Assembly: GCA_030041545.1 (NCBI GenBank)
Contig: JASHNQ010000077.1
Coordinates: 1 to 35,890, forward strand
DNA: 35,890 bases
Source of the DNA: a candidate division FCPU426 bacterium
GTDB taxonomy: Bacteria > Oederibacteriota > Muellerivitia > Muellerivitales > Muellerivitaceae
Direction of reading: 5' to 3'
In this document: positions 1 through 35,890 of the stretch, one piece after another
How positions within the stretch are numbered: the first letter of the stretch is position 1
Layout of the letters: every line of letters starts with the position of its first letter
Made by a program: the position numbers and the translations under genes
The notes under the pieces: model-generated
The model's database searches: none
Told to the model about the DNA's origin: nothing
Seen by the model: only the letters and a program-made list of their open reading frames with translations

Positions 1-172
1 CCGCCCACATGTCGTTGGGGCAGGCTGTCCCGTCCGGCGCCGCCGCTGAGGCCTGCACCTGGTAGGTAATCCAAAGGAAGGCGCCCGGCGCGATCAACGC
101 CATGGCGTTGATGGCCGCGCCCTTCCAGTCCAATACCCTGGTGACCAGGGATTGTTCTTGAGTCTTTGCCAT
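1..172 (-). CDS. APC-superfamily permease, N-terminal fragment
   Basis: Only the first 57 codons are in the window; the gene runs off the left edge. The ATG (complement of 170-172) follows a clear AGGAGG ribosome binding site (complement of about 178-184). The translation starts MAKTQEQSLVTRVLDWKGAA and continues into a segment containing INAMALIAPGAFLWITYQVQ. That resembles the first membrane helix of amino-acid-type APC permeases, whose unwound region lies near such a Gly/Pro-containing stretch. It would be an inner-membrane secondary transporter; the substrate cannot be told. A repeat pair of the regulon type found across this window lies upstream at 284-305, so it may share regulation with the potassium genes. 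Family confidence is moderate because most of the protein is missing. Confidence 0.7.
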   Translation of the reverse strand, partial: MAKTQEQSLVTRVLDWKGAAINAMALIAPGAFLWITYQVQASAAAPDGTACPNDMWA

Positions 173-283
173 TGTTTTCCTCCTGTTTTTAGATTGGCGC
201 GTTTCTTAAAGGCAACTCTTGTGCCACCGGACTTTAGAAAAAAATCCACCTCGCTTTGAAAAAAGGGGGGAGATTTTTGAGGG

Positions 284-305
284 GTTAAAATTCCGTTAGT
301 AAAAA
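284..305 (-). promoter_or_regulatory. 11-bp direct repeat pair upstream of the permease
   Basis: The + strand reads GTTAAAATTCC then GTTAGTAAAAA, two 11-bp units. On the minus strand this is CTAAC-GGAATTTTAAC, and the core GGAATTTTAA is identical at 8555-8576 and 27448-27469. Unlike those sites, no good -10 hexamer lies 12 bases downstream (TCCCCC there). It is a likely regulator binding site for the minus-strand permease gene, but the promoter itself is not resolved. Confidence 0.5.
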
Positions 306-353
306 GGAAAAATCGTGCGGATTCGAGTGGCCCTCAATTTTGGATTCAAAAAT

Positions 354-420
354 ATTGACGTTATATTGATGTTTAAAAATAAAATCTTGATATTTTCTTG
401 ATTTTTTTAAGGCCTAAAGT
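354..420 (+). promoter_or_regulatory. Four-repeat activator-type promoter of the short kinase gene
   Basis: ATTGAC (354), ATTGAT (365), CTTGAT (386) and CTTGAT (397) form two 11-bp-spaced pairs, with starts separated by 11, 21 and 11 bases. Twelve bases after the last unit (403-414) comes TAAAGT at 415-420, a plausible -10. The same pair spacing and the same 12-base gap recur at other promoters in this window. Predicted transcription starts near 427, leaving a leader of about 240 bases before the kinase at 670. The leader has no feature I recognise. Confidence 0.6.
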
Positions 421-669
421 AAGTCTCTCAAGTCCCAGACCAATACCTCAAAAGGGACTTTCATCAACAATCATAGGCAATAGTTACATTTGTGTAGGCT
501 TGGGTCCCATCAGGGTTAAAGGACCTTATTTAAAACTTTTTTGCGGAAGTCCATAACAAAACCACTCTTAATTTCCCAATTTTCAAATGGCGCCGTCACC
601 CGCAGAGCCAAGCCGTCCAAGAGTCTTATATACTGGCTCCATTTCAAGAAAAGCGGACTTACTTAAATC

Positions 670-1800
670 ATGAACCCTGGAAACAAAAAGAAAAATCCCC
701 TTGGGAATGCAAAATCCACCGCCCTTGAACCTATTTCTTCCTACGTTGCCGAAACGGCAAATGAAAAGCTGAAAAAATACCTTTGGGGCCTTGGGATCAT
801 CGCGGCGTTGACCGTGCCTGGATTCCTTTTGCGCCAAGCCTTGGACACGTCCACGATCGCCATGTTTTACATGCTGGGGGTCGTTGGAATCGCCTTTTGG
901 TGGGACCGCGGGCCGGCTATCGCGGCCTCTTTTTTAAGCGCCCTGGCGCTGGATTACTTCATCACCCAGCCTTACTACAGTTTTGCCATCAGCAATCCCC
1001 AGGCCTGGATTTCCCTTTTCGTCATGCTGGTGGAAAGCCTGGTCATCAGCGCTCTGGCCACCAAATCGCGCCAAGGAGAAGTCCACCGGATCGCGGCCGA
1101 GACCGAGAAAACCCGTAGCGCCCTTTTAAGCGCGGTTTCCCACGACCTGCGGACACCCCTGACCGCCATCGAGGGCGCCGCCAGCAGCCTCATAACCGGA
1201 AAAGACTTGGGGCCGGAGGAACGGTCGAAATTGTGCCAGATGATTTTCGACGAGGCCGAACGAATGAACCGTTTGGTCCAGAACCTTTTGGATATGACCC
1301 GTTTGGGGGTCGACGCCCCGCGACTTAAAAAGGAATGGCAGTCCATGGAAGAACTGGTGGGTACGGCGTTGGGCCGCCTTAAAAATCGCCTTGCGAACCA
1401 CCCTTTCACCCTCGATCTTCAGCCCGGCCTCCCCTTGATCCTGGTGGACGGGCTTTTGGTGGAACAGCTTCTTTTAAACCTCCTGGAGAACGCCTTGAAC
1501 CATACCGCCGAAGGAACCCTCATCCGATTAGGCGTGAAAGTTTTGGACGACGCGATGGAGTTGGAAATCGCGGACCAGGGGCCTGGCATCAAGGCGGGGG
1601 AGGAAAAAATGATTTTCGAAAAATTCACGCGGGGCTATCATGGCGATAAGGGCGGCTCGGGGTTGGGCTTAAGCATCTGCCGGGCGATCGTCCAAGCCCA
1701 CGGGGGGACCATCGGGGCCCAAAACCGACCGGAGGGCGGGGCTTCTTTTGTTGTTCGCCTTCCTATCGGCGGTCTCCCACCGGTGGTCAGTGAGGAATAA
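670..1800 (+). CDS. Short KdpD-like sensor histidine kinase
   Basis: This 376-residue membrane histidine kinase matches the C-terminal half of KdpD. Residues about 38-132 hold four hydrophobic segments of the DUF4118 type, including a FWWDRGPAIAASFLSALALD stretch typical of KdpD. The dimerisation/phosphoacceptor domain follows, with SAVSHDLRTPLTAI placing the phosphorylated histidine at about H158. The catalytic ATPase domain has an N box (NLLENALNHT), DQGPGI and GSGLGLSIC. The N-terminal KdpD sensor (Walker A) and Usp domains and the GAF domain of full KdpD are absent. The stop is 1 base before the start of the regulator gene, so the two form an operon. It may sense potassium or envelope state, but the missing sensor half means its signal need not be that of the full KdpD at 31186-33873. 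Family assignment is firm; the signal is unknown. Confidence 0.92.
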   Translation: MNPGNKKKNPLGNAKSTALEPISSYVAETANEKLKKYLWGLGIIAALTVPGFLLRQALDTSTIAMFYMLGVVGIAFWWDRGPAIAASFLSALALDYFITQPYYSFAISNPQAWISLFVMLVESLVISALATKSRQGEVHRIAAETEKTRSALLSAVSHDLRTPLTAIEGAASSLITGKDLGPEERSKLCQMIFDEAERMNRLVQNLLDMTRLGVDAPRLKKEWQSMEELVGTALGRLKNRLANHPFTLDLQPGLPLILVDGLLVEQLLLNLLENALNHTAEGTLIRLGVKVLDDAMELEIADQGPGIKAGEEKMIFEKFTRGYHGDKGGSGLGLSICRAIVQAHGGTIGAQNRPEGGASFVVRLPIGGLPPVVSEE

Positions 1801-1801
1801 A

Positions 1802-2500
1802 GTGGAACCGGAAAAGTTGTCGGTACTTTGTATCGAGGATGAGGCTCCGATCTGCCTCTTCCTCAAGACCTCCCTTTCGGCAAGCGGTTATGCCTACCTG
1901 CAGGCCTCCAATGGCGAAGAAGGCCTGGTTCAGGCCGCCACGCGCAACCCCGACCTCATCCTTTTGGACTTGGGACTGCCCGATATGGACGGTTTGGAAG
2001 TCACCCGCCGCCTTCGGGAATGGTCGAAAAAACCCATCATCGTAGTCTCCGCAAGGGGCCGTGAGGCGGACAAAGTGGCCGCCCTCGATATGGGAGCCGA
2101 CGACTACCTGACCAAGCCTTTCGGGGTCCAGGAACTCCTGGCTCGGATTCGGGCGGTTTTGCGGCGCCACCAGGAGGCCGTTGGAAAACCGGAGGAACCG
2201 GTTTTCCGCCATGGGGACCTGGAAGTGGATCTGGCCCATCGGAAGGTCTTGAAGGGGGGCGCGGAAATCCACCTCACCAAAAGGGAATTCGGGCTTCTCT
2301 CAATTTTGGCGCGCCATGCCGGCAAGGTGGTGACTCAACGGCAGCTGCTCACCGAGTTATGGGGCGAAGCCTACGCCAACCAAGCCCATTACCTGCGTGT
2401 GCACATGAACAACCTGCGCAATAAGCTGGAAAGCCAGCCCGGCCAGCCAGAGCACTTCCTCACCGAATCCGGAGTGGGATACCGGCTGGCCGTGGACTAG
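1802..2500 (+). CDS. KdpE-like OmpR-family response regulator
   Basis: A receiver domain is followed by a winged-helix DNA-binding domain. I place the start at GTG 1802, which follows a GAGGAAT ribosome binding site and lies immediately after the kinase stop. An upstream in-frame ATG at 1748 would overlap the kinase and add 18 non-conserved residues. From GTG the protein has 232 residues, usual for KdpE. Receiver residues seen are the acidic pair E12-D13, the phosphoacceptor D56 in LILLDLGLPD, and the lysine in YLTKPF. The C-terminal domain ends with the usual VGYRL motif. It pairs with the short kinase and is more divergent from the two other KdpE-type regulators here than they are from each other. 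It is one candidate for the protein that binds the 11-bp repeats. Confidence 0.93.
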   Translation: MEPEKLSVLCIEDEAPICLFLKTSLSASGYAYLQASNGEEGLVQAATRNPDLILLDLGLPDMDGLEVTRRLREWSKKPIIVVSARGREADKVAALDMGADDYLTKPFGVQELLARIRAVLRRHQEAVGKPEEPVFRHGDLEVDLAHRKVLKGGAEIHLTKREFGLLSILARHAGKVVTQRQLLTELWGEAYANQAHYLRVHMNNLRNKLESQPGQPEHFLTESGVGYRLAVD

Positions 2501-2562
2501 AAGTTTTGTTTTTCCCGGACATGGGATTCCCGGGAAGACCGGTCCCCAAGGAAAGAGTTGAG

Positions 2563-2739
2563 ATGCAAAGAAAACACCTTAACCAAAGCGGCATGGGCGT
2601 TATGGAATTTCTCTTTTGGGCGGCTGTGGCGGCCGTCCTGGCCTGGCTGGGCTGGCAGCTTTACCTGCATCCCGAAAGCCTGCGTCCCAGGCCCGCCACC
2701 CACAGCGTTTTGGAGGATACCACGCCCCAGGGCAATTAA
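2563..2739 (+). CDS. Small single-span membrane protein, 58 residues
   Basis: Starting at ATG 2563, with GGAAAGAG upstream, the product begins MQRKHLNQSG. It has one hydrophobic span (about residues 13-32, FLFWAAVAAVLAWLGWQLYL) and a short polar tail. An alternative start at 2506 would add 19 residues lacking a good ribosome binding site. It lies 62 bases after the regulator stop on the same strand and could be the third gene of that operon. I do not recognise a family. A small regulatory subunit is possible, but only by analogy with the other tiny membrane peptides in this window. Confidence 0.6.
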   Translation: MQRKHLNQSGMGVMEFLFWAAVAAVLAWLGWQLYLHPESLRPRPATHSVLEDTTPQGN

Positions 2740-2772
2740 AATTTCCTTATAAAAAGGGCTAAAATTTAAAAC

Positions 2773-2805
2773 ATTAAGATTTTATTAAGATTTCATTGAA
2801 ATCAA
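2773..2805 (+). promoter_or_regulatory. Triple 11-bp direct repeat before the first riboswitch
   Basis: ATTAAGATTTT, ATTAAGATTTC and ATTGAAATCAA are three contiguous 11-base units. The spacing matches OmpR/PhoB-family binding sites. The region ends about 30 bases before the riboswitch and a weak -10 candidate, GATACT, sits at 2822-2827. The strict 12-base gap seen elsewhere is not met, so the site may act differently here, for example as a repressor or an upstream site. Confidence 0.5.
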
Positions 2806-2833
2806 ATTTCAAAAGAACCAAGATACTCCGCTA

Positions 2834-2966
2834 TCAGCCGAGCTGCTCCCGCGGGAGCAGACGGGGGACCCAATTCGATTGGGGCTAATCCAGTCTCCTC
2901 CAAAGGAGACTGCACGGCGAGCTTACCCGCCGAGCCCGGCAGCTAACCCCGTAGGCTCCGGAGGCC
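2834..2966 (+). promoter_or_regulatory. c-di-AMP riboswitch (ydaO-yuaA class) before the first transporter
   Basis: The conserved blocks of the ydaO aptamer appear in order: AGCCGAG, ACGGGGGACC, TTGGGGCTAATCC, then GCCGAGCCCGGCAGCTAACC and CGTAGGCTCCGGAGG. The 3' block matches the known ydaO CCCGACAGCUAAC signature with one change (GG for GA). The terminal GGAGG also looks like the ribosome binding site of the transporter starting at 2974, and no terminator lies between aptamer and start codon. Control of translation by sequestering that GGAGG is therefore the simplest reading (inference). Binding of c-di-AMP by this class normally turns expression off. Confidence 0.9.
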
Positions 2967-2973
2967 GTCGCTC

Positions 2974-4812
2974 ATGTCGGATTCGAAATCTTCTTCCGTT
3001 AAAGTCCACCAGCTCGGCTGGGTCCTCGTCTTCGCCATCGTTTACGCGGATATCGGAACCTCGGTTTTCTACGTCCCCGGCATCCTTTACAACTCCATCG
3101 GCAACCTGGCCACCCTGGCCCAGTTCATCACCACGGGCGTTTTCGTCTCCATCGCCTTGAAGTACGTGGAAATTTGCGAGCGATGCCCGGACGGCGGGGG
3201 CGTGGTCTCCATCGTGCGCGAGGCCTTTTCGGCCCTGGAATTCCTGCCCCTGGTGGGAGGCGCCTTCATCACCGTGGACTATTTCCTGACCTCCGCCATC
3301 TCCGGGGTGTCGGGCCTTTACTACCTTTCCAGCCTCATGCCCGAGACCAAGGACCTGGTATTGACCGCCTCCATGGTGCTTTTCCTCGTCCTCATCCTCA
3401 TCAACATCATCGGCATCAAGGAGTCGGCGTCGGTGACTTCCACCTTCGCCACGGCCGAAATCGTCGTGACCTTCCTGCTCTTGGGCGTGGCCTATTTCTT
3501 CGTGGCCGCTCATCACGGCCTTTCCTGGGGCGGCCTGTGGCGCAGCATCGTGCATCCCGGCATCCCCCTCAGCTTCGGCTCCGTGATGATCGGCTACGCC
3601 ACCACCTGGCTGGCTTATTCGGGCCTGGAATCCGTGGCGCAGATTTCCGGCGCCATGAGGATTCCGGTGAAATCCACGGCCTTGACCGCCATGTTGTGGG
3701 TGATCGGCACCATCGCCCTCATGAGTTCGCCCATGACCGCCGCCGTGCTCTACGTTCTCCCGGATTCGGTGAAGCTAACCCAGTCCGATTCGCTCCTGTC
3801 GGCGCTCGGGTTCGCCGTGGGCGGCCCGTTCTTGGGGGTGGCCGTGGTGGTGGCGGCCTCGGTGCTTCTCTTCATGGCCTGCAACACGGCCATCGTGGGC
3901 AACTACCACGTGAACGTGCGCCTGTCGGACCTGGGGTTCCTTCCCTCCTTCCTGCGCAAGCGCCATCCCACCATGGGCACGCCTTACCTTTCCATCCTGA
4001 TCTCCGGGCTTGTCCCCATGGCCATCATCTTCATCACCCGCGCCAACGTGGACGCCCTGGGCGACCTGTACAACTTCGGCCTCTTAGGCACCCTTTCCCT
4101 TTCATCGCTCGCCGTCGACAAGCTGCGCTGGAGGGACGGCATGCGCGGCTTCAAGTTCTGGAGCGGGGTTTTCACCACCTTGGCCCTTTTGTCCGCCTGG
4201 GTCATCAACATGTTCCACAAACCCGATGCCCTCGTGTTCGGGGGCACCATCGCCGCGATTTTGGTGGGGACGGGCGTCTGGCACCGCATCAAGGCTTCCC
4301 AACAGGCCGAGGCGGCCTTCGCCCAAGCCGAATGCACCGTGGCCGACCTGCCGGAAGCCTCCAACATACTGACCTTGGAAGAGGCCATGGACGCCAGCGT
4401 GATGGAATCCTCGCCCATCCTAGTGGCCCTGCGGTATGTGAACGGCAAACTGCTGCAGGACGCGGCGATTTACGCCAAGGGCATGAAACGAAGCAATATT
4501 TACGTGGTTTACGTGGATGAGATGCCGGGCCTTTTCCTGCCCAATGAGATCAAGCCCAGCGCCGAGGCCCAGAAGGTGCTGGTGGAATCCTGCGCTTACC
4601 TTGAAAAACTCGGCGTGGCGGGGATACCCGTCTGGCGCATGGCCGAGGACGCGGGTTACTCCATCGCTGAGGCGGCCCAGCAACTGGGCGTCAAGCACGT
4701 CTTCGTGGGAAGTTCCCAGCGCACCTTCTTCTGGCGCATGGTACGGGGCCGCATGCTGAAGAACCTGGCCGACCGCCTGCCCGAAACCGCCGATTTGATC
4801 ATCGTGGGATAG
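2974..4812 (+). CDS. APC-superfamily transporter with C-terminal cytoplasmic domain, c-di-AMP regulated
   Basis: This 612-residue protein has about 12 hydrophobic segments (residues 14-445). A cytoplasmic region of about 130 residues follows from residue 485, with a Usp-like pattern (ILVALRYVNG, then a closing ADLIIVG). The first helix region has VYADIGTSVFYVPGILY, which recalls both APC permeases and the GDIGTSPLY signature of Kup potassium carriers. PDGGGVVSIVREAF recalls the GGG motif of KimA and other APC carriers. The riboswitch upstream and the KimA-like gene downstream argue for potassium uptake, but an amino-acid or osmolyte substrate is not excluded. ATG 2974 follows the GGAGG at the end of the riboswitch. 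It is transcribed alone; its stop is about 85 bases before the next repeat cluster. Confidence 0.85.
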   Translation: MSDSKSSSVKVHQLGWVLVFAIVYADIGTSVFYVPGILYNSIGNLATLAQFITTGVFVSIALKYVEICERCPDGGGVVSIVREAFSALEFLPLVGGAFITVDYFLTSAISGVSGLYYLSSLMPETKDLVLTASMVLFLVLILINIIGIKESASVTSTFATAEIVVTFLLLGVAYFFVAAHHGLSWGGLWRSIVHPGIPLSFGSVMIGYATTWLAYSGLESVAQISGAMRIPVKSTALTAMLWVIGTIALMSSPMTAAVLYVLPDSVKLTQSDSLLSALGFAVGGPFLGVAVVVAASVLLFMACNTAIVGNYHVNVRLSDLGFLPSFLRKRHPTMGTPYLSILISGLVPMAIIFITRANVDALGDLYNFGLLGTLSLSSLAVDKLRWRDGMRGFKFWSGVFTTLALLSAWVINMFHKPDALVFGGTIAAILVGTGVWHRIKASQQAEAAFAQAECTVADLPEASNILTLEEAMDASVMESSPILVALRYVNGKLLQDAAIYAKGMKRSNIYVVYVDEMPGLFLPNEIKPSAEAQKVLVESCAYLEKLGVAGIPVWRMAEDAGYSIAEAAQQLGVKHVFVGSSQRTFFWRMVRGRMLKNLADRLPETADLIIVG

Positions 4813-4897
4813 CCTCTTCGTGAATACCCAAGCTGAACCTTCTTGTCGGGCCCTTTCTGCAAACAATGGCAAATTCCCAAAAATCCGCCAACTTCGC

Positions 4898-4930
4898 GTT
4901 AGGAAGATATTAGGATTTTGTTAAGATTCA
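4898..4930 (+). promoter_or_regulatory. Triple 11-bp direct repeat before the kimA-like gene
   Basis: GTTAGGAAGAT, ATTAGGATTTT and GTTAAGATTCA are contiguous 11-base units, as at 2773-2805. They lie about 60 bases upstream of an AT-rich stretch ending in TTTATATAG (about 4984-4991), a likely -10 directly before the second riboswitch. The position is too far upstream for the 12-base rule. Both riboswitch transporters share this three-unit arrangement, unlike the paired sites at the other genes. Confidence 0.5.
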
Positions 4931-4988
4931 ACCCGGCCCTTCTCTTCCATTGAACCCCATAAAAAAAAAATTAAAATCTTTCGTTTAT

Positions 4989-5197
4989 ATAGCCGAATCG
5001 CTCTGAGTGGCCGGTCCACAAACCGTCCAGCTTTGTGCGGAAATCGGTGCGCCTTCGCGGAGCAAAGGTGGACCAACTGATTTCTGCCGTGCGGAGTGAA
5101 CGGGGGAACCACGTCGTTCGGGGCACATTCCATCCAAGGATGGGGCGGCGAGCCTTTCGCGCCGAGCCCGACAGCTAACCTCGTAGGCTTCGGAGGA
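4989..5197 (+). promoter_or_regulatory. c-di-AMP riboswitch (ydaO-yuaA class) with enlarged stem, before kimA
   Basis: Conserved ydaO blocks are present: AGCCGAATCGCTCTGAG, GAACGGGGGAACC, GTTCGGGGCACATTCC, GCCGAGCCCGACAGCTAACC and TCGTAGGCTTCGGAGG. The last block carries the ribosome binding site of the gene at 5204. Between the first and second blocks is an insert of about 90 bases that folds as a long arm: GGTCCAC near 5012 can pair with GTGGACC near 5068, with further pairing inside. The usual element is much shorter there. No terminator follows, so translational control is likely. Confidence 0.93.
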
Positions 5198-5203
5198 TAA
5201 AGC

Positions 5204-7183
5204 ATGGTGGAAACCGTCAAAGAACTCGTTTTCGGCAAGGCCAAGAATCCCCTCGACCGGAATGTCTTCCATAAAATCAGCCTCATTGCTTTCCTCGCCT
5301 GGGTGGGCCTGGGGGCGGACGGGCTTTCCTCCTCGGCTTATGGTCCGGAGGAAACCTATAAGGCCCTGGGCGCCCAATACCATCACATCGCCCTCTACCT
5401 AGCCCTGGCTGTCGCGGCCACTGTTTTCATCATCTCCGCCAGCTACAGCCAAGTCATCGAGTATTTCCCATCCGGCGGCGGCGGCTACGTGGTGGCCAGC
5501 AAACTGCTTCACCCCGTGGCCGGGCTTATTTCCGGTTCCGCCCTCATCGTGGACTATGTCCTCACCATCAATCTTTCCATTGCCGCCGGCGTGGACGCCA
5601 TCGCCGACTTCATGCCCCCCCTATTCACGACTTATAAGCTTTGGATCGAAGTCCTTCTCATGGTCCTCTTGATTTGGCTCAACATGCGCGGCATCAAGGA
5701 ATCGGTGACAACCCTCCTGCCCATTTTCCTGGTGTTTGTGGGAACCCACGTCATCCTCATCCTGGCGGGCCTCATCGGCCATGCCCCACAAATCCTTCCG
5801 GTGGCACAAGCCACCTTCAAGGAAACCCATGAGATCGTCAGCGGGCCTTTGGGGGTTTGGGGGTTCCTGGTCATCTTTTTCACGGCCTATAGTTTGGGGG
5901 GCGGGACCTACACCGGAATCGAGGCGGTTTCCAATGGGCTGATGAACCTGAGGGAACCCCGGGTGCAAACCGGCAAGCGCACCATGCTTTACATGGCGAC
6001 GTCGCTGGCCTTTACCGCCGGCGGCATCCTTCTTCTATACATGTTGTGGGATATTCCAAGCGTCCCCAACCAAACAATGAACGGCACCCTGGCGGAGACC
6101 ATCTTCGGGCCCTGGACCATGGGCGGATGGGCCGTCGGTAAGGCCCTCATTTACCTCACCCTGCTTTCCGAGGGCATGCTGCTATTCATTGCGGCACAGA
6201 CCGGCTTTATCGATGGGCCCAACGTGCTTTCCAACATGGCGGTGGATTCCTGGCTGCCCCACCGTTTCGCCAACTTGTCCCACCGGCTGGTCCGCATGAA
6301 CGGCATCCTGGTCATGGGCATCTTCTCCCTGGTCATCCTGGTGATCGCCAAGGGAAACGTGGATGTGATGATCCTGCTTTACGCCATCAACGTCTATATC
6401 ACTTTCAGCCTCTCCCAGCTTTCCATGTGCGTGCATTGGTGGCAGGCCCGGCGCGAGCAGAAGGATTGGATTCACCGTTTCCTGATCAACGGATTGGGTT
6501 TGTCCCTGACTTCCATCATCCTGGTGGCCACGGTGATGGCCAAATTCCTGGAGGGCGGTTGCGTGACGATCGTCATGACCACCGTTTTGATCGGTTTGTG
6601 TTTCCTGATCAAGCGGCACTACAAGGAAGTCCAGCAGGCCTTGACCCGCCTCGATGACGCCCTGACCAACCTTCCCCTGCCGGACCGGGACGCCAGCGAG
6701 CCCGCCTTGGGCCCTTGTGACAAGTCCAAGCCCATCGCCGTCGTCATGGTGGAGCGCTATAACGGCCTCGGCATCCACGCCATTTTCTCGATCCAGAAAC
6801 TCTTCGCCGGCCGTTTCCAGGATTTCCTATTTGTTTCCATCGGGCGGATTGATTCCAGCAAGTTCAAGGGCGTGGAGGAGCTGGACAACTTAAGGAAGAA
6901 CACCGAGGGCAACTTGAAGAAATACGTGGAGTTGGCCCATAAGATGGGCTACCGGGCGGATTACCGCTACCTGGTGGACATCGACGTGATCGCGGGCATG
7001 GAGAAGCTCTGCGACCAAGTGGCGGCCGAGTTCCCCGACGCCACCTTCTTCTCCGGCAAGCTCATCTTCGCCAAGGAAACCCTCTGGAGCAACCTGTTGC
7101 ACAACCAGACGTCGCTCGAAATCCAACGCCGCCTGTTGTTCAAGGGAATCAACATGATGGTGGTGCCGGTGCGGGTGCTTTGA
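5204..7183 (+). CDS. kimA: KimA-like high-affinity potassium transporter
   Basis: The product has 659 residues; Bacillus KimA (YdaO) has about 607. Residues 25-455 carry about 12 hydrophobic segments and the rest is a cytoplasmic domain. Matches I can recall from KimA are GLSSSAYGPEET near residue 46, PSGGGGYVVASK near 89, IVDYVLTINLSIAAGVDAI near 115, and a C-terminal LLHNQTSLEIQRRLLFKGIN. KimA is an APC/KUP-family proton-potassium symporter whose gene in Bacillus subtilis sits behind the original ydaO riboswitch, exactly the arrangement seen here. ATG 5204 follows GGAGG with seven bases between. C-di-AMP would be expected to repress it at high internal potassium (established for the family, inferred here). 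Confidence 0.92.
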   Translation: MVETVKELVFGKAKNPLDRNVFHKISLIAFLAWVGLGADGLSSSAYGPEETYKALGAQYHHIALYLALAVAATVFIISASYSQVIEYFPSGGGGYVVASKLLHPVAGLISGSALIVDYVLTINLSIAAGVDAIADFMPPLFTTYKLWIEVLLMVLLIWLNMRGIKESVTTLLPIFLVFVGTHVILILAGLIGHAPQILPVAQATFKETHEIVSGPLGVWGFLVIFFTAYSLGGGTYTGIEAVSNGLMNLREPRVQTGKRTMLYMATSLAFTAGGILLLYMLWDIPSVPNQTMNGTLAETIFGPWTMGGWAVGKALIYLTLLSEGMLLFIAAQTGFIDGPNVLSNMAVDSWLPHRFANLSHRLVRMNGILVMGIFSLVILVIAKGNVDVMILLYAINVYITFSLSQLSMCVHWWQARREQKDWIHRFLINGLGLSLTSIILVATVMAKFLEGGCVTIVMTTVLIGLCFLIKRHYKEVQQALTRLDDALTNLPLPDRDASEPALGPCDKSKPIAVVMVERYNGLGIHAIFSIQKLFAGRFQDFLFVSIGRIDSSKFKGVEELDNLRKNTEGNLKKYVELAHKMGYRADYRYLVDIDVIAGMEKLCDQVAAEFPDATFFSGKLIFAKETLWSNLLHNQTSLEIQRRLLFKGINMMVVPVRVL

Positions 7184-7195
7184 CCGGCCGCGGCC

Positions 7196-7951
7196 CTATC
7201 CCTTGGCGGGGTTAAGGATTCCAAAGGCGACGGAAGGCACGAAGCGGCTGAGGATCCGGAGCATCTTCGCCTGGCCGATGGGCATTTCCGCCTTTCCCGA
7301 TTCCAGGGCTTTCATGGTTTCCTTGACGAAGGCATCCAGCTTCATTCGCGGGTAATCCCTCTGGGCGGCTCCGTCGGTTTTCCCCAAATCCGATTCGACG
7401 CCTGGGGGGGCGATTTCCAGGACCTTGACCGGCGAATTCCGCAGTTGGTGCCTCAAGGCCATGGAAAAGGAATGGATGGCGGCCTTGGTGGAGCAATAGA
7501 TGGGACTGATGGCCAGGGGCATGTAGGCCAGTCCCGAACTGATGTTGACCAGGGCGGCTTCTTTCTGTTTGGACAAAAGCGGCAGGAAGGCGGCCGTCAT
7601 GCGGATAAGCCCCTTCAGGTTGATTTCGATTTCGTCAAAAAGGCGGTCGTCGAGGGTTTCGAGCTTGGTGAAGTCAGGCCATTGCATGATGCCGGCGTTG
7701 TTGATCAACACGTCCAAGTCAGGGTGCTTCTCCGAGACTTGCCGGAACAGCCTTTGAACGTCGCCTTCCTGGGCCACATCCGCCGTGATGTCTTCCATCC
7801 CAGGATGCCGGGCCGCGAATTCCTGGATCACCTTCTCCCGGCGGCCGGTGATGATGACCTTGTTCCCCTTTTCGTGGAAAGCCGCGGCTAAACCGCCGCC
7901 CAGGCCCGTTCCTCCCCCCGTGATCAAAACCGTATGTCCCGCGAGTTTCAT
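7196..7951 (-). CDS. Short-chain dehydrogenase/reductase, DltE-like
   Basis: This 251-residue classical SDR has a Rossmann fold. Seen are the nucleotide-binding TGGGTGLGGG near residue 11, the NNAG motif near residue 87, a catalytic serine in VNISSG, and the YxxxK pair in YCSTK. GRR after the second strand (ITGRREK) favours NADPH. The sequence best fits the DltE/YciK-like group of unassigned substrate. The start has a good AAAAGGAG ribosome binding site. Its stop faces the kimA stop with 12 bases between, a convergent arrangement with no clear terminator. It is last in the minus-strand series downstream of kdp but probably has its own transcript. A link to potassium is not evident. Confidence 0.9.
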   Translation of the reverse strand: MKLAGHTVLITGGGTGLGGGLAAAFHEKGNKVIITGRREKVIQEFAARHPGMEDITADVAQEGDVQRLFRQVSEKHPDLDVLINNAGIMQWPDFTKLETLDDRLFDEIEINLKGLIRMTAAFLPLLSKQKEAALVNISSGLAYMPLAISPIYCSTKAAIHSFSMALRHQLRNSPVKVLEIAPPGVESDLGKTDGAAQRDYPRMKLDAFVKETMKALESGKAEMPIGQAKMLRILSRFVPSVAFGILNPAKG

Positions 7952-8148
7952 GGCTGACTCCTTTTCGATTCAGTGGCTGGAGAACCGGCCCCCAATTATG
8001 GGAATGCGGCTTCCGGTAAATCAAGGGTGGGGCCGGTGCCCCTGCTTGGGCAGGACAAGGTGCCAGTTGGCGCTTCAAGAAAAGGGGCTGGCGTGCCAAA
8101 ATGTTACCTTTCAAGAGAGCCCGCCCGGGGCCAATCCGGGCCATGCCA

Positions 8149-8223
8149 TCAACTGCGCAGTGAAACCACCGACATGATCAGCATACCGACGATCAGGATT
8201 CCCGGAACCAATAATTCGTTCAT
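8149..8223 (-). CDS. 24-residue membrane peptide with PGILIV motif
   Basis: The peptide is MNELLVPGILIVGMLIMSVV followed by SLRS, nearly all one membrane span. The start has a strong GGAGAG ribosome binding site seven bases upstream. It shares LLxPGILIVxxLxxSV with the 26-residue peptide at 8985-9065, so the two are probably paralogs. Upstream, TTTGGA is repeated with 11-bp spacing at 8298-8314, possibly an operator of another type. Function is unknown; KdpF, of similar size, stabilises the Kdp complex, which offers only an analogy. It is too short for homology to be decisive. Confidence 0.55.
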   Translation of the reverse strand: MNELLVPGILIVGMLIMSVVSLRS

Positions 8224-8365
8224 TCTTCTCTCCTTCGGATGGAATAACCTGCGTGAACTCCAAAAAGGTTAAACCCGCCGATAAAGAAGGAGTATGATTT
8301 GGATCATATTTGGACCTGATCCCCATACCCGCCACTACTACCTCAGTCCCCCAACAGCCTTGGAC

Positions 8366-8406
8366 AAAAAAATCCCCGTCCGTGTCAAAACGGACGGGGA
8401 TTTTTT
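8366..8406 (-). terminator. Rho-independent terminator after the 21-residue peptide gene
   Basis: The stem TCCCCGTCCGT / ACGGACGGGGA has a six-base loop, flanked by A7 and T6 tracts, so it could work on either strand. It lies 30 bases downstream of the stop of the 8436-8501 ORF on the minus strand. That defines a transcript of about 165 bases from the predicted start near 8530. Confidence 0.9.
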
Positions 8407-8435
8407 CTAGTTCTTGGATTTTAACTTACTTAATC

Positions 8436-8501
8436 TTAATTGGTGGCTAAGTACCAGCCCGCCATGGCCATCATGGCCGCCCACAAAACGATCGAAATCA
8501 T
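8436..8501 (-). CDS. 21-residue membrane peptide with its own promoter and terminator
   Basis: MISIVLWAAMMAMAGWYLAT followed by N is a single hydrophobic span. GGAGG lies six to seven bases upstream of the ATG. A regulon-type promoter (8537-8576) precedes it and a strong terminator (8366-8406) follows. It therefore appears to be a stand-alone micro-gene, either for a membrane peptide or for a small RNA that also carries this ORF. No family is recognised. Confidence 0.65.
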   Translation of the reverse strand: MISIVLWAAMMAMAGWYLATN

Positions 8502-8536
8502 TTGAACCTCCTTCGCCAGAATAAGCGCCGAACCTA

Positions 8537-8576
8537 TTCATATCGCGGGAGGGCATTAAAATTCCGTTAAGATTGG
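8537..8576 (-). promoter_or_regulatory. Paired-repeat promoter of the 21-residue peptide
   Basis: On the minus strand the units end CTTAAC and TTTAAT with 11-base spacing (complement of 8566-8576 and 8555-8565). Twelve bases later comes TATGAA (complement of 8542-8537). The core AACGGAATTTTAA is shared with the sites at 284 and 27448. Transcription is predicted to start near 8530, about 30 bases before the ATG. Confidence 0.7.
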
Positions 8577-8630
8577 CCTCCAGAAAAGAAACAATCTAAA
8601 AACCAGGTCCATTCAGACAAAAATGAAGAA

Positions 8631-8942
8631 TCACTTCCACAATATCATGCACAATCCCCCGGCCACTACCAACACGCCTCCAACCCAACGGGCCGCGGAC
8701 AAGGTTTCACCAAAAACCAATAAGCCGATGGCCTGTGAGGCCACGAAAAACACGGCCATATAAACTCCCAATAACCTGCTGAAATCCCACTTGGGAAGGT
8801 TGACGAAAAGGCCGTAGGCGAAAAGCGCGGCGGCTCCGAGGACGAATCCGGGAATGCGCCCCGACTTGAGGCCCCAGCGGACCAGGGCGTCCCCTCCCAC
8901 CTCCAAGACAGCCGCCAAAAGCAGAAAGGGCAATACTTTCAT
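8631..8942 (-). CDS. SMR/DMT-type small membrane transporter
   Basis: This 103-residue protein has four hydrophobic segments and no large loops, the size and layout of small multidrug resistance proteins (about 105-110 residues). The first helix carries LLLAAVLEVGGDALVRWGLK, with a membrane-embedded glutamate at about residue 14, as in SMR proteins. The last helix ends GGVLVVAGGLCMILWK, a common DMT-superfamily ending. The ribosome binding site is weak. It follows the 26-residue peptide and kdpC on the same strand and may be read from the kdp promoter. Substrate is unknown. Confidence 0.75.
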   Translation of the reverse strand: MKVLPFLLLAAVLEVGGDALVRWGLKSGRIPGFVLGAAALFAYGLFVNLPKWDFSRLLGVYMAVFFVASQAIGLLVFGETLSAARWVGGVLVVAGGLCMILWK

Positions 8943-8984
8943 AATGGATGGGATGACTTTTCCTTTTGTTGTGTTTGATAAAAA

Positions 8985-9065
8985 TCAATCATTGAAAAAC
9001 ACGTAATAAACGCTCAAGGCCAATACGCTCACGATCAAGATTCCGGGTAATAAAAGGGCGCTCAT
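8985..9065 (-). CDS. 26-residue membrane peptide after kdpC
   Basis: MSALLLPGILIVSVLALSVY continues with YVFFND. It is one hydrophobic span, beginning 25 bases after the kdpC stop. GAGAGGA lies upstream at about 10 bases spacing, slightly long. It shares the PGILIV core with the peptide at 8149-8223. Its position in the kdp operon and its size resemble KdpF, but the sequence does not match the true kdpF at 14171. It may be an accessory subunit of KdpFABC or of the SMR protein that follows (speculative). Confidence 0.5.
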   Translation of the reverse strand: MSALLLPGILIVSVLALSVYYVFFND

Positions 9066-9090
9066 GAAACTTCATTCCTCTCCATGACGG

Positions 9091-9687
9091 TCATTTGGAG
9101 GTTCCCAAGGCATCCAAGGCCAGGTTCAGTTTTAATACGTTCACGCCGGGATCGCCGATGAAACCCAGCCACCGGCCCTGGGTGTTTTGGGCCACCAGTT
9201 CCCTTACCTTCGCGGGGTCCAGGCCCCGGGCCTTGGCCACGCGCGCCACCTGGTATTCCGCCGCGGCCGGGCTGATGTGGGGGTCCAGGCCCGACCCCGA
9301 GGCCGTCACCAAGTCCATGGGAACGGGCGCGTCCGCCATTTCGGGATCGGCTTTCTTGAGGGCGTCGATACGTCCCTGGACCGTTTTGATGAAATCGGGG
9401 TTCGTGGGGCCCGAATTGGAACCTCCCGAATTGGCCGCGTTATAGGCATAGGGGGAAGTGGCGGAAGGCCGGCTCCAGAAATACTTGGCGTCGTCGAAGG
9501 GCTGGCCGATGAGCTCCGATCCCACCGTTTTCCCGTCCACTACGATCAAACTGCCGTTGGATTGGCGGGGGAACAATACCTGCCCCAAGAGGGTGACGAC
9601 ACCCGGGTAAACAAGACCGGTAATGACGGTAAACACGATCACGAACAGGAACGACAACCTCAATTGAATCAACGTTTCTTTCAACAT
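9091..9687 (-). CDS. kdpC: Potassium-transporting ATPase subunit C
   Basis: KdpC (198 residues; the Escherichia coli protein has 190) is the single-span periplasmic subunit needed for assembly and activity of the KdpFABC pump. Residues about 12-33 form the membrane anchor. Family landmarks are GSELIGQPF near residue 57, YFWSRPSAT, the Asn/Ser-rich segment [17 protein letters not shown], and [20 protein letters not shown] near residue 135. The ATG follows GGAGG closely, and the gene starts 13 bases after the kdpB stop. Confidence 0.98.
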
Positions 9688-9700
9688 TTCGTCCTCCTTC

Positions 9701-11776
<2,076 letters not shown>

Positions 11777-11843
11777 TTTAAATTCCCTTCTTTCTTTTCC
11801 TTCCCTCTCCGTGGCCTTCCCGCCCGTCGAGGCGGGTTTCAGG

Positions 11844-12065
11844 TCATCTTTCCTTGCCGTTTTTCTCCGCGAAGCCCTGGACGAGGTCTTGGAGGCGCCC
11901 CGCCCGGCTGAAACCCTTCTTTTCTTTTTCACGGCGCACCATCCTCAATACACCCAATACCATCGCGGACCAGGCCACCAGGAAAAAGGAAACCTGGATG
12001 TTCTCCAGTTGGGTGCGAGCCCCGTTCACCAGCAGCCCAATCATTTCCTTTTCTACAGTCAACAT
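11844..12065 (-). CDS. Small membrane protein between kdpA and kdpB
   Basis: The 73-residue ORF has one hydrophobic span (about residues 24-42, [20 protein letters not shown]) followed by a basic, charged tail (VRREKEKKG and so on). It ends 67 bases before kdpB. The ribosome binding site at ATG 12065 is poor, and an internal ATG at 12044 is an alternative. Its composition looks like a real small membrane protein, not random sequence. Standard kdp operons have no gene here. It may be an extra subunit or a decayed insert that came with the neighbouring palindromic repeat. Confidence 0.45.
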
Positions 12066-12081
12066 CTCAAATTCACATTGC

Positions 12082-12287
12082 GGTCATTGCGAGGAATGAC
12101 CGCCGATTCCCACATTTCCATAAACAATTCCAATATAGAATGTGGGAGTTATCCCATTTTCCATTAATCCTGTCGAAAGGATAAATGGGGCTAGGCGGTC
12201 GCCCATGACGAAGCAACCCCAGTTTTAATAAACCTCTTTCAAATTCGTGAACCACCCATGTACTTAGGTTGCTTCGTCGCAATGACC
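12082..12287. repeat. MITE-like palindromic element between kdpA and kdpB
   Basis: The element is bounded by inverted repeats GGTCATTGCGA (12082-12092) and TCGCAATGACC (12277-12287). Inside are a second inverted pair, GACGAAGCAACC (12207-12218) and GGTTGCTTCGTC (12267-12278), and a shorter one around TCCCACATT / AATGTGGGA near 12108-12145. The words CATTGCGAGGA and GACGAAGCAA belong to a dispersed palindrome widespread in many bacterial genomes. It encodes no protein. It fills almost the whole gap between the kdpA stop and the small ORF and may affect kdpB expression through RNA folding. Confidence 0.75.
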
Positions 12288-12300
12288 ACTGTCTATTCAT

Positions 12301-14100
12301 TTAAAAATGGATCATTTTTAAATGTTCAACTATGGGTCCCAGGGCCAGCGCCGGGAAGAAGGTCAGCGCCCCCACGATGAGGACCGTGGAAACCAGCATG
12401 ATGATGAAAAGCACCGTATGCGTGGGCAGCGTCCCAGAGCTCTGGGGCACGATCTTTTTCCTCGCCAGGCTTCCCGCGATGGCCAGGCAGGGAATGGCCA
12501 GCCAGAACCGGCCGAACCACATCGCCACAGAGCCCATGAGGTTGTAAAAGGGCGTATTGCCGTTCAACCCCGCGAAGGCGCTTCCATTGTTGGCCACCTG
12601 GGAAGTGAAGGCGTAAAGGATCTCGCTGAACCCATGCGCCCCGGGGTTGGAAACCCCCGCCCGGCCCGCGTCGGTGACGACGCCGATGGCCGTCAAGGCC
12701 AGGATCGCCATGGGGGGGATAAGGATGACCAGGGAGGCCATCTTCATCTCGTAGGATTGGATCTTCTTGCCCAAATACTCGGGCGTGCGGCCCACCATGA
12801 GCCCCGCCACGAAAACCGCGACGATGGCGAAAATAATCATCACATAAAGGCCTGAGCCGACTCCTCCCGGCGCCACCTCGCCCAGCATCAACATCCACAA
12901 GGGAACGAACCCGCCCAGGGGCGTGAAGGAATCATGCATGGAGTTGACCGCGCCGCAGGAAGTGCCGGTGGTGATGGTGGCCCAAAGCCCTGAATTGACG
13001 ATGCCGAAGCGGACTTCCTTCCCCTCCATGTTCCCGTCATTCAAGGAAGCACCTTCTTTGCCGACCGTTAAGTGATTCAATAATGGATTGCCGGCCTGTT
13101 CCGAATGGACGCAGAGGAACACCATCGGCACCAAAAGGAGAAGCATGGCGAAGAGAACGGCCCAACCTTGCCGCTTGTCCCCCACCATGACCCCGAAGGT
13201 ATAGCAAAGGGCGAACCCCACCACGAGAAGCGCCAACATCTCGATCAGGTCGGTCAAGGGATCGGGATTCTCATAGGGATTCGCCGAATTGGCGTTATAG
13301 AACCCTCCGCCGTTGGTGCCGAACTGTTTGATGGCGATCTGGGAGGCCACCGGACCCACGGCCAGCGATTGCTCGGTCACGGCCACATGGGTCACCTGCG
13401 GCTTCCCGTCCACGGTCACGGGCGTACCTTGCGCGTTGGTGACGGGCTGGTCATAGGAGGTGGGCTGCACCAGGGTGGCGCTGGGGTAATTGCTGAAGGT
13501 CTGTGGGATTCCCCGGCTGATGAGTGCCAGGGCAATCGCTACGCAGATGGGCATCAAGATGTAGAGGGTCGTACGGGTCATATCCACCCAGAAGTTTCCC
13601 AACAGTTTGGTTTCCTTCCGGGCGAAACCACGGATAAAGGCCGCCAGGGTGGCCATGCCCGAGGCCGCGGAAAGGAAATTATGGACCGCCAGGCCGGCCA
13701 TTTGGGTGAAATAGCTCATCGTGCTCTCGCCGCCGTAATTCTGCCAGTTGGTGTTGGTGATGAAGCTGATGGCGGTGTTCATGGCCAAGTCGGGCGGCAC
13801 CGCGCTCTGGCCCGCGGGGTTGAGGGGCAGGTGGTTCTGGAGCCGCTCGATGGCGTAAAGGATGAGTCCTCCCACGACGTTGAAGATCAGCATGGCCAGG
13901 GCATAGCCCTTCCAGTCCATTTCCTCCTCCGGCCGGACGCCGCAGATCTTATAGACCAGGCGTTCCAGCCAGCCGAACCACTTGCCCAGGAAGAAAGGCT
14001 TGTGCTCGTAGACCCGGGCCATATACCAGCCCAGGGGTTTCACCAGCAAAAGCAAAAGGACAAAGAAAAACCCGATTTGCGTCCATTGATTGGTCGTCAT
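12301..14100 (-). CDS. kdpA: Potassium-transporting ATPase subunit A
   Basis: KdpA is the channel-like potassium-selective subunit, related to SKT channels, in the inner membrane. The start is ATG 14100, with TTGGAG upstream; an in-frame ATG at 14112 lacks a site. The product has 599 residues, longer than the E. coli protein (557). The excess is mostly an extracytoplasmic loop near residues 215-255 (rich in Thr, Val and Gln), a form seen in other long KdpA proteins. Selectivity-filter segments seen are GGESTMSYFTQMAG near 120, GTNGGGFYNANSANPYENP near 265, TTGTSCGAVNSMHDSFTPL near 385, and NNGSAFAGL near 510. It follows kdpF in the operon. Confidence 0.98.
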   Translation of the reverse strand: MTTNQWTQIGFFFVLLLLLVKPLGWYMARVYEHKPFFLGKWFGWLERLVYKICGVRPEEEMDWKGYALAMLIFNVVGGLILYAIERLQNHLPLNPAGQSAVPPDLAMNTAISFITNTNWQNYGGESTMSYFTQMAGLAVHNFLSAASGMATLAAFIRGFARKETKLLGNFWVDMTRTTLYILMPICVAIALALISRGIPQTFSNYPSATLVQPTSYDQPVTNAQGTPVTVDGKPQVTHVAVTEQSLAVGPVASQIAIKQFGTNGGGFYNANSANPYENPDPLTDLIEMLALLVVGFALCYTFGVMVGDKRQGWAVLFAMLLLLVPMVFLCVHSEQAGNPLLNHLTVGKEGASLNDGNMEGKEVRFGIVNSGLWATITTGTSCGAVNSMHDSFTPLGGFVPLWMLMLGEVAPGGVGSGLYVMIIFAIVAVFVAGLMVGRTPEYLGKKIQSYEMKMASLVILIPPMAILALTAIGVVTDAGRAGVSNPGAHGFSEILYAFTSQVANNGSAFAGLNGNTPFYNLMGSVAMWFGRFWLAIPCLAIAGSLARKKIVPQSSGTLPTHTVLFIIMLVSTVLIVGALTFFPALALGPIVEHLKMIHF

Positions 14101-14170
14101 TGAAGTCTCCAAGGTTGTGTTGGCGATTATGTTTTACTGGGAGCTGACACCTAGCGCCTGATACCTGCCG

Positions 14171-14260
14171 TTAAAACCATTCGGGTTTTAAGAGCGCCAG
14201 GACCAGGTAAACCAAAAGGCCCACCGACACGGCGCCGCTGACGATGTAAATCAGGTTCAT
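14171..14260 (-). CDS. kdpF: KdpF small subunit of the potassium ATPase
   Basis: MNLIYIVSGAVSVGLLVYLV continues with LALLKPEWF, 29 residues. This is the standard KdpF size and form: one span with a LLVYLxxALLxPExF ending. KdpF stabilises KdpFABC in the membrane. Its ATG overlaps the stop of the upstream 34-residue ORF in an ATGA tetranucleotide, implying translational coupling. kdpA starts 70 bases downstream. Confidence 0.95.
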   Translation of the reverse strand: MNLIYIVSGAVSVGLLVYLVLALLKPEWF

Positions 14261-14361
14261 GGCTCGCCCTCCATCATCTTGTCCAAGGCCTCGATCAGCC
14301 AAACGGTTGAAACGGACAGGGCCAAAAAAATCACGATGCACCAGAATTCCAGCATGGTCAT
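14257..14361 (-). CDS. 34-residue membrane peptide coupled to kdpF
   Basis: MTMLEFWCIVIFLALSVSTV continues with WLIEALDKMMEGEP. It is one hydrophobic span with an acidic C terminus. Its start overlaps the stop of the preceding ORF (ATGA, 14358-14361) and its own stop overlaps the kdpF start (ATGA, 14257-14260). GGGGAGGG lies just upstream of the start. These overlaps on both sides are strong evidence of translation. I know no described kdp gene of this form; the Met at residue 3 is an alternative start. Confidence 0.75.
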   Translation of the reverse strand: MTMLEFWCIVIFLALSVSTVWLIEALDKMMEGEP

Positions 14362-14504
14362 TCCCTCCCCGCATGGATGAACACCGTAGTTTTTCCCAGG
14401 CGTTTCTCGTTGTGCCTTTTCCTGGCCCAATGGAAGGTTTCGCCTAAGAGCAGGCACAGTCCGCTAAAAAGGACCGGGCTCGACAGGAATAGAACCTTGA
14501 TCAT
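14358..14504 (-). CDS. 48-residue leader protein of the kdp operon
   Basis: MIKVLFLSSPVLFSGLCLLL is followed by a basic, polar tail (GETFHWARKRHNEKRLGKTT and so on). The start has AAGGAG seven bases upstream. Its stop overlaps the start of the next ORF by ATGA. It is the first gene after the predicted kdp promoter (14552-14591). One span with a positively charged cytoplasmic tail is likely. Family and function are unknown. Confidence 0.65.
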   Translation of the reverse strand: MIKVLFLSSPVLFSGLCLLLGETFHWARKRHNEKRLGKTTVFIHAGRE

Positions 14505-14551
14505 GGCTTTCTCCTTATTCCAAGAGGCGGGGTTTTCCCTCCGTCAAGGCA

Positions 14552-14591
14552 AAGATAAGGCGAAACCGGATAAGTATTCCGTTAAGAGGGA
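14552..14591 (-). promoter_or_regulatory. Paired-repeat promoter of the kdp operon
   Basis: On the minus strand the two 11-base units end CTTAAC (complement of 14581-14591) and CTTAT (14570-14580). After exactly 12 bases comes TATCTT (complement of 14557-14552) as -10. Transcription is predicted to start near 14545, about 40 bases before the first ORF. This fits activation by a KdpE-type regulator occupying the -35 region. Confidence 0.65.
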
Positions 14592-14619
14592 TTTGGAATG
14601 CATATGGGAAAAATTAAAA

Positions 14620-14880
14620 TAAAGCGGATTAAAAGTCCGGATAGGCCGTCACTGGAACGGATGGCTGGGGGGATGTTTCGCCGGGCGGCCCTACGCCCTT
14701 GGAAGACGCCCAGTAGGACGCGCCTGGCCCCAATTCGGCGTTGGGCCGGCTCTCTTCGAACCTGCTATTTTTTGTTCTTTAATCCGAGGTTGAGAGGGGG
14801 TGTCACGATGCCGGTGCGCCGACCCACCGAAAGATTCCCTCCCGGGGCAGATGGACGCTCGCGCAAAAAATCCAGCTAGG
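14620..14880. other. Gene-free GC-rich stretch between kdp and the tandem membrane genes
   Basis: No convincing ORF is present. A + strand frame of 93 codons (14598-14879) has an Arg/Pro-rich, non-protein-like composition and no ribosome binding site. Several GC-rich inverted segments (for example around GCCGGGCGGCCCTACGCCC, then TTGGGCCGGC) suggest structured RNA. I could not match it to 6S, SRP, RNase P or tmRNA signatures. A T6 tract follows near 14768. Confidence 0.35.
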
Positions 14881-14900
14881 GGTCTTTTTCCGAATTTTTC

Positions 14901-14951
14901 AAAAAACTAACGAAAAACAAACTTTTTAATAACAACCATCGGTTCTGCATT
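14901..14951 (+). promoter_or_regulatory. Candidate repeat promoter for the tandem membrane genes
   Basis: ACTAAC (906-911), ACAAAC (917-922) and AATAAC (928-933) fall at 11-base steps on the + strand. Twelve bases later is TGCATT (14946-14951), a weak -10 with three of six matches. It would give a leader of about 130 bases before 15084. Confidence 0.35.
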
Positions 14952-15024
14952 TGAAATGGCCCAGATTACGAAGGCCGTTGGAGGAATTTTCCTTGAAACG
15001 GGGCCCACGAATCCTAACAACATT

Positions 15025-15072
15025 GTTAATTTTTCGTTAGGTTGTTAATATTTCATTAAGAAGAGCTTAATG
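15025..15072 (+). promoter_or_regulatory. TTAA repeats and perfect palindrome upstream of 15084
   Basis: GTTAATTTTTC (15025), GTTAGG (15036), GTTAATATTTC (15044) and ATTAAG (15055) are related units, two pairs each spaced 11 bases. The end is a perfect palindrome, CATTAAG-AAGAG-CTTAATG (15054-15072), directly before the GAGGAGG ribosome binding site. TAATAT at 15046-15051 could be a -10. The arrangement suggests operator control close to the start site. Confidence 0.45.
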
Positions 15073-15083
15073 AGGAGGCCGTC

Positions 15084-15440
15084 ATGAAAAAGAAAGAAGT
15101 CTTGAGCATCCTGGGATTGTTCACTGCCACAGGCCTCATGTTGATCGCCATGGGCTTATTGTCCATGCCCCAGGACCCTTCCCTTTCCCTGGTTCAATTA
15201 CTCCAGCAGCTCTGGGTAGACCGGCCCGTTTTTTCCGGGGTCATGATGGTTTACTTCGCGATGATGTTCATTTGTGATGCCTGGGTGGCGGTGGGCCTCC
15301 TTCACGACAACCATCAATCCGCCAAAAGGGATTCCTTGAAAACCAGCGTCGCCCGCAAGAAAGCCGGGAGTCCATCCGGCCTTGCGGAGAACCAGGCTGA
15401 TTCGGAGCAGAACTTAAGCTTAGTGGAATCTCATTCGTAA
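15084..15440 (+). CDS. Small two-span membrane protein, tandem copy 1
   Basis: The product has 118 residues. A first hydrophobic segment lies at residues 6-28, then a polar loop with SLSLVQLLQQLWVDRPVF, and a second segment at about 52-73 (GVMMVYFAMMFICDAWVAVG). A long polar, Ser-rich tail follows. It is paralogous to the next gene: both share SLxQxLxQLW, a xPxFxxxM turn and a (M/L)xxDxWVxxGxLxxN end. The ribosome binding site GAGGAGG is strong. I do not recognise the family; no enzyme motif is visible. Confidence 0.8.
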   Translation: MKKKEVLSILGLFTATGLMLIAMGLLSMPQDPSLSLVQLLQQLWVDRPVFSGVMMVYFAMMFICDAWVAVGLLHDNHQSAKRDSLKTSVARKKAGSPSGLAENQADSEQNLSLVESHS

Positions 15441-15458
15441 GTTCCAAAGGGGGACGCC

Positions 15459-15725
15459 ATGAAAAAATCGCAACTCTTAATCGCGATGGCGATGATGACG
15501 GTCATGGGGATCGTAATGACCGCCGCTGGGATTTTGAGCCTCTCCGAACAATCCGAGGGCGTTTCCTTAGGCCAGGCCTTGAGTCAGTTATGGGAGCTGC
15601 ACCCGGCCTTTGGCTGGTCGATGGCTTTTTACTGCGCCTTTATGGTGTTGGCTGATCTTTGGGTGATCGCGGGAGCGCTTTTGAAGAACAATGCTTCGCC
15701 CAAGACGGAACCCGCCGCGCAATAA
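15459..15725 (+). CDS. Small two-span membrane protein, tandem copy 2
   Basis: The product has 88 residues, with segments at about 7-28 and 51-73 and a short polar tail. It starts 18 bases after copy 1 with a GGGGGA site and is followed by a strong terminator, so the two genes form a two-gene operon. The shared loop pattern (SLGQALSQLWELHPAFGWSM here) points to duplication. The aspartate inside the second hydrophobic segment (LADLWVIAG) is conserved between copies, as is a tryptophan two residues later. Function is unknown. Confidence 0.8.
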   Translation: MKKSQLLIAMAMMTVMGIVMTAAGILSLSEQSEGVSLGQALSQLWELHPAFGWSMAFYCAFMVLADLWVIAGALLKNNASPKTEPAAQ

Positions 15726-15750
15726 TTAAAACGAAAGTTTTTCTTGAAAT

Positions 15751-15784
15751 AAAAAAGCCGGTTCCTTAAGGAACCGGCTTTTTT
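15751..15784. terminator. Bidirectional rho-independent terminator
   Basis: This is a perfect palindrome: A6-GCCGGTTCCTT followed by its complement AAGGAACCGGC-T6. It closes the tandem gene pair on the + strand and the efflux operon (stop at 15807) on the minus strand. Confidence 0.95.
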
Positions 15785-15806
15785 ATTGATTCGACTGACC
15801 CCTGGC

Positions 15807-18800
15807 TTAATGGGCCGGCTTATCGTTCTTGTAGTATTTTTCGATTCTTCGCAAAAACACGGGTAAAAGGGTCAAGCTCAAGGTCATGGAGGCGGACAAC
15901 CCGCCCAGGATGGCCACGGCAAAGGGCCGGGCCGTCTCGGACCCGATGGAATGGGACAAGGCCGCGGGTATGAGGCCGATGATGGCCACCCCGTTGGAGA
16001 TCAGGATGCTCCTTCCCTTTTCCATGAGGGCCTTGGAGGCATCCTTGGTCTTCACGAAGGCGGAGATGATCATCATGGCCGTCAGGAAGGAAACCCCGAT
16101 ACGGATGATGCCGCCGGCCGCCGCCGAAATGCTCAGGTTCAATCCTGCCAGGCGGATGCCCGCCAGGCCGCCCACGGTGGCGAAGGGGATTTCCCAAAGA
16201 AGCACGGTCAAGAGCCTCCAGTCCTTGAACCAGGTGTAGATGATGCCGATCATGACCAAAAGGCAGATGGGCACGATGATGCCCAGCCGGGCGCTCGCCC
16301 TTTGGGCGTTGGCGAAGCTTCCCGTCCACTCGGTCCAATAGTGGGGCGGGAACTTGACTTCCTTCTTGATCCTGGCGTTGGCGTCGTTCACGAAATCCAC
16401 GACCGCCCTTCCCCGGCAGTCACACTTGACCGCGATGCGCCTTTCCCCCTCTTCCCTGTAAATATGCGAAACGCCGTTGACCACCTGGGCCTTGGTGACC
16501 GCCCCAAGCGGGATATAGCCGCCGTTGGGCATCTGCACGGGTAAGGCGTTCAACACCGGCTGGTTGACCACGTCCGGCAGGTCGGGCTTGACCACCATGT
16601 CCAGGTAGCGGTTGTTGCGGTCCAGCATCTGGGCCGCCCACACGCCGGAGAGGGCCGCCTCCAGCACACCCTCGGCGTTGGCCACCTGGATGCCGTAGCG
16701 GTCCAGGGCCGGGCGGTCCATCACGTACTGCAGTTCGGGTTGCTCAAAGAGTTGTTCCTCATCCACGTCTCCCGCTCCGGGAGTCTTTGCGACGATATCC
16801 ATGCTCTGGTCCGCCAGCTGTTGCAGGACATGGATATCCGGGCCGTGGATCTTGAAGGCCAGTTCGCTCATGACCCCGTTCACGGCCTCATCCACGTTGT
16901 CCTTGATATATTGGGAGTAGTAGAAGTCGATGCCATCGATATCTTTTTCCTGCTCCTGGATCAGGGCGTAGAACCCTTCGATGGTATCGGCGCTTTTCCA
17001 GTCATCCGGGTCGCCCAAATCCACCTGTATCTCGTCGCAGTCCAGGCCGTTGATGTCGCTGCCGTCGTCGGGCCGGCCGATGCTGGAGATCACGGACTTG
17101 ACCTCGGGGATGCGCATCATCCGCACCCGGATATCGTGGGCCACCTGCACGGCTTTTTCACGGGAAATGGTGGGAGGTCCAAAGTAACGTATCCAAAGGT
17201 TGCCTTCGTTCATGTGGGGCAGGAACTCGGTCCCCAAGCCATAGTTAAGGCCGAAGATGGCGCCCGCCAGCACGATGCCGGCCACCCAGGGAGTGTATTT
17301 GAAACTGTCCAGCCAAAGCATGATCCTATTGCACTGGGTCAGTATCCAATGGAAGGCCGCGTCCGACTTGCTGGAAGTGACCCCCACGGGCGCCCAGGTG
17401 GCCGCCAGTGGAAGGAAGATGAAGGCGCCCAATTGCCCGCCAGCCAGGGCCGAAACCAGGGTCAATCCAAGGGGCCGGAAGATGCGGCCCTCGATGCGCT
17501 CCAGGCTGAGGATCGGGATAAAGGCGATCAGAAGCAGAAAGGCGCAGAGGAGCGCCGGCGCCAAGACCTCGGACAAGGCCAGGGCATTGGCCTCGTCGTC
17601 CTTCCTTTTCTGCTTGGCCAGGGTGACGGTGAGGGCCTCGGCCCCGAATACCGCGGTTTCCACGATGATGCCGAAGTCCACCGCGCCCAGGGAGATCAGG
17701 TTGGGGTTGTAGCCGAACCAGTGCAGGCCCACGAAGGCCATCAAAAGCGCGAAGGGGATAATGAGCGCCACGCCAGCGGACATGGCCCAATACTCGATGC
17801 CGAAGCCCAGGATGAGCAGGAGGCAGACCAAGCCGACCCCGAAAAGCACGTTGTGGAAGACCGTGCGGCTGGAGCGGTGGATCAAGTCCCCCCGGTCGTA
17901 AAAGGGAACGATCTGGCATCCCTTGGGCAGGATGTCCTCGTTCAAGTGCTTGACCATGGCGTGGATCTTGTCCAGGGTGTCTAATTCGTTGGCGCCCACC
18001 CGCACGTTGATGAGGGACCTCACTATGTCGTCCTTGAGGCCTTGCCCGGACTGCCCTAACCGTTGGTGGTGGCTGATGACCACCCTCCCGATGTCCCGGA
18101 TGCGCACGGGGGTGCTGTTCTGGGTGGCGATGACCGCGTTTTCCAATTCCACCGGGTCCGCGTAAAGCCCCATGGACCGCACGATGTAGCATTCCTGGCC
18201 GTGGGTGATCCAGTCCCCCCCCGCGTTCTGGTGGTTGTTGCCCAGGTTTTGGGCGATCTGGGCGATGGTCAGGCCGTAAGCCTTCATCTTGGCCTGGTTG
18301 ATCTTGACCATGACGACCTTGACCGGGCCGCCCAGGGTTTCCACGTCGGCCACTCCCGGGATGACCTCCAAGGCTCGGGTGATTTCCCAGTCGTTGTAAA
18401 GCCGCATCTCGTCCACCGGCAGGTCGCCGTCCAGGTAAAAGCGGTAGAACTGGCCGGTGGCCGTGGCGTCGGCGTTCAGGCCCGGCGAGATGCCGTTGGG
18501 CAGGTTGGCGTTGCTCATGTACTCGGTGGTGTCGGTGCGGGCCTTCCAGTCCGGCACGTCGTCGTTGAAGGTCAGCAGGATGGAGCTCAATCCGTATTCG
18601 GAGAGGGAGTTGGAATTGATGACGCCCGGCGTGGAACGCGTGGCGGTTTCCAGGGGCACCGTGATCAGGCGCTCGATTTCCTCGGCCGAGTGGCCGGGCC
18701 ACTGGGTCTGCACCTGCACCTGGACATTGGTGAACTCGGGGAAGGCGATGATCTCGCTGGTGAAGGCCGCATAGGCCCCGTACCCGACGATGCCCAGCAC

Positions 18801-18866
18801 GATCATCAGGAAGAGCACGTAGGCTTCCTTTTGGAACCGCATCCACTTCAAAATGAGTCCTGTCAT
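15807..18866 (-). CDS. Heavy-metal-type RND efflux pump (CzcA/CusA family)
   Basis: The inner-membrane proton-driven pump of a tripartite efflux system, 1,019 residues from ATG 18866 (GAGGG, seven-base spacing; the ATG at 18884 lacks a site). Twelve spans and two large periplasmic domains fit the family. The signature of helix 4 is present as GAVDFGIIVETAVFGAEAL. Relative to CzcA, D402 and E415 are kept (D397, E410), but D408 is glutamate (E403), a conservative change in the proton relay. Three genes upstream on the same strand supply regulator-like, outer-membrane and fusion proteins. Substrate is probably a metal cation, but cannot be fixed. I saw no clear Met relay as in CusA. Confidence 0.93.
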   Translation of the reverse strand: MTGLILKWMRFQKEAYVLFLMIVLGIVGYGAYAAFTSEIIAFPEFTNVQVQVQTQWPGHSAEEIERLITVPLETATRSTPGVINSNSLSEYGLSSILLTFNDDVPDWKARTDTTEYMSNANLPNGISPGLNADATATGQFYRFYLDGDLPVDEMRLYNDWEITRALEVIPGVADVETLGGPVKVVMVKINQAKMKAYGLTIAQIAQNLGNNHQNAGGDWITHGQECYIVRSMGLYADPVELENAVIATQNSTPVRIRDIGRVVISHHQRLGQSGQGLKDDIVRSLINVRVGANELDTLDKIHAMVKHLNEDILPKGCQIVPFYDRGDLIHRSSRTVFHNVLFGVGLVCLLLILGFGIEYWAMSAGVALIIPFALLMAFVGLHWFGYNPNLISLGAVDFGIIVETAVFGAEALTVTLAKQKRKDDEANALALSEVLAPALLCAFLLLIAFIPILSLERIEGRIFRPLGLTLVSALAGGQLGAFIFLPLAATWAPVGVTSSKSDAAFHWILTQCNRIMLWLDSFKYTPWVAGIVLAGAIFGLNYGLGTEFLPHMNEGNLWIRYFGPPTISREKAVQVAHDIRVRMMRIPEVKSVISSIGRPDDGSDINGLDCDEIQVDLGDPDDWKSADTIEGFYALIQEQEKDIDGIDFYYSQYIKDNVDEAVNGVMSELAFKIHGPDIHVLQQLADQSMDIVAKTPGAGDVDEEQLFEQPELQYVMDRPALDRYGIQVANAEGVLEAALSGVWAAQMLDRNNRYLDMVVKPDLPDVVNQPVLNALPVQMPNGGYIPLGAVTKAQVVNGVSHIYREEGERRIAVKCDCRGRAVVDFVNDANARIKKEVKFPPHYWTEWTGSFANAQRASARLGIIVPICLLVMIGIIYTWFKDWRLLTVLLWEIPFATVGGLAGIRLAGLNLSISAAAGGIIRIGVSFLTAMMIISAFVKTKDASKALMEKGRSILISNGVAIIGLIPAALSHSIGSETARPFAVAILGGLSASMTLSLTLLPVFLRRIEKYYKNDKPAH

Positions 18867-18901
18867 TTTCTTTCCCTCATTCAAACCAAATTAAGTGCGT
18901 T

Positions 18902-19003
18902 TGGGTTTTGAGTTCGAAGCTTTGAATCAATGTTCTTTTTTGAACCTTTGGTTCAAAAAAACACCTAAACTAAAAACTCAACACTTAAAACTCAAAACTT
19001 CTT
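18902..19003. repeat. Palindromic repeat and hairpin between fusion and RND genes
   Basis: A perfect hairpin T6-GAACC / GGTTC-A6 (18936-18960, loop TTT) is flanked by an outer arm GGGTTTTGAGTTCGAAG (about 18903-18919) and the partly complementary AAAACTCAACACTTAAAACT (18973-18992) with CTCAAAACTTC behind it. Nearly the same AACTCAACACTCAAAACT words recur at 35055-35086, also just after a minus-strand stop codon. It could attenuate transcription inside the efflux operon. Confidence 0.6.
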
Positions 19004-19004
19004 T

Positions 19005-19964
19005 TCAGCCGCCGCTGCCCCCGTAGATGCCCCAGGTCTTGCTCAAGAGAAGCGTGGCGCCGTCGCTGCAGACCATGTCCCCTTCCTTGAGGTCACCCGG
19101 CGTGACGGGCCGCACGTCGCTGGTGGTGTCGGTTTCGTTGACGATCTGCACCTGCACCGGCGTCGGGTTTTTCTCGTCGCCCTTAAGAACGTATTGGTCG
19201 CCCCTGCGGAAGACCAGGCAGGTGGTGGGAACTTCAAGCACAGGCTCCACCCCGCCCGTCACGACCGTGGCGTAGACCTGCTCGGAGAGGTTCACGTCGG
19301 CGGGCAGGGGAATGGGTTTCAAGCGCACGATGGTGGTGCGCATGTTGGGGTCCACGGTGGGCACAATGACGTTGATGGTGGAGGTATAGGTGGTGTCGGG
19401 ATCGGAGGCCAGTTGGAAATTAACCGTCTGTCCTACGTGCAGCTGGGAGATATACCTTTCGACGATGTCCAGCTCCACGGTGAGCTTGTCCATGTCCAGG
19501 ATGTTGGCCAGGGGCTGGCCCTGGGTGTAGATCGTTCCCGGCGTCACTAGGTTGTTGAGAAGCACACCCGAGAAATAGGACACGATCTCGTACTTGCCCG
19601 ACTCCACCCGCACCCCCAGTTCCTTTTCCCGCAGGTTGGCCGCGTCGATCAGGTCCTTGACCCCGTTTTGCTGGGCCAAACGCTTTTCCTCGGCCAGCGA
19701 TTCGCATTCCGAGTCGTTGACCAAAAACAGGGCGTCCCCCGGCTTCACCGTATCGCCCTCTTTTTTGAGCACCGCGATGATCCTTCCCGTGGTATTGGCC
19801 GACTGGCATTTCATGGCCCCGGCTTGGGGAATGATTTCCCCCGTCCCTGGTAAGCCGACCACCTTTTGCCCGGCCACCACCTTGGTCCATTGGTATTCGG
19901 TGGCCCAGGCCTGGGGTCCGGCCGCCAGCATGCCCGCTAATAGGAGGGCTTGAATTGTTTTCAT
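19005..19964 (-). CDS. Membrane-fusion (HlyD-type) subunit of the efflux system
   Basis: The periplasmic adaptor joins the RND pump to the TolC-type protein. From ATG 19964 (AAGGAGA upstream) it has 319 residues with a signal peptide ending near AWA (residue 21). A lipoyl-like half (IIAVLKKEGDTVKPGDALFL) is followed by a very short helical hairpin of about 35 residues (ECESLAEEKRLAQQNG and on). The second lipoyl half and beta-barrel domain follow. Typical CusB/CzcB proteins have 380-520 residues, so this is a compact form. It starts 25 bases after the TolC-type gene. Confidence 0.88.
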   Translation of the reverse strand: MKTIQALLLAGMLAAGPQAWATEYQWTKVVAGQKVVGLPGTGEIIPQAGAMKCQSANTTGRIIAVLKKEGDTVKPGDALFLVNDSECESLAEEKRLAQQNGVKDLIDAANLREKELGVRVESGKYEIVSYFSGVLLNNLVTPGTIYTQGQPLANILDMDKLTVELDIVERYISQLHVGQTVNFQLASDPDTTYTSTINVIVPTVDPNMRTTIVRLKPIPLPADVNLSEQVYATVVTGGVEPVLEVPTTCLVFRRGDQYVLKGDEKNPTPVQVQIVNETDTTSDVRPVTPGDLKEGDMVCSDGATLLLSKTWGIYGGSGG

Positions 19965-19988
19965 CGTCTTCTCCTTGCTCAAATAAAC

Positions 19989-21707
19989 TTATTTTTGTTC
20001 GGTCGAACCATCCCCGTTATCCGTGCCAGCTGTGGGCGAGGGCGCGGGGTTGGCTTGACTGGTTGAGTTCGAATCCTTGGAACCTTCCGACGCCGTCGGC
20101 ACCGGCGTGGCCTCCATTTCCATCGTCATTGGAGCGGAAGCGCCCAGAGGCGCGGCCTCCCCTCCCATCCTCGTCGAACCGGATGCCCCCGAGGCGGTGT
20201 CGGGCGCGTTGATCGGGGTGGATCCGGTACCCATATCGGGGTTCGACTTCGTGTTCGACGGCGCGGGAAGCGCTGGCTCCAGCAGCGGCACGCCCGTCTC
20301 GGGCAGCCTGGGCGTTTCGCTCTTCTCCTGGCCCGTGGTGTCCAGGTCGCCTTGGTAGTTTTCCGGGTTGGGATTGTTGGAATAGTGGGTCTTGCCCTCC
20401 GGCGGGATCTTCTGGGTGCCCATGGGAACCAGCGTCACCGGCATGTAGGTGTCGGTGTTGGGCAGGTTGGAGGACCAGTCGGTTTTTCCTCCCACCGGGG
20501 CTTCCTCGTCGCCGACCAGGCCCGTCAGCCGGGCGTTCACTATCTCGGCGCGGATTTGGATATCCTCGGTTTTCACGGCCGCGTAGGTCTGGTGGGCCAG
20601 CATCAGGGCTGTGAACTCGAATTGGCCCCGCTTATACGCCTCCAAGGCCGCCTCCATCATGGTCTGGGCCAGGAGCAAGTCCCTGGAATGCAATTGGTTG
20701 AACCGGGACTTGCTGCGCAGGTAATCCTGCGCGCCCGCTTCCTGGGCCAGGTTGTCCTGCACCACGTTGAAACGGGACATCTCCCGGGCGTCTGTGCCCT
20801 GGTTCTCGCTGCGCTGGGCCTCGGCCATCTCGCGGAATGGGAAAAGAATGGGGATGGTGAAGGAAATCGCGAAGTTGTAGTCGTTGGGAAGGCCCGTGGG
20901 ACTGTCGGGATAATTGGGGGCCGGATAGTAATCCTTGGAAACGCTGAAAGTCGGGTCAGGGAACTGGTTCCAAAACCCCGTGGCGCGGGTGGCCTCCCCC
21001 ACATCCTCGTTGTACCTATCCCGCAATTGGGCCGAGGTTTTATGGCCTAGTTCATCGATGATGGAGGAAGGGAGATCCTCGGGCAGGACGAACCCCGTCA
21101 CCTGGTCCTTGGGGATGCCCATCAGCCGGGAATAAAGTTCCACCGCGTTCTCCAACTGATCCTCCGCGGTTTTAAGGTCCCTTTGCGCGGCCGTCAACTG
21201 GAGCTCGGCGCTGATCTTGTTGACTTGGTTGGATTGCCCGTGCACGTATTGGTTGCGGATGGCGTCCGTGATGGTTTCCAGGTCCTGCACGTTTTGCTTC
21301 TCGAAATACATCATGGCCTGGGCCGTGGCCCCCGCCATATAAGCCTGCGTGATGCTCACCGCCAGGTCGTATTTTTGGGCCGTGTATTCCCACCGTTGGG
21401 ATTCGGCCATGGCGGAGTCCAATTGGCTCATAAAGGCGCTCTTCACGGGAAAGGGATAGGTGAGGGAAAGGCCCCAGGTCCAATAGGTGTCGCTGTAATT
21501 GTCCGTCCAGGAAAGGGTGGGTTCCTGGGGTATCCATCGCCTCCAGGTGTCATCCGAGTAGATGCCGGCAAGGGACTTTTGGACCTTCAGTTGGATGGAG
21601 TTGTCCCACACCGCGTGGATGGCCTGTTCCAGGGTGAGGGTCTGGGAGGAAGCCATGGAGGACAATCCCCAAACCGCTAAGCCAATGGAATAAAAGGTTT
21701 TTTTCAT
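19989..21707 (-). CDS. TolC-family outer-membrane efflux protein
   Basis: From ATG 21707 the protein has 572 residues with a signal peptide (MKKTFYSIGLAVWGLSSMAS) and two OEP repeats (LTLEQAIHAVWDNSIQLKVQ near residue 25 is typical). The C-terminal 150 or so residues are an unusual Pro/Ser/Thr/Gly-rich tail with low sequence complexity, beyond the family's normal end near residue 420. An in-frame GTG at 21716 overlaps the stop of the upstream gene in GTGA. I prefer the ATG, with GGGTGA before it, but either start couples the two genes. It would form the exit duct of the efflux system. Confidence 0.88.
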   Translation of the reverse strand: MKKTFYSIGLAVWGLSSMASSQTLTLEQAIHAVWDNSIQLKVQKSLAGIYSDDTWRRWIPQEPTLSWTDNYSDTYWTWGLSLTYPFPVKSAFMSQLDSAMAESQRWEYTAQKYDLAVSITQAYMAGATAQAMMYFEKQNVQDLETITDAIRNQYVHGQSNQVNKISAELQLTAAQRDLKTAEDQLENAVELYSRLMGIPKDQVTGFVLPEDLPSSIIDELGHKTSAQLRDRYNEDVGEATRATGFWNQFPDPTFSVSKDYYPAPNYPDSPTGLPNDYNFAISFTIPILFPFREMAEAQRSENQGTDAREMSRFNVVQDNLAQEAGAQDYLRSKSRFNQLHSRDLLLAQTMMEAALEAYKRGQFEFTALMLAHQTYAAVKTEDIQIRAEIVNARLTGLVGDEEAPVGGKTDWSSNLPNTDTYMPVTLVPMGTQKIPPEGKTHYSNNPNPENYQGDLDTTGQEKSETPRLPETGVPLLEPALPAPSNTKSNPDMGTGSTPINAPDTASGASGSTRMGGEAAPLGASAPMTMEMEATPVPTASEGSKDSNSTSQANPAPSPTAGTDNGDGSTEQK

Positions 21708-21712
21708 GTCGT

Positions 21713-22354
21713 TCACCCGATCAGGTTTTTGTACTTATTGGCGTAATAAGCCGCCGCCAGTCCCAGCACACAATAGTCGTCCATCAAGCCGAACACGGGG
21801 ATGTTGTCCGGGATCAGGTCAAAGGGGCACAAGAGGTAAAAGAGGGCCCCGTAAGCCACCAGTTTGTCCGTGGTGGTCAGCCGGTGCGATTGGATGACTT
21901 TCATCAACGGTGAGATCCTTTCCTTCCACTCCCTGCCCATGCGGCTGAAGGACAGGATTTTTTTACGGTTCGTATCTACTTCGGTTTTTTGGCTTTCCTT
22001 CGCGCCGATTTGGGAGAGCCCCACCAGCAATTGGTCAGGCGCGAACCCGGGCTTTTGCTCCATGATGGAACTGAACCCAAGCCCCTTGAGGATCGCCTCA
22101 AAAGGGAGGTTGGAGACGCTTTTCACCGCCATTTGGAAGGATTTGGATTCCGGCGGCAAAACCTCCTCGATGACCAATTGGTAAATGGCGTCCCGCACGG
22201 CCTTCTCGTAGATGGAGGGTATCTCCTCGTTCTGCGGTTTCTTCATCCAGCGCCGCACGGTCATGTTGGAGATTTCCAGACGCTTGGCCAGTTGCTCCGG
22301 CGAGAGGTCCGCTTCCGCCATGAGCGTTAACAAATGCGAAATTTTCATTCTCAT
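21713..22354 (-). CDS. HTH plus DUF1232 protein, first gene of the efflux operon
   Basis: The 213-residue product starts with a helix-turn-helix (residues about 8-35, LSPEQLAKRLEISNMTVRRW). It ends with a DUF1232 segment (about 165-205) having the typical FYLLCPFDLIPDNIPVFGLMDD. DUF1232 usually forms a short membrane-associated helical hairpin. Together these suggest a membrane-associated DNA-binding protein that may regulate the operon it heads (inference). The start is uncertain: ATG 22354 and 22348 are adjacent and neither has a good ribosome binding site. Its stop overlaps the possible GTG of the TolC-type gene. Confidence 0.82.
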   Translation of the reverse strand: MRMKISHLLTLMAEADLSPEQLAKRLEISNMTVRRWMKKPQNEEIPSIYEKAVRDAIYQLVIEEVLPPESKSFQMAVKSVSNLPFEAILKGLGFSSIMEQKPGFAPDQLLVGLSQIGAKESQKTEVDTNRKKILSFSRMGREWKERISPLMKVIQSHRLTTTDKLVAYGALFYLLCPFDLIPDNIPVFGLMDDYCVLGLAAAYYANKYKNLIG

Positions 22355-22415
22355 TTGTGAATGCCGGGATGAAAAGAACCCGCTCCCTTCCAGGAAAAAT
22401 TTCTTCGACGGGTGA

Positions 22416-22487
22416 ATACTACAACCGAGGGCGATTAGGATGCTGTTAGAAGGTGGCTTGGGTTGGTTAGGGAAATGTTATTAAAAA
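22416..22487 (-). promoter_or_regulatory. Four-repeat activator-type promoter of the efflux operon
   Basis: The + strand units start at 22434 (ATTAGG), 22445 (GTTAGA), 22466 (GTTAGG) and 22477 (GTTATT), spaced 11, 21 and 11. On the minus strand these are TAAT/TAAC ends. Twelve bases past the last unit is TAGTAT (complement of 22421-22416) as -10. The spacing is identical to that at 354-402 and in the array at 29637-29722. Confidence 0.65.
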
Positions 22488-22594
22488 TTAACTATTGTTA
22501 ATTTTGAATGGATCGGGTTCCCGGGAATTCAAGCGCGGGAAGAGGCGGAACTTCGGCGCGAAATTTGAAACGCCGGGTCATCGAGATAAATTTT

Positions 22595-22648
22595 ATTAGT
22601 ATCAAGTTAGAACAAGAGTCGACCCCGTTAAGGAATCGTTATAAAATT
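22595..22648. promoter_or_regulatory. Second four-repeat cluster, without an evident -10
   Basis: Units start at 22595 (ATTAGT), 22606 (GTTAGA), 22627 (GTTAAG) and 22638 (GTTATA), again spaced 11, 21 and 11. No -10 lies at the expected place on the minus strand (GATGAC). No + strand gene follows. It may be an upstream enhancer of the 22354 promoter or a decayed promoter. The rest of 22488-22713 holds nothing I recognise. Confidence 0.5.
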
Positions 22649-22713
22649 GCCGAACGCGCTCGAGAAATTCCGGGAATCGTGTCTTGAAGACGGCCAAAGG
22701 TGGGACAGCCCGG

Positions 22714-25068
22714 TTAGAGCCGGTATTTTTCCTTTACGGATTTTTCAGCTTCCAGCCAATCCGCCACTGGATCATGGGGGAGCCCGGCCGAGGCCCTGGC
22801 CTTGGAAATCTCCCCGGCGACCCTGGAAATTTCCCCCTGCAAGGATTCAAGAGAGGGTTTTTGTCCAGTTCCTGCCTCTTCACTTGCGGGCTGGTTTTCC
22901 TTTTGATTCCATTTCAGCGAAAACTTTACTTCCAAAACGGGACGGCCCGATACCGGCCTGAGCAAAAACGGAAACAGGGCCGCTTTCTTTAAAGGTTCCC
23001 TCCAAGCCGGATTCAACAAGGCGGCGGGGACCGCCAATAGCATTTCGATAAAAAGTGCTGCCGTGAAAAGAACAGGATCCAAATGGAATCCCTGGGCGGT
23101 ATCCGGGAAGCAAAAGGCGAGGGCGGCCGCGGCCGCGGGCAGGCATCGCGGTATCCAATAAAAGCTTCCTTCCGTCAAGCCCGGAATCCGAACCGAAAAA
23201 AATCCCAAACCGGTGACCCAAAGGGACGCCGCCAAGGAAATGAGCAAGGAAGATTTGTACCAGGGATATTGGATGGAAACCCCATGCCAAGTGACCGTGA
23301 ACCGGGTGCCGCCGGCCGGCTCCGAGCAAATGAAACTCATGTCGTAAATTTTTCCCTTATCCAGCTTCCAATCCGGCGTCACGCGGGTTTTTAGCGGGAG
23401 GTCGATCCCGAACATCTCGGCGCCGGAATGCAGGGAGTCCCGGAAGGAAAGCCGGAAGGAGGCCTCATTGGAGAAATAAACCGGCCCCTCACCGGAAAAA
23501 TCGAACCCCACCTCCACGGGGGTCTTGCCCGAAAGGTCGATGTCCACGGAATGCGTGTCGGAAAGGGTGGTGAGGCTTTCCTTGCCGATATCCAGGTGAA
23601 GTCCCTTCAAGAAGCCGGGGGAGATTTCGTAGACCAGTGCGTGGTGCGTGGGGTTGAGGGGATCATCCGTGTTTTGAAACAAACTGCATTGTCCCGGATT
23701 GCCCGAAACCCATTCGGTTTTTCCGAAATCGGGGAGCTCGGGCTGGCCCCCGTTCATGATTCCTCCGTTGGCTTGGTAAAGGTACAGGCCCGTGTTGGGC
23801 ACGTTACCCCGGACGCTGGCCGGCGCATTGCTGCTGAAGGTCGAGTTGACCCAAACCGAATTCCGGTCCAAGCCAGGCATCAAGGCCAGGCAGTCGATGG
23901 GCAGTGGTTGGGACTCAAGGACTTGTTGGATCTGTCCACCGGCCGTGTCATACAGCCACAACCGGGTTTCCGGGGCTTCCCCGTTCTCCCCCGTGGAATA
24001 AAACCAGATGGCGCCCGGGTTCTGCGGGTCAGCCAAAAACTGGCCGCTTTCCGGCGAAAATTCGGTTGTTTTCACTGAAACAGGCTGGGCCTGTCCCGGA
24101 TCCAGGAGAACCATGGACCCCAGGTCCAGGACCAAAGCCTTTTGGTTTCCTAGGGGAATCACCTTGATCTGGTCGGAACCCGACTCCAGGTTCAAGGGAT
24201 ATTTCTTCAATTTTAAATCGCCGTCCAAGCGCCGGAAGGTGGCGGAGTTCGTGGGGAATTCCGTATCGGATTCGAACCAGGCGCCCTCCCGGTCCGGGTC
24301 CGGCCAAATGGAGTGGTCGGGGTCCCGGACGATGGAGTTGCGGTGGAAAACCTCGGAGTTTTGGGTGGTCCCATCCACGGATAATTTCATGAAAAACGAC
24401 CCGTTGTCCGGGCCGGCACCCCCCGCCGCCGTATTGGAACCGCTCTCCAAGAGGACCAGGTAGTCCTCGTTCACGAGCTCGACCCGGTCCTGCCCCAGGA
24501 CGTCCAGTTTGTCCTTGGGAACATCTTGGGCCTCCCCTGAACCCGCGTCGAGCCGGACCAGCCGCGGCTCGTTGGCGATCTTCAGGCGGTCGCCGAAGTT
24601 GCAGAAAACCCACGCGTGTTGCCCGTCGGAGCAGGGGAAAAAGCCCGAAATCCTTCCCTGGTCCAGGGTAAAAAGGGTTTTCGGGGGGGCCGCGGGATCC
24701 AAATAGGTCACCTTGTTGCGGTCCTCCTCCAGCCAAACGGCCTTTCCCGCGCCGGGGGAGCTGAAAAGTTGGGAATGGGCGGAAATGGGATAGGATTGAT
24801 CCACCTTCAATCCACTTTCCGTCAATTCCAAAAGGTCGAGCCGCTGCTTGGACCTGAAGACCCCCCAGGCGTATTTGTCGTCGGCCAAAAAATGATACTC
24901 GGAATAATCGTCGAGGACCTGGACGTAACAGCCGTTGACTTCGGGATTGGCGGGAGGGGCGTCCGCGGCTCGGCTGGGAGCTGGAGAGGCGGCGCCAACC
25001 CATATCCCCAGAGGGAAGGAAAGGAGGAAGAAGTTCAAGAAGAATGAACTTTTGATTTTTTCGCGCAT
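22714..25068 (-). CDS. Large exported membrane protein with DUF2934-like C terminus
   Basis: The 784-residue product has a signal peptide (about residues 1-34, ending SRA). About 580 residues of repeated beta-strand-like segments follow, resembling a propeller (patterns such as LRVRLDAG, VLLESGS, LWLYDTAGG), then three hydrophobic segments at about 625-715. A cytoplasmic tail ends in EISKARASAGLPHDPVADWL-EAE, which looks like DUF2934. The neighbour at 25211 has a similar segment at its N terminus. The start at 25068 lacks a clear strong site. Family is not recognised; it may be a sensor or surface-associated protein. Confidence 0.75.
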   Translation of the reverse strand: MREKIKSSFFLNFFLLSFPLGIWVGAASPAPSRAADAPPANPEVNGCYVQVLDDYSEYHFLADDKYAWGVFRSKQRLDLLELTESGLKVDQSYPISAHSQLFSSPGAGKAVWLEEDRNKVTYLDPAAPPKTLFTLDQGRISGFFPCSDGQHAWVFCNFGDRLKIANEPRLVRLDAGSGEAQDVPKDKLDVLGQDRVELVNEDYLVLLESGSNTAAGGAGPDNGSFFMKLSVDGTTQNSEVFHRNSIVRDPDHSIWPDPDREGAWFESDTEFPTNSATFRRLDGDLKLKKYPLNLESGSDQIKVIPLGNQKALVLDLGSMVLLDPGQAQPVSVKTTEFSPESGQFLADPQNPGAIWFYSTGENGEAPETRLWLYDTAGGQIQQVLESQPLPIDCLALMPGLDRNSVWVNSTFSSNAPASVRGNVPNTGLYLYQANGGIMNGGQPELPDFGKTEWVSGNPGQCSLFQNTDDPLNPTHHALVYEISPGFLKGLHLDIGKESLTTLSDTHSVDIDLSGKTPVEVGFDFSGEGPVYFSNEASFRLSFRDSLHSGAEMFGIDLPLKTRVTPDWKLDKGKIYDMSFICSEPAGGTRFTVTWHGVSIQYPWYKSSLLISLAASLWVTGLGFFSVRIPGLTEGSFYWIPRCLPAAAAALAFCFPDTAQGFHLDPVLFTAALFIEMLLAVPAALLNPAWREPLKKAALFPFLLRPVSGRPVLEVKFSLKWNQKENQPASEEAGTGQKPSLESLQGEISRVAGEISKARASAGLPHDPVADWLEAEKSVKEKYRL

Positions 25069-25152
25069 AGGCGGGTATTTATACTCTGAAGAACTTCAAA
25101 ATAAAAGATTCATGGCCCGGCTCTTAGGCCGTTGGGTAATGCCTCCTCAAAT

Positions 25153-25187
25153 CTTAATATTTTATTAACAACCCTTTCCTTTAAAAT
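25153..25187 (+). promoter_or_regulatory. Paired-repeat promoter of the 25211 gene
   Basis: CTTAAT (25153) and ATTAAC (25164) are spaced 11 bases. Exactly 12 bases later is TAAAAT (25182-25187). Transcription is predicted near 25194, giving a short leader of about 17 bases that still includes the GAGGAAG ribosome binding site. Confidence 0.65.
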
Positions 25188-25210
25188 TTCGCCTTCGAGG
25201 AAGCGTCCAC

Positions 25211-26062
25211 ATGGAAAAAGAAGGAAAAAAATCCCGGTCGTCCCTGGAGTCGCGCCAGGAAGAAATCCGCCGGTTGGCCGAAAACTACTATCAAAAACGG
25301 ATTGCGGCCCATGAACCGGGGGACGCCCAATCCGACTGGGCCCTGGCGGAAAAGGCCGTCCGGCGAAAAATCTTTTTCAGGGAATTTTTAATCCCTTGCG
25401 GAGTGGTGCTGATCCTGGTCTTGGCCGTTCTTTTAACGAAAACATTTAAAGCCCACCAAGTTCAAAGAACCCAAGACCAGCAAAAAAAAATGGCTTACGA
25501 AAGCCTTTCAGCGGCCGCCGACCGGCTTTTATCGCCCTTCATTTCCCTTTGCGAGGTTGCGGAAAAAGGCCATTTGGTGGAGGCGCTCCAGGGTTGGGAC
25601 AACAACGGTAAAAACCAAAGCGGGCAAAACCGGTTTTGGATGGAAAACAACGGGGTCAAACTCAAGGAGCCGGAATTCGTCAGCTTCCTTTGCGGGCTCA
25701 ATGACAAGGAAAAAGCCGGCGACGCCGCGGCCAAGCAGGAGATTCTTGAAACACAATCGGCCGTCCGGGAAGGATTTAAAAATTTGACGGCCGTGGAGGA
25801 ACAGTACCGCAGCTTCCTCGCACCGGGGGACGTCGATTTTATCGACCAACTTTCCAAAAACGGTTTCCTCATGGACGTCCTTCATGAGGCCCAGCAGCCG
25901 GATGGGACCCTCTACCGGATCAAGGGATTCAAGTTTTTTTCCGAATATTGCCGGGACCCCGTTAAATTCAACGTGGAATTGGTGGAATATGAGGATGTCA
26001 TCGATATCGTCCAAATACTGGATTTTCGTTCAGAAAAGATAGCGGATTCCATCCAATCCTAG
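25211..26062 (+). CDS. Membrane-anchored protein with DUF2934-like N terminus
   Basis: The product has 283 residues. Residues about 12-52 (EEIRRLAENYYQKRIAAH, then GDAQSDWALAEKAV) resemble DUF2934, a short motif of unknown role usually ending DWLxAE. One membrane span follows at about 58-78 (FLIPCGVVLILVLAVLLTKT). The remaining 200 residues are polar, with no family I recognise. It is divergent from the gene at 22714 and has a regulon-type promoter. The start has GAGGAAG at a spacing of about 9. Confidence 0.8.
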   Translation: MEKEGKKSRSSLESRQEEIRRLAENYYQKRIAAHEPGDAQSDWALAEKAVRRKIFFREFLIPCGVVLILVLAVLLTKTFKAHQVQRTQDQQKKMAYESLSAAADRLLSPFISLCEVAEKGHLVEALQGWDNNGKNQSGQNRFWMENNGVKLKEPEFVSFLCGLNDKEKAGDAAAKQEILETQSAVREGFKNLTAVEEQYRSFLAPGDVDFIDQLSKNGFLMDVLHEAQQPDGTLYRIKGFKFFSEYCRDPVKFNVELVEYEDVIDIVQILDFRSEKIADSIQS

Positions 26063-26081
26063 AAACCATTTCAAGATCTAA

Positions 26082-26183
26082 CTCTTACCACAAAGTTTAC
26101 GAAGGACACGAAGTAAGGCATAAAAGCATCAAGAAAACCTAAGATTGTTAACTTCGTGCCCTTTGTGTACTTCGTGGTGAGAG
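26082..26183. repeat. Long palindromic intergenic repeat (ACCACAAAG...CTTCGTGGT type)
   Basis: Two 33-base arms, 26082-26114 and 26151-26183, are inverted copies with 27 of 33 positions matching (left arm begins CTCTTACCACAAAG, right arm ends TTCGTGGTGAGAG). The loop is 36 bases. The words CACGAAGG and CTTCGTG occur in dispersed palindromes of many environmental genomes. It would form a long hairpin in RNA after the 25211 gene and may end or stabilise that transcript. Confidence 0.75.
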
Positions 26184-26238
26184 ACTTTGAATCAGATCCT
26201 GGAAATATTTTCCAGACCGTCCGATCGGAGCTTTTGGA

Positions 26239-26685
26239 ATGTCCAATAAAAGGTTCTTTTTTTATTTAACCTTCCTGGTTTTCCTGGGCGCCTTGTTCTT
26301 TCTTTGGTTTTACTTGCAAAGGTACGGGCGATTCATGGAAAGGGGGGCCGTCAATCCCTGGGAAATGATCCGGCACATCCTGCCTTTCTGCGGGCTGGCG
26401 AATTTGGCCGTCTACATTCTTTCCTTGCTGCACCTTCAGCTGCTTTTCCTGGTTTTGGGAAAAGACTTGAAGGACCTGCAGCTTCAGGCGGCCCGGGGTG
26501 GGACCCTTTTGTTCGCCCTCCTGGTGGAAACGGCTTTCCTGGTCCAAATCCCCCAAATGGGGTCCGACTTATTGGTGGGGGTTGCCTATACCCTTCCGCC
26601 TTTGGCGGTCTTGGTTTTTCTCGTTGTCCTCCTGGCGGTCAAAGTCTTGGGTTCAAGCCGATTCGACCCCAAAAGACTCAAATAG
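26239..26685 (+). CDS. Four-span membrane protein, unknown
   Basis: The 148-residue product has hydrophobic segments at about 7-26, 45-70, 80-105 and 115-135, with short loops. Its N terminus is MSNKRFFFYLTFLVFLGALF. GGAG lies eight bases before the ATG. It is convergent with the orphan regulator at 26688, with stops 2 bases apart. No motif or family is recognised. Confidence 0.72.
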   Translation: MSNKRFFFYLTFLVFLGALFFLWFYLQRYGRFMERGAVNPWEMIRHILPFCGLANLAVYILSLLHLQLLFLVLGKDLKDLQLQAARGGTLLFALLVETAFLVQIPQMGSDLLVGVAYTLPPLAVLVFLVVLLAVKVLGSSRFDPKRLK

Positions 26686-26687
26686 GA

Positions 26688-27422
26688 TCAGGATACGTCG
26701 GATTTGGGCGATGAAGCTTTAGGTTCCTCCACGTACTTCAAGCGGTAACCCACCCCCTGTTCGGTAAGGATGTACTTGGGTCGGGCGGGCCGGGCCTCGA
26801 TCTTATGCCTTAATTGGTGGATATAAAGCCTCAAGGACGCGCCTTGTTCAAGGCTGTTGGGCCCCCGTATCTCCTGGAGGGCCTGCTTCTGTGTCACCAC
26901 CTTCCCCACGTTGCGGATTAAAAGCGCCAGCAGGTCATATTCGTTGGGAGTCAAATGGATTTCCTTTCCCCGGGCGGTGACCCGCCGGGCCGAAAGGTCC
27001 ACCTTGAAATCCGGCGTCTCAAAAACCGCCTCTTCCCCGCCCTGCTTGAGCCGCGCCAAGTGCCTCAAGGCCACCCGCACCCGCGCCATGAGTTCCTCGA
27101 CGTCAAAAGGCTTGGCCAGGTAATCATCCGCTCCGGCGTCCAGACCTTGGACCTTTTCCCTGTCCTCCCCCCGGGCGGTGAGGATAATGACGGGCACGAA
27201 GGTCCATTCCCGCAGGCGTCTTAGGACGGCCAAGCCGTCCATGTCGGGAAGGCCCAGGTCCAAAAGGATGATGTCCGGCTTGTGGGAGGAAGCCAGGGCC
27301 AGGCCCTCCACCGCGGTTGCCGCCTCCAGCACCCGGAAGTCATGGCTTTCCAAGTAGGGCTTGAGGAAACGCCGGATGGGCTGCTCATCTTCGATCATGA
27401 GGATCACGTTCTTGTTTTGCAT
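26688..27422 (-). CDS. Orphan KdpE-type response regulator
   Basis: The 244-residue regulator is a close paralog of the one at 34080 (identical over MQNKNVILMIEDEQPIRRFL and most of both domains). Receiver residues E11, D12, phosphoacceptor D55 and K104 are intact. In the winged helix, the usual tryptophan in (V/E)(I/V)WGP is arginine (R186, QEIRGPNS against QEIWGPNS in the paralog). No kinase gene adjoins it, so it may be fed by the KdpD at 31186 or the short kinase. ATG 27422 has no ribosome binding site, and the predicted transcription start is at or next to the ATG, so the mRNA may be leaderless. Confidence 0.92.
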   Translation of the reverse strand: MQNKNVILMIEDEQPIRRFLKPYLESHDFRVLEAATAVEGLALASSHKPDIILLDLGLPDMDGLAVLRRLREWTFVPVIILTARGEDREKVQGLDAGADDYLAKPFDVEELMARVRVALRHLARLKQGGEEAVFETPDFKVDLSARRVTARGKEIHLTPNEYDLLALLIRNVGKVVTQKQALQEIRGPNSLEQGASLRLYIHQLRHKIEARPARPKYILTEQGVGYRLKYVEEPKASSPKSDVS

Positions 27423-27429
27423 TTTTCAA

Positions 27430-27469
27430 ATGCTAGGGCAAGGTCCCGTTAAAATTCCGTTTGATGAGG
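27430..27469 (-). promoter_or_regulatory. Paired-repeat promoter giving a possible leaderless mRNA
   Basis: On the minus strand the units end CAAAC (complement of 27459-27469) and TTTAAC (27448-27458), sharing GGAATTTTAAC with 284-294. After 12 bases comes TAGCAT (complement of 27435-27430). A start six to seven bases on falls at 27422-27424, the ATG of the regulator. Confidence 0.6.
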
Positions 27470-27647
27470 CCGGACAATCGTTTTTAAAACGTTTTGTTTT
27501 CCGGTTGGAGGGTTAACATTTATGAATTTGAATTAACTTCTGGGAGGTTTTCGGCGGAAGCTAAAGATATTGGATGGGATCAGGAATGGGCTTTAGGCGA
27601 AACAGGGAGGAATAGGGATATCAAGGGAACTACAAAAAATGACGTTT

Positions 27648-27983
27648 TTAAATCGCCGCTTGGCCCTTTTCCCCCGTGCGGATACGGATGGCCTGCTCCA
27701 CTGCGGAAATGAATATTTTCCCGTCCCCGATTTCACCTTTGTGGGCGGCCTTGATGATGGCCTCAATGGTCTTCTCCAACATGTTGTTTTCCACGATCAT
27801 GGAAATCACCAGTTTGGGAAGGAGTCCCTCGACGCTTTGGCTCCGGTAATATTCCGTTTCCCCTTTTTGGGTGCCGTGGCCTTGGGCTTCCGTCACCGTC
27901 ACCCCCGAGTACCCGATTTCTTTCAGGCTGTGCAACACGGCCTTGAGGGCGTTGGGCCTCACGATGGCTTCAATCTTTTTCAT
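27648..27983 (-). CDS. P-II signalling protein without the modifiable tyrosine
   Basis: The 111-residue GlnB/GlnK-family trimer-type protein begins MKKIEAIVRPNALKAVLHSL and ends GDGKIFISAVEQAIRIRTGE. The 2-oxoglutarate/ATP-binding TQKGE (Q39, K40, G41), LPK and GDGKIF are present. The T-loop is one residue shorter than in E. coli GlnB and reads YYRSQSVEGLLPK, so Tyr51, the uridylylation site, is lost (Ser/Val). It is the last of three tandem P-II genes on the minus strand. It probably senses 2-oxoglutarate and ATP/ADP but would have an altered partner or modification. Confidence 0.95.
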   Translation of the reverse strand: MKKIEAIVRPNALKAVLHSLKEIGYSGVTVTEAQGHGTQKGETEYYRSQSVEGLLPKLVISMIVENNMLEKTIEAIIKAAHKGEIGDGKIFISAVEQAIRIRTGEKGQAAI

Positions 27984-28019
27984 GGTGCGATCTCCTGGCG
28001 TTTATACGGCCATAATCCT

Positions 28020-28394
28020 TCAAACCGTCTTCCGGGCCTTCAATGCGCCCTTTCCGCCGGAAAGGGCTTTCTCCCCTTTTTCCCCCGTCCGGATGCGGAT
28101 GGCATCCATGATATCCGAAATGAAAATCTTTCCGTCGCCGATTTCACCGGTCCGGGCTCCGGAAATAATGGCCTTGATGACCTTTTCCTGGTCCTTACCC
28201 GCCACGACGATTTCGATTTTGGTTTTGGGGAGGAAGTTGACGCGGAAATTGGAGGGCCAGTCCGAATGGAGCCCCTTTTGGGCCCCGTGGCCCTCCATTT
28301 CGGTGACCATCATTCCCGGATAGCCGATTTTCCGGAGTTGAAGCTGGACATCCTGCAATTTGTCGGGCCGGATGATGGCCTCGATTTTCAACAT
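28020..28394 (-). CDS. P-II signalling protein with Phe in the T-loop
   Basis: The 124-residue P-II protein has GHGAQKG, FLPKTKIEIVV and GDGKIFISDIMDAIRIRTGE. The T-loop reads DWPSNFRVNFLPK, with Phe where GlnB has Tyr51 and a one-residue deletion. The C terminus carries a basic extension (GGKGALKARKTV). It is the middle gene of the trio, 36 bases upstream of the previous one on the minus strand. The T-loop differences suggest a specialised target. Confidence 0.95.
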   Translation of the reverse strand: MLKIEAIIRPDKLQDVQLQLRKIGYPGMMVTEMEGHGAQKGLHSDWPSNFRVNFLPKTKIEIVVAGKDQEKVIKAIISGARTGEIGDGKIFISDIMDAIRIRTGEKGEKALSGGKGALKARKTV

Positions 28395-28401
28395 AAGAAC
28401 T

Positions 28402-28494
28402 CCAGTCGACGGTCGGCAGTCCGCGGTTCACAGTTTTGTTAAGGCTTTAAAGGCCCTGCCTAGCTGTCGACTGTGGACTGTCGGCTGTCAACTG
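28402..28494. repeat. Palindromic intergenic repeat (CAGTCGAC type)
   Basis: A left arm at 28402-28434 (CAGTCGACGGTCGGCAGTCC and on) and a right arm at 28462-28494 are imperfect inverted copies, about 23 of 32 positions. They lie between two P-II genes. The words AGTCGACAGTC and GTGGACTGTCGG recur within each arm. It would form a hairpin in the transcript and may separate the expression of the P-II genes. Confidence 0.65.
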
Positions 28495-28497
28495 CCG

Positions 28498-28866
28498 TTA
28501 CAGCGCTGAAAGGGCCCGGCTTTCCTGCTCGACCACCTTTTCACCCGACTCGCCGCTGCTGATGCGGTAGGCTTCCGCGATGTCATAGACGAAGATCTTC
28601 CCGTCCCCCACCTGGCCCGTTTGGGCGCTTTCCATGATGGCCTTGATGATCTTGTTTTTCTCGCGGTCGGGGCAGACGATCTCCAGCTTGACCTTGGGCA
28701 GCAGTTCCACCTTGTATTGGCGGCCGCGCCACTGCTGGGTCACGCCCTTTTGCAGGCCGTGCCCCTCCACTTCGGTGACGGTCACCCCGCCGTAACCCGC
28801 CTCTTTCAGCGCGTCCTTGACGTCCTCAAATTTGTCCGGCCGGATAATGGCTTCGATCTTTTTCAT
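28498..28866 (-). CDS. P-II signalling protein with conserved Tyr51
   Basis: The 122-residue first gene of the trio keeps Tyr51 (WRGRQYKVELLPK), the residue uridylylated or otherwise modified in canonical GlnB/GlnK. GHGLQKG, LPKVKLEIV and GDGKIFVYDIAEAYRISSGE are present. It has a good ribosome binding site (AGGAGG, complement of 28870-28876). No amtB, glnA or glnD lies in the window, so the usual nitrogen context is missing. It probably integrates 2-oxoglutarate and adenylate levels. Confidence 0.96.
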   Translation of the reverse strand: MKKIEAIIRPDKFEDVKDALKEAGYGGVTVTEVEGHGLQKGVTQQWRGRQYKVELLPKVKLEIVCPDREKNKIIKAIMESAQTGQVGDGKIFVYDIAEAYRISSGESGEKVVEQESRALSAL

Positions 28867-28995
28867 CCAATACCTCCTACAAGTAAAGACTGTGAACCTA
28901 TGATGAATAAGATGGATTTGATCAAAAATTGAATCTTTTGACGTTTCCCCATCCCGTTCATCTCATTTATCCAAGTTCCAATTTTGGTTTTTAAC

Positions 28996-29029
28996 AAAAA
29001 AGGGGCGGCATGGATGGCCCGCCCCTTTT
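28996..29029 (-). terminator. Rho-independent terminator after the 29051 gene
   Basis: GGGGCGG / CCGCCCC forms a seven-pair stem with a 10-base loop, flanked by A6 and T4; read on the minus strand it ends in a run of T. It closes the transcript of the small secreted protein, 20 bases past its stop. Confidence 0.88.
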
Positions 29030-29050
29030 GAATGTTTTTGAACCTCCAAA

Positions 29051-29401
29051 TCAGTACATGTAAGGTTCGTACTTGCTAAGGTTAGCTTCGACGACACCCT
29101 TCAAACCCGCCCAGGAAAGCATGATTCTCTTCCCGTTGGACAAGGTGACCTCGGACTCGTGCTTGGAGTTCAGGATCACGTTCGTCATGACGGGGCAATG
29201 GGTGTACCAAGCGCCTGTCCCCATCACAATGCCCGCGGTGGGGCGAAGGGCCCCCTTATTCCAGGGCGTCAGTTCCACGACCTGCGGGGCCGTGGCCAGG
29301 GTCCCCTGCGGATAAACCACTGCGGGGCGGTTGCCGGCGAAACTAGCCGTCGCCATCCCCAGGATCAAGGCTGCCAAGCCTAAGGTCATTTTCGTTTTCA
29401 T
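29051..29401 (-). CDS. Small secreted protein, unknown
   Basis: The 116-residue product starts at ATG 29401 (GGGAGG seven bases upstream). Its signal peptide ends SFA near residue 22. The mature part has about 94 residues, with one cysteine (WYTHCPVMT) and a short SNGKRIMLSW strand pattern. A longer frame to 29434 adds 11 residues without a site. It probably follows the 31-residue peptide in the same transcript, about 85 bases away. No family is recognised. Confidence 0.78.
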   Translation of the reverse strand: MKTKMTLGLAALILGMATASFAGNRPAVVYPQGTLATAPQVVELTPWNKGALRPTAGIVMGTGAWYTHCPVMTNVILNSKHESEVTLSNGKRIMLSWAGLKGVVEANLSKYEPYMY

Positions 29402-29486
29402 TTGTTTCCTCCCGCTTACTTCCACTTCAGGCATTCTTTAGGTTTCTCAGGGCTTTCGGGGTGCCCGTTTCCTTAGCCCTGGAATC

Positions 29487-29582
29487 TCAACTTTCTTTCC
29501 AGAAAAGCTGGATGCCGACCATGCTGACCAAGCTGGCGAAGGTCATCGCCAATCCGACGGAAATCATGAGTTGGGGTGCCAT
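29487..29582 (-). CDS. 31-residue membrane peptide under a six-repeat promoter
   Basis: MAPQLMISVGLAMTFASLVS continues with MVGIQLFWKES. It has one span and a charged end. TAGGAGG lies seven bases upstream of the ATG, a strong site. The most elaborate repeat array in the window (29637-29722) directly precedes it, so it should be strongly regulated. No family is recognised. Confidence 0.7.
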   Translation of the reverse strand: MAPQLMISVGLAMTFASLVSMVGIQLFWKES

Positions 29583-29618
29583 GGGATTCCTCCTAAAAAC
29601 CTTTGCTTCATTGAGGAA

Positions 29619-29722
29619 ATGATAGGTCTGGGAGGAGTTAGGTTGCTGTTAGAAGGGAATTTGAAACTGTTACGTTGCCGTTATGAAGGAGGGACCTGCT
29701 GTTAGGAAGCCGTTAAAATCGG
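29619..29722 (-). promoter_or_regulatory. Six-repeat activator-type promoter
   Basis: Units GTTAGGTTGCT (29637), GTTAGAAGGGA (29648), GTTACGTTGCC (29669), GTTATGAAGGA (29680), GTTAGGAAGCC (29701) and GTTAAAATCGG (29712) form three 11-bp pairs at a strict 32-bp period. On the minus strand the -10 TATCAT (complement of 29624-29619) is 12 bases past the last unit. CTGTTA-type words recall Pho boxes (CTGTCAT, 11-bp repeats), and TTAAC words recall PhoP boxes. Confidence 0.75.
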
Positions 29723-29819
29723 TTCACAGCTGACGGTTCACAGGTCACAGTTAAAAGCAATGCAAGGCACTTTTTTTGACGGACCACTGTGAGCTGTTAA
29801 CCGTCACCCGCGAACTGTA
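29721..29819. repeat. Palindromic intergenic repeat (GGTTCACAG type)
   Basis: Arms at 29720-29751 and about 29786-29817 are inverted copies with 26 of 32 positions matching (left CGGTTCACAGCTGACGGTTC, right ending CGCGAACTG). It starts where the repeat array ends and stops next to the stop codon of the SUMF1-domain gene, so it could act as that gene's terminator. Confidence 0.65.
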
Positions 29820-29820
29820 G

Positions 29821-31023
29821 TTAGGGCGTTTGGACGCAGCGGCAGCCGTGCTCAAAGACGTGGCCTATGAAATCCACTTTGCCGTCTTCCTTGTCCGGGT
29901 CCCACCCGGCCCGATGGGTGACTTGAAGGCAGTCCGTGCCGTTGGCGAAAGAACCGCCCCGTAATACTTTCTGTTTTCCCGTTTCCGGCCCCTTGGGGTT
30001 CCTTTCCGGGCTTTCAGCGTAATAATCCTCGCTGTACCAGTCGGACACCCATTCCCAAAGGTTTCCCACGATGTCGTAAAGGCCGTAAGGGTTGGGCTTC
30101 ATTTCCCCCACGGGAAATGCGCGATGCCCGGAATCACCGCTGTACCAGGCATAATCCGCCGCTTTGGAATCGTCTTTTCCCCAGAAATAAGGCGTGTCCG
30201 TGCCGCCCCGGGCGGCCTTTTCCCATTCGGCTTCCGTAGGCAGGCGCCCCCCCGCCCACCGGCAATAATCCCGGGCTTCCTTCCAGTTCAGGTTGAGGGC
30301 CGGTTGTTTCCCCCGGCCCCAGTGGGGTTGGGATTTATACTGCATAAACCCGTCCACCGGTTGGGCGATACCCATGATTTCGCAGTATTTGTCGTATTGG
30401 TCGAACGTCACCAATTTTTGGTCCATGTAAAAGGCGCTGACCCAAACCTTATGCTGGGGGATTTCGTCCTTTAATCCCTGGCCGGAAGGCGCACCCATCG
30501 TAAAATAACCCGCTGGGATCAAAACCCGGATGGCGCCATCCTTTCCAGTGAGGGTCTGCGGAAGGCTCTTGTCTTGGTTTAATTCGGCCCGGTTTTCCTC
30601 CTCGACCTCCGTTGGGTTTTCAGTAGGTTGAGGGACCGTTTCCGCGCCTCCCGAAGAAGCCGAGGAAACGGTCTTTTCAATGGACAGGCGGGCGAGGAAG
30701 CCGTCTTCCGGTAAATTGGGAAAAACATCCCCCGCGTCCCAAACGATTTTTTTGCCTTTTCCCGGGTCAACCCCCACTCCGATGTCCCCCGAAAGGGAGC
30801 CAATAGCGGGTTCGAGGCCCCACGTTTTTCCACCGTCGTTGGACATCTGAAGGTCGATGTTGTTTTTCCCGCCCGTGACGTCCGACAGGTCGTAGGTAAT
30901 GACCACTTTCCTCTCAACGACGTCCCTTTGGACTTGGACGTTCGAGATGTCCTGCCCGAACGCCGTGCCAAGGATAGCCAGACCGATCAAGCCAACCAAC
31001 CACAGTCCGAGTTTAAGAAACAT
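29821..31023 (-). CDS. Exported SUMF1 (formylglycine-generating enzyme fold) protein
   Basis: The 400-residue product has a signal peptide (residues 1-23, ending AFG). Next is a beta-sandwich-like domain at about 25-115 (VITYDLSD, MSNDGGKTW, GVDPGKGKKIVWDAGDVFP), commonly found before SUMF1 domains in diderm bacteria. The FGE-sulfatase/SUMF1 domain runs from about 165 to 400 (GAPSGQGLKDEIPQHKVWVS, GGRLPTEAEWEKAARGG, NLWEWVSDWY, LRGGSFANGTD). Most such proteins are not true sulfatase activators, and I do not see the standard paired catalytic cysteines, so a binding or structural role in the envelope is more likely. AGGAGA precedes the start. Confidence 0.9.
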   Translation of the reverse strand: MFLKLGLWLVGLIGLAILGTAFGQDISNVQVQRDVVERKVVITYDLSDVTGGKNNIDLQMSNDGGKTWGLEPAIGSLSGDIGVGVDPGKGKKIVWDAGDVFPNLPEDGFLARLSIEKTVSSASSGGAETVPQPTENPTEVEEENRAELNQDKSLPQTLTGKDGAIRVLIPAGYFTMGAPSGQGLKDEIPQHKVWVSAFYMDQKLVTFDQYDKYCEIMGIAQPVDGFMQYKSQPHWGRGKQPALNLNWKEARDYCRWAGGRLPTEAEWEKAARGGTDTPYFWGKDDSKAADYAWYSGDSGHRAFPVGEMKPNPYGLYDIVGNLWEWVSDWYSEDYYAESPERNPKGPETGKQKVLRGGSFANGTDCLQVTHRAGWDPDKEDGKVDFIGHVFEHGCRCVQTP

Positions 31024-31050
31024 AAAGCCATCTCCTTCAAGGAAAATTTA

Positions 31051-31162
31051 GCCACTGATGCATGGGGATACATGGGATAAACCAAAAACTTAAAACACCA
31101 TCGTTTAAAACGCCTTATATTTTTTCTGTGACTTCATCCCTTTCATCCCATGCATCTGTGGC
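31051..31162. repeat. Palindromic intergenic repeat (GCCACTGATGCATGGG type)
   Basis: The left arm starts at 31051 (GCCACTGATGCATGGGGATA), and the right arm ends at 31162 (CATCCCATGCATCTGTGGC). The arms pair over at least 20 bases with few mismatches. CCACAGATGCA-type words are found in dispersed repeats of many environmental genomes. It fills the gap between the kdpD stop and the SUMF1-domain gene. Confidence 0.7.
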
Positions 31163-31185
31163 GAATAAGTCTTAGCTTTTCGGTT

Positions 31186-33873
31186 TCATCCTTTTTTATC
31201 CGCGGAGGACTCCAATGGCAACGAAAACTCAAAATACATCCCCCCCTCGGGCCGGTTGTCCGCGGTCAGGACCCCTCCGTGGATGTCGATGATGCCCTTG
31301 CAGATGGCCAGCCCCAGCCCGGCCCCGGTTTTGCCCGTCTGGGAGCCCCGGTAAAACTTGTCGAAAAGCCGGGGCAGGTCTTCCTCCCTTACCCCCGGCC
31401 CCGAATCCGCAACCCGCACATACCATTGCTTGCGGAAAACCCAGGTGGAAATCTCGATGGCGGCCGAGGGGGGAGTGTATTTGAGGGCGTTGTCCAAAAG
31501 GTTGACCAGCACCTGTTCGATCAAAAGCCCGTCCATGGGCACCAAGGGCAGTTCGGCCGGGATTTTGGTGTTCAAAACCCGCTGGCCCAGCCTTTTTTCG
31601 ACCCGCGCGATGGCCGACCCGATGACTTCCTCCGGATAATTGGGTTCCTTCCCCAACTGGATGGCCCCTGATTCCAGTTTCGTCATTTCCAACAGGTTGT
31701 TGACAAGCCGCTCCAGCCGGTCCGTTTCCTCATGGACGTTCTCAAGAAAGTCCCGCCGCGTCTCGACGCTCAGTTGCTCCCCGGACTCCAAAAGGCCTCC
31801 GATGGAGCCTTTGATGGTGGCTAAGGGCGTCCTCAAGTCATGGGAAACGGAACTTAAAAGGGAACTTCGCAATTTTTCCGTTTCCATTTGAAGCTGGGTT
31901 TCCTGTTGTTTCTTGGCCAGCTCGTCCCCGGCCACGGCCAGGGCGGTTTGGTGGGCGAAAGCCTCCAGCAGGTGCAATTGTTCGGGAAGGAAAGGCTTCT
32001 GGAATTGGCGGGATTTTACGCCCAAGGCCCCGATGGGAGAACCGGTGGCGATCAGGGGCAGGTAAAGGGCCTCGGCGCTAGGCAGGGTATCCGTGCCCCG
32101 TCCGGCCATTTGGCCCAGGTCGTAAGTCCAATGGGCCACCGCCATTTCCTTGGGAGTCATCTTGAAATCGGCGATGTCCCCATATTGGGCCGCCAATCCC
32201 CCCTTTTCATCGGGCAGGAATGCCACCACGGAGCACTCAAAGAATTGGGAAATATGCTTGAGGGCGATCAGCAAAAGTTCCTCCGTGCCCCGGCTGGAGG
32301 CCAGTTCGCGGGAGAGGCCGTAGAGGGCCGTCGTGCGGCGTTCCTGCTCGCGGGAAAGCCGCGCTTGGGTCCTAACCCTCAGCATCAGGCTGCTGATGGA
32401 AAGGGAGACGAACAACATGACGAAAAACACGAGGATATAGCGGTTGTCGGACACGTCGATGGAGAAAAGGGGCGGGACGAAGAAAAAATCCAGGCAAAGG
32501 ACGCTGATCACCGCGAAAAGGACCGAAGGGCCGAAGCCCTGGATGGCGGCCAGGGAAAGGCTGCCCAACAGGTAAATCATGGCGTCGTTGGCCAAGTTCA
32601 AATTAGTGTCCCCAATGGGAGGGAAGACGAGCCAGGAAAGGGCGGTGCAAATCGCCGCCCAAACCAGGGCCAGGCCGTAGCCGGCCCAGTTCAGTTGGAT
32701 CGGCCTGCGTTGGGCCGCCGTTTTCCGGACGGGAGGTATCTCCCACTTGGCCACGTAAACGTCGATGCCCAGGCCGGCCCGCAAAAGCACGTCGACGGGC
32801 GATGTCTTAAGGAAAGTCCTCCAGGATCTCCGGGGAGGTTGGCCCACCAAAATCTTGGTGACTTTCCGGGATTTGGCGAAAGCCGTTATTTCCTCCGCGA
32901 CGTCCACCCCGCTGAGGAGCACCGCTTCCCCGCCCAATTGCTCGGCCAGTCGCAGGTTTTGGATGGCCCTGGACTCCGCCTCCGCGTTTCCGGCCTGTTC
33001 CGGCGTTTCCACGTAGGCCGCGATCCAGTCGATGCGCAAGGCCTTGGCCATGCGGTGGGCGGACCGGACCAGGTTGGTCGAGGCTCGGGTGGGGCCCACG
33101 CAGACCAGCAGGTGGTCCTGCGTCTCCCAGTTATGCGTGACCGCCATGTCCCGCCGCAAGGCCTGCACCTGGTCGTTCAGGCGGTCCGCGGTCATGCGGA
33201 AGGCCATTTCCCGCAAGGCCACCAGGTTGCCCTTTTGGAAGAAGTTCTGGACGCCCCGGGAGTCCTGGCCCTGCACGTCCACCCTTCCATCGGCCAGCCT
33301 TTCCCGCAGGTCGTCCACCGGAAGGTCCACCAGTTCCACCTCGTCGGCCTTTTCCAAGACCGTATCGGGCAATGTCTCCCATTCGATGGTTCCCGTGATG
33401 CGGGTGACCACGTCGTTGAGGCTTTCCAGGTGCTGGACATTGAGCGTGGTATAAACGTTGATGCCGCTGGTAAGGATCTCCTGGACGTCCTGCCAGCGCT
33501 TCAAATGCCGGGAACCCTTGGCGTTCACGTGGGCCAGGTCGTCCACCAAGAGGAGGGAAGGCTTGCGGTCCAAGGCGCCGTCCAAATCCAGTTCCCTCCA
33601 GGGTTTTTGGTCGTGCGTCACTTCCAGGGCCGGCAGGACTTCGAGGCCTTCCAAGAGGGCTTCGATCTCGGTACGTCCGTGGGTTTCCACGATCCCCACG
33701 CCCACGTCCATCCCCTGGGCTTTCCGGACGTGGGCGGCCCGGAGCATGGCGTGGGTCTTGCCCACCCCCGGAGCATAGCCGAAGAAAATGGTCAGTTTCC
33801 CCCGGCCCTTGACGCTTTCCTCCTCGTGGAGGCGCCTTAAAAGCGTTTCCGGATCGGGACGTTTGTCATTCAT
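31186..33873 (-). CDS. kdpD: Full-length KdpD sensor histidine kinase
   Basis: The 895-residue product starts at ATG 33873 (GGAAG upstream). Its N-terminal KdpD domain has the Walker A motif GYAPGVGKTHAM near residue 32 and LLVDDLAHVNAKGSRHLKRW near 112. A Usp-like domain (about 250-370) is followed by four membrane segments (DUF4118, about 395-500, with FGPSVLFAVISVLCLDFFFV). Next come a GAF-like part (about 530-650), the phosphoacceptor H678 in SSVSHDLRTPLATI, and the ATPase domain (NLLDNALKYT, DSGPGV, GAGLGLAIC). KdpD senses potassium limitation and ionic stress and phosphorylates KdpE. C-di-AMP binds the KdpD Usp domain in Staphylococcus aureus; whether that holds here is unknown. Confidence 0.97.
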   Translation of the reverse strand: MNDKRPDPETLLRRLHEEESVKGRGKLTIFFGYAPGVGKTHAMLRAAHVRKAQGMDVGVGIVETHGRTEIEALLEGLEVLPALEVTHDQKPWRELDLDGALDRKPSLLLVDDLAHVNAKGSRHLKRWQDVQEILTSGINVYTTLNVQHLESLNDVVTRITGTIEWETLPDTVLEKADEVELVDLPVDDLRERLADGRVDVQGQDSRGVQNFFQKGNLVALREMAFRMTADRLNDQVQALRRDMAVTHNWETQDHLLVCVGPTRASTNLVRSAHRMAKALRIDWIAAYVETPEQAGNAEAESRAIQNLRLAEQLGGEAVLLSGVDVAEEITAFAKSRKVTKILVGQPPRRSWRTFLKTSPVDVLLRAGLGIDVYVAKWEIPPVRKTAAQRRPIQLNWAGYGLALVWAAICTALSWLVFPPIGDTNLNLANDAMIYLLGSLSLAAIQGFGPSVLFAVISVLCLDFFFVPPLFSIDVSDNRYILVFFVMLFVSLSISSLMLRVRTQARLSREQERRTTALYGLSRELASSRGTEELLLIALKHISQFFECSVVAFLPDEKGGLAAQYGDIADFKMTPKEMAVAHWTYDLGQMAGRGTDTLPSAEALYLPLIATGSPIGALGVKSRQFQKPFLPEQLHLLEAFAHQTALAVAGDELAKKQQETQLQMETEKLRSSLLSSVSHDLRTPLATIKGSIGGLLESGEQLSVETRRDFLENVHEETDRLERLVNNLLEMTKLESGAIQLGKEPNYPEEVIGSAIARVEKRLGQRVLNTKIPAELPLVPMDGLLIEQVLVNLLDNALKYTPPSAAIEISTWVFRKQWYVRVADSGPGVREEDLPRLFDKFYRGSQTGKTGAGLGLAICKGIIDIHGGVLTADNRPEGGMYFEFSLPLESSADKKG

Positions 33874-33898
33874 TGAGACTTCCATTTAACTGTCATTG

Positions 33899-34060
33899 TG
33901 GGCCCTTCGACGTTGCTCAGGGGCCTGAGGCTCTCGAAGGCGAATGCCCGCCCCATAGGCGGGCGATCAGGACAGGCTTGAAGTAGTCGGCCTGTAATTC
34001 AGGCCAACCATCCTGGGGCGTAGCCCCAAGGACAACTCCAATTGGAATAATAGGCTTTTC
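33899..34060. other. Hairpin-rich gap between kdpE and kdpD
   Basis: Three compact inverted repeats follow one another: GCCCGCCCCATAGGCGGGC (33948-33966), GGCCTGTAATTCAGGCC (33990-34006) and TGGGGCGTAGCCCCA (34015-34029). A fourth stem, CCTTCGACG...CTCTCGAAGG (33904-33940), adjoins them. No ORF is plausible. It could set the kdpE:kdpD ratio by RNA folding or be a decayed repeat cluster. Confidence 0.5.
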
Positions 34061-34079
34061 CCGGAAACATTTCGAAGAT

Positions 34080-34799
34080 TTATTTTGAGGGATTGCCGGC
34101 GGGTTCCTCATACTTCAACCGGTAACCCACTCCCTGCTCGGTGAGGATGTACTTGGGATGGGCGGGCTTTACCTCGATTTTCTGCCGCAATTGGTGGATA
34201 TAAAGGCGTAGGGAAGCCCCCTGTTCCCCGCTGTTGGGCCCCCAGATCTCCTGGACGATCTGCTTTTGCGTCACGACCTTGCCCACGTAACGGATCATGA
34301 GGGCCAATAAATCGTATTCGTTGGGCGTCAGGTGTACTTCCTTCCCCCGGACGGTCACCATGCGGGCGGACAGGTCCACCTTGAAATCGGGGGTCTCGAA
34401 GACCGATTCCTCCCCGCCCTGCTTGAGCCGCATCACGTGGCGCAGCGCCACCCGGACCCGGGCCATCAGCTCTTCCACGTCGAAGGGCTTGCCCAGGTAG
34501 TCGTCCGCCCCCGCGTCCAGCCCCTCGACCTTTTCCTTCTCCTTGCCGCGGGCGGTCAGGATGATGATGGGCACGGTAGTCCATTCCCGGAGGTGTTTCA
34601 GCACCTCCAAACCGTCCATGTCCGGCAGCCCCAGGTCCAAAAGGATGACGTCCGGTTTGTGGGAGGAGGCCATCGCCAGTCCCTCTTCGCCGGTTCCGGC
34701 TTCCAGGACCCTGAATTCGTGGCTTTCCAGGTAGGGCTTGAGGAACCGCCTAATGGGCTGCTCGTCCTCGATCATTAAAATGACGTTTTTGTTTTGCAT
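34080..34799 (-). CDS. kdpE: KdpE response regulator paired with kdpD
   Basis: From ATG 34799 (GAGGTG six bases upstream) the protein has 239 residues; the ATG at 34829 adds 10 residues without a site. The receiver has E11, D12, phosphoacceptor D55 and the lysine of YLGKPF. The winged-helix domain has the conserved QEIWGPNS and ends VGYRLKYEE. It lies upstream of kdpD on the same strand and is the likely direct partner of KdpD, controlling the kdp operon. It is a close duplicate of the gene at 26688. Confidence 0.95.
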   Translation of the reverse strand: MQNKNVILMIEDEQPIRRFLKPYLESHEFRVLEAGTGEEGLAMASSHKPDVILLDLGLPDMDGLEVLKHLREWTTVPIIILTARGKEKEKVEGLDAGADDYLGKPFDVEELMARVRVALRHVMRLKQGGEESVFETPDFKVDLSARMVTVRGKEVHLTPNEYDLLALMIRYVGKVVTQKQIVQEIWGPNSGEQGASLRLYIHQLRQKIEVKPAHPKYILTEQGVGYRLKYEEPAGNPSK

Positions 34800-34828
34800 G
34801 TCTTTCACCTCGAAAGAAGTCCTTTTCA

Positions 34829-34878
34829 TTTTAACCCGGGTCGCCGCTTAAGGAACCATTCACTTTTGTTAACTCTCC
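34829..34878 (-). promoter_or_regulatory. Candidate repeat site upstream of kdpE
   Basis: CTTAAGGAACC (34847) and GTTAACTCTCC (34868) lie 21 bases apart, the spacing between pairs elsewhere; the partner units are degenerate. TTAAAA (complement of 34834-34829) is 12 bases past the first, a weak -10. It fits autoregulation, with low certainty. Confidence 0.4.
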
Positions 34879-34883
34879 TCCTC

Positions 34884-34922
34884 AAAAAACAAGGGACGGC
34901 TTTGGGGCCGCCCCTTGTTTTC
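34884..34922 (-). terminator. Rho-independent terminator downstream of the barrel gene
   Basis: AAAACAAGGGACGGC pairs with GCCGCCCCTTGTTTT around the loop TTTGGG, with an A6/T6 flank that ends minus-strand transcripts arriving from the barrel gene at 35090. Confidence 0.85.
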
Positions 34923-34989
34923 CAAAGTTTGGAGAGAGGCGTTGGGCCGGGTCCCTGAAACCAGGCCCAACGTTTTAGAATCTCACTTC

Positions 34990-35086
34990 AAAGTTTTTAG
35001 TCGGAAGTTTTAAGTTAAGGTGATTTTCGGTTCCTGGGGGACCGAAAACTTCATCAACTCAAAACTCAACACTCAAAACTTTCTTT
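34990..35086. repeat. Palindromic repeat (AAAACTCAACACTC type) after the barrel gene
   Basis: AACTCAAAACTCAACACTC (35056-35074) nearly repeats the words at 18970-19002, and AAGTTTTTAGTCGGAAGTTT (34990-35009) is the inverted partner. An inner stem TTTTCGGTTCC / GGACCGAAAA lies at 35024-35048. The same layout, an outer arm around an inner hairpin at a minus-strand 3' end, occurs at 18902-19003. Confidence 0.6.
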
Positions 35087-35089
35087 TAT

Positions 35090-35890
35090 TCAGATGTGCA
35101 CCATCATGGCCGCGACGAGGATATCGTCGTACTTGACCAAATCAGGCTGGTAGGTTCCGCCGTTCTCCACCGTCTGGTTCGAGCCCGTGCCGGCTCCCGA
35201 TCTCCAGCCGTCGGAGGAAGTGATGCCGCCCGGCCCTACGAAGTAGGGAAGGCTGGATTGGCGGTGGGTGTACTCAAGGTCAAAGGTCCAGTACTCGTCG
35301 GGAATGATCTGCAGGCTTGCGTCACAGTCCCAAGCCGTCCATTGCTCGCCGGGATATTCGCCGAAAGCCTCGGTGGCCGTAAGGTCGCTGCTGTAATTGG
35401 CCGCCGTGTCGCCGTCGATGGGCGGAAGCAGCGCCAGGTAAGCGCCCGTGTTTTGGATCCAACCGCCGCCCACGGTGAAGGCGATGGTGTTATGGGCGAC
35501 CCAGGTGCGGTCGTAAAACATCCACCCGAGGAAGTTTTCCGTGCTGGCGTTCACGTCATAGTATCCCTGCGCGTTGGCGTATTGGCCATTGCCCGTGGGG
35601 CCGTTGCCCGTGTCGCCCGCTCCCACCCAGTTCCCACCCGTCGGGGAAGCAGGGCCGGTGACCACGGTGGCTCCTCCGCCCGGGAGGTAATTAATGGCCT
35701 CATCCCCCGTCGAGGACGTCCCCAGGTACATGGGACCGGTTTGGAACCCGGCGTCGCAGGTCAGCGAGAAGGCCATCTTGCTGATGCCGCTGGACTTGGG
35801 ATCGTCCAAATACTTCAACAGGAAGCTGTCGTCCGTGTGGAACTTGTAGCAATCCGGGGAATCCGGGTTGTCCGCGCCCGCGTAGTTGTT
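35090..35890 (-). CDS. Outer-membrane beta-barrel protein, C-terminal part
   Basis: The frame is open from the right edge, so the start is off the window; 266 codons are visible. The segment is rich in Gly, Asn, Tyr, Trp and Asp with alternating strand patterns (WVAHNTIAFTVGGGWIQNTG, EYWTFDLEYTHRQSSLPYFV). It ends in VKYDDILVAAMMVHI, like the final strand of porins, but with Ile instead of the usual terminal Phe. NNYAGADNPDSPDCYKFHTD near the edge resembles porin-like proteins of environmental diderms. Transport specificity is unknown. Confidence 0.7.
   Translation of the reverse strand, partial: NNYAGADNPDSPDCYKFHTDDSFLLKYLDDPKSSGISKMAFSLTCDAGFQTGPMYLGTSSTGDEAINYLPGGGATVVTGPASPTGGNWVGAGDTGNGPTGNGQYANAQGYYDVNASTENFLGWMFYDRTWVAHNTIAFTVGGGWIQNTGAYLALLPPIDGDTAANYSSDLTATEAFGEYPGEQWTAWDCDASLQIIPDEYWTFDLEYTHRQSSLPYFVGPGGITSSDGWRSGAGTGSNQTVENGGTYQPDLVKYDDILVAAMMVHI

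Follow-up and report, generated by a model that had tools for sequence, protein, structure and literature searches.

The KdpFABC pump is a textbook P-type ATPase, and the list of its subunits comes from E. coli. In the 35,890-nucleotide stretch of DNA analysed here (the window), two short reading frames stand ahead of kdpF, and the question that they raise is whether they encode further small subunits of the pump or form a leader-peptide control system, both of which had been offered in a preliminary description of this DNA. The features concerned are as follows.

14358-14504, minus strand: ORF1, 48 codons, one hydrophobic segment and a basic tail, lineage-specific
14257-14355, minus strand: ORF2, 32 codons, MLEFWCIVIFLALSVSTVWLIEALDKMMEGEP, member of family X (defined below); an in-frame ATG at 14361 is the less likely start
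14363-14370, minus strand: Shine-Dalgarno-like site of ORF2, GGGGAGGG, with GGAGG 8 nt 5' of ATG 14355
14171-14260, minus strand: kdpF, 29 codons, ATGA overlap with ORF2, above the cut-offs of PF09604 and TIGR02115
12301-14100, minus strand: kdpA, PF03814, 800 bits
9701-11932, minus strand: kdpB, E1-E2 ATPase and hydrolase domains, longest ORF with an uncertain N-terminal start
9091-9687, minus strand: kdpC, PF02669, E=1.6e-79

Reading frames ahead of kdpF

All three small frames lie on the minus strand where the preliminary description had placed them, and both of its ATGA tetranucleotides (14361-14358 and 14260-14257) are present. The 29-codon frame scores 39.4 bits on TIGR02115, against a cut-off of 26.85, and 35.7 bits on PF09604, again above cut-off. 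ORF1 and ORF2 match neither of these KdpF models, nor anything in Pfam or NCBIfam. ORF1 does have the good ribosome binding site claimed for it, with AGGAG 6 nt upstream of its ATG.

ORF2 had originally been listed as a minus-strand frame of 34 codons (14361-14257). Its possible starts were compared in an alignment of eight kdp upstream regions from GTDB family f1 and one (G008) from another family of the same order. The ATG at 14361 is replaced by ATA in G001 and G003 and by GCA in G004, and the ATG at 14355 is invariant across f1. GGAGG stands 8 nt from ATG 14355 and only 2 nt from ATG 14361, and GGGGAGG is conserved in several of the relatives. Since it is invariant in the family and ideally spaced from the ribosome binding site, the second ATG (14355) is most likely the start of ORF2, which would then comprise 32 codons and begin 2 nt past the ORF1 stop. 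The ATGA shared by ORF1 and ORF2 is probably incidental. The overlap between ORF2 and kdpF, in contrast, is present in all f1 copies and in G008. Of the successive ATGA overlaps described earlier, the downstream one thus holds to order level, while the upstream one probably falls with the unconserved start at 14361.

Reading-frame conservation in relatives, the point on which the earlier proposal of two genes could have foundered, supports coding for both frames. Pooled over an alignment of at most six copies, drawn from three genera, pN/pS was 0.42 for ORF1, 0.28 for ORF2 and 0.27 for kdpF, and substitutions were in excess at third codon positions in each (binomial p=0.0045, 0.015 and 0.0016, respectively, with columns treated as independent). 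By these measures ORF2 is under purifying selection at a level like that of kdpF.

A single-helix family next to kdpF

Beyond this lineage, a similar hydrophobic ORF of 26-34 aa stands right before kdpF at KdpA loci in many other genomes. We defined family X as peptides of 26-34 aa that form one helix and carry an acidic residue behind the start, FF midway along and a C/L-[DE]-[RK]-[LM] end, and trained a profile HMM on 44 of them (alignment A1). ORF2 has each of these features (MLEF...IF.AL..STVWLIEALDKM) and scores 51 bits on the model, of whose training set it is a part. Of 143 kdpF loci from several phyla, 119 had a match to the X HMM in the 200 nt ahead of kdpF, and none (0/143) had one on the reverse strand at the same threshold; in the first scan, 76 of the 119 came from outside the training alignment. 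A test independent of the HMM, in which a hydrophobic, transmembrane ORF of 24-40 aa had to end between -25 and +8 nt of the kdpF start, identified such an ORF at 103 of the 143 loci, against a background of 11 in 2860 dinucleotide-shuffled segments (0.38%). The preliminary description had stated that standard kdp operons start with kdpF. This is true of E. coli but not of the majority of the kdp operons sampled, where X stands ahead of kdpF.

The link between X and kdpF is strict. X precedes kdpF at every one of the 117 loci where both genes were scored; the two overlap at 43 of these, a gap of 0-20 nt separates them at 69, and the distance is -4 or -1 nt at 41 loci. Gaps of -4, -1 or 0-20 nt are as expected for translational coupling of X and kdpF. 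Within f1, all seven KdpA-bearing genomes have X at the kdp operon (G002 has two copies for its two operons), G007 has neither KdpA nor X, and all eight X matches at E<1e-4 adjoin kdpA. Plasmids gave one X match per record, adjoining kdpA in the records common to both searches.

Named kdpF loci had X in 73 of 75 cases, drawn from Acidobacteria, Chloroflexi, Planctomycetota, Nitrospirae and alpha-, beta- and gammaproteobacteria. X is also found in Deinococcus radiodurans, Bacillus badius, Sinorhizobium, Rhizobium, Azospirillum, Paracoccus and Thalassospira. It could not be recognised at the kdpF loci of E. coli, Lactiplantibacillus plantarum, Halobacterium and three gammaproteobacterium-like loci, and X is therefore dispensable for a working Kdp pump. 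At loci L143-L160, from the phylum of genome G055, the order is kdpF, a small transmembrane ORF, then kdpA; this ORF ends in DFIDKI and encodes peptides like MIAFLSAFAGIAAMYAVLWFFTDFIDKI. Its resemblance to X is one of likeness only, at 0.5-4 bits and below threshold, and we do not count it as a member. An association between the KdpF tail type P[ED].[FL] and the presence of X (Fisher p=0.0066) is uncorrected for phylogeny and was set aside as evidence.

The family consensus is MD...FF.AL...Y...C[DE]RL. Position 3 is acidic in 98% of members (D 90%, E 8%), the FF pair is conserved at 80 and 71% and the cysteine at 76%; at the C-terminus D/E reaches 79%, R/K 72% and L 76%, and a conserved Y/L is also present. 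In this frame ORF2 reads ML-E-F...IF-LAL..STVWLI-EAL-DKM, and AlphaFold2 predicts it as one helix over residues 2-28 with a mean pLDDT of 91. X resembles KdpF (PF09604/TIGR02115) in its length of about 29 aa, its single transmembrane helix and its place in the same operon as an adjacent, coupled gene. It differs in that the KdpF signature YL..AL..PE.F is missing and MD...FF...C[DE]RL stands instead; KdpF peptides score only about 0-4 bits on the X model, and E. coli, which has KdpF, is without X.

X is mostly unannotated and without a family model. Searches of nine members against Pfam and NCBIfam returned sub-cut-off matches only (PsbT, YiaAB, FXYD, DUF4234). On plasmids of Rhizobium johnstonii and R. 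etli, kdpF is annotated but X is not, and in Azospirillum lipoferum a hypothetical protein is annotated at the X place. Among 60 listed plasmid X places 3 carry the label 'hypothetical protein', a count that is a lower bound, the PLSDB gene table being incomplete.

We found no description of X in the accessible literature on upstream kdpF peptides, kdpZ, small ORFs or Ribo-seq, and the text of the small-proteome paper on S. meliloti makes no mention of kdp. What we claim as new is the X family, its breadth and its coupling to kdpF; a small ORF in this place may well have been seen before. The C. acetobutylicum operon is cited as kdpZYABCXDE (PMC5401905), a name which implies that two small upstream genes had already been named in 1997. 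Z in that name would sit at the X position; this comparison is one of gene position, not of sequence, and as far as we could find, neither a family nor a function had been assigned. These two genes may be an earlier sighting of X. Hydrophobic peptides are encoded by orfZ and orfY, and the Alicyclobacillus operon reads kdpZFABCN.

ORF1 and the surroundings of the operon

ORF1 is of much narrower occurrence. Its five copies, each at a kdp operon, come from four genomes of two genera only (g1 and g3), and the segment GLCLL.GET is invariant among them. The stop codon of ORF1 is missing in G004, where the frame continues into the ORF2 region, which suggests weak constraint. G003 and G005 have different ORFs with a transmembrane segment and a basic tail at the ORF1 place, for which homology to the g1/g3 ORF1 was unsupported (hhalign probability 1.2%, E=0.043), and G006 and G008 have no ORF1. 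The AlphaFold2 model of ORF1 alone is of low confidence (mean pLDDT 65). On this comparative evidence ORF1 appears to be a coding-like, lineage-specific membrane peptide restricted to two genera. It would be a third membrane microprotein of the kdp operon in this lineage, and its translation probably feeds ribosomes into ORF2.

ORF1 might instead be a recently arisen upstream ORF with little function as a protein, kept mainly for loading ribosomes onto ORF2. Its limitation to two genera, the missing stop codon in G004, its replacement by unrelated-scoring ORFs in G003 and G005 and its absence from G006 and G008 all agree with this. The pN/pS of 0.42, the third-position excess and the invariant segment speak against it, and we regard this account of ORF1 as a serious contender that stays somewhat on the doubtful side.

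Several further features flank the operon.

14541-14623, minus strand: conserved block upstream of ORF1, TTTTAAT..TTTCC ... CCTCTTAAC.G.AT..TAATCC ... CTTATCTT
8985-9065, minus strand: 26-codon hydrophobic ORF, MSALLLPGILIVSVLALSVYYVFFND, directly 3' of kdpC, with counterparts in G001 and G003
8631-8942, minus strand: gene for a YnfA/UPF0060-type small membrane protein, 3' of the kdp operon
15084-15440 and 15459-15725, plus strand: two adjacent, similar small membrane-protein ORFs of 118 and 88 aa, MKKKEVLSILGLF... and MKKSQLLIAMAMM...
31186-33885, minus strand: KdpD-type sensor kinase (PF02702, HisKA, HATPase_c)
34080-34829, minus strand: response regulator adjoining KdpD, KdpE candidate (Response_reg and Trans_reg_C)

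The upstream block is kept in all eight f1 copies, including that of G006, which is without ORF1. It contains CTTAAC and, after about 6 nt, TTATC or TAATC, with the look of a direct repeat, and is plausible as a candidate promoter with a KdpE operator. At the other end of the operon, the counterparts of the ORF after kdpC occupy the same place in G001 and G003 and end in YVFFND, making this a fourth operon microgene seen in the family only; the YnfA/UPF0060-type gene likewise follows the kdp operon in both genomes. The two plus-strand ORFs, which diverge from kdp, have no Pfam match. There are two KdpD-type kinases in the genome of the window (G000), that at 31186-33885 on contig C6 and another on C114. 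In the window kdpD lies about 17 kb from the kdp operon, whereas in G001, G003, G004, G005 and G008 it is divergent and right beside it.

Role of family X

The conservation of its reading frame and its place beside kdpF across phyla make it fairly probable that ORF2, as a member of the widespread single-helix family X, is a real protein gene and that X serves Kdp as an accessory subunit of one helix, its translation being coupled to that of KdpF. As proposed, a single transmembrane peptide of 26-34 residues would be made together with KdpF from the coupled frames. The distribution of charges places its acidic N-terminus probably on the outer side of the membrane and its [DE]R/DK end on the inner side. 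By analogy with KdpF, which is described in the literature as a stabilising subunit, X most likely packs against the pump, next to KdpF and the helices of KdpA/KdpB, where it would stabilise or tune this high-affinity K+ transporter. CydX and the FXYD proteins of Na,K-ATPase are analogous one-helix accessory subunits that tune or stabilise a larger membrane enzyme; the likeness is one of kind, with no sequence relation shown, and the FXYD Pfam model matched one X member at E=0.25, below cut-off. The KdpFABC structure papers considered here deal with the E. coli complex, which is without X, so they could not have revealed it. The earlier suggestion of extra small pump subunits thus gains good support for ORF2 from sequence and gene order across phyla, while ORF1 would stand only as a lineage-specific membrane peptide.

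Two other roles have to be weighed. Instead of belonging to the pump, X could be a membrane peptide that regulates the K+ sensor kinase KdpD or some other partner in the membrane. KdpF and KdpD interact in a two-hybrid assay (PMC3618439), and the divergent position of kdpD beside the operon in the five relatives named above would suit such a role. A KdpD domain is also present in 53 of the 53 kdp genomes tested, a co-occurrence that fits a role towards KdpD as well as one in the pump and so does not discriminate between them; KdpD-domain genes are equally common in genomes without X. Moreover, Myxococcus-like genomes retain X although their KdpD frames, at about 385-520 residues, are too short for a full kinase, and its gene order is tied to kdpF and not to kdpD. 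A role as a KdpD regulator seems to us unlikely.

The small ORFs could also act as leader ORFs, with their translation rather than their product controlling that of kdpF. Stop and start codons overlap or adjoin at most X-kdpF loci, and the first ORF has its good ribosome binding site downstream of the conserved block. Such coupling, however, is expected of any operon gene, and neither an amino-acid motif conserved across phyla nor a pN/pS as low as that of kdpF accords with a product of no account. Simple scans found no site with a terminator-like hairpin and no Rfam element or riboswitch. Across phyla, the family of ORF2 keeps its amino-acid sequence, its transmembrane helix and the motifs at its ends. 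The leader-peptide control proposed in the preliminary description is accordingly disfavoured for ORF2, and we consider it quite improbable.

If X is indeed an accessory subunit of the pump, its presence at about 83% of the sampled kdpF loci would leave the usual subunit list incomplete. It may well be, although we stop a little short of calling it probable, that in most bacteria the Kdp pump is made of five subunits, one of them a second single-helix protein adjoining KdpF that escaped notice since E. coli, the structural model, lost it or never had it. In the present lineage ORF1, as a third peptide, and the product encoded after kdpC, as a fourth, may add to it. For annotation, the rule that follows for many genomes is to look before kdpF. 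X also opens to direct test the possibility that a one-helix peptide tunes a P-type ATPase in bacteria.
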